From Gluconacetobacter asukensis (GTDB taxonomy: Bacteria; Pseudomonadota; Alphaproteobacteria; Acetobacterales; Acetobacteraceae), in the NCBI RefSeq assembly GCF_014174375.1, contig NZ_JABEQE010000007.1, forward strand, positions 62,001 through 126,000: DNA of 64,000 bases, given 5' to 3'. Positions 1 through 64,000 of this stretch are shown here, one piece after another. Made by a program: the position numbers and the translations under genes. Positions within the stretch are counted from its first letter, which is position 1, and each line of letters starts with the position of its first letter. A model generated the notes under the pieces. The model saw only the letters and a program-made list of their open reading frames with translations, was not told where the DNA came from and did not search any database.

Positions 1-2
1 GG

Positions 3-473
3 AGCGCCGGGGCCAGGAATCCGATTCTGGTGTCGGGCATCGGCTGGGATTCCGCGCATGGGTTTGCAACGCAGAACGGGCCGGATATGGCGGCGTTGAA
101 AGACCCGGCCCATGCTCTGATTTTCGAGGTGCATGAATATTTCGACAGGGACAGTAGTGGCCGGAGTGCTGAGTGCGTCCCGGCAGAGCAGGCGATCGGG
201 CGCCTGACATCCTTTACGGCATGGCTGCACCAGACAGGCAATGTCGGTTTCCTGGGGGAATTCGGCGTGGGGCGGAATGCGGCATGCCTTGATGTGCTGG
301 AGAAGGTCGCCGCCTATCTCGCGGTGAATCAGTCGGTCTGGCGTGGCTGGACCTACTGGGCAGCTGGTCCGCTATGGGGCGAATACATGTACACGCTGGA
401 ACCGACGCGCGACGGGCAGGATCGGCCGCAGATGCAGGTTCTGGAACGGCATCTGAACCACCATGAGGGATGA
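3..473 (+). CDS. Glycoside hydrolase family 5 (cellulase-like), C-terminal part
   Basis: The reading frame is open from the left edge, so only the last ~156 residues of a longer protein are present. A V-H-E-Y-F-D segment and, further on, F-L-G-E-F-G fit the GH5 fold; the Glu of L-G-E-F-G is the expected catalytic nucleophile. It is followed by a W-R-G-W-T-Y-W-A strand typical of the last beta strands of endoglucanase-type GH5 enzymes. The family cleaves beta-1,4-glucans or related polysaccharides; the N-terminal half that would show a signal peptide and the acid/base Glu lies outside the window. It sits upstream of a glycosyltransferase and a flippase, so a role in trimming a secreted polysaccharide is plausible but inferred. 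An internal GTG at 30 is not the true start because homology continues upstream. Confidence 0.8.
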   Translation, partial: SAGARNPILVSGIGWDSAHGFATQNGPDMAALKDPAHALIFEVHEYFDRDSSGRSAECVPAEQAIGRLTSFTAWLHQTGNVGFLGEFGVGRNAACLDVLEKVAAYLAVNQSVWRGWTYWAAGPLWGEYMYTLEPTRDGQDRPQMQVLERHLNHHEG

Positions 474-513
474 CCGGCGCATCAGAAATAGAGCGGAGCA
501 GGAAAGGAGCAAC

Positions 514-1671
514 ATGGTGGCCGATTCCCTGATCGATATCCTGATCCCGGCCTATAATGCGGAAGCGACCATCCGCGAGGCCATCGACAGCCTGCGCGGC
601 CAGACCATCGCCACGATCCGCATCGTTGTCGTCGATGACGGTTCGACCGACGAGACAGGCCGGATACTGGCCGAGCTGGCGTCGCAGGACCCGCGGATCG
701 TGGTTTTGACGCAGCCGAATGGCGGTATCACAGCCGCGCTGAACCATGGGCTATCGCTGTGTCGCGCGCCGTTTATTGCCCGGCTGGATGCTGACGATCT
801 GGCAGCGCCCGACCGTCTCGAGCGGCAGGTCGGATACATGACGGCGCATCTGGATTGCATCGCCCTGTCCGGTAGCGGCCGGCATATCGATGCCCACGGG
901 CGTCCGACGGGCGACAGGGTACGCGCCCCCCGGATAGACCGGGCCGATCCGTCCTGGCTGCCGGCGCGCGAGCCCTATCTGCCCCAGCCTTTCCTGATGA
1001 TGCGGCGCGCGGCGTTCGACCGGGTAGGGGGCTATCGCAGTCTGGCGGTGGCGGAGGACAGCGACCTGTGCTGGCGCCTGCAAGAAGTCGGAACCATGCT
1101 GAACCTTCCGGAAGATTTCGGTTCGTACCGGGTGCATGCGAACAGTATTTCCAGCGCCTCGATCCGCAATGGGCGGTCGATGGCGTTCTGGTCGCAGATG
1201 GCGGCGGTGTCTGCCCGCCGGCGCCGGGCGAGGCAGCCCGACCTGGCCTTTTCCGCGGATGAATTGCGGCGTTGCGCGCAGGCGGTTTCGCTGGAGGATT
1301 TTCTGCATGCGGGTGCGGCAGTCCTGAGCGCGGACGAACGGTCCTGGCTGGCGCTGGCCATGGGGATGAAGCTGGTCGCGCTGGCTTTCTACCGTCCGTT
1401 TGAACTGGATAGCACGGATTGCGGCTTCATCCGCCGCGCGCTGCGGGATCCCTCCATCTCGATCCGGGCGGAAAATCGGGCGGAGATGGCGGATCATCTG
1501 ATGGGAACAGCGACGCGGCTGGCCATTCGCGGGCGCTTCGGCGATGCACTGGGGCTGGTGGCGCCCGCGCGCTATCCGGTGCTGCTGGGGCGTATCTCGT
1601 TCCGGCTGATTTTGCCTCAGGGGGTGCGGGAGATGTTCAAGCGTCTGGCCGGCCGTGCCCAGCCGGCCTGA
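514..1671 (+). CDS. Family 2 glycosyltransferase
   Basis: A 385-residue GT2 enzyme that transfers a sugar from a nucleotide donor to a growing glycan at the inner face of the membrane. The N-terminal nucleotide-binding fold has the V-V-D-D-G-S motif near residues 39-45 and the metal-binding D-A-D near 92-94. The C-terminal ~130 residues are less conserved and have no clear membrane helix. An ATG at 463 is possible, but the ATG at 514 has an AAGGAG five bases upstream and begins where family similarity begins, so 514 is preferred. It follows the GH5 gene and precedes a flippase, consistent with an exopolysaccharide or lipopolysaccharide locus. Donor and acceptor cannot be told from sequence. 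Confidence 0.88.
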   Translation: MVADSLIDILIPAYNAEATIREAIDSLRGQTIATIRIVVVDDGSTDETGRILAELASQDPRIVVLTQPNGGITAALNHGLSLCRAPFIARLDADDLAAPDRLERQVGYMTAHLDCIALSGSGRHIDAHGRPTGDRVRAPRIDRADPSWLPAREPYLPQPFLMMRRAAFDRVGGYRSLAVAEDSDLCWRLQEVGTMLNLPEDFGSYRVHANSISSASIRNGRSMAFWSQMAAVSARRRRARQPDLAFSADELRRCAQAVSLEDFLHAGAAVLSADERSWLALAMGMKLVALAFYRPFELDSTDCGFIRRALRDPSISIRAENRAEMADHLMGTATRLAIRGRFGDALGLVAPARYPVLLGRISFRLILPQGVREMFKRLAGRAQPA

Positions 1672-1728
1672 CGGCGTGATCGCGGCATCGGGCCGCGCGG
1701 GTAACGAAGCAGACAGGAAGGGGAACGC

Positions 1729-3261
1729 ATGGCGGAACAGGGGCGGAGCCCGGTGGCGGGTCCAGGTGGTCTGGGCCGGGCGGCGACGAGCGGCGTGTTA
1801 TGGCTGATGGTGCAGAGCCTGGCCGCGCGTGGGATCGGCTTCGTCTCCCAACTGGCCCTGGCATGGCTGCTGACGCCTGAAGATTTCGGGATCATCGGCC
1901 TTGCGTATACGGTTTTTGGCATCACCAATGCGCTGGTCAGCTTCGGGGTAGACGATGTCCTGCTGCAGCGGCAGAAGGCCATGGCGTTCTGGTCCGCGCC
2001 GGCATTCTGGATTTGCCTGTCGCTCGGTCTGCTGGGCATGGTGGGCATGTTGGTCGCGGCTCCGTTTGCTGCCAGATGGTACCAATCGCCGGAACTGGTC
2101 GGCCTGATTGCGGCGCTGGCGATTGCAACGCCGATCAAGACCCTCGCCACCGTGCCGTCGGTCCGCATTCGCGCCGATATGAATTTCCGTTTTCTGGCCG
2201 CTTACAACACTTTCGAGATCTTCGCCCTGCAACTGGGTACGATCCTGCTGGCGTGGCTGGGATGTGGCGCCTACAGTTTTGCGATTCCCATACCGCTGCT
2301 GGCGATGACTAAGGCTGCCCTGTTCTGGTGGAAGGCGCCCCCGCGGATCGCCCGTAGTTTCCGTAAGGTCCAGTTGAATTATATTATGGGCAGCAGCACC
2401 ACCGTTTTCGCCACCAGGACGATCATCGAAATTATCAATCAGGGTGACTATATCGTGCTGGGGTTGATTGCCTCGCATTCCGTGGTCGGCCTCTATTTCT
2501 TCGCTTTCCGCTTCTCGGCGCAGCCGGTGCGGATGCTGGCCGGCAATTTCATCAATGTTCTGCTGCCTGCATTCGCACAACTGCGTACCGACCCGCAACG
2601 CCAGACCGAGGCCGCACTGAAGGCCTGCCGCCTGCTGGCCTATATTGTCGTGCCGTTCTGTTTCCTCCAGGCCGTCCTCGCGGGTCCCGGCCTGCATTTC
2701 CTGTTCGGTGAGCGCTGGATGGCGGCGGTGCCGTTCGTGCAGATCCTCAGTCTCGGGCTTCCGTTCGACGCGGTGTCGTGGATTACGGGCTCGCTGCTCA
2801 GTGCCCGGCGCGAATTCCGGCTGGCGCTGATCTTTGCCGTCATTTCTGCCCCGGTCTTCTTCGGCGTGGTGATCGCAGGGGGGGTGGCCGGCAATGCGAT
2901 GGGTGTCGCGGTGGCTGTGGCGCTCTATTATTTTACCTATCCCCCGCTCTGCTCGCTGCTGATTCTGAACCGCTGCGGGGTGCCGGTCGGGCGGGTGATG
3001 GAACTCTACGTCATTCCCTTTGTCATTTCGGCATGTGCCATGGGGCTGGGATATGCGGGTTCCCTGCTGCCAGTCATCAACGCCCATGATCTGTCCCGGA
3101 TTATCGTGATCGGGGTGGTGGGCACGGGACTGTATCCGGTCATGCTGTTCGTGCTGCGGCGCAACGTGTTTGACCAGCTTGCCGAGCGGTTCGGCGGCAT
3201 ACTGGGCAAGGCGCGGCGCGTCAGCGTCCGTGGTCCTCAGTCGGTGGCCACCGGGGGGTGA
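1729..3261 (+). CDS. Polysaccharide flippase (Wzx/MOP-type lipopolysaccharide exporter)
   Basis: A 510-residue polytopic membrane protein with about 12-14 hydrophobic segments, starting with an N-terminal G-V-L-W-L-M-V-Q-S-L segment typical of the Wzx/WzxC branch of the MOP superfamily. These proteins flip undecaprenyl-linked oligosaccharides across the inner membrane. The internal L-L-T-P-E-D-F-G-I-I-G-L segment is a WzxC-type signature. The ATG at 1729 has an AGGAAGG Shine-Dalgarno. It lies 57 bases after the GT2 gene and is probably co-transcribed with it. The partner polymerase and regulator genes are not in the window. Confidence 0.88.
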   Translation: MAEQGRSPVAGPGGLGRAATSGVLWLMVQSLAARGIGFVSQLALAWLLTPEDFGIIGLAYTVFGITNALVSFGVDDVLLQRQKAMAFWSAPAFWICLSLGLLGMVGMLVAAPFAARWYQSPELVGLIAALAIATPIKTLATVPSVRIRADMNFRFLAAYNTFEIFALQLGTILLAWLGCGAYSFAIPIPLLAMTKAALFWWKAPPRIARSFRKVQLNYIMGSSTTVFATRTIIEIINQGDYIVLGLIASHSVVGLYFFAFRFSAQPVRMLAGNFINVLLPAFAQLRTDPQRQTEAALKACRLLAYIVVPFCFLQAVLAGPGLHFLFGERWMAAVPFVQILSLGLPFDAVSWITGSLLSARREFRLALIFAVISAPVFFGVVIAGGVAGNAMGVAVAVALYYFTYPPLCSLLILNRCGVPVGRVMELYVIPFVISACAMGLGYAGSLLPVINAHDLSRIIVIGVVGTGLYPVMLFVLRRNVFDQLAERFGGILGKARRVSVRGPQSVATGG

Positions 3262-3300
3262 TCATTCGTCTGTCCGTCATGCATTCGGGGACCGGGGCGG

Positions 3301-4158
3301 CTATCGCTCGCCGGAACGGCGCGGCAGCGCACGCAGGACGCGGCGGACGGTCCTCAGGCCCCTGATTATGGGCTGAGGCAGAACGTTATGGAGGGCCGCC
3401 TGCAGGCGCGCATTGGCCGATCGGCCGAAACGTGGGACGTAGAGTGTGGAAGTCCGGCGCCGACGCACGCGCTGAGTGCCAGCGTCGCTGGTATAGAAAT
3501 AGGCGATCACCGCCATGCGTTCGCGTCCCGCAAGGATTGGCGTGGGGTGGCCGTGCGCCGCGATCGCCGATTGTTCCATCAGGACGGTACGTCCGAAATG
3601 CGGAATGATCTCAACCGCGCGTCGTGCCGGGTTCATCGCCCATAATTCCAGATTACCGCCGCATGTTTGATCCCATTCGTCGTTAAGATAGGTTATGATT
3701 ACCAAGCGGTTGGTCAGCAACGTCGTAGGATGATGTTGGAAGTCGATGTGCAGATCAAAAAAACCCTGTCCCGAGACAACATGCAGACCGCCGCCATAAA
3801 GCGTGGGATCGGGAAGCAAGGCTTCAATCCCAGTCAATTGTGTCATGAGCCGCAGGAAAGGGCCAGAATTGATGAAATCAAAATATTTTTGAAGATATGG
3901 TGGGAAATCAGAGTCCGGTTGGGTGCCGCGTTTCTTCTGCAGCGCCGTATCGAAGGATTTCCAGCACAGATTGCGGTCTTCGCGGCACTCGTTCAGGATG
4001 TTGCGTATCCAGGAGGCGGGAAACAGGTCATCGACGATCAGATGGGGAAAGGGCTGGGCCGCCAGATACTGCGCTCTCAGCCGGTCTGGCTGGTCCATGA
4101 AACGGAGGTCCTGGACGGAATAAAGGTTCGCCGATCGTGTTTCGATACCTGGAGCCAT
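3301..4158 (-). CDS. 2-oxoglutarate/Fe(II)-dependent oxygenase
   Basis: A 285-residue non-heme iron oxygenase of the prolyl-hydroxylase-like superfamily. The iron triad is visible as His137-x-Asp139 (F-D-L-H-I-D) and a distal His in A-H-G-H-P (202 or 204), followed by Arg in G-R-E-R-M (212 or 214) that would bind 2-oxoglutarate. A core G-G-N-L-E-L-W strand near 167-173 is typical of the family. The ATG at 4158 is preceded by AAGGG at good spacing. It is convergent with the flippase, and oxygenases of this kind often accompany glycan loci, but the substrate is unknown. The gene is less GC-rich than its neighbours and borders an AT-rich stretch, which may indicate transfer. Confidence 0.8.
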   Translation of the reverse strand: MAPGIETRSANLYSVQDLRFMDQPDRLRAQYLAAQPFPHLIVDDLFPASWIRNILNECREDRNLCWKSFDTALQKKRGTQPDSDFPPYLQKYFDFINSGPFLRLMTQLTGIEALLPDPTLYGGGLHVVSGQGFFDLHIDFQHHPTTLLTNRLVIITYLNDEWDQTCGGNLELWAMNPARRAVEIIPHFGRTVLMEQSAIAAHGHPTPILAGRERMAVIAYFYTSDAGTQRVRRRRTSTLYVPRFGRSANARLQAALHNVLPQPIIRGLRTVRRVLRALPRRSGER

Positions 4159-4783
4159 GCAGCCGCCCTTTTTGCTTGTTCTATGGCCGGTTTACCACGG
4201 CGCGGTACAAACGGATTCCATCTAATACGACGGCAAAGGAAGGATAGGATGCTCGGTTCCTGTCAGTTTGATCAGATGCAGATATGCAAACGCTATATCG
4301 ATGCGCCAAGTGAAATTTTGCACTGGTTGGATCATATATTTCCTCTCTGGCTTTTACAACATTTCATTGCAAAATAAAGGAATGCAGGACGGTGCGGAGA
4401 AATATTTCGCGATATCGAGAAACAATCTTGTTGCTCGGGACAGCAAATCAGGCAGTCACGCTGTAACGTGGCCATGTCGATGATAAAGCGGTATTTCACG
4501 TTAAGGCCCGGTATCCAGGTTTATACAACTTCGGTCTTGTCCAAGTTGATCGGGATTAGCTGGCACCACAGAGATGGCTCCAGGAAATCGGACAGGCATG
4601 AGTGTCATTTTAGTTCGAAAATCGTAATTAATGTACGCTGACCATATCGCTTCTGGTTCCCGGTGCTGGATTGAAAGTTCCAGATGGGAACCTGACCTCA
4701 GATCTGAAAGGTTGTCGTATATATTGATCATGTTATAGGATTATATATCAAGTGATGCCTGCGGCAAGGTTTCTGTTTGCTTG
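4159..4783. other. AT-rich non-coding stretch at the island edge
   Basis: About 620 bases with visibly lower GC than the rest of the window and no open frame that looks coding. It holds the leader of the leftward oxygenase gene and several TATAT-rich tracts around 4700-4750. A leftward frame at 4501-4731 (76 codons) lacks a ribosome-binding site and recognisable similarity, so it is not called. The base composition break supports horizontally acquired DNA next to the recombinase. Confidence 0.6.
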
Positions 4784-6475
4784 TTATGCGGCAACGCGGG
4801 GTATTCCACGCGTCACCAATCGCAAGTATCGTTGGTTGCCTTCCCCCGCAACCATCTTGACTTGCGACGCAAGAACAGAGCCCGAACCGGCAACGGTCGG
4901 GCTCTTTTGCTTTGCCCCCGCCGCGATCGTCAGGATGCCGGCGAGGTCGCCGTGCAGTTCCACGCGCAACGCGCCATCGACTGGCGTCAGCACAATTCGC
5001 TCAATCAGGGAGCGGATGAGGTCGGCTGCCTCCAGGCGGGTGGTATCCTGTTGCAGAGCGTTGTGCAGGGCAGTGACCCGCTCGCGATAGACGACCGCCA
5101 TGCTGGGATGTAGGACAGGCGGCGGTTCGTCGATCGTGGCCAGGGTTTCCTCGGCCTGGGCTTTCCGCCGTTCCAGTTTCTGGCTGCGTTCCTTGATTCG
5201 TTCTTCGGGCAGGGTGCCTTTGAGCAGGGCATCCATCAGCGTGTCGAACTCGCGCTCGACGCGCTGGAGTTCAGCCTTGGCGGCGCTGATGCCGGCCGAG
5301 GCCTCGATCCGCTGCTCGTTCATTCGGCGGGTGAATTCATCGCAGAACACCGCGAACAGCTCTGGGTCCATCAGATGGGTCTTGAGCGCGGTCAGCACGC
5401 GGGATTCCAGGGCGTCGCGGCGGATGTTCATTCGATTGCCGCAGGTGCCCTTGTTGCGGGCGGTCGAGCACCCGACCAGGGTGCCGGACACCATCGAATA
5501 GCCACCGCCGCAGCAGCCACATTTGGTCAGGCCGGTGAACAGATATTTGCCGCGCTGACGCTCGTGCAGGCGGTTGGTGTCGCCGGTGTCGCGGTCGATC
5601 TTGATCGCCTTCTGCGTGGCCTTGACCTTGTCCCACAGCGCCTGGTCGATGATCCGCAGTTCCGGCACCTCCTGGATAACCCAATCGTCCGTTGGGTTGG
5701 GGCGGGAGACCCGCTTGCCGGTCTCGGGATCCTTGAGATAGCGCAGCCGGTTCCAGACCAGGCGGCCGATATACATCTCGTTGTTGAGAATGCCGGTGCC
5801 GCGCTGGCGGTTGCCGTTGATGGTGGTGAAGCCCCAATCACCGCCCGTGGGGGCGGAGATGCCGTCGTCGTTGAGGGCGACGGCGATCCGCTTGGGTGAG
5901 CGGCCGTTGGCGAACTCATGGAAGATGCGGCGGACGATAGCCGCCTCGGCGTCGTTGATGCTGCGATTGCCGCGGATCGGCTCGCCACGATCGTCGATCT
6001 GGCGCACCACGTCATAGCCGTACGAGTTACCGCCGCCGGATTTGCCGTCCTCGATCCGGCCGCGCAGACCACGGCGGACCTTGTCGGCCAGATCCTTGAG
6101 GAACAGGGCGTTCATGGTGCCCTTGAGGCCGACATGCAGGTGGGTGACGTCGCCTTCAGACAGGGTGACGATGCGCACCCCGGCGAAGGCCATGCGCTTG
6201 TGCAGGCCGGCGATGTCCTCCTGGTCGCGGGACAGGCGGTCCATGGCCTCGGCCAGCACGATGGTGAAGCGGCTGCGCTGCGCGTCCTGCACCAGTTCCT
6301 GGATGCCGGGTCGCAGCAGCAGCGAGGCGCCCGAGATGGCCCGGTCGGTGTAGCTGTCGACGATGCTCCAGCCCTGTTTCGTGGCGTGCTCCCGGCAGAG
6401 CCGGAGTTGGTCCTCGATCGAAGCGTCGCGCTGGTGGTCGGAGGAATAGCGGGCATACAGGGCGACGCGGGTCAT
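4784..6475 (-). CDS. Large serine recombinase (site-specific integrase)
   Basis: A 563-residue large serine recombinase that integrates or excises DNA at att sites. The N-terminal resolvase domain starts Y-A-R-Y-S-S with the nucleophile near Ser11, and has E-A-x-D-R-L-S-R-D in the catalytic region. A recombinase domain follows, then a zinc-ribbon (C-G-C-C-G-G and a later C-G-N, about 320-350), and a long charged coiled coil near 390-450. It is preceded 9 bases upstream by a small gene read in the same direction. The last ~25 codons run across a + strand terminator and 16 bases matching the 3' end of initiator tRNA, so the true functional C-terminus may be a little shorter. It appears intact and could be active. 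Confidence 0.93.
   Translation of the reverse strand: MTRVALYARYSSDHQRDASIEDQLRLCREHATKQGWSIVDSYTDRAISGASLLLRPGIQELVQDAQRSRFTIVLAEAMDRLSRDQEDIAGLHKRMAFAGVRIVTLSEGDVTHLHVGLKGTMNALFLKDLADKVRRGLRGRIEDGKSGGGNSYGYDVVRQIDDRGEPIRGNRSINDAEAAIVRRIFHEFANGRSPKRIAVALNDDGISAPTGGDWGFTTINGNRQRGTGILNNEMYIGRLVWNRLRYLKDPETGKRVSRPNPTDDWVIQEVPELRIIDQALWDKVKATQKAIKIDRDTGDTNRLHERQRGKYLFTGLTKCGCCGGGYSMVSGTLVGCSTARNKGTCGNRMNIRRDALESRVLTALKTHLMDPELFAVFCDEFTRRMNEQRIEASAGISAAKAELQRVEREFDTLMDALLKGTLPEERIKERSQKLERRKAQAEETLATIDEPPPVLHPSMAVVYRERVTALHNALQQDTTRLEAADLIRSLIERIVLTPVDGALRVELHGDLAGILTIAAGAKQKSPTVAGSGSVLASQVKMVAGEGNQRYLRLVTRGIPRVAA
4839..4854 (+). other. Initiator-tRNA 3'-end scar (candidate att core)
   Basis: The + strand reads CCTTCCCCCGCAACCA, matching 15 of 16 bases of the conserved 3' end of bacterial tRNA-fMet (CCTGCCCCCGCAACCA). 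No tRNA body precedes it. Read antisense, the recombinase frame gives M-V-A-G-E-G here; the same frame through an intact tRNA-fMet would give VAGAGFEPATFRL. This is what an attachment core for an element that targets the tRNA-fMet 3' end would look like. Integration use is inferred. Confidence 0.6.
4877..4908 (+). terminator. Rho-independent terminator facing right
   Basis: Arms 4877-4889 and 4894-4905 form about 12 base pairs with one bulged A and a GCAA tetraloop, followed by TTTT at 4905-4908. It lies inside the 3' end of the leftward recombinase gene and 22 bases beyond the tRNA-fMet-like 3' end, just where the terminator of a tRNA-fMet gene would be. Confidence 0.75.
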
Positions 6476-6484
6476 GGACGGCTC

Positions 6485-6667
6485 CTATTCTGTCGGGCCG
6501 GTCTTCCTGCGGTTGCGCGCGGCGTTGATATAGTCGTCGGCGGCCTGACGGGCGAGAAGACGGACCAGGGCAACCAGCCGGGGATCGCGCGTGCGGAGCG
6601 TCAGGGCGAGGCGGTCGGAAGCCGCGTCGTTCCCCCGTGTAGGCACGATCTTGCTGGCGTCGGTCAT
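6485..6667 (-). CDS. Small recombinase-associated protein, function unknown
   Basis: A 60-residue basic protein (start at the ATG at 6667, with a GGGGAT tract upstream) ending 9 bases before the recombinase start. It contains a likely amphipathic helix around residues 28-50 rich in Leu, Arg and Ala, and a basic C-terminal tail (R-N-R-R-K). No known domain is recognised. Its tight spacing suggests co-expression with the recombinase, possibly as a directionality or accessory factor, but that is only inferred from position. An upstream in-frame ATG at 6700 is less well supported. Confidence 0.5.
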   Translation of the reverse strand: MTDASKIVPTRGNDAASDRLALTLRTRDPRLVALVRLLARQAADDYINAARNRRKTGPTE

Positions 6668-7089
6668 CGTACCATATCCCCGATCCAAGGCGCATCTCAA
6701 AAATGCTGGCAGGGTCTTGGTAGATCATGCAGAGAGCCGGATGGAATGGCTCAGGGCGGGTGTTCGTGGAGGTAAGCGGCAGTGGCGGGAGATACTGACC
6801 GATGGCGGTTGGTGATGATGTTCGGCGGCCGAAGTGGTGCTTAGACGGTGCATGGCGCGTGGGCCTATGCCTCTTTGGGCTGATATCAGTCAGGTTGCTC
6901 GCGCCTTCATGTCAGACGCTCTGCCTCTACCGTCAGCGCTCCGAACGCCGACATAAACTGGGTGTCGACTTTTTAGTTTGGATGGGCCGCTGTGTGACCA
7001 TAAGCAGACCCTACAGTCTGGCCGAAAGGCGAATCTACACGAGAGATCAACTTAGAATGCTGCGACTAAAACATACCAGGAGGCAGTTG
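6668..7089. other. Intergenic stretch inside the island, no gene recognised
   Basis: About 420 bases between the recombinase unit and the helicase stump. The only sizeable frame (rightward, 6802-7095) has a composition and codon pattern unlike a real gene and no recognised domain. The stretch carries no clear repeat or terminator. It presumably held the promoter of the leftward recombinase unit plus remnants of deleted cargo. Confidence 0.4.
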
Positions 7090-7690
7090 TCATAGCGCCG
7101 GGCCGATATCCCGGATCGGGTGGCCAGCGAACCATCCCGACAGTGTCCCCAACGCTCCGGGCTCAAGCCGATGCGTGAAGACGAGCGCCAAGCGCCGCTT
7201 CGGCCGGGAGACCGCGACATAGAACAGGTTACGGTAACGCTCGTAGGCCGCCGTTCGAGTGCCGATCAGGCTAGGGCTTCCGGCCATCTTAAGATAGAGA
7301 TTGAAGTCGTAATCGTTCCAGCCGCGCCCCAACACGACGAGGACATTTTCGAACTGGTCGCCCTTCACCCCGTGCTTGGTTTCAAACGGCGAGTGACCAT
7401 CGAGATATTCGCAGAGCGCGATGACCTCTTGGTAGGACACTGCATGAAGCGCATGGAGTTCCTTGACGCGTCCAGTCAGCGGCTCGCCGCCCGCAAGTGC
7501 GTCCGCAAGCGCTCTCTCCTGGCGCACAACCGCGTCTGAGAGAATCGGCAGGCCCGTGGAGGACAGGTGCGCGATCACGTCGCCGACCGTGCCCGTGTCA
7601 CGAAGTTCGCAGAGCCGCCTCATGGCGTCCGCCCACCTAACCTTGTCGGACGGCCCGTTCATCACCGGACGCTCGGCATCAATCGCTTCG
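7090..7690 (-). pseudogene. UvrD-like superfamily 1 helicase, C-terminal remnant
   Basis: About 200 residues of the C-terminal RecA-like domain of a UvrD/Rep-type helicase. Visible are a motif V-like K-H-G-V-K-G-D-Q-F-E-N-V-L-V-V segment and motif VI-like N-L-F-Y-V-A-V-S-R-P-K-R-R-L. The Walker A, motif II and the rest of the N-terminal two thirds are absent. The frame runs upstream into LysR coding DNA read in another phase, so the piece has no start of its own. The stop at 7090 looks natural. Helicases with this ending often partner OLD-family ATPase nucleases in phage defence (for example Gabija GajB); no such partner is present here, so a defence origin is only a possibility. Confidence 0.75.
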
Positions 7691-7948
7691 AACATCGATC
7701 GCTTCGGCCGCTTCCGCCTCGTCCAGCATCGCGCGGCATCGTTCGTAAAAGGCGCGGCCGAGTTCGGTGACACGGAAGCGGCGGCTCGATCGTTCGATCA
7801 GCCGCGCGCCCAGCCGGCTTTCCAGATCCGCTATGCGGCGGCTGAGCTTGGATTTCGGCTCGCGCAGGATGCGGGCCGCCGCCGAAAATCCGCCATGGGC
7901 CACGACCGCGACGAAATAGACATGATCGTTGAGGTCGCGCCGTTGCAT
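7679..7948 (-). pseudogene. LysR-family regulator, truncated to the DNA-binding half
   Basis: The 89 residues comprise the winged helix-turn-helix of a LysR-type regulator (A-V-V-A-H-G-G-F-S-A-A-A near 15-26, then S-R-R-I-A-D-L-E) and the start of the linker helix (R-C-R-A-M-L-D-E-A-E-A-A). The roughly 200-residue effector-binding domain is missing: the frame ends at 7679 inside helicase-derived DNA. It is divergent from the SDR gene, the usual position of its cognate regulator. A folded HTH-only protein could still be made. The break lies beside a 9-base direct repeat (ATCGCTTCG at 7682-7690 and 7698-7706). Confidence 0.85.
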
Positions 7949-7968
7949 CGTTCCTCCAGATGAACGCT

Positions 7969-7992
7969 GTGTGCAGAAACTGCTGTCTACAC
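7969..7992. promoter_or_regulatory. Dyad in the lysR-SDR divergent region, candidate LysR operator
   Basis: GTGT...ACAC ends enclose an inner GCAG-AAA-CTGC palindrome. The position, about 20 bases from the lysR start and 68 from the SDR start, suits a LysR-type binding site. Binding is inferred. Confidence 0.4.
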
Positions 7993-8059
7993 GATTTATC
8001 GTTCCAGGAGCATGTCTGTCTCACCGGCGCAAACAGCGTCGAAAACAGGGAGCAGACCA

Positions 8060-8812
8060 ATGACATACGGATTTGACGGCAAAGTGGTGATCGTTACCGG
8101 CGGCACGAGCGGCATCGGACTCGCGACGGCCCGGGCCTTCGCCGATGAGGGCGCGTTCGTCTTCATCACCGGGCGGCGGCAGGACGCGCTCGATGCGGCG
8201 GTCAGCAGCATCGGCGGCCGGGTGACCGGCGTGCGGGGCGACATGGGGCGTCTTGAGGATATCGACCGGCTCTATGACGCGGTTCAGCAGAAGCACGCGC
8301 AGATCGACATCGTGTTCGCGAATGCCGGCGGCGGCGAATTCGCCCCACTGGGCGCCATCACGGAAGAGCATTACCAGTCGACCTTCGACAGCAACGTCAA
8401 GGGTGTGCTGTTCACCGTGCAGAAGGCGCTGCCGCTGCTGCGCGATGGTGGCGCGGTCGTGCTGAATGCCTCGAACGTCAGCGCGGCGGGCACGCCGGCG
8501 CTCAGCGTCTATTCCGCCACCAAGGCCGCCGTGCGCAGTTTCGCACGCAACTGGATGCTCGACCTCAAGGACCGGCACATTCGGGTGAACGCGGTCAGCC
8601 CCGGCGTCACGGACACGGCGGGCCTGAACCAGCTCTTTGGTGGTGGCGATCAGGCCGAGGGCACCAAGACCTATCTTGCCGGCCTGATCCCTGCCGGCCG
8701 GGTCGCCCAGCCTGAAGAGATCGCACGCGCCGTGCTGTTCCTGGCATCGAGCGAGGCGAGCTTTATCAACGGCATCGAGCTCTTCGTCGATGGTGGGCAG
8801 AAGCAGATCTGA
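8060..8812 (+). CDS. Short-chain dehydrogenase/reductase (classical SDR)
   Basis: A 250-residue NAD(P)-dependent oxidoreductase. The cofactor motif T-G-G-T-S-G-I-G is at residues 13-20, N-A-G-G follows near 90, and the catalytic Y-S-A-T-K with an upstream Ser is near 149-153. The ATG at 8060 follows AGGGAG; an upstream frame start at 8012 adds 16 unconserved residues and is rejected. It lies next to a truncated lysR and 70 bases ahead of a SnoaL-like gene, a common trio in alphaproteobacteria. The substrate is unknown, and control may be lost since the regulator is truncated. Confidence 0.9.
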   Translation: MTYGFDGKVVIVTGGTSGIGLATARAFADEGAFVFITGRRQDALDAAVSSIGGRVTGVRGDMGRLEDIDRLYDAVQQKHAQIDIVFANAGGGEFAPLGAITEEHYQSTFDSNVKGVLFTVQKALPLLRDGGAVVLNASNVSAAGTPALSVYSATKAAVRSFARNWMLDLKDRHIRVNAVSPGVTDTAGLNQLFGGGDQAEGTKTYLAGLIPAGRVAQPEEIARAVLFLASSEASFINGIELFVDGGQKQI

Positions 8813-8882
8813 AAATCAGCATGGGACAGCCGGCGGCCATTGGATTGCGATCCGACCGGCCGCCGGCCCACGGAGAATCGTC

Positions 8883-9263
8883 ATGACCGATACCGTTACT
8901 TCCCTTCTTGCGCGCAATCTGCATGGCGTCTTTGGCGAAGCCGACGACGCCCGGCGCCGCGTACTGGTGGACGAACTCTTCACCGAGGACGCGCTGTTCG
9001 TCGAACCGGCCGGCGTCACGCGTGGCCGCGCCGCCATTGCCGCCATCGCGGGCAAGATCCGCGCCACCCATCCGGGCTTTGCCTATGCCGAACTCGCCCC
9101 GGCCGAAAACCTGCACGGCCTCGCTGGACGACTGCGCTGGACGTCCGGGGAGCCCGGGCGGCCCCCATCCTATGCGGGCACCGACATCATTGTCGTCGAG
9201 AATGGTCGCATCGCGGCGCTCTATCTGTTCTTCGATCCGCTGCCTGTGAAAGACGTAGCCTGA
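8883..9263 (+). CDS. SnoaL/NTF2-like domain protein
   Basis: A 126-residue protein of the SnoaL-like (NTF2) alpha+beta barrel fold: an N-terminal helix, the L-F-T-E-D-A-L-F-V-E-P segment near 34-44, and C-terminal strands ending G-R-I-A-A-L-Y-L-F-F-D. The fold hosts small-molecule isomerases, dehydratases and hydroxylases; the specific activity here is not known. The ATG at 8883 has GGAG seven bases upstream. It is 70 bases downstream of the SDR gene and probably forms an operon with it. Confidence 0.8.
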   Translation: MTDTVTSLLARNLHGVFGEADDARRRVLVDELFTEDALFVEPAGVTRGRAAIAAIAGKIRATHPGFAYAELAPAENLHGLAGRLRWTSGEPGRPPSYAGTDIIVVENGRIAALYLFFDPLPVKDVA

Positions 9264-9548
9264 AATTGACAGCGGAAGCCGAAGTCTCAGAAGGGCAGGT
9301 TCATATTCTGCCGCACATGGCAATGCCTGGACGCGGTCATTCTCAAATTGACGTTCGACGAACGGGCAGATTATCGTGCATCTCGTTCCGAAACCGGCAT
9401 AAAATGGTTCGGGGTCGATCGGATATGTCAGTGTTCCGACGGATGGCTGGGCGGGACACGGCGTTGCCCTTTGATGAGGACGGACCAGCGGTGCTAGGCG
9501 GCGTGAGGAGGGCAGCAGGGATGTCGGGTCCGACCTCTGGGGATTATG
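9264..9548. other. Intergenic region, nothing recognised
   Basis: About 285 bases between the SnoaL gene and an MFS transporter stump. No convincing gene, repeat or terminator was seen. Degraded transporter coding DNA may extend back into its right end, but similarity fades before about 9537. Confidence 0.4.
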
Positions 9549-9716
9549 ATGTCCGCACTGTTTTCTCACGACCAGCTTCATGCCTGGGAATGGCGGATAC
9601 CGTTTCTGCCAGGCCTGTCCGTCGTGCCGTTCGGATTTTTCCTGCGACGGGAATGCAGGGGGTTTCCCTCATCATCTTCCGAGATCCTCGACCAGGTGAA
9701 TATCTTCCTGATCTGA
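9549..9716 (+). pseudogene. MFS transporter (metabolite:H+ symporter type), internal remnant
   Basis: A 55-codon fragment reads ...H-D-Q-L-H-A-W-E-W-R-I-P-F-L-P-G-L... then G-F-F-L-R-R-E. This is the conserved W-G-W-R-I-P-F-L-x-G loop and helix of the ProP/KgtP-like metabolite:H+ symporters, near helix 6 and the central loop. Neither the N-terminal nor the C-terminal half is present and the frame stops at 9714-9716. It is a fossil of a dicarboxylate or osmolyte carrier just ahead of an amidohydrolase gene, suggesting the catabolic cluster once had its own carrier here. Confidence 0.6.
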
Positions 9717-9802
9717 CGCTTATGTCCGGACCTTGGGCGTCAGCTACATGATTTCGGTGCTGCACCACTCCCCCTCCAAAAACCTGACATAGGAAGGCCC
9801 CC

Positions 9803-10969
9803 ATGGTTTCTCTGCGAGACATTGATCCTTATCTCGACGAACTGACGGCGCTGCGCCACGACCTGCATGCCCATCCCGAAATCGGCATGGAGGAGCATCG
9901 CACAGCCGACCTCGTAGCGCGGGAGCTTGAACGCCTGGGCATCGAAGTGCATCGCGGTGTCGGCCGGACGGGAGTGGTGGGCGTCCTGCGCGTCGGCAAC
10001 GGTGAGGGGGCGATCGGGCTACGCGCGGACATGGACGCGCTGGCGATGGCGGAGGCGAACGATCTGCCCTATCGCAGCACCATTCCCGGGATGATGCATG
10101 CATGCGGCCATGACGGGCATACGACGATGCTGCTGGGCGCTGCCCGTTATCTGGCGGAAACACGCCGGTTCAACGGGACGGTCAACCTGATCTTCCAGCC
10201 GGGGGAGGAAGGTGCCGGGGGCGCCGAGGCCATGATCGCCGACGGATTGTTCGAACGGTTTCCATGCGATTCGGTTTTCGGAATGCATAACAGGCCGGGG
10301 CTGGATGTCGGGCAGTACCGGATCACGCCGGGGCCCGCGATGGCGGGTGGTGCGTTTTTCACTGTGACGGTCGAGGGGCGCGGCGCGCACGGTGCACGGC
10401 CCGAGGACAGCATTGATCCGGTGCCGGCCGTGGCGCAGATCACCCTGGCCCTGCAGACCATCGTATCGCGCAACATACCGCCCGAAGAGCGCGCCGTGGT
10501 CAGCATCACGCGTTTGAGCGGTGGGGACGCATTCAATGTGATTCCCCAGACCGCGTCGCTGGGCGGCACGATCCGCTGCTTCAGCCGCGCGCTGATGGAG
10601 AAGATCCGCGAACGGATCGAGGCGGTGGCGGCGCACACGGCGGAGGCGTACGGCGCGCGGGCGACCGTCTCGTTCCGGCCGATCTTCGCGCCCCTGATCA
10701 ATGACAAGGAACAGGCGGCGCTCTATGCCGACGCCGCCGCCGAGCTGGTCGGCGAAGGGGCCGTGGACCGCCATGGTGCGGCCGTCATGGGGTCGGAGGA
10801 TTTCAGCTTCATGACGGAACGGGTGCCCGGTGCCTACATCCATGTGGGGGCGGGCGCGGGACGTACGCTGCATCACGAACTGTATGATTTCAACGATGCA
10901 GTCATTCCATACGGGGTGGCGCTCTATGCAAGCATCGTCGAACGCAAGCTGGCCCCGGAGGCGTTCTGA
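9803..10969 (+). CDS. M20 metallopeptidase-family amidohydrolase (hippurate hydrolase-like)
   Basis: A 388-residue M20D amidohydrolase, a dinuclear-metal enzyme that hydrolyses N-acyl amino acids. Metal-site motifs are L-R-A-D-M-D-A-L near 73-80, H-A-C-G-H-D-G-H at 99-106 and the Q-P-G-E-E-G catalytic Glu pair. No signal peptide, so cytoplasmic. The ATG at 9803 follows AGGAAGG. It has a close paralog at 27784-28941. It heads toward convergent dadA, fitting deacylation followed by oxidation of the freed amino acid. Family members also cleave auxin-amino acid conjugates; the real substrate is unknown. Confidence 0.92.
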   Translation: MVSLRDIDPYLDELTALRHDLHAHPEIGMEEHRTADLVARELERLGIEVHRGVGRTGVVGVLRVGNGEGAIGLRADMDALAMAEANDLPYRSTIPGMMHACGHDGHTTMLLGAARYLAETRRFNGTVNLIFQPGEEGAGGAEAMIADGLFERFPCDSVFGMHNRPGLDVGQYRITPGPAMAGGAFFTVTVEGRGAHGARPEDSIDPVPAVAQITLALQTIVSRNIPPEERAVVSITRLSGGDAFNVIPQTASLGGTIRCFSRALMEKIRERIEAVAAHTAEAYGARATVSFRPIFAPLINDKEQAALYADAAAELVGEGAVDRHGAAVMGSEDFSFMTERVPGAYIHVGAGAGRTLHHELYDFNDAVIPYGVALYASIVERKLAPEAF

Positions 10970-10999
10970 CGGCATTTTCCGTCATTCCGCCACCGCGCC

Positions 11000-12289
11000 T
11001 CAGGTCGCGAAATTGAGGACGCTCAGGCGTTGCCGGTCGAAGCGGCCGGGATCGTAAGGCATCGGGTCGATGAAGGGTGCCTCGCCCGCGATCCGTTCGG
11101 CGCAGAGCCGGCCGGTGACGGGGCCGAGCGTGAAACCCTGATGGGCGTGACCGAAATTCAGCCACAGGCCGGGATGCCGCGCGCACGGGCCGAGGGCGGG
11201 CAGCATGTCCGGCAGGCATGGGCGCGCGCCACGCCAGGGGGCTGCGTCGAGCGGCTTGCCGATGGGTAGCAGGGTGCGGGCGATCGCGATGCTTCGCGTG
11301 ATTTGCCGGGTCGCGGCGGGGGCCTCGCGCCGTGCGAATTCGGCCCCCGTGGCGATCCGCAATCCGGATGGCGTCGGAATCATGGCCACACCCTGTTCGG
11401 TCAGCAGCATGGGCGTCGCAAGGGCGCCGTCCAGCGCGACATGCATATGGTAGCCACGCTTGACGAACAGCGGAAAGCGATATCCCAGCGGGCGCAGGAC
11501 CATGTCGCTCCACGGACCGAGGCAGATGACGGCGGTTTCGGCATCCAGGTCGCCGTCCTCGCCCGTCACGCGCCAGCCGGCGCCGTGGGGCCTGAGGGTC
11601 TGCGCATCCCCCGTGGCCAGCGTGCCCCCGGCAGCTTCGAACCCCCGGGCATAGGCTTTGACCAGGCCGCCGGGATCGGAGACGGCAAACGGCGATGTCC
11701 AGTGGATGGCACCGGCAAGCTGCCGCTGCAAGGTGGGTTCTTCCCGCGCAAGCGTGGCGCCGTCCAGGACGGTGTGGGGGACGCCGAAGCGTTCCGCGAC
11801 CTCCTTTGCGTGGTGCAGGGCCGTCTTCATGGTGGCCTGGGATTGGAATATCTGCTTCCAGCCGCCGGCCCGCATCATTCCCGTGGCATTGGCCTGCGCC
11901 GCCATGGCCTGGTGTTCGGCCAGGCAATGGCGGACCATGCGTTCATAGGCCATGCAGATAGGATCGTACCGGCCGGGAAGGGAATTCCAGAAATACCGGG
12001 CGAGCATCGGGGCCAGCGTCGGTAGATCGCGGGCGCGCCATGCGGTATCGTTGCCCATGCCGAATGCGATGCGGGCCAGCCGTCCGGCATCCATCGGAAA
12101 CGCGTATGGCATGACGGCTTCGCGCTGGATCAGGCCCGCATTCCCGAACGATGTCTCGTTCCCCGGCACGCGGCGGTCGACGAGCACGACATCGAAGCCA
12201 CGCTGGCGCAGATGCCAGGCGGTCGCCGTTCCCACCATGCCCGCGCCGAGAACGATCGCGCTGCGGCCTTTTGCCTGCCCATGGACCAT
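11000..12289 (-). CDS. dadA: D-amino acid dehydrogenase small subunit-like FAD oxidoreductase
   Basis: A 429-residue DAO-superfamily flavoprotein of the DadA type, oxidising D-amino acids to 2-oxo acids with electrons passed to the respiratory chain. The FAD motif G-A-G-M-V-G is at 15-20 and the conserved C-terminal FAD-contacting segment (F-G-H-A-H-Q-G-F-T-L-G-P) near the end, the normal DAO order. The ATG at 12289 is preceded by AAGGAA; a TTG ten codons upstream is rejected. It lies 78 bases downstream of an Lrp-family gene in the same direction, which may co-regulate it. Substrate range unknown; DadA-like proteins also oxidise glycine, sarcosine or hydroxyproline epimers. Confidence 0.85.
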   Translation of the reverse strand: MVHGQAKGRSAIVLGAGMVGTATAWHLRQRGFDVVLVDRRVPGNETSFGNAGLIQREAVMPYAFPMDAGRLARIAFGMGNDTAWRARDLPTLAPMLARYFWNSLPGRYDPICMAYERMVRHCLAEHQAMAAQANATGMMRAGGWKQIFQSQATMKTALHHAKEVAERFGVPHTVLDGATLAREEPTLQRQLAGAIHWTSPFAVSDPGGLVKAYARGFEAAGGTLATGDAQTLRPHGAGWRVTGEDGDLDAETAVICLGPWSDMVLRPLGYRFPLFVKRGYHMHVALDGALATPMLLTEQGVAMIPTPSGLRIATGAEFARREAPAATRQITRSIAIARTLLPIGKPLDAAPWRGARPCLPDMLPALGPCARHPGLWLNFGHAHQGFTLGPVTGRLCAERIAGEAPFIDPMPYDPGRFDRQRLSVLNFAT

Positions 12290-12367
12290 TGATGCTTGTT
12301 CCTTGAAAAGAGGTGTCAACGAAAGCAGGGTTGCGAACGGGTGCCGATATGTCCCTGGTGGAAACGG

Positions 12368-12832
12368 TCAGATGGCGAGCGGACGGTTATCCACCACCTC
12401 CTTCATGACGAAGAAGGTCCGGGTCTGGAGCACGCAGGGCAGCGCGATCAGTTCCGACGCGTGAAGCCGGCTGAAATCGTGGATGTCGCGGACGCGGATC
12501 TTCACGAAGAAATCGAAATCTCCCGCCACCAGATAGCAGTCGAGGATCGCCGGCATGGCACGGGCGGCCGTTTCGAACGCGGCGAAACTGTCCGGTGTCG
12601 AACGGTCCAGCACCACGCCGACGATCGCCAGCGTCGCCAGATCGACGGCTTCCGGCGCGACCTGCGCCCGCACGCTGCGGATGAAACCGTCCTCGAACAG
12701 GCGTTGCGTCCGGCGGTAGCAGGTCGCCGGGCTGAGATTGGCCTGACGCGCGAGGTCGGCATTCGATGTCCGGCCATCCTGCTGCAGCAGGCGCAACAGC
12801 TTGCGGTCGATTCGGTCCAGCGTTTTGTCCAT
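12368..12832 (-). CDS. acdR: Lrp/AsnC-family regulator, probable AcdR
   Basis: A 154-residue Lrp/AsnC regulator: N-terminal helix-turn-helix (A-D-L-A-R-Q-A-N-L-S-P-A-T-C-Y-R-R near 25-41) and a C-terminal RAM ligand domain (A-I-V-G-V-V-L-D ... C-Y-L-V-A-G-D-F-D-F). It is transcribed divergently from the ACC deaminase gene with 156 bases between, the standard acdR-acdS arrangement, so AcdR is the best name. It is also directly upstream of dadA. A much longer leftward frame through the antisense of acdS is an artefact; the Met at 12832 starts the conserved domain. Confidence 0.9.
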   Translation of the reverse strand: MDKTLDRIDRKLLRLLQQDGRTSNADLARQANLSPATCYRRTQRLFEDGFIRSVRAQVAPEAVDLATLAIVGVVLDRSTPDSFAAFETAARAMPAILDCYLVAGDFDFFVKIRVRDIHDFSRLHASELIALPCVLQTRTFFVMKEVVDNRPLAI

Positions 12833-12988
12833 GAAAGGATCTTTCAGAGATGGCGCAATATTTGGACAGATAATCGGGAAACCTGAAAAAATACAGGAAA
12901 GGGATGTCGTCAAGGGTGGAAGTTCGAAAGCCCATTTCATTCCTTTTGTGGCACGATTGGGATCGTTCTTCCGATCAAGGGGCTTGAA
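12833..12988. promoter_or_regulatory. Divergent acdR-acdS control region
   Basis: 156 bases relatively rich in A and T (around 12850-12900), with AAGGGG six bases before the acdS start. Lrp-type sites are degenerate and no single box can be fixed by eye. A TGGCACG at 12949-12955 recalls a sigma-54 -24 element but the -12 GC is missing. Confidence 0.5.
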
Positions 12989-14005
12989 ATGCTTAATCTT
13001 TCCCGCTTCGCGCGCTATCCGCTCACCTTCGGGCCGACGCCCATCGAATTCCTGCCGCGCCTGAGCGAGAGCCTGGGCGGCGACGTGCAGATCTACGCCA
13101 AGCGCGAGGACTGCAATTCCGGCCTGGCCATGGGCGGCAACAAGCTGCGCAAGCTGGAATATATCGTTCCCGACGCCCTGGCGTCCGGCGCGGACACGCT
13201 GGTTTCGATCGGCGGTGTGCAGTCCAACCATACGCGCCTGGTTGCCGCCGTCGCGGCCAAGATCGGCATGAAATGCCATGTGATCCAGGAAAGCTGGGTG
13301 CCCCATGACGACGCGGTGTACGATCGCGTGGGCAATATCCTGATGACCCGCCTGATGGGCGCGGACTCCCGGCTGGTCGATGAGGGCTTCGATGTCGGGA
13401 TCCGCGATAGCTGGCTGCAGGCGCTGGAGGAAGTGAAGGCGAAGGGTGGCAAGCCCTATGCCATTCCCGCCGGCGCGTCGGTGCACAAGTTCGGCGGGCT
13501 GGGCTATGTCGGTTTCGCCGAGGAGGTTCGGGCCCAGGAAGCGGAACTGGGCTTCAAGTTCGATTTCATCATCGTCTGCACGGTGACCGGTTCGACTCAT
13601 GCCGGCATGCTGGTCGGCTTCGCCGACGACGGACGGGCGCGGCAGGTGATCGGAATCGACGCGTCCTTCACCCCGAAACAGGTGAAGGCGCAGGTGCTCG
13701 ATATCGCGCAGAAGACCTCGGCCTTGGTCGACGGGCCGGAAATCGCCGGCGATGACGTGGTGCTGGTCGAGGATTATGCCTATCCCGCCTACGGCGTGCC
13801 ATCGAAGGAAACGGTGGAGGCGATGCGCCTGGCGGCGCGGACCGAGGCGATGATTACCGACCCGGTCTACGAGGGGAAATCGATGCAGGGCCTGATCGAC
13901 CTTGTCCGCAAGGGCTTCTTCCCGAAGGGGTCGAAAATCCTCTATGCGCACCTGGGCGGCGTGCCCGCGATCAATGGCTACAGCTACACGTTCCGCAACG
14001 GCTGA
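12989..14005 (+). CDS. acdS: 1-Aminocyclopropane-1-carboxylate (ACC) deaminase
   Basis: A 338-residue PLP enzyme that opens and deaminates ACC, the ethylene precursor, to 2-oxobutyrate and ammonia. The length is that of characterised AcdS. Key residues are all seen: PLP Lys52 (G-G-N-K), Ser79 (V-Q-S-N), Tyr294-Glu295 in V-Y-E-G-K-S and Leu322 in A-H-L-G-G. The Glu295/Leu322 pair separates true AcdS from D-cysteine desulfhydrases. RBS AAGGGG. Divergent Lrp regulator as in known acd loci. In plant-associated bacteria it lowers plant ethylene and supplies nitrogen; here it sits in a wider amino-acid catabolic cluster. Confidence 0.95.
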
Positions 14006-14031
14006 ACGGTTCGGGCGGTTCGCGGACGCCA

Positions 14032-14055
14032 CGCGCGGCGGATGGCCGCCGCGCG
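14032..14055. terminator. Hairpin between convergent acdS and M81 genes
   Basis: Perfect 10-base-pair stem CGCGCGGCGG / CCGCCGCGCG with an ATGG loop, without a T tract. Position between two convergent 3' ends suggests bidirectional termination or transcript protection. Confidence 0.5.
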
Positions 14056-14081
14056 ATCGTCCGCCTCGGGGGCGGAGGGCG

Positions 14082-15563
14082 TTACGCCTCCACCGCATGC
14101 GGGTCCTCGACAATCGGCCAGATCGGGCGGCTGAGTTTGCGATAGCGGGTGCGGCGGGCGTCCGACGGATAATGCGTTCCGGCATCGACATAGAGGATCT
14201 CGTCCGCCACGGGCTGGAATGCCGCGTAGAAATGGTTGGTCGATTTCACCACCAGGTATTTCTTTTCGGCGATGTCGATGCCCAGGCCGGAAAAGATGTC
14301 CGGGTCGAATGTCTGGGCGCGGTTCGTGTTCAGGATGACGTCGACCCGCGTGCCGGCGATCCGGACCACGGAAGAGGCCCCTAGGGGCACGCGGCTGGCG
14401 CCGAAACTCTCCCAGGCCTCGGTGACCGCCTTCAGGACCGTGACGGTGGCATCGATCGGATCGCCCGCGCCGGGGCCGCTCTTGCCGCCGAAGCGCAGCG
14501 TGAGGGTCGCCCCTTCGCCTGCGGCCAGGCAGAACGTGACAGCCATCGGATCCCAGATCGTGGCCACGCCGACATCGTTCAGGCCCGCATCCAGCATGGC
14601 CCGCAGGATCAGGGTGCCGTCGCCGGCCACGCCGCCGCCGGGATTGTCCCATGTGTCGGCCAGGACGACGGGCCGGGTTGCGCCTGCCGCGACGCGGGCG
14701 GCCGCCAGATGCAGGGCCTCCTCCACCCCGTGCTGGGTCATGCGGGTGGCGCCGCGCAGGGCAAACAGGTCCATCCCCTTTTCGCGGGCAAGGCGCGCGC
14801 CGCGTTCCGGGTCGTTGTCGGTGATGACCACCATGCGCGCGCCGAGTTCGGGCACGTCGCCGGCCAGGAAGCCGTGGATCAGCGAGACGCTGAGCACCGT
14901 ATCCTGCCCTTCCAGTGCGCGCAGGCTGTCGATGAAGCCGCGCATCGGCTGCTGGCTGGTCGGCAGGACGTCGATCATCCGGCAATCGAAGACCGAGATC
15001 ACCGGACGGATTTCGCCACGCACCGCGCGCAGGGTCAGATCGACGACCTGTTCGGCGCGCGCGACGAAGTCGGTATGGGGAAATTCCAGGAAGGCATTGA
15101 GGATATCGAGGTTTTCGACACGCTTCGGCGTCAGGTGGCTATGCGGGTCGAACGTCGCGCCGATCACGGCGTCCGGCCCCGCCAGCGCACGGACGCGCGC
15201 CAGAAGGTCGCCCTCGCAATCGTCATATCCCTGCGCGACCATGGCGCCATGCAGCCCCAGCACGACGGCATTGACGGGCAGGGCGGCGCGAAGCTGGTCC
15301 AGGATTTCGTCGCGCAATGCCTCGTAAGTCTGGCGCTGGACCAGGCCGCCGGGGTCGGCCCAGGTGGCGGTGCCCTCGACCAGTTCGAACCCCTCGCGGC
15401 TTGCCCGGCTGCGCAGGGACGGAAACACGGCGGAGCACAGTGTCGGCGTCGCGGGGTGCCGGCCCGGAGGGGCGTAGAACGCGGCGAGGAAGTTCGCGCG
15501 ATCGGTGGGAACGGGTGAGAATGTATTGGTTTCCGTGGCGAGGGAGGCGACGAATACCTTCAT
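14082..15563 (-). CDS. M81-family (MlrC-like) metallohydrolase
   Basis: A 493-residue M81/MlrC protein. MlrC was named for hydrolysing linearised microcystin, but most homologues sit in other amino-acid or peptide pathways. Seen are the N-terminal T-E-T-N-T-F-S-P signature, the F-D-P-H-S-H-L-T metal-binding segment near 170, and a conserved central D-N-P-G-G-G motif. It is the last gene of a leftward run (MFS, MFS, amidase, AbgB-like, permease, D-serine dehydratase-like, RidA, this gene). A second copy lies at 31424-32887. The substrate is probably an amide or peptide bond in an unusual amino-acid conjugate, by context. Confidence 0.88.
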   Translation of the reverse strand: MKVFVASLATETNTFSPVPTDRANFLAAFYAPPGRHPATPTLCSAVFPSLRSRASREGFELVEGTATWADPGGLVQRQTYEALRDEILDQLRAALPVNAVVLGLHGAMVAQGYDDCEGDLLARVRALAGPDAVIGATFDPHSHLTPKRVENLDILNAFLEFPHTDFVARAEQVVDLTLRAVRGEIRPVISVFDCRMIDVLPTSQQPMRGFIDSLRALEGQDTVLSVSLIHGFLAGDVPELGARMVVITDNDPERGARLAREKGMDLFALRGATRMTQHGVEEALHLAAARVAAGATRPVVLADTWDNPGGGVAGDGTLILRAMLDAGLNDVGVATIWDPMAVTFCLAAGEGATLTLRFGGKSGPGAGDPIDATVTVLKAVTEAWESFGASRVPLGASSVVRIAGTRVDVILNTNRAQTFDPDIFSGLGIDIAEKKYLVVKSTNHFYAAFQPVADEILYVDAGTHYPSDARRTRYRKLSRPIWPIVEDPHAVEA

Positions 15564-15596
15564 GATCGGATTGTCCTGTTCGGCGGCGGGCGGAGG

Positions 15597-15959
15597 CTAG
15601 AGCGGCTTGTAGGCGATCGCCTCGATCTCGATCGTGATGTCGATCATCAATCCGGCCTCGACCGTCGTGCGCGCCGGGGGGGCTGAGGGGAAGAAGGTCG
15701 CATAGACCGCGTTGAAGGCGCCGAAATCCTTCCGGTCCGTCAGGATGACAAAGGTCTTGACGACGTCGGAAAGGTCGCAGCCCGCAAGTTTCAGCGCGGC
15801 GGCTATATTGTCCATGACGACCCGGGTCTGCACGCTGACATCGCCCGCGACCACCTGGCCGTCGCGCACCGGCACCTGGCCCGAGACATAGACGAAATCC
15901 CCCGCGCGCACGGCGGGGGAGAGCGGGACATGTGACTGACCGAAAACCGTCTTCATCAT
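15597..15959 (-). CDS. RidA-family 2-iminoacid deaminase
   Basis: A 120-residue RidA/YjgF/UK114 protein. These trimeric enzymes hydrolyse reactive 2-aminoacrylate and other imines released by PLP ammonia-lyases. The R-A-G-D-F-V-Y-V-S-G-Q-V-P segment and the conserved Arg in P-P-A-R-T-T-V fit the deaminating group. Two Met codons open the frame; AAGGAT upstream supports 15959. It lies directly after the D-serine dehydratase-like gene, whose product chemistry makes the imines RidA clears, so the pairing makes biochemical sense. Confidence 0.92.
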   Translation of the reverse strand: MMKTVFGQSHVPLSPAVRAGDFVYVSGQVPVRDGQVVAGDVSVQTRVVMDNIAAALKLAGCDLSDVVKTFVILTDRKDFGAFNAVYATFFPSAPPARTTVEAGLMIDITIEIEAIAYKPL

Positions 15960-15989
15960 GAATGATCCTTCCAGGGGAAACGCCGGTGG

Positions 15990-17036
15990 TTACGACACGC
16001 GTCCGCGCGCGGCGACGGGAATGCAATCCAGCACTTGGTCGCCGGAGACGAGATAGACATGGTCGAACATGTTGCTGACCACGCAGGCGTGATTGGGCAC
16101 GATGCGCAGGCGTGCGCCGATCTCGGGCAGGCCGTGTTCGGCGCGCAGGATGCCGTGCTCCTCGCTCAGGCCGCTCACGATCGCCTGCGGGCAGGCGGGG
16201 ACATGGCCGAATCCTTCCATGCCCAGCAGGTCGCTGGTCAGGCTCTTGGTCCCGGCATCGATGATCGCGCGGTCGGGGCGCGGCTTGCTGACCACGGTCG
16301 CCAGCACGGTCAGGGCACAATCCGCCATCGTGGCGGCACCGGCGGCGACCTGTGAGCAGTCCATGTAGACGTAGGTGCCGGGCCGGTATTCCGTCAGTCC
16401 CGGAGTGGTGTGTGCCCGCCACAGGTCCGGCGTGCCGCCAGCCGAAACCGTGCCCACCGGTACCGAGGCGGCACTGAACACCGCAAGCGCGCGGTCGATC
16501 CATGCGGCCATCTCGGCGGTCTTGCCGGCTGCGGGATAGGTCATCAGGCCCGCGAAGCGCGCGCCCCCGCCCAGCGTGGCGGCAAGCGCCAGCGCGTCTT
16601 CCGGCGTCTGCACGCCGCAGCGGCCGCCACCGGTGTCGCATTCGATCAGCACGTCGAACGACACATCCGCCGCCCGCGCGATGTCGTTGTAGCCCGCGAC
16701 GGTGTACGGGCTGTCGGCGGCGACGGTCAGGCGCACCCGGCGCGCCAGCGCCGCCAGCCGCGTCAGCTTGTCGATGCCCACCAGGTTGTAGCTGATCAGG
16801 ATGTCGTCCAGCCCCGCGTCGGCCATCACCTCGGCCTCGCCCAGCTTCTGGCAGGTGATGCCCCGGGCCCCGGCTTCGACCTGCAGGCGCGCGAAGGCCG
16901 GCATCTTGTGGGTCTTGATATGGGGGCGCAGGGCGAAGCCGTGCGTGTTCGCATAGGCCTGGGCGCGGCCGATATTGGCCTTCACCCGGTCGATGTCGAC
17001 CAGGACGCAGGGGGTGGACAGCGTGTCGATATGCAT
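15990..17036 (-). CDS. Fold-type III PLP enzyme, D-serine dehydratase / D-threonine aldolase-like
   Basis: A 348-residue alanine-racemase-fold PLP enzyme. PLP Lys41 lies in R-P-H-I-K-T-H-K; His316-x-Cys318 (P-N-H-A-C) matches the zinc ligand pair of eukaryotic-type D-serine dehydratase. It should cleave D-serine, or a beta-hydroxy or beta-substituted D-amino acid, to a 2-oxo acid and ammonia, or act as an aldolase. The ATG at 17036 has GAGGT upstream; longer frames to the right are antisense artefacts. A GntP/DsdX-like permease lies upstream and RidA downstream, strengthening the D-serine assignment over D-threonine aldolase. Confidence 0.85.
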   Translation of the reverse strand: MHIDTLSTPCVLVDIDRVKANIGRAQAYANTHGFALRPHIKTHKMPAFARLQVEAGARGITCQKLGEAEVMADAGLDDILISYNLVGIDKLTRLAALARRVRLTVAADSPYTVAGYNDIARAADVSFDVLIECDTGGGRCGVQTPEDALALAATLGGGARFAGLMTYPAAGKTAEMAAWIDRALAVFSAASVPVGTVSAGGTPDLWRAHTTPGLTEYRPGTYVYMDCSQVAAGAATMADCALTVLATVVSKPRPDRAIIDAGTKSLTSDLLGMEGFGHVPACPQAIVSGLSEEHGILRAEHGLPEIGARLRIVPNHACVVSNMFDHVYLVSGDQVLDCIPVAARGRVS

Positions 17037-17059
17037 GGCGTGACCTCGTGCGGAATGCG

Positions 17060-18406
17060 TCAGAAGAGCTGATAACAGAGCTGGAAGAGCACGGCGCCCG
17101 TCAGGGCCAGGACCGAGATGGCGGTTTCGATGACCGACCATGTGACCAGCATCTGGCCGACGCTCAGCCCCAGATATTCCTTGATCTGCCAGAAGACGGG
17201 ATCGGTCACCGGCCCGAATGCGACCGATCCGGCGCCCGTGGCCAGCACCAGCGCCTCGGGTGTCACCAGCCCCGTCTGGGCGGCGAGGGGGGCGAGCATG
17301 GATGCCGCCGTGCTCATGGCGACGGTCGCCGAACCGGTGGCCAGCCGGACGATGGCCGCCAGGCCCCAGGCCAGCAGCAGGACCGGCATCCGCCACGAGA
17401 CGGCGAGGTCGGTCAGCGCGTGCGAGACGCCGGCATCGATCAGCGCGCGGCCGAACCCGCCGCCCGCGCCGACCAGAAGCACGACGAAGGCTGTCGGTGC
17501 CAGGCAATCCTGCAGGCGGCGCGACAGAGTGGCCCATGGCGTGCCGCGCGCGATCCCCAGCGCCAGTCCGGCGAATAATGTCGCGATGACCAGCGCCATG
17601 TCGGTCGAGCCGAGCAACCCGGCGGCCCACCCCCCGGTGGCGCCGGGCAGAAGCACGCGCGCGACCTGTGCCGCCAGGATGACCAGGACGGGCGACAGCA
17701 CCGCCAGCGCGCTGAGCCAGAAGGGGGGCAGCGGGCGGACGACATCGCGTTCGAGGAACTGGGCTTCCAGCGCGCTGATGCCGCGTACGTGCAGGCGCGG
17801 GACGATGAACCGCGCGAAGACCGGCCCCGCCAGCACGGCCGTCGGCACCATGACCGCCGTACCCAGCAGCAGCATGACGGGAACGCTGGCGCCATAGGCC
17901 TGGATCGCGATCATGATCGCCGGATGCGGCGGCATCAGCGCGTGCGCCACCGACAGGCTGGAGGCCAGCGGCAGCGCCGCGAGCAGCAGGGGCTGCCCGG
18001 CCGCGCGCGCCGCGACGAAGGCCAGCGGCGCCAGCAGCACGAAACCCACATCGAAGAATACCGGCAATCCCACCAGCAGGCCGATGGCCATCATCGCCCA
18101 ATGGATGTTGCGCGGCCCGAAGCGGGCGATCAGGGTATCCGCGATGCGCTCGGCTGCGCCGCTTTCGGTCACGATACGCCCCAGCATGGTGCCGAAGGCG
18201 ATGATGAAGGCGATGTGCCCCAGCGCGTGGCCGGCGCCGTTTTCGAACGAGGCGACCGCATCGGCCGGGGCGCGGCCGGTCGCCAGCCCGACCAGCACCG
18301 CGACGACGAACAGGGTCAGGATCGGTTCGCAGCGGAACCGCGCAATCAGGACCATCACGGCCAGGATCGCGGCCGCGCCGACGACGATGACGAGGGGAAA
18401 GATCAT
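17060..18406 (-). CDS. GntP-family permease (gluconate/D-serine type)
   Basis: A 448-residue inner-membrane carrier of about 12-14 helices. The L-P-V-F-F-D-V-G-F-V-L-L-A-P segment near 105-118 and A-H-A-L-M-P-P-H-P near 148-156 are GntP signatures. E. coli members include gluconate (GntP, GntT) and D-serine (DsdX) symporters. Here it precedes a D-serine dehydratase-like gene by 23 bases, so DsdX-like import of D-serine or a related amino acid is more likely than gluconate. The start has only a weak Shine-Dalgarno and lies 9 bases after the upstream hydrolase stop, suggesting coupling. Confidence 0.88.
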   Translation of the reverse strand: MIFPLVIVVGAAAILAVMVLIARFRCEPILTLFVVAVLVGLATGRAPADAVASFENGAGHALGHIAFIIAFGTMLGRIVTESGAAERIADTLIARFGPRNIHWAMMAIGLLVGLPVFFDVGFVLLAPLAFVAARAAGQPLLLAALPLASSLSVAHALMPPHPAIMIAIQAYGASVPVMLLLGTAVMVPTAVLAGPVFARFIVPRLHVRGISALEAQFLERDVVRPLPPFWLSALAVLSPVLVILAAQVARVLLPGATGGWAAGLLGSTDMALVIATLFAGLALGIARGTPWATLSRRLQDCLAPTAFVVLLVGAGGGFGRALIDAGVSHALTDLAVSWRMPVLLLAWGLAAIVRLATGSATVAMSTAASMLAPLAAQTGLVTPEALVLATGAGSVAFGPVTDPVFWQIKEYLGLSVGQMLVTWSVIETAISVLALTGAVLFQLCYQLF

Positions 18407-18415
18407 GGGCGGGTA

Positions 18416-19843
18416 TCAGGCCGCGTCCGGGCGCCCGCGCACCGGCGGTTCGACCGAATCCGGCAGCGGACAGACATAGGGCGTGACGGCCATCTTCGCC
18501 GCGTGTTCGGCTTTGGCCCGGGCCAGCAGGTCGCCGTCCGTCAGGGCGTTCAGGGCGGTGGCGGCCATGATCTTGGCCGTATGCACCATCCCCTTGTGCG
18601 CGTGCCCGGTCTTGCCCTGGCCCGTCATCTGCCAGGAATGCAACTGCGTGCCGATGGCGCAGGTCGCGCCGCGGGCCTGTACGGTCGGCACCACCCAGCT
18701 GACGTCGCCGACATCGGTGGAACCGGACGCGCCGTCGCCTTCGGCGCAGGGGGGTGCGATCAGGTCGCACAGCACGGCGTCCGGATCGTAGGGAACGCCC
18801 ATGCGGTTATAGGCTGCCAGCCGGTCCTGGGGGCTGAGGGTCGCCGCGAATGCGGCCGCCACCTCGCGATCCGCCTCGTCGAACGGCGGGGGGCCGAGAC
18901 GTTCGAACTGGCGGTGCATCGCCTGTTCCAGCGGGGTATTGCCGACCAGGTTGGAGACGGCGCTGACGATTTGTTCGGAGACCTGGGTTTCCGTCATCAT
19001 CGCGGCGCCGGCTGCGATCCGGCGCACGCGGTCGGCCAGGTCGCGCAGCTCCGGCAGCGTTTCGGAGCGGATCAGGTAGCGGATCGTGACGCGCGACTGC
19101 ACCACGTTCGGCGCGGCCCCTCCGGCGTCGATATAGGCATAATGCAGTCGCGCGCCCTGGGGCATGTGCTCGCGCAGGTAGTTTGCCCCCACATTCATCA
19201 GTTCCGCCGCGTCGAGCGCCGAGCGGCCCAGATGCGGGCTGGCGGCGGCATGCGACGCGCGGCCGGTGAAGGTGAAGTCGATGCGCATGTTGGCGAGCGA
19301 GCGCGGAGCGTTGACGCCCGAAAAGGACGACGGATGCCAGGAAATCGCGATATCGACGTCGCTGAACGCACCCGCACGCACCATGAAGGTCTTGGCCGCG
19401 CCCCCTTCCTCGGCAGGGCAGCCGTAATAGCGTACCCGTCCCTTGATGCCGTGTGCCTTCAGATAATCCTTGACGGCGGTGGCGGCCAGCAGGGCGGAGG
19501 CGCCCAGCAGGTTGTGGCCGCAGCCATGGCCGGCGCCGGAGCCCGGCATGGCCGCGGGGCTGGTGACGCCCGCCTGCTGGCTCAGGCCCGGCAAGGCGTC
19601 ATATTCGCCCAGGATCGCGATCACGGGACCGCCCTCGCCGAATTCGCCCATCACCGCCGTCGGGATTCCCGCCACCGCGCGGGTCAGCCGGAAGCCCTGG
19701 CTTTCCAGCGCCGCCGTGTGTTCGGCCACGGCCGCGAATTCGTCATAGGCCAGTTCGGGCTGATCCCAGATCCGGTCCGAAAGGGCACGGAATTCGGGGA
19801 CATGGTCGTCGACCAGGGCCCAGATTTCATCGCTGTTGCGCAT
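18416..19843 (-). CDS. M20 peptidase-family amidohydrolase, AbgB-like
   Basis: A 475-residue M20 hydrolase of the AbgB branch (subunit B of p-aminobenzoyl-glutamate hydrolase), longer than the hippurate-hydrolase paralogs in this window. G-H-G-C-G-H-N near 107-113 and C-P-A-E-E-G-G-A carry the metal ligands and catalytic Glu; W-H-P-S-S near 170 is typical. No AbgA partner is seen, so it probably acts alone on an N-acyl amino-acid amide. RBS AAGGAAG before 19843. Part of the leftward run between the amidase and the permease. Confidence 0.88.
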   Translation of the reverse strand: MRNSDEIWALVDDHVPEFRALSDRIWDQPELAYDEFAAVAEHTAALESQGFRLTRAVAGIPTAVMGEFGEGGPVIAILGEYDALPGLSQQAGVTSPAAMPGSGAGHGCGHNLLGASALLAATAVKDYLKAHGIKGRVRYYGCPAEEGGAAKTFMVRAGAFSDVDIAISWHPSSFSGVNAPRSLANMRIDFTFTGRASHAAASPHLGRSALDAAELMNVGANYLREHMPQGARLHYAYIDAGGAAPNVVQSRVTIRYLIRSETLPELRDLADRVRRIAAGAAMMTETQVSEQIVSAVSNLVGNTPLEQAMHRQFERLGPPPFDEADREVAAAFAATLSPQDRLAAYNRMGVPYDPDAVLCDLIAPPCAEGDGASGSTDVGDVSWVVPTVQARGATCAIGTQLHSWQMTGQGKTGHAHKGMVHTAKIMAATALNALTDGDLLARAKAEHAAKMAVTPYVCPLPDSVEPPVRGRPDAA

Positions 19844-19874
19844 GGTGGGTCTTCCTTATGCGGCGAAACGGGGG

Positions 19875-21380
19875 TCAGGCATGCGCGCCCACCGGCGGCA
19901 TGAAGCCGGGGCGCGAGGCGATGGGCGGCATGACCGCCAGTGCCTCGATGTCCGGGACCGGTCGCGACAGGCCGGGATGTCCGGCGAAAGCGGATTCGAT
20001 GGCGGCGGCCACGCGCAGGACGAAGGCGTCGCCGCCGCGCGGACCGACGACCTGCAATCCGAAGGGCAGGCCGCGTTCGTCCACGCCGATGGGGATGCTG
20101 ATGCAGGGATGGCCGGACAGCGTCACCAGATAGGCCAGCGACAGCCAGTGGAAATAGCTGCTGGTCGGAACATCGTCGATTTCCGCCGGATAGGGCTCGG
20201 TCCACGGTCGTGGACTGACCGTGATCGCCGGGCTGATCAGGACGTCGTGGGATTCGAAGAATTTCTGATAGGTGCGATAGATTTTTGTCTGCCGGTCCGA
20301 CGCCCAGGCGTGGTCGGCCAGCGAGTATGTCGCCGCTTCCTCGACATTGGCGCGGATATTCGGGCCCAGAAGGTCGTAATGCGTCTTGTATCGTGCGCCG
20401 TGCGTCGCCTGGAACAGGGCCGCACGCAGGATCGCGAAGACCTCGTGCCCGCCGGAACAGTCGGGGGCGGCATCCGCGCTGGAAGCGAAAAGGGCCGCGA
20501 TGGCCGGGCATTTTGCGCGAAACGCCCGGCGGACGATGCCTTCGGTCGGCGCGATGCCGAAATCCTCGGTCATCGCCAGGCGCAGGGTGGACAGGTCGAT
20601 CGGGACCTGGGGGAAATAACGATTGGACAGGCCCCGCACGGGGGTGTCGGGCAGCGTGTAGGACAGGGGGTCGAAGGTCGAATCAGCGGCGACGACCGAC
20701 AGCATCAGCGCGGTGTCCGCCGCGGTCCTGGCCATCGGCCCGTCCACGGACAGGCAGGACCAGCCGAGTACCCGGCGTTCGCTGGGGATCAGGCCGGATG
20801 AGGGGCGCATGCCAACCACGCCGTTGAAGGCCGCCGGGTTGCGCAGCGACCCGCCGGTATCCGACCCGGTGCACAGCGTCGCCATGCCGCAGGCGAGCGC
20901 CGCCCCCGACCCGCCGGACGATCCGGCGGCATTGAGGGCCGGATCGAACGGATTGCCGGTCGCGCCATAGACGGGATTGCGGCTGTTCGCCCCCGCGGCC
21001 CATTCCGGCACGTTGGTCTTGCCGGTGATCACCGCGCCGGCGGCCCGCAGGGTGGCGACAAAATGCTGGTCGTGTTCGGGTACCCAGTCCCGATATTGCG
21101 GGCTGCCGAAGGTGGTGCGTAGCCCGCCCGTCACATGCGTGTCCTTGACGGCCAGCGGCACGCCGCACAGGGGGCCGGTCGGTTCGCCACGCCGCCATGC
21201 GGCTTCGGCGGCGCGCGCGGCCGCCTGGGCCGCGTCGCGATCTTCGTACACGATGGCGTTGATCGCCGGATTGACCTTGTCGGTACGATCGTGGCAGGCG
21301 CGCAGCGCCTCGACGGGCGATGCCTTGCCCGTTCGGAACAGATCGAGCAGTTCGATTGCGGTCGCGTCACACAATTCCAT
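19875..21380 (-). CDS. Amidase (amidase signature family)
   Basis: A 501-residue amidase-signature hydrolase. The Ser-cisSer-Lys triad is visible: Lys79 (L-A-V-K-D), cis-Ser155 in the G-S-S-G-G-S loop, and nucleophile Ser178 in G-S-D-T-G-G-S-L-R. The family splits amide bonds of small molecules. Cytoplasmic, with no signal peptide. RBS GGAG at 9 bases; its 5' end overlaps the upstream MFS gene by 14 bases, so the two are translationally coupled. Together with the AbgB-like and M81 proteins it gives this operon three different amide-cleaving folds. Confidence 0.93.
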   Translation of the reverse strand: MELCDATAIELLDLFRTGKASPVEALRACHDRTDKVNPAINAIVYEDRDAAQAAARAAEAAWRRGEPTGPLCGVPLAVKDTHVTGGLRTTFGSPQYRDWVPEHDQHFVATLRAAGAVITGKTNVPEWAAGANSRNPVYGATGNPFDPALNAAGSSGGSGAALACGMATLCTGSDTGGSLRNPAAFNGVVGMRPSSGLIPSERRVLGWSCLSVDGPMARTAADTALMLSVVAADSTFDPLSYTLPDTPVRGLSNRYFPQVPIDLSTLRLAMTEDFGIAPTEGIVRRAFRAKCPAIAALFASSADAAPDCSGGHEVFAILRAALFQATHGARYKTHYDLLGPNIRANVEEAATYSLADHAWASDRQTKIYRTYQKFFESHDVLISPAITVSPRPWTEPYPAEIDDVPTSSYFHWLSLAYLVTLSGHPCISIPIGVDERGLPFGLQVVGPRGGDAFVLRVAAAIESAFAGHPGLSRPVPDIEALAVMPPIASRPGFMPPVGAHA

Positions 21381-22638
21381 GATTGTCGGCTCCGACTGTC
21401 GGGATGGAGGATGCGGGGGCCTGTCCGAAACGGCCCAGCGCGATATTCAGCACCAGCGCGAGCACGCCTGCGACCAGCAGGCTGAGGAACGCGGTGGGAT
21501 AGCTGCCGGACGCGGACAGGACAGCGCCGATGACCGGGGGCGCCACGAAGCCCGCGATCTGGCCGCCGAAATTGATCAGGCCGTAGCCCGTGCCGGCGAT
21601 GTCCTGCGGCAGGATGCGGCCGGGCAGGCAGAGCACGGCCGCGAAGACCAGCGTCTTGAAGAAATAGAGCACGGTTTCCGCACCGATGATTGCGATGACC
21701 GCGTTGCATGACGCCATCGCCACCAGGGCCGCGCAGGAAATGACCATGCTGATGGAGATGAAATGGTTCTCGCGTCCGGCGAACCAGCGGGTCATGACCC
21801 AGCCGCCGATCAGGGCGGCCACCGTCGCGGCAAGATAGGGCACAGTCAGCAGGATACCGGCCTCCTTCAGCGAGACGCCCCGCGCATGCAGCAGATAGGT
21901 CGGCATCCAGCTTTCCAGGGCCTTGTTGATGAAGCTGACCAGGAACCAGGTCGCCATCAGCCGGTTGATCCCCGGCAGGCGCAGGGCCCGCAGCATCGCA
22001 CTCCCCCCGATCGGGGCCGGGGAGAGTGCCGCGGGCCGTCTGGGGACCAGGGCCAGGAACAGCAGGGCCGACAGGACTCCGATCGCGCTCATGACGTAGA
22101 ATGTCGACCGCCAGCCGAACCAGGCCAGCAGTGGCAGCAGCACCGTGGGGGCGATCAGATAGCCGAAATAGTTCGAGGACATCAGCGCCGACGGCGCCTT
22201 GTCACGTGCGCTGGCCGGCACGGTGTCGTACAGGGCCCGCAGGCTGGCCGCGGGAAAAATGCCTTCGCCGATCCCGAACAGCAGACGCATGCACAGCAGG
22301 GCCGCCGCCGACTGCACCAGTCCGGTGCCCAGCGTAAAGGCCGACCAGCCCAGCAGGCCCGCGATGACGACGCGCTTCGCGCCGAACCTGTCCGCCAGCC
22401 ATCCGCCGGGTGCCTGCATGAACGCATAGCTCAGATAGAAAAACCCCATCGCGAAACCCTGCTGCACCGGCGACATGTGGATGTCGCGGATCATCGCGGG
22501 GGCCGCGAAGGGAACGGCCGCGCGGTCCAGGTAGCATACGCACCAGGCAAGATAGAGCAGCCCGAAGGTCAGCCGTGCGTCGCGGCCGGGGCGTGTCGTA
22601 CCCCCGCCTGTCGCGGTCGTTTCGGGGCGGGTGGTCAT
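21367..22638 (-). CDS. MFS transporter (anion:cation symporter-like) 1
   Basis: A 423-residue, 12-helix MFS carrier resembling the ACS (anion:cation symporter) branch: helix 1 with L-D-R-A-A-V-P-F-A-A, and the A-P-G-G-W-L-A-D-R-F-G motif A loop after helix 2. The ATG at 22638 overlaps a TGAGG at the stop of the preceding gene, so translation is probably coupled; a start 13 codons further upstream lies inside that gene. It overlaps the amidase gene downstream. Likely imports an organic anion or amino-acid conjugate degraded by the operon. Confidence 0.87.
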   Translation of the reverse strand: MTTRPETTATGGGTTRPGRDARLTFGLLYLAWCVCYLDRAAVPFAAPAMIRDIHMSPVQQGFAMGFFYLSYAFMQAPGGWLADRFGAKRVVIAGLLGWSAFTLGTGLVQSAAALLCMRLLFGIGEGIFPAASLRALYDTVPASARDKAPSALMSSNYFGYLIAPTVLLPLLAWFGWRSTFYVMSAIGVLSALLFLALVPRRPAALSPAPIGGSAMLRALRLPGINRLMATWFLVSFINKALESWMPTYLLHARGVSLKEAGILLTVPYLAATVAALIGGWVMTRWFAGRENHFISISMVISCAALVAMASCNAVIAIIGAETVLYFFKTLVFAAVLCLPGRILPQDIAGTGYGLINFGGQIAGFVAPPVIGAVLSASGSYPTAFLSLLVAGVLALVLNIALGRFGQAPASSIPTVGADNHGIV

Positions 22639-22645
22639 CGGTGCC

Positions 22646-23983
22646 TCATTCCGGCGGCATCTGGTCGGTGTTGGCAAGACGACCTTTCGGGATTGCGAAC
22701 ATCAGGATCACGCCGCCCAGCGCCACGACCACGCTCATGCACAGGACGCCGGCATTGACATTGCCCGTCAACTGCGTGACCCGGCCGATGAGAATCGGGC
22801 TGAAGAAACCGCCCATCAGTGCGATGGAGTTGATCAGCGCGTAGCCGCCCACCGCGCCGGGTCCGCGCAGGAATTGCGACGGCACGGACAGGAAGATCAG
22901 ATAGGCGGAATACAGGCACATCGCGGTGACGCTCAGTGCCAGCATCGTGGCGGGCAGGCTGCCGCCCGTCGCCGCGATGGCAGCCAGTCCGACGGCCGCC
23001 AGCAGGGTCGGCCCCGCGCAATGCCACCGCCGTTCGCCCCGCCGGTCGGATCGTCGTCCCCATCCCACGATTGCCGCGCCGCCGCAGAAAAATGGAATGG
23101 CCGTCAGCAGACCGACTTGCAGATCGCCGTGCGCCCCGGCCTGCCGCAGGACGGAGGGGGCCCAGAAGCTGAGCGTATAGATGCCGGCGATGATGCAGAA
23201 ATATCCGGCGGCGAGAACGTAGAGGATCGGATCGCGCAGCACGGCGGCGAAGCTGTGATGGCTGGCCCCGGCGGACGAGGCATTGCTTTCCACGATGCGG
23301 CGTTCGGCCGGGGTCAGCCAGCGCGCATCGGCCGGCCTGTCAGGCAGGAAGATCAGGACCACGAACGCCATCAGGATCGTGGGAAGGCCTTCGATGACGA
23401 ACATCCAGCGCCAGCCGTCAAGGCCGCCCACATGATCCATCCCTTGCAGAAGCATGCCCGAGAGCGGGCCGGCGACGACGCCCGAGAGGGGGGCGGCGAT
23501 CTGCTGGATCGAGATTGCCGTCGCCATGCGACCGGGGGGGTACCACGATGTCATGTAGTACATCGCCGCGGGCGCGAAGCCGGCTTCGAACACGCCCAGC
23601 AGGAAACGCAGGACATAGAAGGCGTAACGGCTGCTGATCAGCCCCATGCATGCCGAAGTCAGGCCCCACAGCACCATGATGCGGAAGAAGGTGCGTCTGG
23701 CACCGACCTTTGGCAGCAGGAGGTTGGAGGGAATTTCGCACAGCACGTAGCCGACGAAGAAGATGCCGGCCGCGAAACCGTAATCCTGCGGCGTAAGGCC
23801 GATCCGTTCCGAAATCTGGCGCTGCGCGAAGCCGATATTCAGCCGGTCCATGGTATCGAGCAGGTAGGAGACCGCCAGGAGCGTTGCGACGCGCAGGTCG
23901 ATGCGCCGATAGAGTGCATTCAGCGACGATTGAGGCATCGCAAGGGGGATATCAGGAATTGGAACGGTCCCGGCTGGGGTCAT
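22646..23983 (-). CDS. MFS transporter (anion:cation symporter-like) 2, first gene of the operon
   Basis: A 445-residue MFS carrier of the ACS/phthalate-tartrate type, with D-R-L-N-I-G-F-A in helix 1 and E-I-P-S-N-L-L-L in helix 2. The ATG at 23983 follows AAGGAG at 7 bases; a start 21 codons upstream is rejected. It heads a leftward run of eight genes to about 14082. The next gene encodes another ACS carrier, so two similar transporters may serve two related substrates or form a pair. A 13-base palindrome at 24102-24114 upstream may be its operator. Confidence 0.87.
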   Translation of the reverse strand: MTPAGTVPIPDIPLAMPQSSLNALYRRIDLRVATLLAVSYLLDTMDRLNIGFAQRQISERIGLTPQDYGFAAGIFFVGYVLCEIPSNLLLPKVGARRTFFRIMVLWGLTSACMGLISSRYAFYVLRFLLGVFEAGFAPAAMYYMTSWYPPGRMATAISIQQIAAPLSGVVAGPLSGMLLQGMDHVGGLDGWRWMFVIEGLPTILMAFVVLIFLPDRPADARWLTPAERRIVESNASSAGASHHSFAAVLRDPILYVLAAGYFCIIAGIYTLSFWAPSVLRQAGAHGDLQVGLLTAIPFFCGGAAIVGWGRRSDRRGERRWHCAGPTLLAAVGLAAIAATGGSLPATMLALSVTAMCLYSAYLIFLSVPSQFLRGPGAVGGYALINSIALMGGFFSPILIGRVTQLTGNVNAGVLCMSVVVALGGVILMFAIPKGRLANTDQMPPE

Positions 23984-24101
23984 GACTGGGCTCCTTGGCG
24001 ATACGCGGAGGCGATACGCGCGGGGCGTCTGGGTCGAAACGTCCAAGTTCAGGCGCGAACGGGATTGACCGGTCCCGGAAACAGAAGGTCAATCTTCCAT
24101 G

Positions 24102-24114
24102 TTATTACGAATAA
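24102..24114. promoter_or_regulatory. AT-rich palindrome upstream of the MFS operon
   Basis: TTATTACGAATAA, a perfect five-base-arm dyad with a 3-base centre, in an AT-rich leader about 120 bases before the MFS start. A candidate operator; the regulator is unknown. Confidence 0.35.
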
Positions 24115-24163
24115 GATACGAAATATCCGTGGAAAGATCCATAAAAACCGTTTTAGTTTGCAA

Positions 24164-24179
24164 GGAGCGTTCCCGCTCC
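24164..24179 (-). terminator. Hairpin after the carbamoylase operon
   Basis: GGAGCG / CGCTCC arms with a 4-base loop, 17 bases past the stop of the leftward N-carbamoyl hydrolase gene. There is no strong T tract, so it may be a weak terminator. Confidence 0.35.
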
Positions 24180-24195
24180 GGCTGTGTCGCGGGCA

Positions 24196-25110
24196 TTATG
24201 TCGCGCTCAGCAGCGGATACATCGCCGGGCGGCGGTTCCTGGCGAAGTTGAACACGTGCTCCCTGATTTCGGCGCAGCGATCCAGGTCGCAGACGGCGAC
24301 GATGACCTCGTCGCCGACCGTGCCGGCCATCGCCACGATCTCGCCGGTCGGGGCGACGATGCAGCTTTGCCCCAGCAGGGCGCAGCCTTCCTCGACGCCG
24401 GTCTTGCCGACGCCCACCACCCACATGCCGTTCTGATAGGCCCCGGCCTGCATGCAAAGATGGTTGTGGAACGATTGCAGGTGGTCATGGTCCGGCATCT
24501 GCGCGTAATGCAGGGGCGTGTTGTAGCCGATCGTCGCCACCTCGGCGCCGCGCAACGCCATTTCCCGATAGGTCTCGGGCCAGCGGCGATCGTTGCAGAT
24601 GGCCATCGAGAAGCGTCCCCCCAGCAGCGGCACGGTCTCGAAGAACGCTTCGCCGGGCTCGAAATAGCGTTTTTCCAGATGCTGGAAGGCTCGCCAGGGT
24701 TCGTGTTCGGCATGGCCTGGAAGATGGATCTTCCGGTAGTGCGCGACGACCTCTCCCGCCGTATCGACCATGATCGACGTGTTGAAGCGCCGGACGCGCC
24801 CGTCCGCGATCCGCTTTTCCGCGAAGCCGAACGTGAAGGCGATGCCCAGGGCGCGGGCCCGCGCGAAGAGCGGCGCCACGGCGTCGTTCGGCATGGCCGT
24901 TTCGAAGAAGATGTCGATCTCCTGCTGATCCGCCATGAACCAGCGCGGAAAGAAGGTCGTCAGCGCCAGTTCGGGAAAGACGACCATCTGCGCGCCGAGC
25001 CGCGCGGCCCTGTCCAGCAGTGCGACCATGCGCGCGACGGCAGACGCCCGGGATTCGTCGCGTGCGATCGGTCCCATCTGCGCGCCGGCAATGATGATTT
25101 CGCGGCTCAA
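24196..25110 (-). CDS. N-carbamoyl-D-amino acid hydrolase (nitrilase superfamily)
   Basis: A 304-residue carbon-nitrogen hydrolase. The catalytic triad falls exactly at the positions known for Agrobacterium D-carbamoylase, which is also 304 residues: Glu47 (F-P-E-L), Lys127 (Y-R-K-I-H-L) and Cys172 (A-I-C-N-D). It hydrolyses N-carbamoyl-D-amino acids to D-amino acid, CO2 and ammonia in the cytoplasm. Its ATG overlaps the stop of the M20 gene upstream (ATGA), so translation is coupled. A D-carbamoylase next to an M20 carbamoylase suggests both stereoisomers are processed. No hydantoinase gene is in the window. Confidence 0.9.
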   Translation of the reverse strand: MSREIIIAGAQMGPIARDESRASAVARMVALLDRAARLGAQMVVFPELALTTFFPRWFMADQQEIDIFFETAMPNDAVAPLFARARALGIAFTFGFAEKRIADGRVRRFNTSIMVDTAGEVVAHYRKIHLPGHAEHEPWRAFQHLEKRYFEPGEAFFETVPLLGGRFSMAICNDRRWPETYREMALRGAEVATIGYNTPLHYAQMPDHDHLQSFHNHLCMQAGAYQNGMWVVGVGKTGVEEGCALLGQSCIVAPTGEIVAMAGTVGDEVIVAVCDLDRCAEIREHVFNFARNRRPAMYPLLSAT

Positions 25111-26405
25111 GCTCCGGCTCCGTTCCGCGTCCCGTCCAGGGAAGGACAGGACCAGTGAAGGACAAGACGACTCAGGATTTCGGTCCCGCGCGCCAGGTCG
25201 TCGGGCGCCGTATATTCCTCGACATTGTGGCTGACGCCGCCCGCGCTGGGCACGAAGATCATCGCGGACGGGGCGATCCGAGCCAGCATCTGGGCATCGT
25301 GGCCGGCGCCGGAATGCATGCGGCGGGTCGTATGACCCAGGCCCGTCGCCACCCGTTCGACGTCCGCCACCAGGGCGGGATCGAACGAGACCGGTGCGAA
25401 GCGCGCGAGCGAGCGGTGTTCGACCACCACGCCGGCCTCGGCGGCGGCGGCGCAGGCGATGGCCAGCAGGATCGCCTCGGCGTCGCGTAGCGCATCGTCG
25501 TCGGGGTTGCGCAGGTCGATCGTCAGGTTCGCTTCCTGAGGCACGACATTGATCAGTCCGGGCGCGAGGCGCAGCGATCCGCAGGTGACGAGCTGGTCCG
25601 CCCCCATGCGTGCGCCCATCTCGTATGCGTCGTGGACGATGCGCGCGGCGGCCATGCCCGCGTCGCGGCGCATCGCCCGGGGCGTTGTGCCGGCATGGGC
25701 CGAACGGCCGGTCAGCCGGAATGCGTGCCAGGAAATGCCCTGGATGCCCGAGACGACGCCGATCTGGATTCCTTCACGCTCCAGGACGGGGCCCTGCTCG
25801 ATATGCAGTTCGAAATAGGCGGCGATGTTTTCGGGACCTGTCGCATCGCCGGCATAGCCGATGCGCCGCAACTCGTCGCCCAGCACCGCGCCGTCCGCGT
25901 CCCGCGTCGCCAGCGCGTCCGCAAGCGGCAGGCCGCCGGCGAAGACCAGGCTGCCCAGCATGTCCGGCTGGAATCGGGAACCTTCCTCGTTGGTGAAGGC
26001 GGCGACGGTGATGGGCCGTTCGGTTTCGATCGCGGCATCGTTCAGCGCCGCGACGATTTCCAGTCCCGCCAGGACGCCGAACGTGCCGTCATAGAGGCCA
26101 CCGGTCGAGACCGTGTCGATATGCGATCCGATCATGACCGTGCCGGCCGCCCCGTCGGGCGCCCGCGCCGGCCGCGTGCCGAAGATGTTGCCGATCGCAT
26201 CGATGTCCACGACGAGGCCGAGCATCGTCATGCGGTGCGTCAGTTCGTCGCGGGCCGCCTTGTCGGCGTCGCTCAGCGCCAGGCGGCAGACGCCGCCGCC
26301 CGGAAGCGCGCCGATCCGGCCGAACGAGCGGATGGCCTCTTCAAGACGCCGCGCGTCGATCCGCGGGATGGCTGATGCGGTGCGGGGCGGGCCGTCAGCG
26401 GGCAT
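25107..26405 (-). CDS. M20 N-carbamoyl-L-amino acid hydrolase / allantoate amidohydrolase-like
   Basis: A 432-residue M20 enzyme of the hydantoinase/carbamoylase (HyuC/AllC) group. G-S-H-I-D-T-V-S-T-G-G-L-Y-D-G carries the first metal ligands, T-N-E-E-G-S-R-F the catalytic Glu, and H-I-E-Q-G-P-V-L and the late S-G-A-G-H-D-A are diagnostic for carbamoylases. The start at 26405 overlaps the end of dpaL by 11 bases; longer upstream frames run through dpaL antisense to its phase and are rejected. L-specific carbamoylase is the best call; allantoate or ureidoglycolate hydrolysis cannot be excluded. Confidence 0.88.
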   Translation of the reverse strand: MPADGPPRTASAIPRIDARRLEEAIRSFGRIGALPGGGVCRLALSDADKAARDELTHRMTMLGLVVDIDAIGNIFGTRPARAPDGAAGTVMIGSHIDTVSTGGLYDGTFGVLAGLEIVAALNDAAIETERPITVAAFTNEEGSRFQPDMLGSLVFAGGLPLADALATRDADGAVLGDELRRIGYAGDATGPENIAAYFELHIEQGPVLEREGIQIGVVSGIQGISWHAFRLTGRSAHAGTTPRAMRRDAGMAAARIVHDAYEMGARMGADQLVTCGSLRLAPGLINVVPQEANLTIDLRNPDDDALRDAEAILLAIACAAAAEAGVVVEHRSLARFAPVSFDPALVADVERVATGLGHTTRRMHSGAGHDAQMLARIAPSAMIFVPSAGGVSHNVEEYTAPDDLARGTEILSRLVLHWSCPSLDGTRNGAGA

Positions 26406-27600
26406 CGGCCGCGACCTCTTCCGGTGTCCGCCCGACGATGGCGTGATACAGCGCGGCGTCCGTCGCCCCTTCGGTCCCGATCGCAACGACGATCGACGTG
26501 GCATCCAAGCCGAGCGTGTCCGCGATCTCCGGACGACCCATGACCTCCCGCAGGCCGGCAAGGCCGGCCGCGCCGCTTTCGCCGGCCACCACCGGAGCGT
26601 CGCCGTCCACCCCGGCGGCCAGCAGGCGCATCGTCTCGCGGACGCTCTCGTCGTCGATGGCTAGATAGGCGTCGGCCAGGGCATGGATCGCCGGCCATGC
26701 GATTTCCGACGGCTCTCCGCAGGCCAGGCCGGCCATGATCGTGTCCAGCTCGCCGCCGACCGTGACGCGGCTGCCTGCCTGCGCGCTGGCGAGCAGGCAG
26801 GCGGCGTGATCTGGTTCGACGACGATGAAGCGTGGCGGGGCCTCGGCATAGGCCTGCGCCATGCTGGACATGATGGCCGCCGCGAAGCCGCCCACGCCCG
26901 CCTGGAGGAAGACATGGGTCGGGCGGACATCGCCGAGCTGCGCACGGATCTCCTCGGCGATCACGCTGTACCCCTGCATGATCCAGCCCGGTATTTCCGC
27001 ATATCCCGGATAGGACGTGTCGGACACCACGTGCCAGCCATGGATGGCGGCGTCCTGCTGCGCGAAGCGCACAGCGTCGTCGTAATTGCCGGGCAGGCGC
27101 CGGACGGTCGCCCCCAGTGCCGCGATGGCGTCGGCCCGGGCCTGCGACACCGCCTGATGGATGTAGATGACGCACTGGCAGCCGAATTGCGCCGCGCCCC
27201 AGGCTACGGAACGCCCGTGATTGCCGTCTGTCGCGCAGCACACGGTCACGGACCCGGCGATGTCGGCATGGCGTCCCGAAAACAGGTCCTGGCTGTCTGG
27301 CACCTGGCCGGTCCGCTGGGCGACGATCGCGGCCAGGACGCGCTGCACGGCGTAGGCGCCGCCCAGCGCCTTGAAACTGCCCAGGCCGAAGCGGGGAGCC
27401 TCCTGCTTGTAATGGATCGCGCCGCACTCCAGCGACCGAGCCAGGCCGGGCAGCGCCAGCAATGGGGTGCGCGCATAATGCGGCCAGTCCGCGATCGTCC
27501 GCAGCACCTGCACGGCGGCGTCCGGCCCAGCCGGAAAGGCGAAGGAATCCGCCGTGGGCGCAGGGCGGGCGATCGGGTTGAGACAGGTCTTGGTGAGCAT
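26395..27600 (-). CDS. dpaL: Diaminopropionate ammonia-lyase
   Basis: A 401-residue fold-type II PLP enzyme converting D- or L-2,3-diaminopropionate to pyruvate and two ammonia. PLP Lys77 in F-G-L-G-S-F-K has the same number as E. coli YgeX, and the catalytic Asp sits in C-A-T-D-G-N-H-G at 125. It is first in an operon with two carbamoylases. This recalls E. coli ygeW-ygeX-ygeY-hyuA, where DpaL also lies beside carbamoyl and ureido chemistry. The Shine-Dalgarno is weak. Serine-like substrates may be used at lower rate. Confidence 0.92.
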   Translation of the reverse strand: MLTKTCLNPIARPAPTADSFAFPAGPDAAVQVLRTIADWPHYARTPLLALPGLARSLECGAIHYKQEAPRFGLGSFKALGGAYAVQRVLAAIVAQRTGQVPDSQDLFSGRHADIAGSVTVCCATDGNHGRSVAWGAAQFGCQCVIYIHQAVSQARADAIAALGATVRRLPGNYDDAVRFAQQDAAIHGWHVVSDTSYPGYAEIPGWIMQGYSVIAEEIRAQLGDVRPTHVFLQAGVGGFAAAIMSSMAQAYAEAPPRFIVVEPDHAACLLASAQAGSRVTVGGELDTIMAGLACGEPSEIAWPAIHALADAYLAIDDESVRETMRLLAAGVDGDAPVVAGESGAAGLAGLREVMGRPEIADTLGLDATSIVVAIGTEGATDAALYHAIVGRTPEEVAADAR

Positions 27601-27651
27601 TGGCGAACCCAGCGCGAGCGGAGGAGCGACACCTCATCAAGGCGCGGGCAG

Positions 27652-27688
27652 TGGTTTCCTGTCAAGAACGGAATGAAAATAGTTTTTC
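27652..27688. promoter_or_regulatory. Two-block motif in the dpaL-M20 divergent promoter
   Basis: TGGTTTCC (27652-27659) and ATGAAAATAGTTTTTC (27673-27688) lie in the 183-base region between divergent dpaL and the M20 operon. The same two blocks, 22 instead of 21 bases start to start, precede the rpiR gene at 40104-40141. The second block is an imperfect dyad (GAAAA...TTTTC). A candidate RpiR operator. Confidence 0.5.
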
Positions 27689-27783
27689 GTGTTGTGATCG
27701 GAATGATAAACTTGTTACATGTCCCGCGTGACCGGGCGCGCCGGACGAGCCCGTGACCATTCCCCCGGATATCGAGGAACGCC

Positions 27784-28941
27784 ATGGCTCTCGACGGTTC
27801 TATTCTGGAACGCATGGTCGCGATCCGCCGCGACCTTCACAAACATCCCGAGCTTGCCTTCGCCGAATTCCGCACGGCGGAATGTGTCGCGCGCGAACTG
27901 GCGGCGTGCGGCCTTTCGGTCCGGACCGGCATTGGCGGGACGGGGGTCGTCGGTACCCTGGCCAGGGGCGACGGGCCCGCCATCGGGCTGCGGGCCGACA
28001 TGGATGCGCTCCCGATTGCCGAGGAGACGCAGCTTCCTTATCGTTCCACACGTCCCGGAATCATGCATGCGTGCGGCCATGACGGCCATGTGGCGATGCT
28101 GCTGGCGGCGGCGCATCACCTCGCGGCCATGGACGATCTTCGCGGCACCGTTCATTTCATCTTCCAGCCTGCGGAGGAATGCGAGGGTGGCGGCCGCGCG
28201 ATGGTCGCCGACGGGCTGTTCCGCGATCATCCCTGCGACAGCGTCTGGGGACTGCATATCTGGCCGGGCCTGCCGGTCGGGCGCTTCGCGACCCGGGCGG
28301 GCGCGATCATGGCCTCGTTCGACACGTTCGAGATTGTCGTGCAGGGATCCGGCACCCATGCGGCGATGCCCGAACGCGGCAATGATCCATTCATGGTCAC
28401 CGCCGAACTGGTGATGGCCCTGCAGACGATCGTCAGCCGCAGGCTGAATCCGCTCTGCCCCGCCGTCGTCAGCGTGACCCAGATTCATGGCGGCGACGCC
28501 TGGAACGTCATTCCCGAACGCGTAACCATTCGCGGGACGGTGCGCTGCCTGGATGAAGCGGCCCGCGGGCGGATCGAGACGCTGATCGCCGAGATCGGGA
28601 CCGGCGTGGCGGTGGCGCACGGTTGCCGGGCGGAGGTCCGCTATATTCATGGCTATCCATCGACGGTGAACACGGCCGACTCCGTGCCCTGGGTGGCACG
28701 GGCAGCGTCGCGCGCGGCTGGGGAGGGGGCGTGTGACAGCGATGTCGCGCCCTCGATGGCGTCGGAGGATTTCGCCTTCATGCTGCAGGCGGCGCCCGGC
28801 GCCTATGCCTGGATCGGGGCGGACGGGGCGGTTCCCTCGCGCCCGCTGCACAATCCGGGCTTCGACTTCAACGACGCGGCGCTGCCATTGGGCGCGGCCT
28901 ACTGGATCGCCCTGGCGCGGGACCTGACGGCACGCGGCTGA
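27784..28941 (+). CDS. M20 amidohydrolase (hippurate hydrolase-like), second paralog
   Basis: A 385-residue M20D hydrolase with L-R-A-D-M-D-A-L-P, H-A-C-G-H-D-G-H, Q-P-A-E-E-C-E-G-G-G and a late metal His region, closely similar to the protein at 9803-10969. RBS GAGGAA. It begins a rightward operon with an HIBADH-like and an aldehyde dehydrogenase gene, so the acid or amino acid it releases may be oxidised further. Divergent from dpaL with a shared control region. Substrate unknown. Confidence 0.92.
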   Translation: MALDGSILERMVAIRRDLHKHPELAFAEFRTAECVARELAACGLSVRTGIGGTGVVGTLARGDGPAIGLRADMDALPIAEETQLPYRSTRPGIMHACGHDGHVAMLLAAAHHLAAMDDLRGTVHFIFQPAEECEGGGRAMVADGLFRDHPCDSVWGLHIWPGLPVGRFATRAGAIMASFDTFEIVVQGSGTHAAMPERGNDPFMVTAELVMALQTIVSRRLNPLCPAVVSVTQIHGGDAWNVIPERVTIRGTVRCLDEAARGRIETLIAEIGTGVAVAHGCRAEVRYIHGYPSTVNTADSVPWVARAASRAAGEGACDSDVAPSMASEDFAFMLQAAPGAYAWIGADGAVPSRPLHNPGFDFNDAALPLGAAYWIALARDLTARG

Positions 28942-28992
28942 CCGTTTGCCGACGCAGGGCGGAATCGCGACGTTTTTTGCAAAGGTGGCCGG

Positions 28993-29883
28993 ATGTCGGG
29001 AACGATCGAAACTGTCGGCGTGATCGGGCTGGGCAATATGGGCCTGGCGATGGCCACCCGGCTGGCCGCCAGGGGCTTTGCCGTGCTGGGCCATGATATC
29101 GGTGCCCCTCGCCGGCAACTGGCCGCCGAGGCCGGCATTTCTGTCGCCGAGGATCTGGCCCCGGTGCTGCGCGCCGCGGATGCGCTGGTCTTCTCCCTTC
29201 CCCTAGCCCGCGATGTCGAGGCGGTGGTGACCACCCCCGGCGGCCTGCTGGCGCGGCGGGACCGCAAGGTCGTGGTGATCGACAGTTCGACCTCCGACCC
29301 CGGCACCACGCGGCGTCTGGCGCGGCAGCTTGCCCTGGCCGGGCACGGGCTGCTGGATGCGCCGGTCAGCGGTGGTCCATCGGGTGCCGCCGCCGGGACG
29401 CTGACGATGATGATCGGCGGCAGCGGGGAAGATTACGCCCAGGCCGGGCCGGTGCTCGACGCGCTGTCGGCGCGGGCGCCGCATGTGGGGCCGTCCGGTG
29501 CCGGCAATATCGTGAAGCTGGTGAACAATCTTCTCGTCGCCGCCCACCTGGTGACGACGGGTGAAGCGATGCGTCTGGCCGAAGCCGCCGGCCTGTCGGC
29601 GGACGAGGCCATCGCGGTGGTCAACAGCGCGACGGGGCGTAGCGCGGTCAGCGAGACGATGTATCCGCGCTGGATCCTGCCCGGCACCTTCGACAGCGGC
29701 TTTTCGGCCGGGCTGATGCGCAAGGACGTGCGGCTTGCCTTGGAACTGGTCGGCGAAACCGGGCTCGACCTGCCGCTCTCCGCCCATGTCGGGCGCCTGT
29801 GGCGTGATGCCGCCATCGCTGATGGCGACGACTTCACCCGCATGGCCGATTTCCGCACGCCGGGGGAAACGCGCGATGTCTGA
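28993..29883 (+). CDS. NAD(P)-dependent beta-hydroxyacid dehydrogenase (3-hydroxyisobutyrate dehydrogenase family)
   Basis: A 296-residue dehydrogenase: Rossmann G-L-G-N-M-G at 12-17, substrate loop D-A-P-V-S-G-G-P near 122-129 and catalytic Lys175 in G-N-I-V-K-L-V-N-N. The family oxidises 3-hydroxy acids to semialdehydes (3-hydroxyisobutyrate, tartronate semialdehyde, serine or L-threonate types). Its stop overlaps the start of an aldehyde dehydrogenase gene by 8 bases, so the semialdehyde is probably passed to that enzyme. RBS AAAGGTGG. The exact hydroxyacid is unknown. Confidence 0.9.
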   Translation: MSGTIETVGVIGLGNMGLAMATRLAARGFAVLGHDIGAPRRQLAAEAGISVAEDLAPVLRAADALVFSLPLARDVEAVVTTPGGLLARRDRKVVVIDSSTSDPGTTRRLARQLALAGHGLLDAPVSGGPSGAAAGTLTMMIGGSGEDYAQAGPVLDALSARAPHVGPSGAGNIVKLVNNLLVAAHLVTTGEAMRLAEAAGLSADEAIAVVNSATGRSAVSETMYPRWILPGTFDSGFSAGLMRKDVRLALELVGETGLDLPLSAHVGRLWRDAAIADGDDFTRMADFRTPGETRDV

Positions 29884-31414
29884 AGGACCTTTTTCCGATG
29901 CAGCCGCGCGGATTTCGGCGCTGCTGCGCATCTTCCTGCCTGGCAGGGTGGTGGGCAGCGTGGTTGCCGGCGAGATCCTGCCTGGCACCGGGGCGGCGCT
30001 GGAGCTGGTGAACCCGGCCGACGGGCGGCCTTTCCTGTCGTTCGCCGACGCCGGCATCCCGGTGGTCGAGGCGGCCATGGCCGCGGCCGGGGCGGCGCAG
30101 CGCCACTGGTGGGGCATGACCGCCGCGGCCCGCGGTCGGGCGATGTGGGCGGTGGCGGCGCTGGTGCGCCATCATGCCGACGCGCTTGCCGAGCTTGAGA
30201 CGCTTTCGGCCGGCAAGCCGATCCGCGACACGCGCGGCGAGGTGGCGAAGGTCGCGGAGATGTTCGAATATTATGCCGGCTGGTGCGACAAGTTGCATGG
30301 CGCGGTCATTCCCGTTCCCACCACCCATCTGAACTACACGCGCCACGAACCGTTCGGCACGGTCGTGCAGATCACGCCGTGGAACGCGCCGGTCTTCACG
30401 GCGGGCTGGCAGATCGCGCCCGCCATCTGCGCGGGCAATGCGGTGGTGCTAAAACCGTCGGAACTGACGCCGCTGACCTCGCTCGCGCTCGGCATGTTGT
30501 GCGACCGGGCCGAGGGGATGCCGCGCGGGCTGGTCAACGTCCTGGCCGGCGCGGGGCTGACGACCGGCGCGGCGGCGGTGGCGCATCGCGACACGCGGCT
30601 GGTGGTTTTCGTCGGTTCCGCAGAGGCGGGCGGGCAGATCGCCGCGGCCGCCGCGCGCAACATCGTGCCGAGCATCCTGGAACTGGGCGGCAAGTCGGCG
30701 AACATCGTGTTCGCGGATGCCGACATGGATCAGGCCATTCTTGGCGCCCAGGCGGCGATTTTCGGTGGGGCCGGGCAAAGCTGCGTCGCCGGGTCGCGCC
30801 TTCTGGTCCAGCGTGCCTGCCACCAGGCGGTCGTGGCGCGGCTGGGAGGTGCCGCCGGGCATATTCCGGTCGGGCCGCCCGTGGACCCGGTGACCCAGAT
30901 CGGCCCGATCAACAACCGGCGCCAGTATGACTGGATCGCCGCCATGGTGACGGCGGCCGTCGAGGCCGGCGGGCATCTGGCGGCCGGCGGGGCCTGCCCG
31001 GATGGCCTGCGCGACAGCGGCGGCTTCTATTACGCGCCGACCATCATCGACGGCGTGCCGCCCGATGCCCCGATCGCGTGCGCGGAAGTGTTCGGTCCGG
31101 TGCTGACGGTCCTGCCGTTCGACACCGAGGAGGAGGCGATCGCGCTGGCCAACGCCACGCCCTACGGCCTGGCCGGCGCGGTCTGGACGCGCGATGTCGG
31201 CCGCGCCCATCGCGTCGCGGCGGCCGTGCGCGCGGGCACGTTCTGGATCAATGGCTACAAGACCATCAACGTCGCCTCGCCGTTCGGGGGCTTTGGCCAT
31301 TCGGGCTTCGGCCGTTCTTCGGGCAGCGAGGCGTTGCGCGCCTATACCCAGACCAAGAGCGTCTGGGTCGAGACAGCCGCGCGGCCGGGCATGCCCTTCG
31401 GCTATGTCGGATGA
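29876..31414 (+). CDS. NAD(P)-dependent aldehyde dehydrogenase
   Basis: A 512-residue ALDH superfamily enzyme: Asn170 (T-P-W-N-A-P), Glu269 (L-E-L-G-G-K) and nucleophile Cys303 (G-Q-S-C) are all present, so it should be active. The ATG at 29876 overlaps the upstream dehydrogenase stop and begins the conserved N-terminus; an upstream start at 29735 is in another frame of that gene. Oxidises an aldehyde or semialdehyde to the acid. Its substrate is probably the HIBADH product; betaine- or aminoaldehyde-like ALDHs are alternatives. Confidence 0.9.
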   Translation: MSEGPFSDAAARISALLRIFLPGRVVGSVVAGEILPGTGAALELVNPADGRPFLSFADAGIPVVEAAMAAAGAAQRHWWGMTAAARGRAMWAVAALVRHHADALAELETLSAGKPIRDTRGEVAKVAEMFEYYAGWCDKLHGAVIPVPTTHLNYTRHEPFGTVVQITPWNAPVFTAGWQIAPAICAGNAVVLKPSELTPLTSLALGMLCDRAEGMPRGLVNVLAGAGLTTGAAAVAHRDTRLVVFVGSAEAGGQIAAAAARNIVPSILELGGKSANIVFADADMDQAILGAQAAIFGGAGQSCVAGSRLLVQRACHQAVVARLGGAAGHIPVGPPVDPVTQIGPINNRRQYDWIAAMVTAAVEAGGHLAAGGACPDGLRDSGGFYYAPTIIDGVPPDAPIACAEVFGPVLTVLPFDTEEEAIALANATPYGLAGAVWTRDVGRAHRVAAAVRAGTFWINGYKTINVASPFGGFGHSGFGRSSGSEALRAYTQTKSVWVETAARPGMPFGYVG

Positions 31415-31423
31415 TGCCGGGGG

Positions 31424-32887
31424 TCAGGCGGCGAAGGGATCCTCCACCTGGGGCCAGAGGGGACGGCCCGCCCGTTTCAGGTCCAGGCCGCGCATGTCCG
31501 GCTGCACGCAGCCCGGGGCCGCGACGAAGAGAACCTGTGATGCCAGTCCGGCGAAACGGTTGTAGAAATGCTGGGCGGATTTCACCACGATGCCCCGCCG
31601 GGCGGCGAGGTCGATACCCAGGTTGGTAAAGGCTTCGGGCGAGAAGGTCTGCTGCCGACGCGACATGACGACGACGTCCAGGCCATCGATCCGCAGCCAT
31701 GCCGCCGGCCCCAGCGAGGATGTGCCGCCCCCCAGCCCGACCTGTCGAAGGTCGTCGGTGACCCCCTGGACGGTCGCGACCACGTCGAGGGGATCGCCGG
31801 AAGTCGGGCCGCATTTGCCCCCCAGCCTCAGCGGCAGCGTCTCGCCCGCCCCGACTTCGCGGCACAAGGCGACGACCATCGGGTCCCAGAAGCAGCCCAC
31901 CGCGACGTCGCGCACCCCGCGCGCGATCAGGCGCCGCAGGATCTCGGTATTATCGGACGGCGCGCCGCCGCCCGCGTTATCGGATACGTCGGCCAGGACG
32001 ACCGGGGCGCCCGTTTCCGCCAGGACGCGGTCGATCGCCTCGTCCGGCGTGAAATAGCGCGTAGTGTTATCGCCGCGCATCGCCCAGACTTCCTCCCCCA
32101 GAGCGGTGGCCAGTGACTGGGCCTTGCTCGGGTCGCCATCGGCGATGACGAGCATCTTGGCACCGACATCGGGCACGTCGGCCCAGGGAAAGCCATGGGC
32201 GAACGAGACGGAGAGAATGCCGTCCCGCCCCTCCAGGGCCTGCATCCGGTCCACGAACGCGCGTGCCGGCGCCTCTGGCGTGCGCCAGATCGACAGCATG
32301 CGGCAATCATGCGCGGCCATGACCGGGCGGATCGCGCCACGGGCCGTGTCGGCGGCCAGCCGGTAGAGTTCCGTCGCGCGCGGGGCGATATCGTCGTGCG
32401 GATATTCCTTGTAGGTGACGATCAGGTCCGCCTGCGCCATCATGGCGGGGGTCAGGTGGCAATGCAGGTCCAGCACCGTTCCGATGACGGTATCCGGCCC
32501 GGCCACCGCGCGCAGGTGCGTCAGCATGTCGCCTTCGCAATCGTCATAGCCGACGGCGACCATTGCGCCGTGCATCGATATCAGGATGACGTCGACCGGC
32601 AGGGCCGCGCGCAGATCCTCGATCACGTAGCCGCGCAGTTCCTCATAGACGCGCCGCAGGGTCGGTCCGGCCGGCTGGGCGAACGAACATACGCTCTCGA
32701 CGATGTCGTGCCCTTCCTGTTCCGCGAGCGCCCGCCAGGTCTTCAGCGGCAGGTTCGCCATGGTGGTGGGGTGGGCGGTCGCGCCGTTGCGGAACCAGTC
32801 GCGTTCGCCCATGAAGGCGCCGCGCCCCGTCATGATGGGCGAGAACGTGTTGGTCTCGGTCCCCAATGTCGCGATGAAGATTTTCAT
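31424..32887 (-). CDS. M81-family (MlrC-like) metallohydrolase, second paralog
   Basis: A 487-residue M81 protein with the T-E-T-N-T-F-S-P start, L-D-L-H-C-H-L-T metal segment and D-N-A-G-G-G centre. It is paralogous to 14082-15563. Its ATG overlaps the stop of the G3E GTPase gene (ATGA), so the two are translated together: a GTPase metallochaperone feeding a metalloenzyme is plausible. Last gene of a leftward run that also contains a D-aminoacylase and a TonB receptor. Substrate unknown; the microcystin link is by family name only. Confidence 0.88.
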   Translation of the reverse strand: MKIFIATLGTETNTFSPIMTGRGAFMGERDWFRNGATAHPTTMANLPLKTWRALAEQEGHDIVESVCSFAQPAGPTLRRVYEELRGYVIEDLRAALPVDVILISMHGAMVAVGYDDCEGDMLTHLRAVAGPDTVIGTVLDLHCHLTPAMMAQADLIVTYKEYPHDDIAPRATELYRLAADTARGAIRPVMAAHDCRMLSIWRTPEAPARAFVDRMQALEGRDGILSVSFAHGFPWADVPDVGAKMLVIADGDPSKAQSLATALGEEVWAMRGDNTTRYFTPDEAIDRVLAETGAPVVLADVSDNAGGGAPSDNTEILRRLIARGVRDVAVGCFWDPMVVALCREVGAGETLPLRLGGKCGPTSGDPLDVVATVQGVTDDLRQVGLGGGTSSLGPAAWLRIDGLDVVVMSRRQQTFSPEAFTNLGIDLAARRGIVVKSAQHFYNRFAGLASQVLFVAAPGCVQPDMRGLDLKRAGRPLWPQVEDPFAA

Positions 32888-33864
32888 TTCAGAATCCTTG
32901 TCGTTCGCAATGGTGCCGGGAGCGCGGCGAGGTCGCGCAGCAGGGAGGCGGGGTCGAAGGTGCCCCTGCGGCCGATGAACACGATCCGGGTCGAACGGTC
33001 GGCCAGCGCGCGTTCGGGGGCCGGGCCGACGGTGGCCCGCATGCCCACCATCTGCAGCAGCATTCCGCGATCCGGCGCCGAGGCGGCGTATAGAATGCCC
33101 TTGGCCCGCAGCAGGCCCGGCGCGTGACGCTCCAGCACCGTGCGGAACGACGTCACGTCGATGGGCGCGTCCGACCGCCAGGCCAGGCTGGCGAACTCCT
33201 GGTCCGCCGCCATCTCCCCCGCCGACGCGCGCAGGCCGCGAACGCGGGGGGCAAGTGCCGCTGCCGCCCGCAGGGCCGGATGGGCCAGGAGCCTCGCCCC
33301 GTCGCGCGCGATCGCGACGCCGGGGCGGATCGCGTGCAGGGCGTGTTCGGCCCGGTCGACCGCCTCTGCCTCCAGCCGATCGGCGTGCGACAGCACGATC
33401 AGATCGGCCGCGTGGACCTGTTCGCGGAAGAGCGGATCGCGCGTCACCGGCCCGGCCTCGGCCAGCGCCTCGGCGTCGGTCACGCACACGATGCCTTCGA
33501 AGGACACATGCGCCCAGATGACCGGGTCCAGCAGGGCCCGGCGCATGTCGTCGAGCCGCGACACGCCGCTGCATTCGACGAAGATCCCCTCCGGCGGCGG
33601 ATCGCGCGCCAGCAGGCGGCGCAGCGTCCCCAGCAGGTCGCCCTGCAGCGAACAGCAGATACAGCCGTTGCGCAGCGCCAGCACGTCTTCCCCGCGCCGG
33701 GCGATCAGTTCGCCATCGATGTCGATCGCGCCGAAATCGTTCACGATCACGGCCAGGCGGCGCGTCGCCTGCGCAGTGACGATCCGGTTGAGCAGGGTTG
33801 TCTTTCCGGCGCCCAGGAACCCGCCGATGATGGTGATGGGAACGGCGGCGGCCGTGCCGGTCAC
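32884..33864 (-). CDS. G3E (CobW/COG0523) GTPase, putative metallochaperone
   Basis: A 326-residue G3E GTPase. P-loop G-F-L-G-A-G-K-T at 15-22, V-N-D-F-G-A-I-D near 41-48, and the metal-binding Cys68-x-Cys70-Cys71 that marks COG0523. The usual N-K-x-D base-recognition motif reads S-H-A-D, a variant seen in this family. The GTG start overlaps the D-aminoacylase stop (GTGA) and its own stop overlaps the M81 start, so it is coupled to both metalloenzymes. Delivery of zinc or another metal to them is inferred from this position. Earlier starts lie inside the upstream gene. Confidence 0.88.
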   Translation of the reverse strand: MTGTAAAVPITIIGGFLGAGKTTLLNRIVTAQATRRLAVIVNDFGAIDIDGELIARRGEDVLALRNGCICCSLQGDLLGTLRRLLARDPPPEGIFVECSGVSRLDDMRRALLDPVIWAHVSFEGIVCVTDAEALAEAGPVTRDPLFREQVHAADLIVLSHADRLEAEAVDRAEHALHAIRPGVAIARDGARLLAHPALRAAAALAPRVRGLRASAGEMAADQEFASLAWRSDAPIDVTSFRTVLERHAPGLLRAKGILYAASAPDRGMLLQMVGMRATVGPAPERALADRSTRIVFIGRRGTFDPASLLRDLAALPAPLRTTRILK

Positions 33865-35351
33865 GACCCGGTCCCGCGTCCACGGATCGGCTGGCCGGGA
33901 AAGGCGTCCGTGACCAGTTTCCCGTCGGCGATGACGCGGCTGCCGTTGACGAACAGGTGCCGTACGCCCTCGGCATGGCGGTTCATCGCCATGAATTCGG
34001 CGCGGTCGGTGATCGTTTCCACATCGAAGACGACCAGATCCGCGTCGCATCCTTCCTGCACGCGGCCCTTGCGGCGCATGGCGGGCACGCTGGCCTCCAG
34101 AATCCTGGCGGGGCCCAGCGAGCAGCGCCGCATGGCTTCGCGCAGCGAGACCTTGCCGCGTTCGCGCAGATATTCGCGCAGGAAACGCGTGAACGTGCCG
34201 GACGAGCGCGGATGCGATGCGGCTTGCTCGGGCAGCGGCCAGGCGTCGCCTTCATAGATCGTCCCGTCGGGCATGGTCCACGGCATGGCGTCCGAGGCGA
34301 TGATCCCGCCGGGATAAAGAACGGAAAGATCCAAGAGCTCCCGCGCCTCGGGATCGGTCTCGGTATCCAGGAAATGCCACAGCACCAGGGATTCCGGCCG
34401 CGCCTGGCCTGCCGCGAGCAGTTCGTCGCGGTCCCTGATACGGTGTCCGCCGTCGACGAACTGGATGGCGGTGTACGGGTTGCCCGTGCGCTCGGTAAAG
34501 GCCGGATCGGCGAAGAAGGGCGCGCCGACCACCGTGGAGCCTGTGCCGTAGGGATAGGCCTCGACCGTGATCGGCAGGCCCTGGGCCTGGGCCTTGGCGA
34601 CGATTTCGGCCGCGCGGCGCACGTCGCGCAGGCTCGTGCTGTTGAAGTGGCAGATATGCATATGCGCGCCGGTTGCCCCTGCATAGCCTATCAGCCGCGT
34701 GTAGGCATCGATCGAACTGCGCGGATCGATATTCGAGGAGTAGGCGATGTGCGTGTAGGTCGGCACGTCGTGCCGGGCGGCGAGCGCGCAGAGTTCCACG
34801 ATCTCCTTGGCACCGGCGCCGGGCAGGTAAGCATGCGGGATGCCGATGCCGATCCCGCCTTCTGCCAGCCCGGACTCGACCATCGCGAGGATCGCGGCAA
34901 GATCGCGGTCAGTCGCCGTTTCCTGGCTCCAGCGTGGATCGTCGAAGCAGCGCCCCATGAAGGACAGCGACGGTTCCAGCGGGCGGCCGATCATCACGGC
35001 GATCCGGGCGAATGCCCACGCCACCGACGCGCCGTAATTGAGCACCCGGCGCGCGGCCTTCTGCCGGTCGTACCACGCGCCGATCGGCAGAATGCCGACT
35101 TCGAGTTCCAGGCTGCTGGTAACGCCGTCGAAGGCCTGCATGCGGTCGGCCGCCAGGGACTGGCCATGGGCGTGAATGTCGATGAAGCCCGGCGCCACCA
35201 CCAGCCCCCGCGCGTCGATCTCCACCGCCGCGTCGCCCGTCACATGGCCGACGCGTTCGATCACGCCGGCACGGATCGCGAGATCGCCGGGGGATTCGAG
35301 CCCGGTTTCCGGATCGACGAGCAGCCCGCCCCGGATGATCGTGTCATACAT
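33861..35351 (-). CDS. N-acyl-D-amino-acid deacylase (D-aminoacylase family amidohydrolase)
   Basis: A 496-residue metal-dependent amidohydrolase. Metal ligands: His60-x-His62 (I-D-I-H-A-H), histidines in Y-T-H-I-A and M-H-I-C-H, and catalytic Asp in A-S-D-A-M-P. The Cys that bridges the metal in Alcaligenes D-aminoacylase appears replaced by Glu (L-E-L-E-V-G). It should release D-amino acids from N-acyl forms, or act on another N-substituted D-residue. RBS AAGGAA; the start overlaps capA by 8 bases. Followed by the G3E GTPase with a GTGA overlap. Confidence 0.87.
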   Translation of the reverse strand: MYDTIIRGGLLVDPETGLESPGDLAIRAGVIERVGHVTGDAAVEIDARGLVVAPGFIDIHAHGQSLAADRMQAFDGVTSSLELEVGILPIGAWYDRQKAARRVLNYGASVAWAFARIAVMIGRPLEPSLSFMGRCFDDPRWSQETATDRDLAAILAMVESGLAEGGIGIGIPHAYLPGAGAKEIVELCALAARHDVPTYTHIAYSSNIDPRSSIDAYTRLIGYAGATGAHMHICHFNSTSLRDVRRAAEIVAKAQAQGLPITVEAYPYGTGSTVVGAPFFADPAFTERTGNPYTAIQFVDGGHRIRDRDELLAAGQARPESLVLWHFLDTETDPEARELLDLSVLYPGGIIASDAMPWTMPDGTIYEGDAWPLPEQAASHPRSSGTFTRFLREYLRERGKVSLREAMRRCSLGPARILEASVPAMRRKGRVQEGCDADLVVFDVETITDRAEFMAMNRHAEGVRHLFVNGSRVIADGKLVTDAFPGQPIRGRGTGS

Positions 35352-36681
35352 GCTCTGTTCCTTTTGCGATCTGCCAGCGCAGCGTATCGCCTTCCTGCTC
35401 GAAATGTGTGCCGAACGACCCGGACAGCGCCTGGAGCCGCCCGAGGATCGACGATGCCTGCTCGCCCGTTGCCAGGCGCGGCATGCCGCGTCGGTGCGGC
35501 GGGCCGCCCAATCCCAGCTCCACCGGATGGATGGTCATGGAGGTCACGCCGGCCGGCCCGAACTCGCAGACCGGCATTACCGTTTCCCAGAACCGGCTTT
35601 CCGCCGGGAAGCCCTTCGTGTCGGCCTCGGTCCGCAGGCGGTAGACATGGGCGGGCGTCAGGTCCGGGCTTGCGCGGAAACGGCGGTAGGAATCGGCCGG
35701 CAGGCGCGGGACGAGTTCGTTCTGGCCGATGAAATTGCCAAGGCTGTAGAAAATCGGCCGGTCCCTGTAGATCTCGATGCCACGCAGGAGATGCGGCCCG
35801 TGCCCCGCTATCAGGTCGGCCCCTGCGTCGATCGCCGCATGGGCGAATTCCACCAGGAACTCGGCGGGGATTTCGGGGTCCATTTCTCCGGCGGCGTTGT
35901 AGCCGACCTCATGGGCATGCAGGCTGACCACCACCAGATCCGAGACCAGCCGTGCCTCTTTCACCCAGCGGGCGATGTCCGCCATGTCCTCGGTGTTGGC
36001 GGTGGTCCTGATCCTGGCCGCCGGGGCGGCACGGAAATTCATCCCGCCGAGCGGCAGGATGTCTTCCGAGGCGGGCGGGAAGCCGAAGCCGAGCCGGATC
36101 GTCGTCTTGCGGATCGATTCCAGGCCCAGTTGCTCTGCGACTTCCTGCAGAGTCGCCATCTGCTGCGGCGTCACCTCGTACACGGCTGCGTGTCGCAGGG
36201 GGTTCGGCCCTGGCCGCCCCTGCATCGCGTCCGTCTGCGCCGCCGCCTCCTGCCCGGTGGCGAAAGTCGCTGTGCAGGACAGCAACGACACGGTGCCTTC
36301 GGGACGCGTGCAGTAGACGGGCATGCGCGCCCGCGTCAGGGTTTCGCCGATCCCGGCATAGAGGATTTGCCGTGCGTCCAGCGCTGCGATCGCCTTGCGC
36401 AGTCCCGAGATGCTGTAGTCGAGGCTGTGGTTGGTTGCCGTGGCGAACAGGTCGAACCCCGCCTCGGCGAGTTCGTCGATCACCCAGGACGGTGCCCCGA
36501 AATGTGAGCCGCCGCTCTCGAGTGCCGGATCGCCTTCGAAATCGTTCGGCAGGACCTCCAGATTGGTGAAGGCGATGTCCGAACTGCGGATCAGGTCGAA
36601 CAGGGGGCTGATCGCGGGATCGTTCATGCTGTTGAGGCGGCGGAGCAGGATACTGTCGCCGGTCAGGGCAAGGGTGGGCAT
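35344..36681 (-). CDS. CapA-family calcineurin-like metallophosphatase-fold protein
   Basis: A 445-residue protein of the CapA family (poly-gamma-glutamate capsule protein fold): T-G-D-S-I at the N-terminus, N-L-E near 41, A-T-N-H-S near 87, a distal H-A-H-E, and A-G-H-G-P-H-L-L. No signal peptide or N-terminal membrane anchor, unlike Bacillus CapA, so it is cytoplasmic here. It lies between a TonB receptor and a D-aminoacylase in one leftward run. A hydrolase for an amide- or phosphate-linked intermediate is likely, not capsule synthesis; its role is not known. Confidence 0.8.
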   Translation of the reverse strand: MPTLALTGDSILLRRLNSMNDPAISPLFDLIRSSDIAFTNLEVLPNDFEGDPALESGGSHFGAPSWVIDELAEAGFDLFATATNHSLDYSISGLRKAIAALDARQILYAGIGETLTRARMPVYCTRPEGTVSLLSCTATFATGQEAAAQTDAMQGRPGPNPLRHAAVYEVTPQQMATLQEVAEQLGLESIRKTTIRLGFGFPPASEDILPLGGMNFRAAPAARIRTTANTEDMADIARWVKEARLVSDLVVVSLHAHEVGYNAAGEMDPEIPAEFLVEFAHAAIDAGADLIAGHGPHLLRGIEIYRDRPIFYSLGNFIGQNELVPRLPADSYRRFRASPDLTPAHVYRLRTEADTKGFPAESRFWETVMPVCEFGPAGVTSMTIHPVELGLGGPPHRRGMPRLATGEQASSILGRLQALSGSFGTHFEQEGDTLRWQIAKGTEHV

Positions 36682-36725
36682 GAGGGTATTCCGCTTTCGT
36701 GATCCGGTTCTGTGGTCGACCGCCG

Positions 36726-39125
36726 TCAGAAATCGACGCCGAAACGGCCACCGACGAAGCGGGGCTCGCCGGAGATGCCCGTCAGCACCGTTGTCGCAGC
36801 CACGCTCACCACGTCGATGTAATGGCGGTTTGTCAGGTTCGAGGCATAGGCGGTCACGAACCAGCGACTGTTGACGGGCTTGAAGGTGACGCTCGCACCC
36901 AGCAGGAAATACGGAGGAACGACGTAGACGCCCGTCCCGCGTGGCTGCAAGCTGTCCTGCATGGTGCGATAGGAATAATCCACCTCGAAATTCATCATGT
37001 AATGGTTCCAGAATGGCCTCGTGTCGTAGGACGCCATGCCGCTGAGCGTCAGCTTCGGCAGGCCCATGTCGGCGCCGCCGTAATCGGTATAGACCGGCGT
37101 ATAGATCCCGGTGACCGCGTAGCCGGCGGACACCGCAGCGCTGTTGACCTGCTGGTAATCCGTGTATTTGCTGCGCAGATAACCGAAATTCTGCGACAGG
37201 CTGAAGCCCCTGAACGGATGGGCCTCGAGCTGGAACTCGGTCCCCCAGATCTCCGAATGGGGGATATTGACGTAGGAGCCATAGGTTCCCGGCGTCGGGC
37301 CCGTATAGGATTTCGGGTTGCCCGGGATCACGACGGTACCCAGGATCTGCTTGTCGTGGTAATCGTCATAGAATGCGGCCCAGTTCAGCCGCAGCCTGTG
37401 ATCGAAGAACTCCGTCTTCAGTCCTACCTCGTAGGCCAGCACCCATTCCGGCTTGAACGGCTTGATCTGGACGTCGGAGACGGTGGTGTTCGTCGTGAAC
37501 CCGCCCGGCTTCACGCCCCGGGAGATGGTGAAATAAGCGAGGACATTGCGCGTCGCCTGGTAATTGATGCCGGTCTTGCCGGAAAACTGGTTGGTGAGCG
37601 CACCGTGCGTCCCGAAGGCATGCGACGTCCAGCATGACGGCGCGCCGCCGCACTGGGAGGCCGTGGCGCCGTAGTAATATTGCCTGATGTCATCGCCAAC
37701 GAGCTGGCGGTCGTCGGTCTGGTGGCTCAGGCTGAAGGAGAGTTTCAGCTTGCGGGTTATGTCGTAGCCAAGGGTCGCGAACTGGCTGAAATTCTGCTCC
37801 GGCTGTTGATGCGTGCTGTCGCGGATCAGACCGATATAGTCGGAAAGGTCAAACCAGTTCGATCCGTAGTTGCGGATCCGGTTGTAGTACATCCCGACCA
37901 CCCAGTGGAACCGGTCGTGGAACAGCGGCCGGCCCTGAAGGCCCAGTTCCTGCGAGAACATGTTGGTCTCGGACACGAAATAGGTGTCGCCCGAGCGGAA
38001 TGCCAGGGCGTCGCGGTCGATATATTCGTGGCGCTGCTGCTGGGCGAAGGATGTGATGCCGTACAGCTTGGCGAAGCCGAAATCGTGGTCGCCCTTCAAC
38101 GTGATGTTCCAGTTCACGTCGTTGTTCGATGGGACGCTGTTTGGCGAGATGCCGAGCACTTTCGCATAGACCGGATTGAGGCTCCAGCCGGTGGCGTAGA
38201 TATTGGTGTCGCGCGGGGCGTTGCTGAGTTTCGAGAAATCCTGCAGCACGAAGCTCGTCGTCGCCTCCGAGCGATCCAGGGACCAGTTGGCGATCAGGTC
38301 GATGTTGGTCTTCTCGTCCGGCTGCCAGGCCAGGCGCCCGCGGATCGCGCCGAAATTGGCATTGCCGATCTTCTGTCCGGTGACGCGATTGAAGCGGAAG
38401 GCGCCACCTTCCATGTTCTCGCCCGCGATGCGGTACTGGAGCTTGTCCGTAATCGGGCCGGACACGTAGACGACGGTCTTGCTCCGGTCCCGCGTGGCAA
38501 TGTCCTCGGTGGCGCCGTAATGAAGCTGCTTCGTCGGTGCGTTGCTCTCGATACGGACTTCGCCGCCGGTGTCTCCCAGACCGTGGGTGAAGCCGACCGG
38601 CCCCGGCTCGGCGGCGACGCTCTGGACGTCGAACATCATGCCGCTGCTCATGGACGCGATCGGAAATGGAACACCGTCGAAATAGGTCAGGACGGACGGC
38701 ATGTTGTTCTGTGTGTAGTCCTGGAGCCCGATTCCGCGAAGATAGAATGATGGCGCCGTACTACCGCCTTCGGACTGGACAGTAAGGTTCGGCACCACGC
38801 GGCCAAGGTCCATGACCGTATTGATATGGCGTTCGGCCAGGACCTGAGCGTCGAGATAGGTGGTCGAGGTCGCCTCGTGCTGCTGGGCGGTGAATTTGAA
38901 GGCGCGTCGTTGGGCCGTTACCGCGACCGTCTCGGCAGCGGAGTGAACGGCGGCGTTCCTTGCCTTCGCGTGGGCTGGCTGGCTGGGGACGGCCTTGGCG
39001 GTCGCGACGGGCTTGGCCATATGCCGGGATCGGGCTGGCACCGTCTGCGCGTCAGCCGCGCAGACGGTGCCCAGGGCTGTGGCCAGGGAGAACGCCGCTT
39101 TCAGGCTCAGTCGAAAATCCCTCAT
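36726..39125 (-). CDS. TonB-dependent outer-membrane receptor 1
   Basis: A 799-residue TonB receptor. Signal peptide (residues ~1-26, ending A-D-A-Q), an Ala/Lys/Pro-rich spacer, plug domain with L-G-R-V-V-P-N-L-T and F-Y-L-R-G-I-G-L, and a beta-barrel ending D-F. The usual G-P-Q-G-T-L-Y-G plug segment is replaced by G-P-V-G-F-T-H-G. RBS GGAG at 7 bases. First structural gene after rpiR and 44 bases ahead of capA, so it probably imports the substrate of the D-aminoacylase/M81 operon (a peptide, N-acyl amino acid or siderophore-like molecule). Confidence 0.93.
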   Translation of the reverse strand: MRDFRLSLKAAFSLATALGTVCAADAQTVPARSRHMAKPVATAKAVPSQPAHAKARNAAVHSAAETVAVTAQRRAFKFTAQQHEATSTTYLDAQVLAERHINTVMDLGRVVPNLTVQSEGGSTAPSFYLRGIGLQDYTQNNMPSVLTYFDGVPFPIASMSSGMMFDVQSVAAEPGPVGFTHGLGDTGGEVRIESNAPTKQLHYGATEDIATRDRSKTVVYVSGPITDKLQYRIAGENMEGGAFRFNRVTGQKIGNANFGAIRGRLAWQPDEKTNIDLIANWSLDRSEATTSFVLQDFSKLSNAPRDTNIYATGWSLNPVYAKVLGISPNSVPSNNDVNWNITLKGDHDFGFAKLYGITSFAQQQRHEYIDRDALAFRSGDTYFVSETNMFSQELGLQGRPLFHDRFHWVVGMYYNRIRNYGSNWFDLSDYIGLIRDSTHQQPEQNFSQFATLGYDITRKLKLSFSLSHQTDDRQLVGDDIRQYYYGATASQCGGAPSCWTSHAFGTHGALTNQFSGKTGINYQATRNVLAYFTISRGVKPGGFTTNTTVSDVQIKPFKPEWVLAYEVGLKTEFFDHRLRLNWAAFYDDYHDKQILGTVVIPGNPKSYTGPTPGTYGSYVNIPHSEIWGTEFQLEAHPFRGFSLSQNFGYLRSKYTDYQQVNSAAVSAGYAVTGIYTPVYTDYGGADMGLPKLTLSGMASYDTRPFWNHYMMNFEVDYSYRTMQDSLQPRGTGVYVVPPYFLLGASVTFKPVNSRWFVTAYASNLTNRHYIDVVSVAATTVLTGISGEPRFVGGRFGVDF

Positions 39126-39211
39126 TTCTAACTCCGTTGTTTGGAAGTGAAATATGTTGCTAAATCGAAACGTATTCCGTACGGAGAGAGCCCTGGCGGG
39201 GACCTGATGCC

Positions 39212-40072
39212 TCAGGTCCCCGTGGCGACGCCGTCCACCTCGTCTAGCAGGCGTTCCACCTCGCTCAGGCGCTGCACGGCGGCGCTGCCGATCGATTCTT
39301 CCAGCAGCGAGGCGAGGCAGTTCACCAGCGTGATCGCGCAGCCGTAATTGTCGAAGATTCCCAACCCTTCGACCGAACAGCGCAGCGTCAGGACCGACGC
39401 GTCGGGGCTCAGTGGCTGGCCGGGATCCGTGATCTGCAGTGCCCTGGCACCCTGCTTTCTGGCTTCGCGGAGGATACGCGAGAGGATCGCGGGCCGGCGC
39501 CGGAACGCAAGCAGGACAACCAGATCGTCCTTGCCCATGTTCACGAGTTCCTCGCTGAGCGTCATTCCGGCCCTCGGCGCCAATGAGGCGCCGTCGCGCA
39601 GCAGGGAGAGCACGGCATGGAGATAGATCGCCACGACCGTGGAGTTCCGGTATCCCACGATCCAGATCCGGCGCGAGGTCTTTAGCAGTCGGACGGCTTC
39701 TGCCAGATCAGCGGGTGCGATATCCATCGCCGTGCGCCGCAGGTTCTGTGCCTCGTGCTCCGCGTAGGGCGCGAAGTCGAAGGACGCGGAATCGCGCCGG
39801 CTCTTTTTTCGCAAGGCGGTGAGCGGTGATCCCGCCGAGGCCCTGTCCCGGGCCTGGTTGTGGGCCTGCTGGTAGTTTGCATAACCCAGGCGACGGAAGA
39901 ATCGCGCGGCGGTCGGGTTGGAGACATCCGCCCGTGCCGCAAGTTCGCCGGCCGTGAAACCGGAGAAATTGCCGTTCATCTCCAGCAGCACGGCCGCCAG
40001 CTTTCGTTCGCCCGGAGAAAGCTCACCATGAACCCGCATGATCCTTACCTCTATGGGGGTGTCGTCTTCCAT
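39212..40072 (-). CDS. RpiR/MurR-family transcriptional regulator
   Basis: A 286-residue RpiR-family regulator: N-terminal helix-turn-helix (F-T-A-G-E-L-A-A-R-A-D-V-S-N-P-T-A-A-R-F near 43-62) and a C-terminal SIS domain (I-W-I-V-G-Y-R-N-S near 140) that binds a phosphosugar-like or other ligand. ATG at 40072 chosen; a GTG six codons upstream is possible. It lies 86 bases ahead of the TonB receptor in the same direction. A two-block motif upstream is repeated in front of dpaL, so it may control both loci. Confidence 0.9.
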   Translation of the reverse strand: MEDDTPIEVRIMRVHGELSPGERKLAAVLLEMNGNFSGFTAGELAARADVSNPTAARFFRRLGYANYQQAHNQARDRASAGSPLTALRKKSRRDSASFDFAPYAEHEAQNLRRTAMDIAPADLAEAVRLLKTSRRIWIVGYRNSTVVAIYLHAVLSLLRDGASLAPRAGMTLSEELVNMGKDDLVVLLAFRRRPAILSRILREARKQGARALQITDPGQPLSPDASVLTLRCSVEGLGIFDNYGCAITLVNCLASLLEESIGSAAVQRLSEVERLLDEVDGVATGT

Positions 40073-40103
40073 CACTGTCCGCTTACGCACTTTCTATGAA
40101 ACA

Positions 40104-40141
40104 TGGTTTCCGTTCCGTATACAACATGAAAATGTTTTTTC
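40104..40141. promoter_or_regulatory. Two-block motif upstream of rpiR
   Basis: TGGTTTCC (40104-40111) and ATGAAAATGTTTTTTC (40126-40141). It matches the pair at 27652-27688 in 8 of 8 and 14 of 16 bases with nearly the same spacing. An autoregulatory site for RpiR is suggested. Confidence 0.5.
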
Positions 40142-40400
40142 TTTGAATCTTTCTCCTGTCGTTTTTTCTGGCGCCACGGGTGAAACCCGGCAATGATAGG
40201 GTAGGTAAGAAAATTGCCTGAACCTCCCAAAAGAACGACACGCCCTGAAAGGCGATGGCACTGTCGACTAGTGCTGAGGTCCGACCCGGGATTTTCATCG
40301 AGCACTGACCCAACTGGGGATTGTTTCCCGTGTTGCCTGGGAGGGGTCAAGCTGTTGTTTGGGCCGTTCTGGCTTTGGGTGAGGCGGAGCTGGTCCGGAA
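40142..40400. other. Intergenic accessory DNA, possible insertion-sequence end remnant
   Basis: No gene recognised. Two related short strings, a G-C-T-G-A-x-x-x-x-x-G-A-C-C-C around 40273-40288 and a C-A-C-T-G-A-C-C-C near 40304-40312, separated by a GATTTTCATCG, resemble the repeated terminal motifs of IS21-like elements. No transposase gene is present, so this is a weak call. Confidence 0.3.
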
Positions 40401-40683
40401 GTGGCAGCGCCACTCAAGGACCCGCAGACCGGGATGGTTGGCCCGGCCAAATCTGCCCGAAAGCTGGATCCGGACCGAGATGCCGGAATTGCGGATCGTG
40501 AGCGACACGCTCTGGCAGACAATGCAAGTACGTCAGGACGAAATCGGGAGCCGTAGCCGGGCGATTGCCGAGGGCGTTGTGATCGCCGCGAAGGCACGGG
40601 AAATGGGGCTCCTGCCGATATCCTCCGGGTTGTGTCGCCTGCTGGTCTGCGGGCTCTGCGCCGATCCGGAGCATATGAGATAG
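40401..40683 (+). pseudogene. Serine recombinase, internal remnant with frameshift
   Basis: A fragment of a large serine recombinase. L-K-D-P-Q-T-G (40413-40433) is in one frame and R-P-N-L-P-E-S-W-I-R-T-E-M-P-E-L-R-I-V in the next, matching the K-D-P-E-T-G ... R-P-N-P ... P-E-L-R-I-I region of the intact recombinase at 4784-6475. A degenerate zinc-ribbon start (L-L-V-C-G-L-C) precedes the stop at 40683. Catalytic and C-terminal domains are missing. This marks a second, older integration site. Confidence 0.75.
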
Positions 40684-40863
40684 AGGTGCTGCGTCCTGGG
40701 GGGCGCAATCATGAATCACACCAAGTCGGCCATAAAATGCAATACAATCAATCTTTTCACAGGTCCAATCGGGTCTGAATCTCCCCTTGAGGTAGACCCA
40801 TCGGGTATATTCCATCCGGTTATGGTATCCTTCTAGGGTCATGCCGATCTGAGGAAAGCGATC

Positions 40864-41937
40864 ATGACTGATGCGGTGCAGCCTACCGCTTCCAGGCCAC
40901 TGGTTGATGACGACCAACTATGGCTGAGCGTCATGAACAAGATGGACGAGACCTGGGCCGAGCTGGTTGGGCAGCAGGTCGAGCTTGAACGCAAGAACGC
41001 CGAGCTTGAAGGCGCCCATGCCTTCATGGCCGGCGTGTTCGATTCCATGTCCGATGTGCTGGTGGCGTGCGATACCGCGCTGCGGGTCGTGCGGACCAAC
41101 CAAGCGGCCGAGCGGCTGTTTCCTGCAAGTGCGGACGGGTTGGTGGGACGCCTGTTGGCGGAGTTGGTCGATCCGTGTTCTCCCACCACCGCGGCGGATG
41201 TCGCGAACACTATCGTCCGAAGGCAGCGTCTGGAGGATCGGGAGTTCATCCTGGCGGCGGCAGGGGGACCGATGCCTTTCGCGGTCAACGGCACCGTGTT
41301 GTACGACGGGCGGGGCGCCCGTCAGGCGTGGTTCTGGCGGCACGGCCGCTGGGCGAACTGCGCCGCGCCTATACCGAACTGGACCGTGCGCATCGCAGTC
41401 TGAAAGACGCACAGGCCCAGTTGGTGGAAGCCGAAAAGATGGCGTCGCTGGGGCGGCTGGTGGCCGGGGTGGCGCATGAACTGAACAACCCGATTTCCTT
41501 CGTCTATAGTAATGCGCATACGCTGCGCCGCTTCACCAGGCGGCTGGAAGCCTATCTGGCGGCGGTCCATGCCGATCCGCGTGCGGCGGATTTGGCGCGG
41601 CAGCGCCAGGACCTGCGCATCGACATGGTGCTGTCGGAGTTGGACGGCGCTCTGGAGGTCGATGGCCATGCCGGACAGATGCAACAGGTCATCATGAATC
41701 TGGTGCAGAATGCCGTGGATGCCATGGAAGGGGGTGACAGCCCGACCCTCGACATCGCCGGCACACGGCGAGGGGGCGAGTATGCCTGACCATCCGCGAC
41801 AACGGCCCCGGTATCGCGCCCGAGAGCATTGGCCGGATCTTCGACCCGTTCTTCACCACCAAGCCGAGGACCTGCCGTCCGTGCGCCGCCTCACCGGTCG
41901 GCTTCTATGCTGGATCGAAGCGCGTCACCCCCAGTAG
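40864..41937 (+). pseudogene. HupT-like PAS sensor histidine kinase, broken
   Basis: The PAS part (40864 to ~41320) is in one frame. The H-box region (E-K-M-A-S-L-G-R-L-V-A-G-V-A-H-E-L-N-N-P, with the phospho-His) and N-box (Q-Q-V-I-M-N-L-V-Q-N-A-V-D-A-M) are in a second. The G-box (R-D-N-G-P-G-I-A, then F-D-P-F-F-T-T-K) is in a third, from ~41785. About 50 residues expected between the dimerisation helix and the N-box are absent. In other bacteria HupT represses uptake-hydrogenase genes; no hydrogenase genes are nearby. The product cannot be functional unless the two shifts are sequencing errors, and even then the deletion remains. Confidence 0.75.
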
Positions 41938-42014
41938 ATGGGCCTTTCGCCCCCCCATTGAATTCCTCGTGATGTGCAACATGCTGCTCAGCCGTTCCGC
42001 CGCTCCCAGGGGGT

Positions 42015-42194
42015 TCATGGGCCGCCCGTGCCGCGGAAGAGCAGGAACAGCGCGATGATGATCACGATGATCGGCAACAGGCCTAGCCCGTTGAACCCCG
42101 TGCTTCGCGGGCCGCCATACCAGCCGGAGCGAATGCCGTAACCGCCGCCGCCGATGGCGAAGAGGATAAGGATGATCACGAGAAGGGTCAGCAT
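42015..42194 (-). CDS. Small hydrophobic protein, DUF3309-like
   Basis: A 59-residue protein, too short for many gene callers. Two hydrophobic segments (L-L-V-I-I-L-I-L-F-A-I-G at the N-terminus and L-L-P-I-I-V-I-I-I-A-L-F-L-L at 39-52) flank a glycine-rich linker with W-Y-G-G. This layout, with an aliphatic start, a Gly/Tyr/Trp linker and a second helix, resembles DUF3309 proteins common in alphaproteobacteria. Function unknown. It ends a few bases after the broken kinase and has its own ATG and stop. Confidence 0.6.
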   Translation of the reverse strand: MLTLLVIILILFAIGGGGYGIRSGWYGGPRSTGFNGLGLLPIIVIIIALFLLFRGTGGP

Positions 42195-42369
42195 CGTGGG
42201 GACTCCGGGAGTGGTTGTCCTGATAACGCTTCATGGTTCGGATTGTTCACGCGTTCCATGAATGCTCTTCGGGCGTGCGCATGCGTGGTTTGGCCGCGAA
42301 AACCTGATCGGGGCTCGGAGCCTCCGGCCCTGATGGGTTCGGGCAAAGTCCGATCTGTTTGGTGGCCCC

Positions 42370-43383
42370 TCAATTTGACGGGGGGTAGCGCCGTATCAAT
42401 CTCAATTGCCGCAGCCATGCGCGGAAGAGAGGAGTGATGCCGATTGGGATGTGGCCGGCAGCGCGCATCTCGGCCGCCAGCGCGAGCAGGGTTTTCTGTT
42501 TGGCGAAGACGCCGCGATAGGCGGCCCACAGGCTCAGCGTCGGGTCCCAGAATTCGATGGCTTCCGATCCGGCGCCATTGACCTCGATAATCTGGAATTC
42601 TCCCCGACGCAGGGCGTCTTCGCTGCTGAAACGTACGTCCAGGCGGCCGAAATGGAAGCCGTTCATCGAATGTGCGATGGCATTGACCTTCTGTTCGAGA
42701 TCCGGAGTGTTCAGTCGCATGGCGTTTTCATAACGCCCGCCGACGCGCAGGGAAGCGACCGTGCCGAGGACGACTCTTTCGCCGGATGCGGGGACATGGT
42801 CCAGGCGGTTGGCGGGGAGGGCTGTCCTGTAGTGGCTTATCAAGGGAGCGAGCCGTGGATCCGCGATCATCAGCCTAGTGATGGAGCGAACCCCATCACC
42901 GATGATCTGTGGGGGGTGGCGAACGGCCAGCCCGATAAGGCGGCCGTGGGCCTCGGAGGGTCTGCGCATGTAAAACAGGCCGGCTTCATAGGGCCCCGGA
43001 ACCCATTCCTGAAGCAGGAAAGCGGCATGGGTGGGAAAGGCTTTTATGTATTCTGTCAGTTTCTTGATAGTGTTGATTCGTCTGACGCCGTAGCCGCACC
43101 AGCCGATATCGGGTTTGGCGATCAGCGGAAAGCCCAATTGGACGGCCATGATGGCCGCCTTCGGGACGTCTTTGGACGAAATGAGAAGGGTACGGGCGAT
43201 CCATGGCCCGTGATGCGGCCCGATGCTGGCCAGGCAGGCATGTTTTGACTCGCCCGCCAGTCCTCCGGTCTCGATCGCCGGATTGACGACCGAGGGCAGG
43301 CTCTGGCTGCGGTAACGCAACCCCAGCCAGAGCCACTGGATGACCAGGGGGATGCACAATATCGGTTTCGGCAGCCGTTCCAT
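42370..43383 (-). CDS. ATP-grasp domain ligase-like protein
   Basis: A 337-residue protein with an ATP-grasp fold: A-K-P-D-I-G-W-C-G-Y-G nucleotide loop near 90-100, I-I-G-D-G-V-R-S-I near 160-168 and the metal-binding E-V-N-G-A-G-S-E near 270. The first ~30 residues are hydrophobic and could anchor it to the membrane. ATP-grasp enzymes join a carboxylate to an amine or thiol via an acyl-phosphate. It is divergent from a methyltransferase and near a heme-oxygenase-like pseudogene, suggesting a small biosynthetic group. The product is unknown. Confidence 0.75.
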   Translation of the reverse strand: MERLPKPILCIPLVIQWLWLGLRYRSQSLPSVVNPAIETGGLAGESKHACLASIGPHHGPWIARTLLISSKDVPKAAIMAVQLGFPLIAKPDIGWCGYGVRRINTIKKLTEYIKAFPTHAAFLLQEWVPGPYEAGLFYMRRPSEAHGRLIGLAVRHPPQIIGDGVRSITRLMIADPRLAPLISHYRTALPANRLDHVPASGERVVLGTVASLRVGGRYENAMRLNTPDLEQKVNAIAHSMNGFHFGRLDVRFSSEDALRRGEFQIIEVNGAGSEAIEFWDPTLSLWAAYRGVFAKQKTLLALAAEMRAAGHIPIGITPLFRAWLRQLRLIRRYPPSN

Positions 43384-43454
43384 AGGCGCCGAAGCCGGCC
43401 CGACCGGGGGGATGGCGGGAACAGGCGCCCCTTTTGCTGCGTTGGGAGCTCATC

Positions 43455-44408
43455 ATGGAACAGCGTAACTCCTGCATCTCGAATCCGGATCAGGCAATGC
43501 GGCAGGTGGGAATCACGCTGTTGCGAGCGGGTTATCGGTTTGTGTGTCCAACGCCGGAAACCCAGCGCCGGGTGAATGCGCGCCCGGGCAATGAATGGGC
43601 TGGTAATCTGGTCGATATCTTCGGCTGGAGCCGCCCGTTCCGGCGGCAGACGAGGCCCGTGCCGTTGGTCGAACTGGCCATGGTGGCGGGCATGCTGGTT
43701 GCAGATGAGGGGGAATGGCGCAGTCGGTTCCGCTTCTCGACGCTGGGGCGTAATGGGTTCTTTCATTCATCCTTTCCGACCGAGGCAGAGGATTCCGTGT
43801 TCTTCGGTCCGGACACTTGTCGGTTTGGCGCCTTACTGGCGGCCTATCTTCGTGATGCGCCGCCTCCGGCGCGGGCGGTCGATATCGGCTGCGGCGCGGG
43901 GCTGGGTGCCATCCTGATCGCACAGCATGACCCGGCGGCCGAAATCATGATGGTGGACATCAATGCGGCCGCGCTGCGGCTGGCGCGCGTCAATGCGGCC
44001 CTGGCTGGTGTCGACTTCATTCTGGCGCGGCAGAGCGACCTTCTGTTGGACGTTTCGGACGAATTTGACCTGATCGTCTCCAATCCGCCCTATTTGCCAG
44101 ATCGTCGACGCCGGCTTTACCGAAATGGTGGTGGCAGGCTGGGGGAGGGATTGTCCCTGGCGATTGTCGGGACTGCCATGGAGCGTCTGGCATCCGGAGG
44201 GACGTTACTTCTTTACACAGGGACCGCGATTATTAGTGGAGAGAATCCGTTCCTGCGGGAGGCGGTCCTTCTGCTGGATGGTCCGGATTTCGTTTGGGAA
44301 AGCGTTGAACGCGATCTGGATGTTCTCGGGGAGGAACTGGAGGAAGGACCTCTGTCGGTCGCGGAGCGTATCGCGGTGATTTGCCTGAGGGTGACACGAC
44401 GAACGTAG
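43455..44408 (+). CDS. Class I SAM-dependent methyltransferase (HemK/PrmC-like N-P-P-Y type)
   Basis: A 317-residue methyltransferase. SAM motif A-V-D-I-G-C-G-A-G-L-G and the active-site S-N-P-P-Y-L motif place it in the N6-adenine/N5-glutamine group. The N-terminal ~140 residues have no recognised domain. ATG at 43455 follows GGGAG; a start 7 codons upstream is rejected. Divergent from the ATP-grasp gene and just ahead of the heme-oxygenase-like pseudogene. It may methylate a small molecule or peptide rather than a release factor, given the context, but this is inference. Confidence 0.78.
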   Translation: MEQRNSCISNPDQAMRQVGITLLRAGYRFVCPTPETQRRVNARPGNEWAGNLVDIFGWSRPFRRQTRPVPLVELAMVAGMLVADEGEWRSRFRFSTLGRNGFFHSSFPTEAEDSVFFGPDTCRFGALLAAYLRDAPPPARAVDIGCGAGLGAILIAQHDPAAEIMMVDINAAALRLARVNAALAGVDFILARQSDLLLDVSDEFDLIVSNPPYLPDRRRRLYRNGGGRLGEGLSLAIVGTAMERLASGGTLLLYTGTAIISGENPFLREAVLLLDGPDFVWESVERDLDVLGEELEEGPLSVAERIAVICLRVTRRT

Positions 44409-44416
44409 AACGAGGG

Positions 44417-45311
44417 ATGGTGCCGATGAAGGGCAGCCTGTCGGAGGACACCGCCGAGCGGACGCAGCGGGATCTCCATCTGGGTCTTGCGACGCTGAAT
44501 CGCGCGCGTCTGACATCCTCCTGCCCGAGGATGACGACATTGTCGGGTCGGACCCGGGTTCCCAGCAGGTGGATGAGGCGCGCTTTCTGCAAGCGATGCG
44601 TGCACGGGTGGCGCCTGCCGCCGCTTTGGCGCCCATGGACCCGGCGGCATTCGTCACGTGGTTCGAGGAACTGGAGCAGACTGGTCCGGGTCAGGGGGAC
44701 CCGCTTTTTTCCCTGGCTGGCACAGCACGCGCCGCGTGAGGCCATGTGCTGGTTTCTGGAGCAGGAAGCGGCCGGGGAGGCGGGCTTTGAGGATCTGACG
44801 GCCCTGGTGCAGGTGCGTATGCCCATACGACCGAAGCTGGAGCCGGCGCGGAATTACTGGGACGAAATGGGTCACGGCCGAGAGCCGGGCATGCATGGGC
44901 CGATGCTGGCGCATCTGGTCCATGCCCTGGGGCTGGAGCCCCGGCCGGACAGGACGGTGTGGCAGTCACTGGCTCTCGCCAACACCTTGGCGGGGCTGGC
45001 TTTTCACCGGCATCTGGCGGTTTCATGCGATCGGTGCGCTGGGTGTGATCGAACTGACGGCGTCGGGCAGGGCGGCAATGGTTGCCGCCGGGCTGAAACG
45101 TTTGGGCGTAGGGCTGGATGACCGGCACTATTTCGATCTGCATGCTGTCCTGGATATCCGCCATTCCGCGATGTGGAACGCGGAAATCATCGGTCCGCTC
45201 GTTGCGGAAGACCCCCGGCGCGCGGTGACGATCGCTGAGGGGGCCCTGATGCGCCTGGAATGTGGAGCGGCATGTTTTCGCCGTTATCGGGAGCATTTCG
45301 GGTGGGGCTGA
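44417..45311 (+). pseudogene. Heme-oxygenase-like iron-containing redox enzyme, frameshifted
   Basis: Coding signal passes through four segments: M-V-P-M-K-G-S-L to ~44505; D-I-L-L-P-E-D-D-D to the T6 run at 44705-44710; F-P-W-L-A-Q-H-A-P-R-E to ~45020; and F-H-A-I-G-A-L-G-V-I-E-L to the stop. Joined, they give an iron-containing redox enzyme of the heme-oxygenase-like diiron oxidase fold, with E-x-x-x-Y-W-D-E-M-G-H and a late H-x-x-x-D-I-R-H. All three shifts fall at short repeats (GC tract, T6, GGTTT), so sequencing error is possible; otherwise the gene is dead. Such oxidases often modify amino acids or peptides, fitting the adjacent ATP-grasp and methyltransferase genes. Confidence 0.7.
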
Positions 45312-45475
45312 TATAAGGGGCCGTCCATCCTGGTGGAGCCGACGGCCAGGGGGAATCCGGGTGGAATGGTTGCCCGACCGCGCGGATTGAAGGTGGACTT
45401 CCATCCGGCCAACATACAATATCGTGATCGTAATTGATCTCTGTATGGAATGACCGACAAGCGCGGAGTTTTCGA

Positions 45476-46666
45476 ATGACGACGATGATCCCCAAGGAGG
45501 GCCGGGAAGATTTGCTGGAGCGCGGTTATTCCCGCCGCCAGTTCGGCCGGATCGCAGCCCTGCTTGGCATGCCGGTGGCTGCGGCGGCTGCACTGCCGCA
45601 CTTGGTGGGACAGGCTCGGGCTGTTGCTCCTGCGATCCCCGAGATGCATCGGCCCGATAAATCCGGCATGGTGCGTATTGCCTCCAACGAATGCTGGACC
45701 GGCCCGTTCCCGTCCGCCGCCGAAGCCGGTGCTGCGGTGATCAAGGAGGGAAACCGTTATGAGCCCTCGCATCTTCGGGACAATTTGATCGATACGGCGG
45801 CCAAGGTCGAGGGCCTGCCCGCCACGCATATCTTGCCGTGGCCGGGGTCGAGTGATCCGCTTTCGCGTGTTGTCGTCACATTCTGCTCGCCCACGCGGGG
45901 ATTGGTCACGGCCGATCCGACTTTTGAGGCGGCCTGGCGAACGGGAGCGTGGTTGAACGTCAAGGTGACCAAGGTGCCGCTGAGCGCGCGGAACAATTAT
46001 GCCACCGACGTGCGGGCCATGCTCAAGGCAGATCCTAATGCCGGCCTGTATTATATCTGCTCGCCCAATAACCCGACCGGTACGTTGACGCCGATCGAGG
46101 ATATTGCGTGGCTGGTGGACAACAAGCCGGCGGGTGCCGTGGTTGTTGTGGACGAAGCCTATCTGCACTTTGCGGGGACGAAGAGCGCGGCATATCTTGT
46201 GGCCCAGAACAAGGATGTTGTCGTTCTGCGCACATTCTCGAAGCTGTTCGGGATGGCGGGTTTGCGCCTGGGATTCAGTTTCGCGCGGCCGGACCTGCAT
46301 GCGCGCATGATGCGTTATGACGGGCAGAGCCAGAGCGGCACCCTGTCGATCGTCGCCCTGGCAATCGGTGCGTCGAGCCTGGCTCAGGCTGAGAATATCG
46401 TGGCACGCCGCAAGGAGATGATTGCCGCGCGCGAAGAGACGTTCGATTATCTGCGCAAGCGCAAGATCGCGTTCATCCCCAGCAACGCCAACATGTTCAT
46501 GGTAAACTGGAACCAGCCTGCTCGCCATGTGAAGGAACAGTACGCAGCGCAGGGGATCGATATCGGTCGCAGCTGGCCGATCTGGCCCAATATGTCGCGT
46601 ATTACGGTCGGATCGGCTGACGAGATGAAGAAATTCTGCGCGGCGACCGACAAGGTCTTCGCCTGA
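45476..46666 (+). CDS. Tat-exported PLP aminotransferase (HisC-like, fold type I)
   Basis: A 396-residue class I/II aminotransferase with a twin-arginine signal: Ser19-Arg20-Arg21-Gln-Phe followed by an Ala-rich hydrophobic segment to about residue 50. Catalytic Lys256 in T-F-S-K-L-F-G-M-A-G-L-R, Asp226 in V-V-D-E-A-Y and P-N-N-P-T-G at 197-202 show an intact PLP site. The ATG at 45476 has GGAG at 7 bases; a start 14 codons upstream would bury the signal. Export of a PLP transaminase to the periplasm is unusual. The neighbouring Tat flavoprotein and cytochrome c suggest periplasmic amino-acid metabolism. Substrate unknown. Confidence 0.88.
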   Translation: MTTMIPKEGREDLLERGYSRRQFGRIAALLGMPVAAAAALPHLVGQARAVAPAIPEMHRPDKSGMVRIASNECWTGPFPSAAEAGAAVIKEGNRYEPSHLRDNLIDTAAKVEGLPATHILPWPGSSDPLSRVVVTFCSPTRGLVTADPTFEAAWRTGAWLNVKVTKVPLSARNNYATDVRAMLKADPNAGLYYICSPNNPTGTLTPIEDIAWLVDNKPAGAVVVVDEAYLHFAGTKSAAYLVAQNKDVVVLRTFSKLFGMAGLRLGFSFARPDLHARMMRYDGQSQSGTLSIVALAIGASSLAQAENIVARRKEMIAAREETFDYLRKRKIAFIPSNANMFMVNWNQPARHVKEQYAAQGIDIGRSWPIWPNMSRITVGSADEMKKFCAATDKVFA

Positions 46667-46724
46667 TTCTCATCGGTTGAGGCGTGGGCGAGGTGAGCCA
46701 TTGGGCCGCCTCGCCAGAATATGG

Positions 46725-46768
46725 GGGCTGTATCCGTTCCTTTGGGTTACGGATACAGCCCCGTTTTC
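46725..46768 (+). terminator. Strong terminator after the aminotransferase gene
   Basis: A perfect 14-base-pair stem (46725-46738 with 46750-46763), 11-base loop, then G-TTTT. It separates the convergent aminotransferase and cytochrome c genes and may stop both, though the T tract serves the rightward one. Confidence 0.85.
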
Positions 46769-46777
46769 ATATGTGGT

Positions 46778-47248
46778 CTATTTTGAAGGCGATGTGTCGG
46801 GTTGTATGGTCAGTGCGGGAAATTTGAGGGATGCCTGACGTTTTTCCGTGATCGGCAATGCGGTCTTGGCTGGAGACGCGCCGTTTTCACGCATGAGAAA
46901 CGCGACCAGGGTGGTGGCATCTTCCGGCGACAGCGTGCCGGGGGCCATCAGGGGCATGGCGCGTTGGATATAGCCTGTCAGGCGAGAAAGGGGTGTTCCG
47001 GCCCAGCTTGCCACCAGCCGTCCTTTGAGGGACGGCGTCTGGAAATTTCCACTCAGATCGGCGCCATGGCACATGGCGCAGGCTCTCTGGTAGAGATCCG
47101 CTCCGCTTTGCGCCTGCTCGGCGGTGAATGATGGAATCGACGAGGCTGCGGGCCTGGCGGCGTGAAGCGGGGAGGGGGAGGCGACGCATAGGGCCATTGC
47201 CCCCACTATGCCTGACGGCATGAGGCGGAAAAATTGCTTGCGAGGCAT
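46778..47248 (-). CDS. Periplasmic c-type cytochrome
   Basis: A 156-residue mono-heme class I cytochrome c. Sec signal peptide ending near residue 30 (L-H-A-A), heme motif Cys57-Ala-Met-Cys60-His61, and axial Met in M-P-L-M-A-P-G (98 or 101). It lies 3 bases after the D-amino-acid-oxidase-like gene in the same operon and probably takes electrons from that flavoprotein to the respiratory chain, as cytochromes do for alcohol and aldehyde dehydrogenases in acetic acid bacteria. Confidence 0.92.
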   Translation of the reverse strand: MPRKQFFRLMPSGIVGAMALCVASPSPLHAARPAASSIPSFTAEQAQSGADLYQRACAMCHGADLSGNFQTPSLKGRLVASWAGTPLSRLTGYIQRAMPLMAPGTLSPEDATTLVAFLMRENGASPAKTALPITEKRQASLKFPALTIQPDTSPSK

Positions 47249-47251
47249 GGG

Positions 47252-48529
47252 TCAGCCTTCCGAAAGGGGCGAACGGGCGAACAGGTCTGCCAGAACCTTG
47301 ATGGCCCGTTCCGATTCGGAGCGGTCTGGATGTTCGAAGGAATTTCCGACGCTGCCCATTTCGCCTTCGTTATTCAGGTCGTATGCCTGAACCATCAGCC
47401 CATCCGTCTTTGAGACTGCTGAGGCGCCCTGATAATGCAGGCCGTAAGGAAGGTCCGGACGGGGGGGCAGCCAGGCGGTCTGTCCCCTTACGGGGATCAG
47501 GCTCTTGTCGTTCCACCAGTCGCGTGCCGCATAGCCGGGGCAATTGATGATGATCTTCTCCGGCAGGGATGTCAGTTCGCTGGGGTCGTGGAATTCCCGG
47601 ATCACGACATGGCCACCCGCCTGGAAGAATTCCGACATCAGCAGATGCCCATAGGAGGCGAAATTGTAGAGCATGAGGGTGTTGCGCTTGGCATAGGGGG
47701 CGGCAAAGGGATTTTCCGACGGGTGCAGTTCTTCAGCCGCCGGCACGATATCCTTGATGCGATCCGAGTAGCGCGCGAACTCCGTGCCATGCTGGGGCAT
47801 GCCAGTGGATGCATAATCGCCCGTGCGGCCATCCGGACTTTCCTCGTGGGGTGTATTGAACGGCCGGTCGGACAGCACAAAATGTTCGATGAATTCGACA
47901 GGGTTGCCGGGAAGGCCGAGATAGTCGCGATAGGTGGCCCACGATATCCGCGCCATCTTTTCCCACAGATCGGCGAAGCCCGGCCCTGCCGGCGCCGTCA
48001 GGGAGACGCGGGAATCCGGCGTCCAGCTGCCATTGGCGCGAACCGAGCGGGTCCTGGGAAGGAGGTCCTTGGTATAGATCGTGACGTCGAACCCGGCGCG
48101 TTGCGCCGTCAGGGCGGTGGTGAGGCCTATGATGCCGCAGCCGATCACCGCGACCTTGCGTTGCAGGGTGGTAGAGACCTTCTCGACCACCAGACTCGCC
48201 GATCCCCAGGAAAGGGACCACCCGCTGCCACCATGTCCGTAATTATGGAAAACGAGCTTGCTTCCCACATGTTCGACGTCAAACCGAGGCCCCATCGGAC
48301 GGAAAGGGCGCAGGCACACCTTGATGTCGGTGATCTGGTCGGCCCGCAGGTCGAATGGCTGAAGCCTGATACGCGGCTTCTGCGGCGTGAGGGCCTGAGT
48401 AGGAGAGACAGATGGAGTCTGGGCATGGAGGAGGCGGCTGCCTGCGAGGGCCCCGACGAGACTACAGGCGGAGGCGCCTGCGACAAGATGCCTCCGCCCG
48501 ATATTTCTGTTTCGATTGGTCATATGCAC
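47252..48529 (-). CDS. Tat-exported D-amino acid oxidase-like flavoprotein with permuted domain order
   Basis: A 425-residue DAO-superfamily protein. The N-terminus has a Tat-like signal (G-R-R-H-L-V then an Ala/Leu segment, cleavage near L-H-A-Q). Residues 74-78 (R-P-F-R-P) and 95-101 (H-N-Y-G-H-G-G), then W-G-S-A, match the C-terminal FAD- and substrate-contacting end of canonical DAOs. The Rossmann G-C-G-I-I-G follows at 130-135. The C-terminus ends after the R-G-Q segment without a second G-H-G-G. So the last ~80 residues of the standard fold have moved to the front. Probably oxidises D-amino acids in the periplasm with cytochrome c as acceptor. Start at 48529; Met3 is also possible. Confidence 0.8.
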   Translation of the reverse strand: MHMTNRNRNIGRRHLVAGASACSLVGALAGSRLLHAQTPSVSPTQALTPQKPRIRLQPFDLRADQITDIKVCLRPFRPMGPRFDVEHVGSKLVFHNYGHGGSGWSLSWGSASLVVEKVSTTLQRKVAVIGCGIIGLTTALTAQRAGFDVTIYTKDLLPRTRSVRANGSWTPDSRVSLTAPAGPGFADLWEKMARISWATYRDYLGLPGNPVEFIEHFVLSDRPFNTPHEESPDGRTGDYASTGMPQHGTEFARYSDRIKDIVPAAEELHPSENPFAAPYAKRNTLMLYNFASYGHLLMSEFFQAGGHVVIREFHDPSELTSLPEKIIINCPGYAARDWWNDKSLIPVRGQTAWLPPRPDLPYGLHYQGASAVSKTDGLMVQAYDLNNEGEMGSVGNSFEHPDRSESERAIKVLADLFARSPLSEG

Positions 48530-48553
48530 GCAGCCTAGTGGAAAAATGGCGCT

Positions 48554-48578
48554 GGGGAAGGGCTTTATACCCCTCCCC
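48554..48578 (-). terminator. Hairpin between the second TonB receptor and the DAO-like gene
   Basis: A 9-base-pair stem with one mismatch (48554-48562 with 48570-48578) and a 7-base loop; a T5 tract follows about 8 bases later on the minus strand. It may partially terminate the receptor transcript, or attenuate read-through into the DAO-like gene. Confidence 0.45.
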
Positions 48579-48600
48579 GCATCCGGGAAAAAGACGGATG

Positions 48601-51270
48601 TCAGAATGTGGCATTCACGCGCCCGTAATAATATCCACCTGTGATGGGGACCTGTGACGAGCTGGCGTCATACACGGCGGTGCCGCCGCTATTGAGGATG
48701 TCTGGCAGCCGGCGCGGGCGCACATTGAAGACGTTATTCGCGCCAACCGCGAAGTGCCAGTGGCGGTCGAAGCGATAGCCGATTTCGAGATCCGTCAGCC
48801 AGCGCGGCGTGTTCTTGAACTGGCCGAAGCAGGAATTGGAGTAGCGTAGGGCTCCGCCGCTTGCGCAGGTGAGCGTGCCGTTCGTCCAGTCCTGATAGGT
48901 CATCATATCCGTCGTTTCGCCGTAGCGGGTCTGGCGCACGTTGATGTCCCATTTCCCGATCGTATAATACGCGTTCAGGATGATCTTGCTGCGCGGATAG
49001 GCGGTGGTGAGATAGCCGATGGTCTGGGCATTGAGCAGGGACGTACCATTCGCGGACGTGGCGGCATGATGCAGGCGCGTGCGGTTCAGGTCCAGCGCCA
49101 TGGAGAGCATCAGGTTGCCGTAACGGTGCAGGTGGAACGTGTAATCGGCCTTGATATCGAGGCCCTGGGTGCGTGTGCTGCCGATATTGGCGAAATAATA
49201 GGCCGAGACGTTCTGCGGATCGATATCGTTGACCGGGAGGGCGTAGCCCATCGCCTGGATCGCGTTGATCGCGGTCAGCCCCTTGGTCACGCCGCCCTGG
49301 CCGATACGGTTGCGGAGGTTGATCTGATAGACGTCCGCTTCGACATGGAAGCCATCAACCGGTTCGACGACCAGGCCGCCGCTGGCATTGACCGAATATT
49401 CCGGTTTCAGCGGCTGGGCGCCGAGAAGCGCGGCCGCGGCGGAGCTGACGGGGAGCAGGCCCGCCGCGCCTGTCGGGCTGACGCTCATGGTGCTGAAATG
49501 CTGTTCCGCCATCGTGGGGGCGCGGAAGCCCGTGCTGATGGTGCCGCGCACGGCGATCCGTTTCGTGATGTCGTAGCGGGTAGAGACCTTGCCGTTCTGG
49601 GTATTGCCGACATCGGTGTAATGCTCGAAACGTCCGGCGAAATCGAGATCCCAGTTCTTCAGGAGACGGAAATCGCCGTCGATATAGGCGGCCCAGATAT
49701 CACGGCTCCAGTTGCCGGCACTTTGCGGTGCGATGCCGACATAGCCCTGCGTGCCGCCGACTTCGTAGGAGGCGGGTTCGCCGGCCACGATTTCGTAGGT
49801 TTCCAGGCGATGTTCGCCGCCAAAGGCCAGGGTCATCGGCACGGTGTGGAAGATGTCGATATGCCGCCGGAAGTCCAGATTGTTGGTCCACTGGGCGTTG
49901 CGGTAGCTCTGGGTGTGTACCGTGGTTGGCGAATAGCCGCAGCCGGTGGTTGAGATGTTCGCGACGTTACCGTTGTTGCATCGGCTGCTCAGCAGGCCCG
50001 GATTGGCTGTGTGCTTGTTGCCGATATTGTCCTCATCCGCGCCATACTGGGTGCTGAGGTCCCAGTCGAACCCGAGGAAATCGTGGCCCTTGATGCCGAG
50101 CATGGCCGCATAGTCATTTTCCTCGATCGTTTCCAGAGGCGAGAAGCCGGCGGGGTAGAGCGTCGGCGCGATGGTCGGAATGCGGTAGTTCTGGATCGCT
50201 TCCGCATGACGGTGGCCGTAGGTGATCTGCCCGTAGAAATCGACTTTCTCGCCGATCGGCTTTCCGAAATCGATGCCCAGATTCTCCCGCGTTTCCTCCG
50301 GCGTGCTCATGATCTTGTTCGAGTCGAGGGGAAGTTTGAGCGGGTTGGCGACGATGCCATTATAATAGCCGCTGGTGGTGGCCCCTTGCGGCCAGTAGCC
50401 GAGAAGACGGTGGTCCTTGGTACCTTTCGGAACGAAATGGTCGGTGTGGTAGACCTGTCCGCTCAGATGCATGTAGCCGTCATTGCCGAGCTTGAACCCG
50501 CCGTCGGCGTTGACCTGATATTGCCAGCCGTCGCCGTTATAGGCGTTCGCGCCGGTCTGTGCCGAAACGTTCAGGCCGTGGCTGGTCTTCTTGGTGATGA
50601 TGTTGACCACGCCGGCAATGGCGTCCGAGCCGTACATGGCCGCCGCGCCATCTTCCAGTACCTCGATATGGTCGATCATGTTGGCGGGGATCATGTTCAG
50701 GTCGACGCCGGTTGCGCCGAAGCTCGGACCGGAGTTCTGGATGATGTTGGCCGTCACGTGGCGGCGTTTGCCATCCACCAGGACGAGAACCTGGTTGGGG
50801 TTGAGGCCACGCATGCGGATCGAGGAGGTAAGGGCTGCGGTGTCGCTGCCTTTGGCCTGGATGTTGATGGAGGCATAGGTGCGCGTCAGCGCGTCTGCCA
50901 GGTTCAATTGTCCTGAACGGGTCAGGGTGGCCGCGGTCACGACCGAGACCGGCGAGGTACTCTGGCGGGCGTGGCGGTTGCTGTCGTGGGTGCCGGTCAC
51001 GATCACGGCTTCGCCCGCATCGGGCGGTGCCTGATAGGGAGCGACGGGGGGCGCTACAGTGGGAATGGGAGCAGGGGGCACCCCGGCGGAAGCGGCGGGC
51101 GTGCTGGTCACTTTCCGGCTCTTCGTGGCAGGGCGATGGCCGGTTGTGGAGGCTGCGGACGTCGTGGCGGTCTGAGCGATCGCGCTGGCGACGTCGCACT
51201 GGATGGCAAGAATGGTAGCTGCGATCAGGCTTCGCCTTAGGGTCATAGAATTACTGTGCTCCCGCGCCAT
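48601..51270 (-). CDS. TonB-dependent outer-membrane receptor 2
   Basis: An 889-residue TonB receptor. A signal peptide (cleaved near A-I-A-Q) and a Thr/Pro/Ala-rich spacer precede a plug with S-I-R-M-R-G-L-N-P-N-Q-V-L-V-L-V-D-G-K-R-R-H and the D-A-I-A-G-V-V-N-I-I-T-K motif. The barrel ends A-T-F with the terminal Phe of outer-membrane proteins. An internal Met at 51246 is an alternative start; neither has a strong Shine-Dalgarno. It lies upstream of the DAO-like gene in the same direction and could import its substrate. The peptide or siderophore-like ligand is unknown. Confidence 0.93.
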   Translation of the reverse strand: MAREHSNSMTLRRSLIAATILAIQCDVASAIAQTATTSAASTTGHRPATKSRKVTSTPAASAGVPPAPIPTVAPPVAPYQAPPDAGEAVIVTGTHDSNRHARQSTSPVSVVTAATLTRSGQLNLADALTRTYASINIQAKGSDTAALTSSIRMRGLNPNQVLVLVDGKRRHVTANIIQNSGPSFGATGVDLNMIPANMIDHIEVLEDGAAAMYGSDAIAGVVNIITKKTSHGLNVSAQTGANAYNGDGWQYQVNADGGFKLGNDGYMHLSGQVYHTDHFVPKGTKDHRLLGYWPQGATTSGYYNGIVANPLKLPLDSNKIMSTPEETRENLGIDFGKPIGEKVDFYGQITYGHRHAEAIQNYRIPTIAPTLYPAGFSPLETIEENDYAAMLGIKGHDFLGFDWDLSTQYGADEDNIGNKHTANPGLLSSRCNNGNVANISTTGCGYSPTTVHTQSYRNAQWTNNLDFRRHIDIFHTVPMTLAFGGEHRLETYEIVAGEPASYEVGGTQGYVGIAPQSAGNWSRDIWAAYIDGDFRLLKNWDLDFAGRFEHYTDVGNTQNGKVSTRYDITKRIAVRGTISTGFRAPTMAEQHFSTMSVSPTGAAGLLPVSSAAAALLGAQPLKPEYSVNASGGLVVEPVDGFHVEADVYQINLRNRIGQGGVTKGLTAINAIQAMGYALPVNDIDPQNVSAYYFANIGSTRTQGLDIKADYTFHLHRYGNLMLSMALDLNRTRLHHAATSANGTSLLNAQTIGYLTTAYPRSKIILNAYYTIGKWDINVRQTRYGETTDMMTYQDWTNGTLTCASGGALRYSNSCFGQFKNTPRWLTDLEIGYRFDRHWHFAVGANNVFNVRPRRLPDILNSGGTAVYDASSSQVPITGGYYYGRVNATF

Positions 51271-51561
51271 CTGTTACGTGATCGAGATAACGTGAAGCGG
51301 ATCGCGATTTCGTTTCAATACAAAATCATGTTGCCTGCAACGAATTTGTTCTGCGCACAAACATTGTTGCATATATATCGCATGTGACACTTGTTGTTGT
51401 CATGTAGAAATAAAATGAAAGAAAAGACGTGTAATGTCACATTTAATGGTGCAGGGGAATCTGGGTTGTTTTGTTGTTTCTTGTATGAAAAAATAAAAGG
51501 TTTTTATCCTTGTTGGGGTGGGGTGCCGCCAGAGAGCCGTTTGAAATAACCGTTCAGTCTT
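51271..51561. promoter_or_regulatory. AT-rich intergenic region with TGTGACA/TGTCACA half-sites
   Basis: 291 bases, AT-rich, upstream of the leftward TonB receptor. TGTGACA at 51383-51389 and TGTCACA at 51435-51441 form widely spaced inverted half-sites; the first also faces a T-G-T-C-A-T at 51399-51404. These resemble CRP/FNR-family half-sites. A weak AAGG/CCTT hairpin with a T-rich tail at ~51490-51510 may end the CBS gene transcript. Function is inferred. Confidence 0.35.
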
Positions 51562-52020
51562 TCAATGTCCGACCGAGCCGTGATCGTTGCGCCAGACGTA
51601 ATCCTGCATCGCAGATGCCAGGCGCTCGGCCTCGTCCACACGGAATTTCACGATGTCGCCGATGCTCACGATCCCGACGACGGCACCGTTGTCGATAATG
51701 GGGAGATGACGTGCCCGGCAATCGGTCATCTTGCGCCCGACTTTCAGGATCTGTTCATCCAGCGTTGTCGTCGGCACGTTGCGGGTCATGATGTCGCGGG
51801 CCGTCAGATGGGCCACATCCATGCCGTGGCCGGCTAGCGCGGCGACGAGGTCGCGTTCCGATACCAGACCGCCGAGATGGGCGTGCTCGTCGAGCACGGG
51901 AACGGCACCGATCCGGTTCCGCGTCATCAGGCTGGCGATTTCGCGGATTGGTGTGTCTTCATGCACAGTGAAGAGATGGCGGTCCTTGTTTTCCAGGGCC
52001 TGGAGAACGGTAGCGGTCAT
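51562..52020 (-). CDS. Tandem CBS-domain protein
   Basis: A 152-residue protein of two CBS domains (T-R-N-R-I-G-A-V-P-V-L-D near 35-46; R-A-R-H-L-P-I-I-D-N-G-A-V-V-G-I-V-S-I-G-D-I-V near 102-124). CBS pairs bind adenosine nucleotides and regulate partner proteins. Stand-alone proteins of this kind are common in alphaproteobacteria. Good Shine-Dalgarno GGGAGAAG. It lies 113 bases beyond nuoN in the same direction, so it may be read with the nuo operon, though a separate promoter is possible. Target unknown. Confidence 0.9.
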   Translation of the reverse strand: MTATVLQALENKDRHLFTVHEDTPIREIASLMTRNRIGAVPVLDEHAHLGGLVSERDLVAALAGHGMDVAHLTARDIMTRNVPTTTLDEQILKVGRKMTDCRARHLPIIDNGAVVGIVSIGDIVKFRVDEAERLASAMQDYVWRNDHGSVGH

Positions 52021-52133
52021 GACGTCTTCTCCCTTTTTCGGATTATTGATGTGGCGTGTGCGTCGCGGACCTGTCCGTATCGCTCAGATGGGAACCGCGG
52101 TGGAAAAAGACAGGGTGTGGGTGCGGCATCCGC

Positions 52134-53594
52134 TTATTCCCTGTACAGGATGTCGTGAGGCGCAGCGGGGCGCAGGCTGGCCTGGCGCATGATGGGCGTA
52201 GGCTGCAGGAGCGAATGGGTCTGTCGGACGAGCGTTTCGGGAAAGAGTCCGGCCAGGACGGTAACGATGGCCAGGATGGCGATCAGGCCGGCATTTGCGG
52301 GTGTGCCGCGTGCCGCGCGGTGTTCTTCCGGGAGCGGTTCCATCATCGCGCGCACGACGTTCAGGTAATAATAGAGGCCGATGATGCTGCTTGCGACCAG
52401 CGCGACCAGCAGCACGATCCGGCGCGCCGACACGCCGGCGATGACGATATAGGTCTTGGCGAAAAATCCGATGGCTGGCGGAATGCCTGCCAATGAGATC
52501 AGCATGATGGCCATGGCGAGCGCCAAGGCGGGGCGACGGCGGAACATGCCGCGCCAACCGGCGATATCCGCAGGGACGGATGCCCCCCCGAGTGCTGCGA
52601 ACGCACCGGACGTCGCGGCGGCGTATGCCGCCAGGTAGACGGCGGCGCTGGCGAGGCCGAACGGCCCGGGAGACAGAAGGGCGAGCAGCAGGTAGCCGAC
52701 ATGCGCGATGGACGACCCGGCCAGCAGGCGCTTGAGATTGCTTTGCCCCAGCGCCAGCAGGTTTCCGCCGAACATGCTCAGTACGGCGACGATGGCGAGT
52801 TCGGTGCCGGCGGCGTCGGGGCGGAGCAGGTCGGCCCCTGCGAAATAGCGTGCGAGCGCCGCGAAGAGGGCGATCTTGGAGGTGACGGCGATAAAGGACG
52901 CGACCGGCGTGGGCGCGCCCTCCATGACGTCGGGGAGCCAGGTGTGGAAGGGCACGGCCGAGAGCTTGAAGAACAGCCCGGTCAGCACCAGCGCGGTTGC
53001 CGCCAGGGGAAGCGCCGGCCCTTCCTGCCCGTCCAGGGAAGGTGCTGCAAAGCGCAGGCTGCCGCTCTCGGCGTAGGACAGTGCGAGGCCGAACAGGAGG
53101 ATAGCCGATGAGAGGCCGGCCAGGATCAGATATTTGATCGCAGCTTCGTCGGCCGTGGGATGGGTGCGGTGCCAGGCGATCAGGCCCAGCAGCGACAGGC
53201 TCAGTGTCTCCAGCCCCAGGAAGAAGATCACCATGTCCGCGCTGCCGGCCATGACCAGCGCGCCGAGCGTGCCGAGCAGCAGCAGCAGGTAGAATTCGTC
53301 GGAAGACGTGCCGGTCTCCCGCCATGCCATGATCATGGTGGCGGCCGAGGATAGCAGGATGAGCGCGGCAATGTAGGTGAACCATCCGTCGGGCACGAAC
53401 AGCATGCCTGTCGGGTCGCCTGGCCAGGGGAGGAGAGGCCACCACAGGCTGGCGAAGGCCAGCAGCAGCGTTGCCAGTGCGATGAGGATGGCGCGCGCTT
53501 CGGACCGGCGCCACGCGATGCACAGCAGCAGAAGCGCGATGCCGCCGCCCAGGATTGGCAGCGAGGGTGGCAGGCCCGGAAGCAGGGCGGTCAT
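52134..53594 (-). CDS. nuoN: NADH-quinone oxidoreductase subunit N
   Basis: A 486-residue antiporter-like membrane subunit of complex I, about 14 helices, close to E. coli NuoN (485). The F-L-G-L-E-T-L-S-L-S-L-L-G-L segment with the helix 5 Glu, and the helix 7 Lys in L-F-F-K-L-S-A-V-P-F-H-T-W-L-P-D-V, are the proton-channel residues. Start ATG overlaps the nuoM stop (ATGA). Last gene of the leftward nuo operon. Confidence 0.95.
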   Translation of the reverse strand: MTALLPGLPPSLPILGGGIALLLLCIAWRRSEARAILIALATLLLAFASLWWPLLPWPGDPTGMLFVPDGWFTYIAALILLSSAATMIMAWRETGTSSDEFYLLLLLGTLGALVMAGSADMVIFFLGLETLSLSLLGLIAWHRTHPTADEAAIKYLILAGLSSAILLFGLALSYAESGSLRFAAPSLDGQEGPALPLAATALVLTGLFFKLSAVPFHTWLPDVMEGAPTPVASFIAVTSKIALFAALARYFAGADLLRPDAAGTELAIVAVLSMFGGNLLALGQSNLKRLLAGSSIAHVGYLLLALLSPGPFGLASAAVYLAAYAAATSGAFAALGGASVPADIAGWRGMFRRRPALALAMAIMLISLAGIPPAIGFFAKTYIVIAGVSARRIVLLVALVASSIIGLYYYLNVVRAMMEPLPEEHRAARGTPANAGLIAILAIVTVLAGLFPETLVRQTHSLLQPTPIMRQASLRPAAPHDILYRE

Positions 53595-55093
53595 GGGCGG
53601 GGGACCTCCGTCTGTGGCGCGGCGTGGGCGGGCGCCGGCAGTGACAGGTCCAGGACCGGTTGGGGATAGGTGCCCAGCACCAGCAGAAGGGCCATGGTGA
53701 GGCCCAGAACCGTCATTTGACGGGGGCCGAAATCCGCCGGCGGTGGCGCGTGAGTTGCCCCCTGGCCTGCGTGAGGCGGGCCCACGAAGGCGCGGCCGAC
53801 CATGGTGAGGGAATAGACCGCCGAGAGTACCAGCCCGGCGGTGCCGAGGATCGCCATCGGCGGGCTGACGCGCCAGGTGGCGAGCAGGGTCAGGAACTCG
53901 CCGACGAAATTGCCCATGCCCGGCAGGCCGAGCGACGCGATGGCAAAGAACAGGCCGACGGAGGAGAGATGCGGCAGGGCCTGCCACAGGCCGCCCATGC
54001 GCCGCATGTCGCGCGTGTGCAGCCGGTCCTGCAGCGAGCCGGCGATGACGAACAGGGCGCCGGTGCTCAGCCCGTGGGCTACCATCTGCACCACCGCGCC
54101 GCGCATGCCCATGGGCGAGCCTGAGAAGATGCCCAGCAGCACGAAGCCCAGATGGCTTACACTGCTGTAGGCGATCAGGCGTTTTATGTCGTCCTGTGCC
54201 AGTGACAGCCACGCGCCGTACAGGATGCCGGCCACGCCCAGCGCCAGGGCCATCGGCGCGAACCGGGCCGCGGCCTCGGGGAACAGCAGGACGACGAAGC
54301 GGATCAGCCCGTAGCCGCCGGTTTTCAGCAGGATGCCTGCCAGCAGCACGCTGCCGGCGGTGGGGGCCTGGGTATGGGTATCGGGCAGCCAGACATGCAG
54401 CGGCACCACCGGCAGCTTGACGGCGAACGCAATGAAGAAGCCCAGCATCAGCACCATGGCGGCCGTTGGCATCAGGGGGGTGTCGGCCAGGGCGAAATAA
54501 TCGAAGGTGAGGATGCCCGTGGCATGCTGGTGCAGGATGACGAGGCCCAGGATGGCGACCAGCATCAGCAGGCCGCTGCCCTGCGTGAACAGGAAGAACT
54601 TGATGGCGGCGCGACGCCGGTCCTCATGCCCCCATTGCAGGATCAGCACGTACATCGGCACCAGCATCAGTTCCCAGAAGAAGAAGAACAGGAAGAGGTC
54701 GGTGGCCAGGAAGACGCCGTTGATGCCGGCGATCGTCGCGAGAAGCAGCAGGTGGAAGAGGCCCGGCCGCTCACCGACGTCGCGTGCCGACAGGATCACG
54801 CAGGGAAAGGATAGGAGAGTCGTCAGCCACAGCATCACGAGGCTCAACCCGTCCATGTCCATGCGCGCGGCGATGCCCAGCGCAGGAATCCAAGGCACGG
54901 AGAAATGGGCGAGCCATGGGCCGTGGCCCCACCCGGCCGTACAGGTGATGAAGAGCAGCAGCAGCGCCTGCAACAGGATGGTTGTGATCGCAACCCACCA
55001 AGACAGGGACGATGCCTGTCTGTCCCGGTCGGATAGCCACGCGGCGAGACCACCGGCTGCCGGCAGCAGGATGAGGGCGGGTAGCGCGATCAT
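53591..55093 (-). CDS. nuoM: NADH-quinone oxidoreductase subunit M
   Basis: A 500-residue proton-pumping antiporter-like subunit. F-F-F-W-E-L-M-L-V-P-M-Y carries the key helix 5 Glu and A-V-K-L-P-V-V-P-L-H-V-W-L-P-D-T-H the helix 7 Lys. ATGA overlaps link it to nuoL before and nuoN after. Length is close to E. coli NuoM (509). Confidence 0.95.
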   Translation of the reverse strand: MIALPALILLPAAGGLAAWLSDRDRQASSLSWWVAITTILLQALLLLFITCTAGWGHGPWLAHFSVPWIPALGIAARMDMDGLSLVMLWLTTLLSFPCVILSARDVGERPGLFHLLLLATIAGINGVFLATDLFLFFFFWELMLVPMYVLILQWGHEDRRRAAIKFFLFTQGSGLLMLVAILGLVILHQHATGILTFDYFALADTPLMPTAAMVLMLGFFIAFAVKLPVVPLHVWLPDTHTQAPTAGSVLLAGILLKTGGYGLIRFVVLLFPEAAARFAPMALALGVAGILYGAWLSLAQDDIKRLIAYSSVSHLGFVLLGIFSGSPMGMRGAVVQMVAHGLSTGALFVIAGSLQDRLHTRDMRRMGGLWQALPHLSSVGLFFAIASLGLPGMGNFVGEFLTLLATWRVSPPMAILGTAGLVLSAVYSLTMVGRAFVGPPHAGQGATHAPPPADFGPRQMTVLGLTMALLLVLGTYPQPVLDLSLPAPAHAAPQTEVPRP

Positions 55094-56940
55094 GCCCGGA
55101 TGCCCAGGCACAGGGCCACGACCGTGCCCGCCGCGATCCAGCCGGCATAGCGGCGGACCTGCCCGCTTTGCATGTGGCTGAGCATCCGGCCGCCGGTGCG
55201 AGCGGTCGCCGCCGTGGCGTCGGACAAGCGGTCGCATATATCGCTCTGGTTCAGTCGGCCGAGCGTGATGAACGGGCGTACGAACAGCATGTCATAGAGC
55301 GTGTCGAATCCCCAGCCGGTGCGTGCCAGGCGGGCGATTGCGTCCTCCGGCGTCGTTCGTGCCTGCGTGCGGGGGCGCCACAATAGCCATGCCACGCCGA
55401 CACCGGTTAGCGGCACCAGCGAGCCCGCCCACAGCAGCCAGGATGGGCCCTCGGCCATCGGTGTGCCGAACAGGGGTGACAGGAGGTGCGACAGTAGATG
55501 CACTGGGGCGATGGTGTCGGGCATTTCCATCCATCCGCCCGCCAGTGCGAGAATAGCGAGGCAGGCGAGGGGAATGGCCATCGTTGCGCCGGTGTGGCCC
55601 TTGGGTTCCGTGTGCCGGGTTCCGAAAAACACGATGAAAACGCAGCGGAAGATATAGATCGCTGTTGCGAAGGCGCCGAGCAGGGCGCCGGCCCAGAGCA
55701 GGGGATTGGCGTGCCACGCGCCCTGGAGAATCATCTCCTTGCTGTAGAAGCCGGCCGTCAGCAGCGGCAGGCCGGCCAGTGCCGCAGCACCCGCCAGGAA
55801 GGCGGCGAACACGCCCGGCATGGCGGGTGCCAGTCCGCCCATCTGGTAGATATCCTGCCGGTGATGGACGCGCAGGATGATTGCGCCGGCCGCCATGAAC
55901 AGCAGGGCCTTGAAGAAGGCGTGCGTGACCAGATGGAAGATCGCTGCCTGCCAGGCGCCGGAGCCGAGGGCCAGGAACATGTAGCCGATCTGGCTCATGG
56001 TCGAGTAGGCGAGGATGCGCTTGATGTCGGTCTGTACCAGGGCGCTGCCGGCGGCCAGCAGCAATGTGACCAATCCGACCAACGCGACGGCCGTCATCGC
56101 GGCGGGGACCGCCATGAACAGGGGGTGCAGGCGTGCGATCAGATAAACGCCTGCGGTGACCATGGTCGCGGCATGGATCAGGGCGGAGACCGGCGTCGGA
56201 CCGGCCATGGCGTCGGGCAGCCAGGTCTGGAGCGGCACCTGCGCGGATTTGGCGACGGCGCCCCCCAGCAGCAGGAAAGCGGCCGTTGTCGGCAGCAGCT
56301 GGGCCGGGCCGGTGGCCACGATATGCAGCAGGGCCGCGATATCCAGCGTGCCGGCCTGGGTGGCCAGCAGCAGCAGGCCGCAGAGCATCGCCGCGTCGCC
56401 GATGCGGGTGACGATGAAGGCCTTGCGCGCGGCGGCGACGTTGGCAGCGTCGGTATGCCAGAATCCGATCAGGAGATAGGAGCAGATCCCCACGCCTTCC
56501 CAGCCGATATACAGGCTCAGCAGGTCTGATGAGAAGACCAGGACCAGCATCGCCGCGACGAACAGGGTCATGCAGCCGAAGAAGCGGGCGATGTCGGGGT
56601 CGTCGTGCATATAGCCGCCTGCGTAGAGAAGGATCAGGAAACCGACGCCGGTGACGACCAGCATCATGACCAGCGAGAGCGGGTCGAGGGCGAATGCGAT
56701 CCGGGTACTGAAGCCTTCGACCTGCATCCACGACCAGAGCGTCACATGCAGGGCGCCGGTGGGCGGGGGAGCTGCCAGGAAACCGGCAGCGAGCCGGCCG
56801 GCCAGCAGGGCCGAGAGCCCGACCGATCCGGCACCGATCACACAGGAGGGGCGCGCAGGCATGCGGCCGGTCGAAACGAACAGGATTCCCGCGGCGAGAA
56901 GGGGGCAGAAGACGATCAACGGCAGGAGCAGAGCGTCCAT
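55090..56940 (-). CDS. nuoL: NADH-quinone oxidoreductase subunit L
   Basis: A 616-residue distal antiporter-like subunit (E. coli NuoL is 613). Y-I-G-W-E-G-V-G carries the helix 5 Glu; A-K-S-A-Q-V-P-L-Q-T-W-L-P-D-A-M-A-G-P-T the helix 7 Lys. The C-terminal long lateral helix and final transmembrane helix are present. It begins 4 bases after nuoK and its stop overlaps the nuoM start. Confidence 0.95.
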   Translation of the reverse strand: MDALLLPLIVFCPLLAAGILFVSTGRMPARPSCVIGAGSVGLSALLAGRLAAGFLAAPPPTGALHVTLWSWMQVEGFSTRIAFALDPLSLVMMLVVTGVGFLILLYAGGYMHDDPDIARFFGCMTLFVAAMLVLVFSSDLLSLYIGWEGVGICSYLLIGFWHTDAANVAAARKAFIVTRIGDAAMLCGLLLLATQAGTLDIAALLHIVATGPAQLLPTTAAFLLLGGAVAKSAQVPLQTWLPDAMAGPTPVSALIHAATMVTAGVYLIARLHPLFMAVPAAMTAVALVGLVTLLLAAGSALVQTDIKRILAYSTMSQIGYMFLALGSGAWQAAIFHLVTHAFFKALLFMAAGAIILRVHHRQDIYQMGGLAPAMPGVFAAFLAGAAALAGLPLLTAGFYSKEMILQGAWHANPLLWAGALLGAFATAIYIFRCVFIVFFGTRHTEPKGHTGATMAIPLACLAILALAGGWMEMPDTIAPVHLLSHLLSPLFGTPMAEGPSWLLWAGSLVPLTGVGVAWLLWRPRTQARTTPEDAIARLARTGWGFDTLYDMLFVRPFITLGRLNQSDICDRLSDATAATARTGGRMLSHMQSGQVRRYAGWIAAGTVVALCLGIRA

Positions 56941-56944
56941 TTCG

Positions 56945-57256
56945 CTATCCCTTCAGTCGGTTGCCGGTATCGGCGTCCAGCGTCGGGCGGCCGGCGGCAT
57001 GCAGGCGCAGGATGATGGCCAGCCCGACGGCGGCCTCGGCGGCGGCGAGCGACAGGATCATCAGGAACATCACCTGCCCCTGTGCCGCGTGCCAGCGCGC
57101 GCCGGCGGCGATGAAGGCGAGTGCCGCCGCGTTCAGCATGATCTCGATGGACATCAGCATCAGCAGCAGGTTGCGCCGGGCCAGAACGCCCAGCAGGCCG
57201 GTTGCGAACAGGATGGTCGCCAGCAGCAGCGCCTGGGTGGGAGAGGCTGCGTTCAT
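56945..57256 (-). CDS. nuoK: NADH-quinone oxidoreductase subunit K
   Basis: A 103-residue three-helix membrane subunit. The conserved M-S-I-E-I-M-L-N-A segment in helix 2 holds a proton-path Glu. One base separates it from nuoJ. Standard length for the family. Confidence 0.95.
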   Translation of the reverse strand: MNAASPTQALLLATILFATGLLGVLARRNLLLMLMSIEIMLNAAALAFIAAGARWHAAQGQVMFLMILSLAAAEAAVGLAIILRLHAAGRPTLDADTGNRLKG

Positions 57257-57257
57257 C

Positions 57258-57785
57258 TCACGCCTCTCCTGTCGCGGCGCCGGTGCCGCGAATGTTGCGG
57301 CCGATGTGAAAGGCGCTGACGAGGCCGGCCAGAAGCAGGAAGGAGGCCAGCTCCACGCTCAGCACGTAGGGGCCGTAGAGCATGATGCCGACGGCTTGCG
57401 GCCCGATCGAAACCAGGGTGTCGGGGGCTGCCGTGGGCGGCATGGCGCGCAGCGTGATACAGAGTGCAGCCAGCAGGAGGCACGAGAGGATGGCAGGGCC
57501 AATCCAGATTCCCGGTGCCATCCAGTGCCGTTCCCGGTCGCGGTCGGTCCGGCCCAGATTGAGCATCATCACCACGAAGACGAACAGCACCATGACGGCG
57601 CCCGCATAGATGATGATTTCCAGCATCGCGGCGAACGGTGCGCCCAGCGCCTGGAACACGCCGGCGAGCGACAGCAGGAGCACGACGAGATACAGCAACG
57701 CGTGCACCGGAACGGCGCGCGTCACGACCATGAGGGCGGCGCAGGCGGCGACCAGCGAGAAGAGGATGAAGGGGAGGTCCGACAT
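57258..57785 (-). CDS. nuoJ: NADH-quinone oxidoreductase subunit J
   Basis: A 175-residue membrane subunit of about five helices, slightly shorter than E. coli NuoJ (184) and clearly shorter than the typical alphaproteobacterial form. The I-I-Y-A-G-A-V-M-V-L-F-V-F-V-V-M-M-L motif is the pi-bulge helix that couples quinone chemistry to pumping. Longer upstream frames belong to nuoI in another phase. Confidence 0.93.
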   Translation of the reverse strand: MSDLPFILFSLVAACAALMVVTRAVPVHALLYLVVLLLSLAGVFQALGAPFAAMLEIIIYAGAVMVLFVFVVMMLNLGRTDRDRERHWMAPGIWIGPAILSCLLLAALCITLRAMPPTAAPDTLVSIGPQAVGIMLYGPYVLSVELASFLLLAGLVSAFHIGRNIRGTGAATGEA

Positions 57786-57799
57786 GGTGCCTCTCCCGG

Positions 57800-58312
57800 C
57801 TATGGCAGCAGGGTGTGGATGTCGACGGGCGGTGCCTCGCGTTCGGCCTCGCCCTTGTCCTTGCCGGGAATTTTCACGCCGGCGACGCGGAAGAAGCTGT
57901 AGTCGGGATATTTTCCGGTGCCGCTGATCAGCAGATCTTCCTTTTCGTAGACCAGGTTCGGCCGCAGATATTCGCTCATCTCGAAATCGGGGATGAGCTG
58001 GATGGCGTAGGTCGGGCAGGCTTCCTCGCACATGCCGCAGAAGATGCAGCGGGAGAAGTTGATCCGGAAATAGTCGGGATACCATCTGCCGTCCTGCTCG
58101 GCCTTTTGCAGGCTGATGCAGTCCACCGGGCAGGCCACGGCGCACAGATTGCAGGCCACGCACCGTTCCATGCCGTCCGGATCGCGCGAGAGGATGATGC
58201 GGCCGCGATAGCGCGGCGGCAGGGGGGGCTTATGCTCGGGATAGCCCACCGTCACGCGGCGGTGGCCCATATGCAGGAAGGTCAGCCAGAGGGTGCGCAG
58301 GATTCCGAACAT
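57800..58312 (-). CDS. nuoI: NADH-quinone oxidoreductase subunit I
   Basis: A 170-residue ferredoxin-like subunit binding the two [4Fe-4S] clusters N6a and N6b through [12 protein letters not shown] and [12 protein letters not shown]. It sits at the junction of the peripheral and membrane arms. 14 bases separate it from both nuoH and nuoJ. Confidence 0.95.
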
Positions 58313-58326
58313 GGCATGGTCTTCCT

Positions 58327-59283
58327 CTATCCCGGCGCATGCAGGAGCAGGATCGCGCCGGTGGCGGCGATGTTGAGCAGGGAGAGCGGCAGCAGGATCT
58401 TCCAGCCCAGGGCCATCAGCTGGTCGTAGCGCGGGCGGGGGAGTGCCGCGCGCAGCAGGATGAACAGGCAGACCAGCGCCCCGGTCTTCAGGCCGAACCA
58501 CAATGCGGGGGGCAGCAGCGGCCCCTGCCAGCCGCCCAGATACAGCGTGACCAGCAGGGCCGAGATCAGGACCACGCCGGCATATTCGGCCAGGAAGAAC
58601 ATGCCGAACTTCATGCCCGAATATTCGGTGTGGAAGCCGGCGCCCAGTTCGTTCTCGCCCTCGGGCAGGTCGAAGGGCAGGCGGTGCGTCTCCGCCACGC
58701 CGGCGAGCGTGAACACCACGCAGCCCAGCACCTGCGGCACGATGAACCACAGGCCGGACTGCGCCAGCACGATGTCGCGCATGGTGAACGAGCCTGTCTG
58801 CATTACGACGCCCAGCACCGACAGGCCCATGAACACTTCGTAGCTGATCATCTGCGCTGCCGCGCGCATGCCGCCCAGAAGCGCGTATTTGCTGTTGGAG
58901 GCCCAGCCGGCCAGTACCACGCCGTAGACGCCCATGCCCATCATCGCCAGCACGAACAGCAGCCCGACATTCAGATTGCCGGCGATGCTCCAGAACGCGG
59001 TGACGGGCACGACGCCGAAGGACAGCAGCACCGTCATCATGCCGATCGCAGGCGCCAGCACGAATACGCCCCGGTCGGCGAAGGGAGGAATCCAGTCCTG
59101 TTTGAACAGGATCTTGATGCCGTCGGCCACGGCCTGGAGGATGCCGCCCGGCCCCACGCGATTGGGGCCGTAGCGGTCCTGCCACAGGCCCAGCAGCCGC
59201 CGCTCGAACCAGGTCAGGAAGGTGGCCAGCCCCAGCAGCACTGCAAGGGTCACGCCGATGATCACCGGCATCGGGGCGGTCAT
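58327..59283 (-). CDS. nuoH: NADH-quinone oxidoreductase subunit H
   Basis: A 318-residue membrane subunit of about eight helices that forms the quinone chamber. [20 protein letters not shown], and [17 protein letters not shown] are family signatures. The ATG overlaps the nuoG stop (ATGA). Confidence 0.95.
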
Positions 59284-61985
59284 GGCGTATCGTCCCCGTG
59301 CAGTTGCACGCGGACGGGGGTGGTGAAGGCACGGGCGGCCAGATGGGGCGGGCATAGGGCGATGCCGGGTGGCAGTGCCGGATCGTGCCGGACGGGCAGG
59401 GTGAGATGTTCGCCAGCCAGCGTGAGGCTGACCATGCCGCCATCCTGCAGTCCTGCCGGCAGCGTGCTGAGGCGCAGGGTGGCTGGCGTTACGCGCGCGG
59501 CGATGGGGGGCGAGAGGGCGCTGAGTTCCTCGGTGCCGAACAGGCGGGGTTCGGGCAATAGCAGGAGGTCGTCGGGGGCGGTGGTGAAGGGGGTTGGAAT
59601 GTCATGGTGCCATTCGGGGGTCTCGGGAGGGATGCCGTCATCCAGCAGGCGCGTGCCGGCATCGCCACCCCGCATCGGGCCGCCGATTTCCTGCTGGAAG
59701 CGGTTGAGGGACTGGACGGAGTTCCAGCCGGGGGCGTGATAGAAGGGCATCAGGGCTCCGGGCATGTCCGGGGAATAGGCGCCTTCCATGGACGGCGAGA
59801 GCGGCGTGTCGGGCGATTGCGGCAAGGGGCGGTCGTGGACGCTGATATCGGCCCGGACGGCCGTGCGGCCGCTGATGCGTGCCGGTTCGCTACGGATCCT
59901 GCGGCCGTCGAGACGGTATTCGGCGTCGGGCGCGGCGTCGATGATGCGGGACAGGGCCGGGATCTCTTGCGCTATTGTGGCCACGATCTGGTCCAGGTTT
60001 GTCCATTCGGGTGCATCCGCGTGGGTGGCGGCTTGGGTGAGCTGTTGGGTCCAGCGCCAGCTTTCCTGAATCGGCATGGTGGGGGTGAGTGCAGGCAGGA
60101 AGCGTTGGGCGCGGCCTTCGGTGTTGACCAGTGTGCCGCCGCTTTCGGCGAAACTGGCGGCGGGCAGTAAGAGGTCGGCGCGCTCCGCCAGTCTTGTGGC
60201 GATATGGTCGATGACCACGAGGTGGGGCACGGCGGCGAGGAGTTCGTCCAGTGTCGCGGCATCCAGCCGGCGGGTGAGGTCGTTTTCCACCACCACCAGC
60301 GTGCCGATGTGCCCTGCGCGGGCCATGGCGCGTACCGCGTCGAGCGGGATACCGCCTGTCAGAGCCATGCCCATGCTGTTGCAGTCGGGAACCACCAGTG
60401 ACAGTGCCGCGTCGGCGCCGGTGGCATGCAGGGCGGTGGCGATGTTGGCGGCGGCGTGGATGAGGGCGGCGTTGGCGTATTGCAGGCCGGCGACGATCAG
60501 GGGGCGGTGGGCGGTGCGCAGGGCGGTGGCGAGCGCGTCCGCCAGTTGGATTTCCGTTTCCGACAGGTCCGGCGCGTCGGGCGCCGAATTGTCGACCCTG
60601 TGGGCGATGGCGAAGCCCAGCCGGGCGAGGTTGTCGGGGGCCGCGCGGTGGATCGTGGCCGCTATCGGGTCGAGGTCGGTGGCGGCGGGTGTGAGCACCA
60701 TCAGCGGCGAAGGGGCGTCGGCGCCCAGCATGCGCACGGCGGCGTCCATCCAGTGCGGCACTTTCGCGGCGTCGGCGGCGGGGAAAGCAGCCCGGCGCAG
60801 GGTCTGGCGCAGGGCCAGGCTCAGGCGCGGGGCGGTGACGCAGACATCCTCGCCCAGTACCAGGACGGCGTCGGCGGATTCCATGTCGTGCAGGCTGGGG
60901 TTGCGGGCCGGTGTCGCGCGCAGGAGGGCTGGGACCTGCATGGTCAGGTCATGCTCAAGCTGCGTCAGTCCGGTTGAAAACCGGTCAGGGCCGGTGAGGC
61001 AGCGCAGGGCGAAGTTCGATTCCAGCGACGCCCGTGTCGATCCGATGCCCACGATCGGACCGTCCTTGGCCATGGCGGCGAACCGTTCCAGTGCGGTTGC
61101 CATCGAGATGGGAACGGGGATGCCGTCCTGCCGCAGGATGGGCGCGCGCAGGCGGGTGGGGGCGCTGGTGAATCCGTGGCCGTAGCGCCCGCGATCGCAC
61201 AGGAAATAGCGATTGACCGCCTCGTGATAGCGATTGATCACCCGGCGGACCGTGCCTTGCCGCGCATTGACGATGGTGTTGCAGCCCACGGCGCAGTGCG
61301 CGCAGACCGAGGGGGCGCCGCGCATGTCCCATTTGCGGCTGTAGACTGCCGAGAACGGTTTGTCGGTGAAGACGCCGGTGGGGCAGACCTCCACGAGATT
61401 GCCGCTGAAGGCGCTTTCCAGCGCGCCGTCTTCGTGGCGGCCGAAATAGAGGTCGTTATGGGCCGCGAAGGCCGCCAGATCCTCGCCGCCGGCATAGTCG
61501 CGATAGAAGCGCACGCAGCGATAGCAGCCGATGCAGCGGTTCATTTCGTGATTGATGAAGGGGCCCAGATCCTGGTTGCGGTGCGTGCGCTTGGTGAAGC
61601 GATAGCGGCGTGAATCATGGCCTGTCATGACTGTCATGTCCTGGAGGTGGCATTCGCCGCCTTCGGGGCAGACGGGACAGTCGTGCGGGTGGTTGGTCAT
61701 CAGCCATTCGACGACACCGGCGCGGAATTCCCGCGCCTGGGGCTCGTCGATGGACAGGATCGCGCCGTCGGTGACTTGTGTCATGCAGGCCATGACGATG
61801 CGGCCGGTCTTGTCGTCTGGGCCGCTGAACTGCTTGATGGCGCACTGGCGGCAGGCGCCCACCGAGCCGAGGTCCGGATGCCAGCAGAAATAGGGCAGGT
61901 CGGCCCCAGCCTCGAGGCAAGCTTGCAGCAGATTCTCGTCCGTGCGGGCGGGGCAGGCGCGGCCGTCGATCAGGATCGTCGCCAT
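59280..61985 (-). CDS. nuoG: NADH-quinone oxidoreductase subunit G, E. coli type
   Basis: A 901-residue molybdopterin-fold subunit (E. coli 908). [2Fe-2S] N1b ligands Cys34, Cys45, Cys48 and Cys67 match E. coli numbering. N5 lies in [14 protein letters not shown] and N4 in C-I-G-C-Y-R-C. The extra cluster N7 cysteines (C-A-H-C-A-V-G-C ... F-L-C-D-R-G-R) are present, a mark of the E. coli/Thermus-type enzyme absent from the standard alphaproteobacterial and mitochondrial forms. It ends with a long C-terminal extension. 13 bases after nuoF. Confidence 0.95.
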
Positions 61986-61998
61986 GGTCCCGTTCCTT

Positions 61999-63294
61999 CT
62001 ATGCGGCGTGGCGCAGCGGGCAGGCCCGCTGGCGGATGTGGGCGTCGAAATCCTCGCGGAACAGCTTGAGGCCGCTGGCCAGCGGGGCCATGGCGCCCGG
62101 TGCGTGCGCGCAGAAGGTGCGGCCCATGGGGCCGAGCATGCGGGCATGGTCGTGCAGCCGGTCCAGATCCTCGGGTTCGCCGGTGCCGTTCTCGATCGCA
62201 TTCAGCAGGCGCTCGACCCATGGCAGCCCGTCGCGGCAGGGCGTGCACCAGCCGCAGGATTCCTGGGCGAAGAAATGTTCCAGATTATGCAGCATGCCGA
62301 CTGGGCAGGTCCGGTCGTCCAGCAGGATGGCCAGGCCGGTGCCCAGCCGGCTGCCGGCCTTTTCCACGGCGCCATAGTCCATCGGTATGTCGATCTGTCC
62401 GACGTCGAGGAATGCGGTGGAGGCGCCGCCGGGCAGCAGCGCGCGCAGCCGGTAGCCGTCGCGCATGCCGCCGGCATGGTCCTCGACGATCTCGCGCAGG
62501 GGTGTGCCCATCGGCAGTTCCCACGCGCCGGGCCGGCGCACGCGGCCGCTGACGCCGTAGAGCTTGGTGCCGCTATCCGGGCCTAGGCCGAGCGAGACGA
62601 ACCATTCCGCGCCGTTGGTGACGATGTGCGGCAGGTTGCAGAGCGTCTCGACATTGTTGACGACGCTGGGGGCGCCCCACAGGCCACCGACCTGCGGGAA
62701 GGGCGGCTTGCTGCGCGGCTGCGCCCGGCGGCCTTCCAGCGCGGTCAGCAGCGCGGTTTCCTCGCCGCAGATATAGCGGCCGCCGCTGGCGTGGACGTGG
62801 ATTTCGAACCCGAAGCCGGAGCCCAGGATGTTCTCGCCCAGCCATCCGACCTGCCTGGCTTCCGCGATTGCGCGGTTCAGCCGCTCCAGCGCCAGATGAT
62901 ATTCGCCGCGCAGGAAGATCACGCCGTGGCCGGCCTGGATGGCGTAGCCGGCGATGATCATGCCTTCGATCAGTTGCAGAGGATTGCCTTCCAGAAGCAT
63001 TCGGTCCTTGAAAGTACCGGGCTCCATCTCGTCGGCGTTGGCGATCAGGTATTTGCGGCGGGTGGCGGCGGGGTCCTTAGGTACGAAGCTCCATTTCTGG
63101 CCGGTACCGAAGCCCGCCCCGCCGCGGCCGCGCAGTTTCGATGCGGTTACCATGTCGATCACCGCGTCCGGCGTCATGTCGCGCAGGGTGCGGCGGACTG
63201 CCTGCCAGCCGCCGGCGCGGCCATAGGCGGCGCAATCGGGCGGGCCGTCGGGCAGGCCGATCATGGCGGTGAGGGGGCGGTCGGAGATGGTCAT
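61999..63294 (-). CDS. nuoF: NADH-quinone oxidoreductase subunit F
   Basis: A 431-residue NADH- and FMN-binding subunit. G-R-G-G-A-G-F (FMN), S-G-G-R-Y-I-C-G-E-E-T-A-L (NADH), and the N3 cluster ligands in E-S-C-G-W-C-T-P-C-R-D-G with the distal T-F-C-A-H are all present. The start overlaps the nuoE stop (ATGA). First acceptor of NADH electrons in complex I. Confidence 0.95.
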   Translation of the reverse strand: MTISDRPLTAMIGLPDGPPDCAAYGRAGGWQAVRRTLRDMTPDAVIDMVTASKLRGRGGAGFGTGQKWSFVPKDPAATRRKYLIANADEMEPGTFKDRMLLEGNPLQLIEGMIIAGYAIQAGHGVIFLRGEYHLALERLNRAIAEARQVGWLGENILGSGFGFEIHVHASGGRYICGEETALLTALEGRRAQPRSKPPFPQVGGLWGAPSVVNNVETLCNLPHIVTNGAEWFVSLGLGPDSGTKLYGVSGRVRRPGAWELPMGTPLREIVEDHAGGMRDGYRLRALLPGGASTAFLDVGQIDIPMDYGAVEKAGSRLGTGLAILLDDRTCPVGMLHNLEHFFAQESCGWCTPCRDGLPWVERLLNAIENGTGEPEDLDRLHDHARMLGPMGRTFCAHAPGAMAPLASGLKLFREDFDAHIRQRACPLRHAA

Positions 63295-63785
63295 GGCGTG
63301 GGGGCCCGCAGGGTGTCGGCCAGTTGCTCCGCCGTCTCGGCATTCAGGTCGCCATGCAGGGTCCGGTCCACCAGCATGGCCGGTGCGTGGTCGCAATGGC
63401 CGAGGCAGACGATCGGCAGCAGCGTGACCGCGCCATCCGCCGTGGTTTCGCCCGGCCGGATGCCCAGCCGGGCTTGCAGGCGCGCGCAGACCGCATCGCG
63501 GCCCATGATCCAGCAGGAGACGCTGTCGCACAGCAGGATGACGTGCCGCCCGACCGGGCGGCGGAAGATCAGGTTGAAATAGGTGGCGATACCGTCGAGA
63601 TCGGCTGGCGACATGCCGAGCAGGGATGCAGTTTCGGCCAGATGTGCGTCGCTGACCCAGCCGAAATGGTCCTGCACCATCGTCAGCGCGGAGACCGAGG
63701 CTGCGCGGGGCCGGTGCTCGGCCTGGGCGAGATCGGTGATCCGGGTCCGTAATGCGGGGGGGAGCGGGGCGTCAGCGGTCGACAT
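63291..63785 (-). CDS. nuoE: NADH-quinone oxidoreductase subunit E
   Basis: A 164-residue thioredoxin-like [2Fe-2S] subunit (N1a), near E. coli length (166) rather than the ~240 of alphaproteobacterial NuoE. Cluster cysteines in C-D-S-V-S-C and C-L-G-H-C-D. Its start overlaps the upstream nuoD/CD 3' end by 14 bases and its stop overlaps nuoF by 4. Confidence 0.95.
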
Positions 63786-64000
63786 CGGCCATCACGAAAT
63801 CGATGCTGCCGATGATGGCGATCAGGTCGGCGATCATGGCGCCGCGGCTGATCAGCGGGATCATCTGCAGATGGGGGAAAGAGGGGGTACGGATGCGTGT
63901 GCGGTAGGACATCGTGCCGCCGTCGCTGATCAGGTGATACTGGTTGAGCCCCTTGGTGGCCTCGACGCAGCCGCGTGCCTCGCCGGGCGGAATCACCGGG
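63772..64000 (-). CDS. NADH-quinone oxidoreductase subunit D (or CD fusion), C-terminal end
   Basis: The last ~75 residues of the 49-kDa-type subunit: V-E-A-T-K-G ... [20 protein letters not shown] near the end and [16 protein letters not shown] as the C-terminus. The frame continues past the right edge of the window. Given the E. coli-type nuoE-F-G, a nuoCD fusion is likely but cannot be seen. It overlaps nuoE by 14 bases. Confidence 0.9.

Follow-up and report, generated by a model that had tools for sequence, protein, structure and literature searches.

The gene at 45476..46666 (plus strand) of the window, by which we mean the whole 64,000-nucleotide stretch of Gluconacetobacter asukensis DNA that was analysed, very probably codes for a PRK09105-subfamily transaminase that works in the periplasm, and it lies beside a separate unit predicted to oxidise amino acids. 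A first-pass annotation had proposed that a PLP transaminase might here be folded with its cofactor before export by the Tat pathway; the predicted signal, the catalytic site and the family assignment concur with this proposal, and a Tat-exported, cofactor-loaded enzyme is the best reading of the sequence. The open reading frame is as that annotation had given it, running from an ATG at 45476 to a stop at 46666 and encoding 396 aa; orthologues sharing this initial Met support the start.

A scan of genome contigs for relatives of the transaminase gave 125 matches, and the 80 best of these were taken further; the alignment used below has 80 rows and consists of the window together with 79 of those best 80 loci (L040, whose match starts only at residue 65, being omitted). 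The twin-arginine signal that had been reported is readily recognized: YSRRQFG occupies residues 18-24, a hydrophobic run comes next, and A-R-A stands at 47-49, giving a predicted signal peptide of residues 1-49 (45476..45622, plus strand), with cleavage expected after residue 49. The twin-arginine codons lie at 45533..45538 (plus strand), and in the alignment drawn from the best 80 of 125 matches R20 is found in 80/80 rows and R21 in 79/80, the second Arg of the pair being replaced by W at one locus (L013). The AxA site is also retained (A47 in 73/80 rows, A49 in 77/80), positions 36-46 just ahead of it are highly variable, and DLLxRGYS, immediately before the twin arginines, is unusually conserved as well. 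A Tat-like pattern (SRRx-hydrophobic, a hydrophobic stretch and AxA) arose in 1089 of 200,000 shuffles of the 50 N-terminal residues, i.e. about 0.5%, so that the case for the signal rests more on its conservation across genera than on the pattern. The genome encodes TatC, and the sequence features of a Tat substrate, namely twin Arg, hydrophobic stretch and AxA, retained among orthologues, are all present in the transaminase.

The same annotation had described an intact HisC-like PLP site, and the alignment bears this out: N199, D226, Y229, S255, K256, R264, R365 and R375 are each present in 80/80 rows, and we take their catalytic roles to be those known from class I/II aminotransferases, K256 (codon 46241..46243, plus strand) presumably being the Schiff-base lysine for PLP. 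With this lysine, and 125.7 bits for Pfam Aminotran_1_2 (cut-off 19.7), the enzyme belongs to the fold-type I, class I/II aminotransferases. The NCBIfam profile PRK09105 (NF006580) gives 480 bits against a cut-off of 444 and is aligned over positions 2-371 of 375, signal region included. Scores for the HisC profile (TIGR01141; 196.4 bits, cut-off 276.55) and for the PtaA equivalog (NF051461, whose members turn the glutamate of pyoverdine into 2-oxoglutarate; 305 bits, cut-off 500) stay below threshold, as does that for Pfam Aminotran_5 (19.9, cut-off 21.5), the class V family to which PvdN belongs. A separate HisC is encoded in the same genome, with 297 bits on the HisC profile (above its cut-off) and no comparable signal, and by these profile scores the predicted transaminase is not the histidine-pathway enzyme HisC. 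That the protein is a cytoplasmic aminotransferase of HisC type, with an Arg-Arg near its N-terminus that arose by chance, is highly improbable: its HisC-superfamily ancestry would fit such a reading, but Arg-Arg, hydrophobic stretch and AxA are retained across genera where the flanking residues vary, and the genuine HisC of this genome does without them. An AlphaFold2 model of the transaminase (pLDDT 85.8) has a disordered linker, residues 33-54, between signal and enzyme, and its closest solved chain is 3ly1 (Z 38.0, rmsd 2.5, 332 aligned), whose own numbering runs about 40 ahead of the chain index, which may reflect a removed leader. A second Tat-like paralogue is found elsewhere in the same genome (L173; 42% identity), with 438 bits on PRK09105, just below the cut-off, and 352.7 bits on the PtaA equivalog profile.

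By analogy with PtaA and PvdN, the periplasmic transaminase would fold around PLP in the cytoplasm, pass the Tat pore in its folded state, and have its signal cut after A-R-A. It might then act, in the periplasm, on the amino group of a peptide, of a siderophore-like compound or of a free amino acid, the partner being a 2-oxo acid.

Upstream, on the same strand, lie a methyltransferase gene (43434..44408; Pfam MTS) and a gene for a haem-oxygenase-like iron redox enzyme (44417..45308), which is spread over two frames. The latter is intact in G. takamatsuzukensis (L010), where it stands beside the methyltransferase and an ATP-grasp-like gene, and this gene order, common to the window and G. takamatsuzukensis, would suit a small natural-product pathway composed of ATP-grasp-like ligase, methyltransferase, haem-oxygenase-like oxidase and transaminase, in which the last would be a periplasmic tailoring enzyme, as PtaA is for pyoverdine. 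We regard this as distinctly unlikely, for in the window the reading frame of the oxidase gene is broken, G. tumulicola (L009), with a transaminase 99% identical to that of the window, yielded neither methyltransferase nor oxidase when examined, and no such gene set stands beside the other orthologues whose gene maps were inspected.

Within the order, the transaminase was detected in 55 of 299 genomes (E up to 1e-70); across the phylum, 14 of 398 carry it when the family model is applied above its cut-off. Its surroundings vary by lineage: a hopanoid cluster is found in 28 loci of acetic acid bacteria (Gluconobacter, Asaia and relatives), and housekeeping genes, as judged by eye, are found near it in sphingomonads. 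In these 28 loci it runs against the strand of the hopanoid genes, and at one of them (L018) it is flanked by hpnD and hpnC. A functional link with hopanoids was considered and set aside, the placement being read as shared ancestry because the window locus and the sphingomonad loci are without the hopanoid cluster. Tandem transaminase pairs occur in 17 of the best 80 of 125 loci; 14 of these belong to records that bear the name Sphingobium. A small protein is encoded upstream of the transaminase in 13 loci, and is of the cupin family in L018. In genome G127, an aminotransferase remnant (L090, 3362-3571), corresponding to residues 327-396 with 92% identity, lies beside a copy of the flavin-dependent oxidase described below, and the transaminase gene has therefore probably been lost there.

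Downstream of the transaminase, the two neighbours that had been pointed out, a cytochrome c and a Tat-signal FAD enzyme, are indeed adjacent; both are encoded on the opposite strand, and consequently share no operon with the transaminase. The first is a class I cytochrome c with CxxCH (46778..47248, minus strand; Pfam Cytochrome_CBB3, 50.2 bits) that is predicted to be exported, the second a D-amino-acid-oxidase-like flavoenzyme (47252..48529, minus strand), and 71 bp upstream of it lies a TonB-dependent receptor (48601..51270, minus strand; Pfam Plug and barrel). With gaps of 71 bases between receptor and flavoenzyme and of 3 bases between flavoenzyme and cytochrome c, the three genes form a separate operon-like unit that converges on the transaminase. 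A strong hairpin between the convergent genes (46724..46762; fold z-score -4.63 over 46700-46790) is probably a terminator; it appears as a weaker sub-match in a terminator scan in which terminator-like counts do not exceed those of shuffles, and a scan for promoters found none. This unit would carry out the periplasmic oxidation of amino acids, probably of the D-series, with electrons passing to the cytochrome c.

The flavoenzyme of this unit is almost certainly, on sequence grounds, a natural circular permutant of D-amino-acid oxidase. Pfam DAO matches it with 75 bits (cut-off 27.9) in two stretches, of which the better aligns residues 125-417 to profile positions 1-297, and the N-terminal piece taken alone aligns to positions 302-352; only when the sequence is reordered does the profile run through in one pass, as a single stretch covering 1-352 of 353 with 83.4 bits. 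D-amino-acid and D-aspartate oxidases in the PDB match in the same swapped order: in 6rkf, for example, query residues 124-171 and 284-352 align to chain residues 13-62 and 146-213, and residues 70-119 to 283-335. The usual order of such oxidases, with the FAD motif first and the HNYGHGG block last, is not that of the flavoenzyme, and in 47 of 48 related loci an xxYGHG block stands 30-31 residues ahead of the FAD motif, the 48th (L091) ending at a stop ahead of that motif. A single-sequence structure model reached a pLDDT of 32.5 and was not used. Within the phylum, members of the permuted family occur in 18 of 398 genomes (E up to 1e-20, the window genome counted), among them further Alphaproteobacteria and a single genome from a different class, and no description of a permuted D-amino-acid oxidase was found in the open-licence PMC literature.

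A cytochrome c of the type found in the window follows the permuted oxidase in all 30 Acetobacteraceae loci tested; among 18 further permuted-oxidase loci, an adjacent cytochrome c is found only at the window genome's own second copy. The TonB receptor stands next to the oxidase in 9 of the 30 loci, whose flanks are short. The second copy (L172, C2:268000-287000) adjoins a class A beta-lactamase-like protein, a Beta-lactamase-family (S12-type) hydrolase and a protein of the penicillin-amidase family, a neighbourhood that is possibly a context for D-amino-acid-containing substrates. The copy of G. tumulicola (L009, 9783-11054, minus strand) has one in-frame stop.

Do the transaminase and exported oxidases belong together? 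The first-pass annotation had hinted that the neighbours matter, and this holds in part: an exported amino-acid oxidase lies near the transaminase more often than chance would give, but the neighbours in the window are a conserved unit of their own, with the permuted oxidase not found in 79 of 80 relatives' loci (the best 80 of 125, a few just 3-4 kb long). A functional link read from the window alone was thus rejected as a general rule, since only G. tumulicola, nearly the same species, has oxidase and cytochrome among the 80 loci, and since the genes converge. Of 60 transaminase loci, 5 have an exported amino-acid oxidase no more than 15 kb away, against 0.51 expected, in three independent arrangements (P about 0.01 at a Poisson mean of 0.45 and, calculated by hand for 0.51, about 0.015). 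The first is that of the window and G. tumulicola, with the permuted oxidase near the transaminase. In the second (G105 and G261) the permuted oxidase lies about 12 kb away, and a TonB receptor, an ABC transporter and a carbamoylase-family hydrolase are encoded in between. The third, in K. melomenusus (L016), is an array on one strand of LAAO, cytochrome c, transaminase, TonB receptor, LAAO and cytochrome c, the receptor beside the aminotransferase being 68% identical to that of the window; it is the only one of the best 80 of 125 loci with an LAAO near the transaminase. More distant versions exist: the genomes G517 and G372 have a Tat HisC-like enzyme (27% identical), a TonB receptor and a permuted oxidase within about 6 kb, and the loci L168 and L169 hold LAAO, permuted DAAO, TonB receptor and Tat HisC-like enzyme. 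In L168, the last of these and the permuted oxidase adjoin a gene for a DUF2817 protein (13962-15089, minus strand) with weak similarity to a deacylase/carboxypeptidase fold.

At the genome level, the permuted oxidase is present in 23 of 55 transaminase-bearing genomes vs 24 of 244 others (Fisher 1.1e-7, kinship ignored), and LAAO in 12 of 55 vs 44 of 244 (P 0.32, kinship ignored), i.e. with no association. For these counts and for those within 15 kb, permuted-oxidase matches weaker than 1e-60 were dropped (47 of 133 genomes kept), as were 18 weaker or fragmentary LAAO rows (56 of 70 genomes kept).

These observations bear on a periplasmic deamination module. For the locus itself, this would mean a Tat transaminase beside a Tat permuted oxidase that feeds cytochrome c, the oxidase supplying or removing the 2-oxo and amino partners, which we consider unlikely. 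In a broader form, the transaminase would place the amino group on a 2-oxo acid and a Tat oxidase, either LAAO or permuted DAAO, would, with its cytochrome c, regenerate the oxo acid from the amino acid so formed, so that respiration would drive transamination. The excess of nearby oxidases in three arrangements, the two LAAO-cytochrome pairs around the transaminase in K. melomenusus, the distant versions in L168 and L169 and the co-occurrence with the permuted oxidase all point towards such a trans-deamination, but no oxidase stands near the majority of transaminase loci, LAAO shows no association by genome, the units of the window are convergent rather than co-transcribed, an L-amino acid could not be recycled by a D-specific oxidase, and related genomes are not independent; we regard this broader form as unlikely too. 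Such a module, if it existed, would explain how turnover of a PLP transaminase is achieved in the periplasm. The PRK09105 lineage, conserved in acetic acid bacteria and sphingomonads, provides test cases outside pseudomonads for periplasmic PLP enzymes, few of which are characterized. The permuted oxidase is of interest for its own sake: its D-amino-acid-oxidase family is widespread and permuted by nature, bears an export signal, is partnered by a cytochrome c in acetic acid bacteria, and could be an oxygen-independent D-amino-acid dehydrogenase.

Compared with known systems, the flavoenzyme shares with D-amino-acid oxidase the FAD motif, the RPxRP and HNYGHGG blocks and the Pfam DAO match, and differs from it in having the C-terminal block at the N-terminus, a Tat signal and a cytochrome c partner. 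In the lao-cccA-ridA cluster of G. diazotrophicus PAL5, as at the oxidase locus of the window, the gene for a Tat amino-acid oxidase lies next to one for a cytochrome c, and lao mutants are reported to lose auxin synthesis; its oxidase, however, is an Amino_oxidase-type LAAO of 533 aa from another flavoenzyme family (PMC5053998). The transaminase has the fold and catalytic residues of HisC, but scores below the HisC cut-off, is predicted to be exported and coexists with another HisC. It lies above the PRK09105 (NF006580) cut-off over nearly the whole profile, nothing tested separates the two, and no paper naming PRK09105 was found in open-licence PMC. PtaA of Pseudomonas fluorescens, which acts in pyoverdine tailoring, is likewise a HisC-like PLP transaminase; according to the relevant section of a review, both PtaA and PvdN are exported by Tat with PLP already bound, PtaA being carried folded and owing its name to its presence beyond pyoverdine producers, and cofactor recycling outside the cytoplasm is left open there (PMC6206403). 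The window enzyme differs from PtaA in falling well short of the equivalog threshold and in having no pyoverdine genes seen beside it, and from PvdN, with which it shares predicted Tat export of a PLP enzyme, in its score below the class V cut-off. PA2531 is described as another aminotransferase with a Tat signal (PMC6085387). Tat-exported PLP enzymes are thus a rare but established class, including PvdN, PtaA and PA2531, to which the window transaminase adds a member; it is therefore not new in kind.

Follow-up and report, generated by a model that had tools for sequence, protein, structure and literature searches.

The gene at 47252..48523 (minus strand) of the window, as we call the whole stretch of 64,000 nucleotides analysed, almost certainly encodes a circular permutation of the fold of the D-amino acid and D-aspartate oxidases (DAAO/DASPO), as judged from its sequence and from a predicted structure. 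Such a permutation had been proposed in a preliminary description of this DNA, and the proposal is now supported by the sequence itself, by profile searches, by the predicted topology, by a canonical control and by 47 relatives. As a whole the observations are best explained by a natural permuted DAAO/DASPO fold in a Tat-exported, periplasmic, amino-acid-oxidising FAD enzyme, a reading that we consider probable.

The frame is open throughout 47252-48529 (minus strand), and the product would have 425 amino acids if the GTG at 48529 were used as the start. The ATG at 48523, giving 423 amino acids, is the likely start, since the close relatives begin with MTNRNR..GRR. All the features described here for this gene lie on the minus strand. 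A Tat-type signal peptide (MTNRNRNIGRRHLVAGASACSLVGALAGSRLLHA, 48422..48523) was recognised by reading the sequence, and its RR and hydrophobic stretch are conserved in the relatives; its cleavage site is a prediction. The transposed block, residues ~59-122 (48164..48355), corresponds to the C-terminal quarter of a canonical D-amino acid oxidase (DAO), that is three strands and the last helix (Pfam DAO 301-352, 320-377 of PDB entry 7ct4, E-E-E-H in the model). In this block the RPFRP motif starts at residue 74 with Arg74 (48308..48310), which aligns with position 283 of 1dao and is thus the equivalent of the substrate carboxylate-binding Arg283, while HNYGHGG occupies residues 95-101 (48227..48247), Gly101 being aligned with Gly313 of DAO. 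The FAD-binding Rossmann motif GCGIIG follows at residues 130-135 (48125..48142), within residues 124-417 (47279..48160), which correspond to the canonical DAO from its N-terminus up to the helix preceding the RPxRP strand (Pfam DAO 1-297, 7ct4 17-301). A second motif of the RPxRP/HNYGHGG type was not present at the C-terminus of the protein (..DRSESERAIKVLADLFARSPLSEG). The preliminary description had given exactly these residue numbers for the motifs ahead of the Rossmann motif and had seen no C-terminal copy, and both statements hold. It had also assigned the usual order to the DadA-type D-amino acid dehydrogenase of the same window (11000-12289, open from 12319), which indeed shows a single uninterrupted DAO match covering positions 2-353 of the 353 of the profile. 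The DadA resembles the permuted protein as an FAD-dependent member of the DAO superfamily and, as predicted for the latter, as a respiratory dehydrogenase, and differs from it by its canonical order and by the lack of a Tat signal and of HNYGHGG.

The swapped order of the two blocks was apparent in several kinds of sequence comparison. The protein scored 75 bits against PF01266, above the curated cut-off of 27.9, its N-terminal 121 residues alone matching positions 301-352 of the Pfam model (E 5.7e-6) and its residues 125-417 matching positions 1-297. When the PDB was searched with phmmer, D-amino acid and D-aspartate oxidases ranked first, residues 70-125 of the query being aligned with the DAO C-terminus and residues 117-358, or shorter pieces, with the N-terminal and middle parts. 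With A1, a profile built from 26 relatives, 7ct4 was matched in two domains in swapped order, 78-360 on 17-301 (i-E 1.4e-21) and 27-84 on 320-377 (i-E 7.6e-14). In comparison with canonical relatives from Bacteroidota the residues 124-350 mapped first and 55-120 after them. Two homologous blocks are present, each once, in exchanged positions. Since both blocks find their own Pfam DAO matches and the 7ct4 match falls into two swapped domains, a chance motif is excluded. A truncated DAO fused to an unrelated N-terminal segment, with a coincidental GHGG, has in its favour only that circular permutations are rare in general. It is contradicted by the Pfam block matches, the 26-sequence profile, where the N-terminal block by itself matches DAO C-termini, and the doubled profile described below, as well as by the retention of this block in 47/47 relatives and its predicted E-E-E-H, which equals the canonical end; we regard it as extremely improbable.

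In silico de-rotation of the chain merged the two Pfam DAO stretches of the permuted protein into one (4-374 on 1-352 of 353). With the de-rotated single sequence the phmmer E-values against the PDB were no better and the three matched stretches merely fell into order, so that this comparison appears less informative than the profile, Pfam and doubled-profile tests. For the last of these a profile of the canonical relatives (unit 328 columns) was written twice in tandem. The single profile matched every permuted protein in pieces, whereas with the doubled one the permuted proteins were aligned continuously through the junction, a behaviour that is the classical signature of circular permutation. 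The window protein was matched at 258-379 in one piece (score 87.8, against the separate 46.8 and 32.5 of the single model) and at 440-522. L071 and L022 each gave one match (258-568 and 260-571, respectively), and several relatives covered 258-577 by a single path.

Structure prediction, suggested in the preliminary description as a check, gave a concordant picture. The AlphaFold2 model of the window protein, built from a 26-sequence alignment, had a mean pLDDT of 90.9 and a pTM of 0.89; over the transposed block and on to the end of the first Rossmann elements the pLDDT was 94-98. The order of its elements is E-E-E-H, Rossmann fold, substrate domain and terminal helix, i.e. the canonical DAO elements with the last four placed first. 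A canonical control from Winogradskyella (L034), modelled likewise (pLDDT 89.2), had the same list of elements with E-E-E-H at the end. Human DAO, pig DAO and human DASPO were the top Foldseek matches for the permuted protein and the control alike. The TM-scores (query) were 0.52-0.57 for the permuted protein and 0.85-0.89 for the control, the sequential TM-scores to human DAO being 0.55 and 0.87, respectively; Foldseek keeps the chain order, and the lower values are expected with a quarter of the chain out of order. The canonical chain begins with beta1, which carries GxGxxG, and runs through a helix and a loop to the RPxRP strand, then to HNYGHGG and the C-terminal helix. In the permuted chain the old C-terminal helix would be joined to the old beta1 via about five residues, the new ends would fall within the loop that leads into the RPxRP strand, on the side of the substrate domain, and the FAD and substrate sites would be rebuilt out of the same pieces.

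A motif and profile check sorted every complete match cleanly as permuted or canonical, and the search for homologues of the same order, likewise proposed in the preliminary description, recovered 47 distinct permuted relatives from Pseudomonadota, Verrucomicrobiota and Myxococcota. They occur in Gluconacetobacter, Acetobacter, Kozakia, Niveispirillum and many other alphaproteobacterial families, and beyond the Alphaproteobacteria in one genome of another class of Pseudomonadota, in Pelagicoccus and another verrucomicrobial genome, and in Myxococcota. The distribution is patchy: matches at 1e-20 or better were found in 13 of 289 alphaproteobacterial genomes, and in the host's own family in 6 of 100. 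The orthologue in Gluconacetobacter aggeris is 97% identical to the window protein. An intact second permuted copy, 67% identical, is carried by the host genome (G000:C2:276996-278228; L105:7988-9235), in which no canonical DAO of the DAAO/DASPO-like family was found. The second copy has its own cytochrome c and adjoins a gene whose product contains a beta-lactamase-like domain (PF13354). One might suspect a chimeric pseudogene, or an artefact that arose in assembly or sequencing, because the frame of a close relative, the Gluconacetobacter tumulicola copy (L017:7866-9272), is interrupted in its assembly. Such an origin is contradicted by the intact second copy and by the recurrence of the same order in independent species with 97% identity and across three phyla with 28-60% identity, and its probability is practically negligible.

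In a tree of 38 permuted and 22 canonical rows, all set to the canonical order, the two groups were split by one branch with 100% SH-aLRT, also when only the columns filled in at least 92% of the rows were used. The tree, which is unrooted, would fit a single origin of the permutation. The canonical bacterial relatives (Bacteroidota, Myxococcota, Actinomycetota and Marine Group II; L028-L057, L112-L118) share 25-30% identity with the window protein over the common blocks and differ from it in having the normal order, no signal peptide and a position on the opposite side of this branch. Two Marine Group II loci (L047 and L054) were considered as tandem or fused intermediates and rejected: their ORFs are plain canonical DAOs, and the extension beyond the GHGG block passes a stop codon.

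In human DAO the roles of Arg283, Tyr228 and Gly313 have been described, Arg283 and Gly313 holding the carboxylate and amino groups of the substrate (PMC6279847). The equivalents of these two residues, Arg74 and Gly101, are invariant in the 47 permuted and 37 canonical sequences, and 41 positions of the window protein, including Arg74 and the whole HNYGHGG, are conserved in both groups. The N-terminal block is thus the FAD and substrate block of DAO, and neither of the two findings that would have spoken against the preliminary description, a GHGG unrelated to the FAD site or a canonical C-terminal motif, was made. The FAD Rossmann motif, the segments of the substrate domain and the predicted fold elements also agree with the known DAAO/DASPO structures (PDB 7ct4, 1dao/1kif, 2du8, 6rkf), from which the window protein differs by the rotation of its chain order by about a quarter, by its predicted Tat export, the DAAO/DASPO enzymes being cytosolic or peroxisomal, and by the absence of Tyr228 in its clade. 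Of the family hallmarks, then, GxGxxG, RPxRP with Arg283 and HNYGHGG with Gly313 are present, while Tyr228 and the canonical order are absent. None of the curated NCBIfam models was passed by the window protein. Its best single-sequence matches among them were DadA (41 bits) and glycine oxidase ThiO models, and the GxGxxG part by itself is generic, which would be compatible with a permuted member of another, ThiO- or DadA-like branch of the DAO superfamily. Those models (PRK12409, PRK00711, TIGR02352) gave only 26-41 bits against cut-offs of 250.8-494, however, RPxRP...HNYGHGG is typical of DAAO/DASPO, and DAAO/DASPO came first by a wide margin in the profile and structure searches; this alternative is clearly unlikely.

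The equivalent of Tyr228 is Tyr in 36/37 canonical sequences and in only 16/47 permuted ones, the window protein having Ser370 there; the basal permuted members L013, L022 and L072 retain the Tyr. In the clade of the window protein the LGG(T) segment after this position is altered as well (VQA). Because of these two changes the enzyme may use a substrate other than a typical D-amino acid, and the clade has probably a changed substrate range. The same permuted fold could therefore have drifted from the DAO reaction to another substrate (a hydroxy acid, an opine, an amine or a modified peptide), with which the differing neighbours of the lineages would also agree. The invariance of the Arg283 and Gly313 equivalents, the rank of DAAO/DASPO as the best structural and sequence relatives and a neighbouring Rid gene in Verrucomicrobiota, suggestive of an imine product, make us hold this drift for the less probable course, though one of some weight. 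On balance we favour an enzyme that acts on an amino acid.

An RR pattern ahead of the domain was found by a loose rule in 44 of the 47 permuted sequences, two of these flags (L016 and L061) resting on uncertain frames; one of the three remaining sequences, L012, has a PRRQW variant. Most of the RR patterns precede a hydrophobic stretch, after which a lipobox is frequent. The canonical relatives begin with beta1 itself, and no signal was seen in them. Rotation and export thus appear to go together, and the window protein is very probably a periplasmic FAD enzyme. Export does not require permutation, since exported DAO-superfamily proteins of normal order exist, such as the Foldseek match 3dme, described as exported. 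A divergent permuted member (L126, equivalent to L082:5912-7000; G481) lacks a visible signal peptide, its sequence opening with the DAO block, and may represent a permuted form that stays in the cytoplasm.

DAO belongs to the textbook flavoenzymes and is applied in diagnostics, in the production of antibiotic intermediates and in biosensors; the order of its chain has, to our knowledge, been taken as invariable. Natural circular permutations are known in other folds, such as concanavalin A, swaposin and permuted methyltransferases. A permuted FMN-bind domain has also been reported (PMC11334425). The present case resembles these in that the ancestral termini are joined, the new ones lie in a loop and the fold is kept; they concern different folds, none of them in the DAO family. 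No earlier description of a natural DAO permutation was found in the open-access literature searched for permuted DAO and flavoenzymes. The rotated, exported lineage is a natural test case for the tolerance of a two-domain flavoprotein towards new ends, and for whether rotation is coupled with export; a permuted DAO would also be a scaffold with relocated termini for electrodes or fusions. Annotation with Pfam DAO, in which two out-of-order stretches are reported, conceals that several phyla contain a family of distinct structure.

A gene for a periplasmic mono-haem cytochrome c (CAMCH; 46778..47248, minus strand; PF13442, E 3e-13) starts 3 nt past the stop codon of the flavoprotein. The same arrangement was seen in 14/14 Gluconacetobacter and Acetobacter loci examined, including that of the host's paralogue. 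In the remaining loci compared, from outside the acetic acid bacteria, no adjoining cytochrome c was detected. A general cytochrome partnership of the permuted DAOs was consequently rejected. In 3/3 Verrucomicrobiota loci the permuted DAO is adjoined divergently by an exported Rid (PF01042) protein with two or three PF01042 domains (L022:6451-7776, L023:6532-7851, L120:7301-8575), so that both neighbours are lineage-specific; Rid domains that are both repeated and exported seem unusual on their own account. Imines are deaminated by Rid proteins, among them the iminoarginine released by the FAD enzyme DauA (PMC5619798), hence the Rid neighbour suggests an imine as the product of the permuted enzyme.

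The window protein is most likely a periplasmic FAD amino-acid dehydrogenase or oxidase, for which we infer the substrate and the electron acceptor. The apoprotein would fold with FAD in the cytoplasm, be exported by the Tat route and oxidise a D-amino acid, or a similar alpha-amino acid, to the imine in the periplasm. Hydrolysis of this imine in Verrucomicrobiota probably falls to the exported Rid protein encoded next to the enzyme. In the acetic acid bacteria the operon structure inclines us to the view that the electrons go to the co-operonic cytochrome c, which would make the enzyme a dehydrogenase rather than an O2 oxidase. The preliminary description had supposed that the permutation arose to accommodate a Tat signal and to expose a new terminus to a cytochrome. 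The first part agrees with the Tat-like signal of nearly every permuted member, while the second is not supported, since a downstream cytochrome c, found only in the acetic acid bacteria, cannot be the reason for a permutation that is older and shared. Tentatively, and as a course that we find conceivable rather than probable, one ancient permutation may have given rise to a distinct family of periplasmic amino-acid dehydrogenases that are exported by Tat and in many cases lipid-anchored, the rotation freeing for the export signal an N-terminus otherwise formed by the buried Rossmann strand, with a dedicated cytochrome c being fed in the acetic acid bacteria.

Two further genes flank the flavoprotein and cytochrome c genes in the window. 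Upstream on the same strand a TonB-dependent receptor is encoded (48601..51270, minus strand; PF00593/PF07715), and a convergent neighbour with a weak link encodes a HisC-like PLP aminotransferase (45434..46666, plus strand; NCBIfam PRK09105, 480 bits, above the cut-off), of a family related to the pyoverdine transaminase PtaA. The aminotransferase has a Tat-like signal, an unusual location for a PLP enzyme. Both were rejected as conserved partners, for they accompany the permuted DAO only in close Gluconacetobacter relatives and in one other alphaproteobacterial genus, where the loci L097 and L129 echo that of the window in part. L129 also contains a flavin amine oxidase, with a weak Rid-like match.
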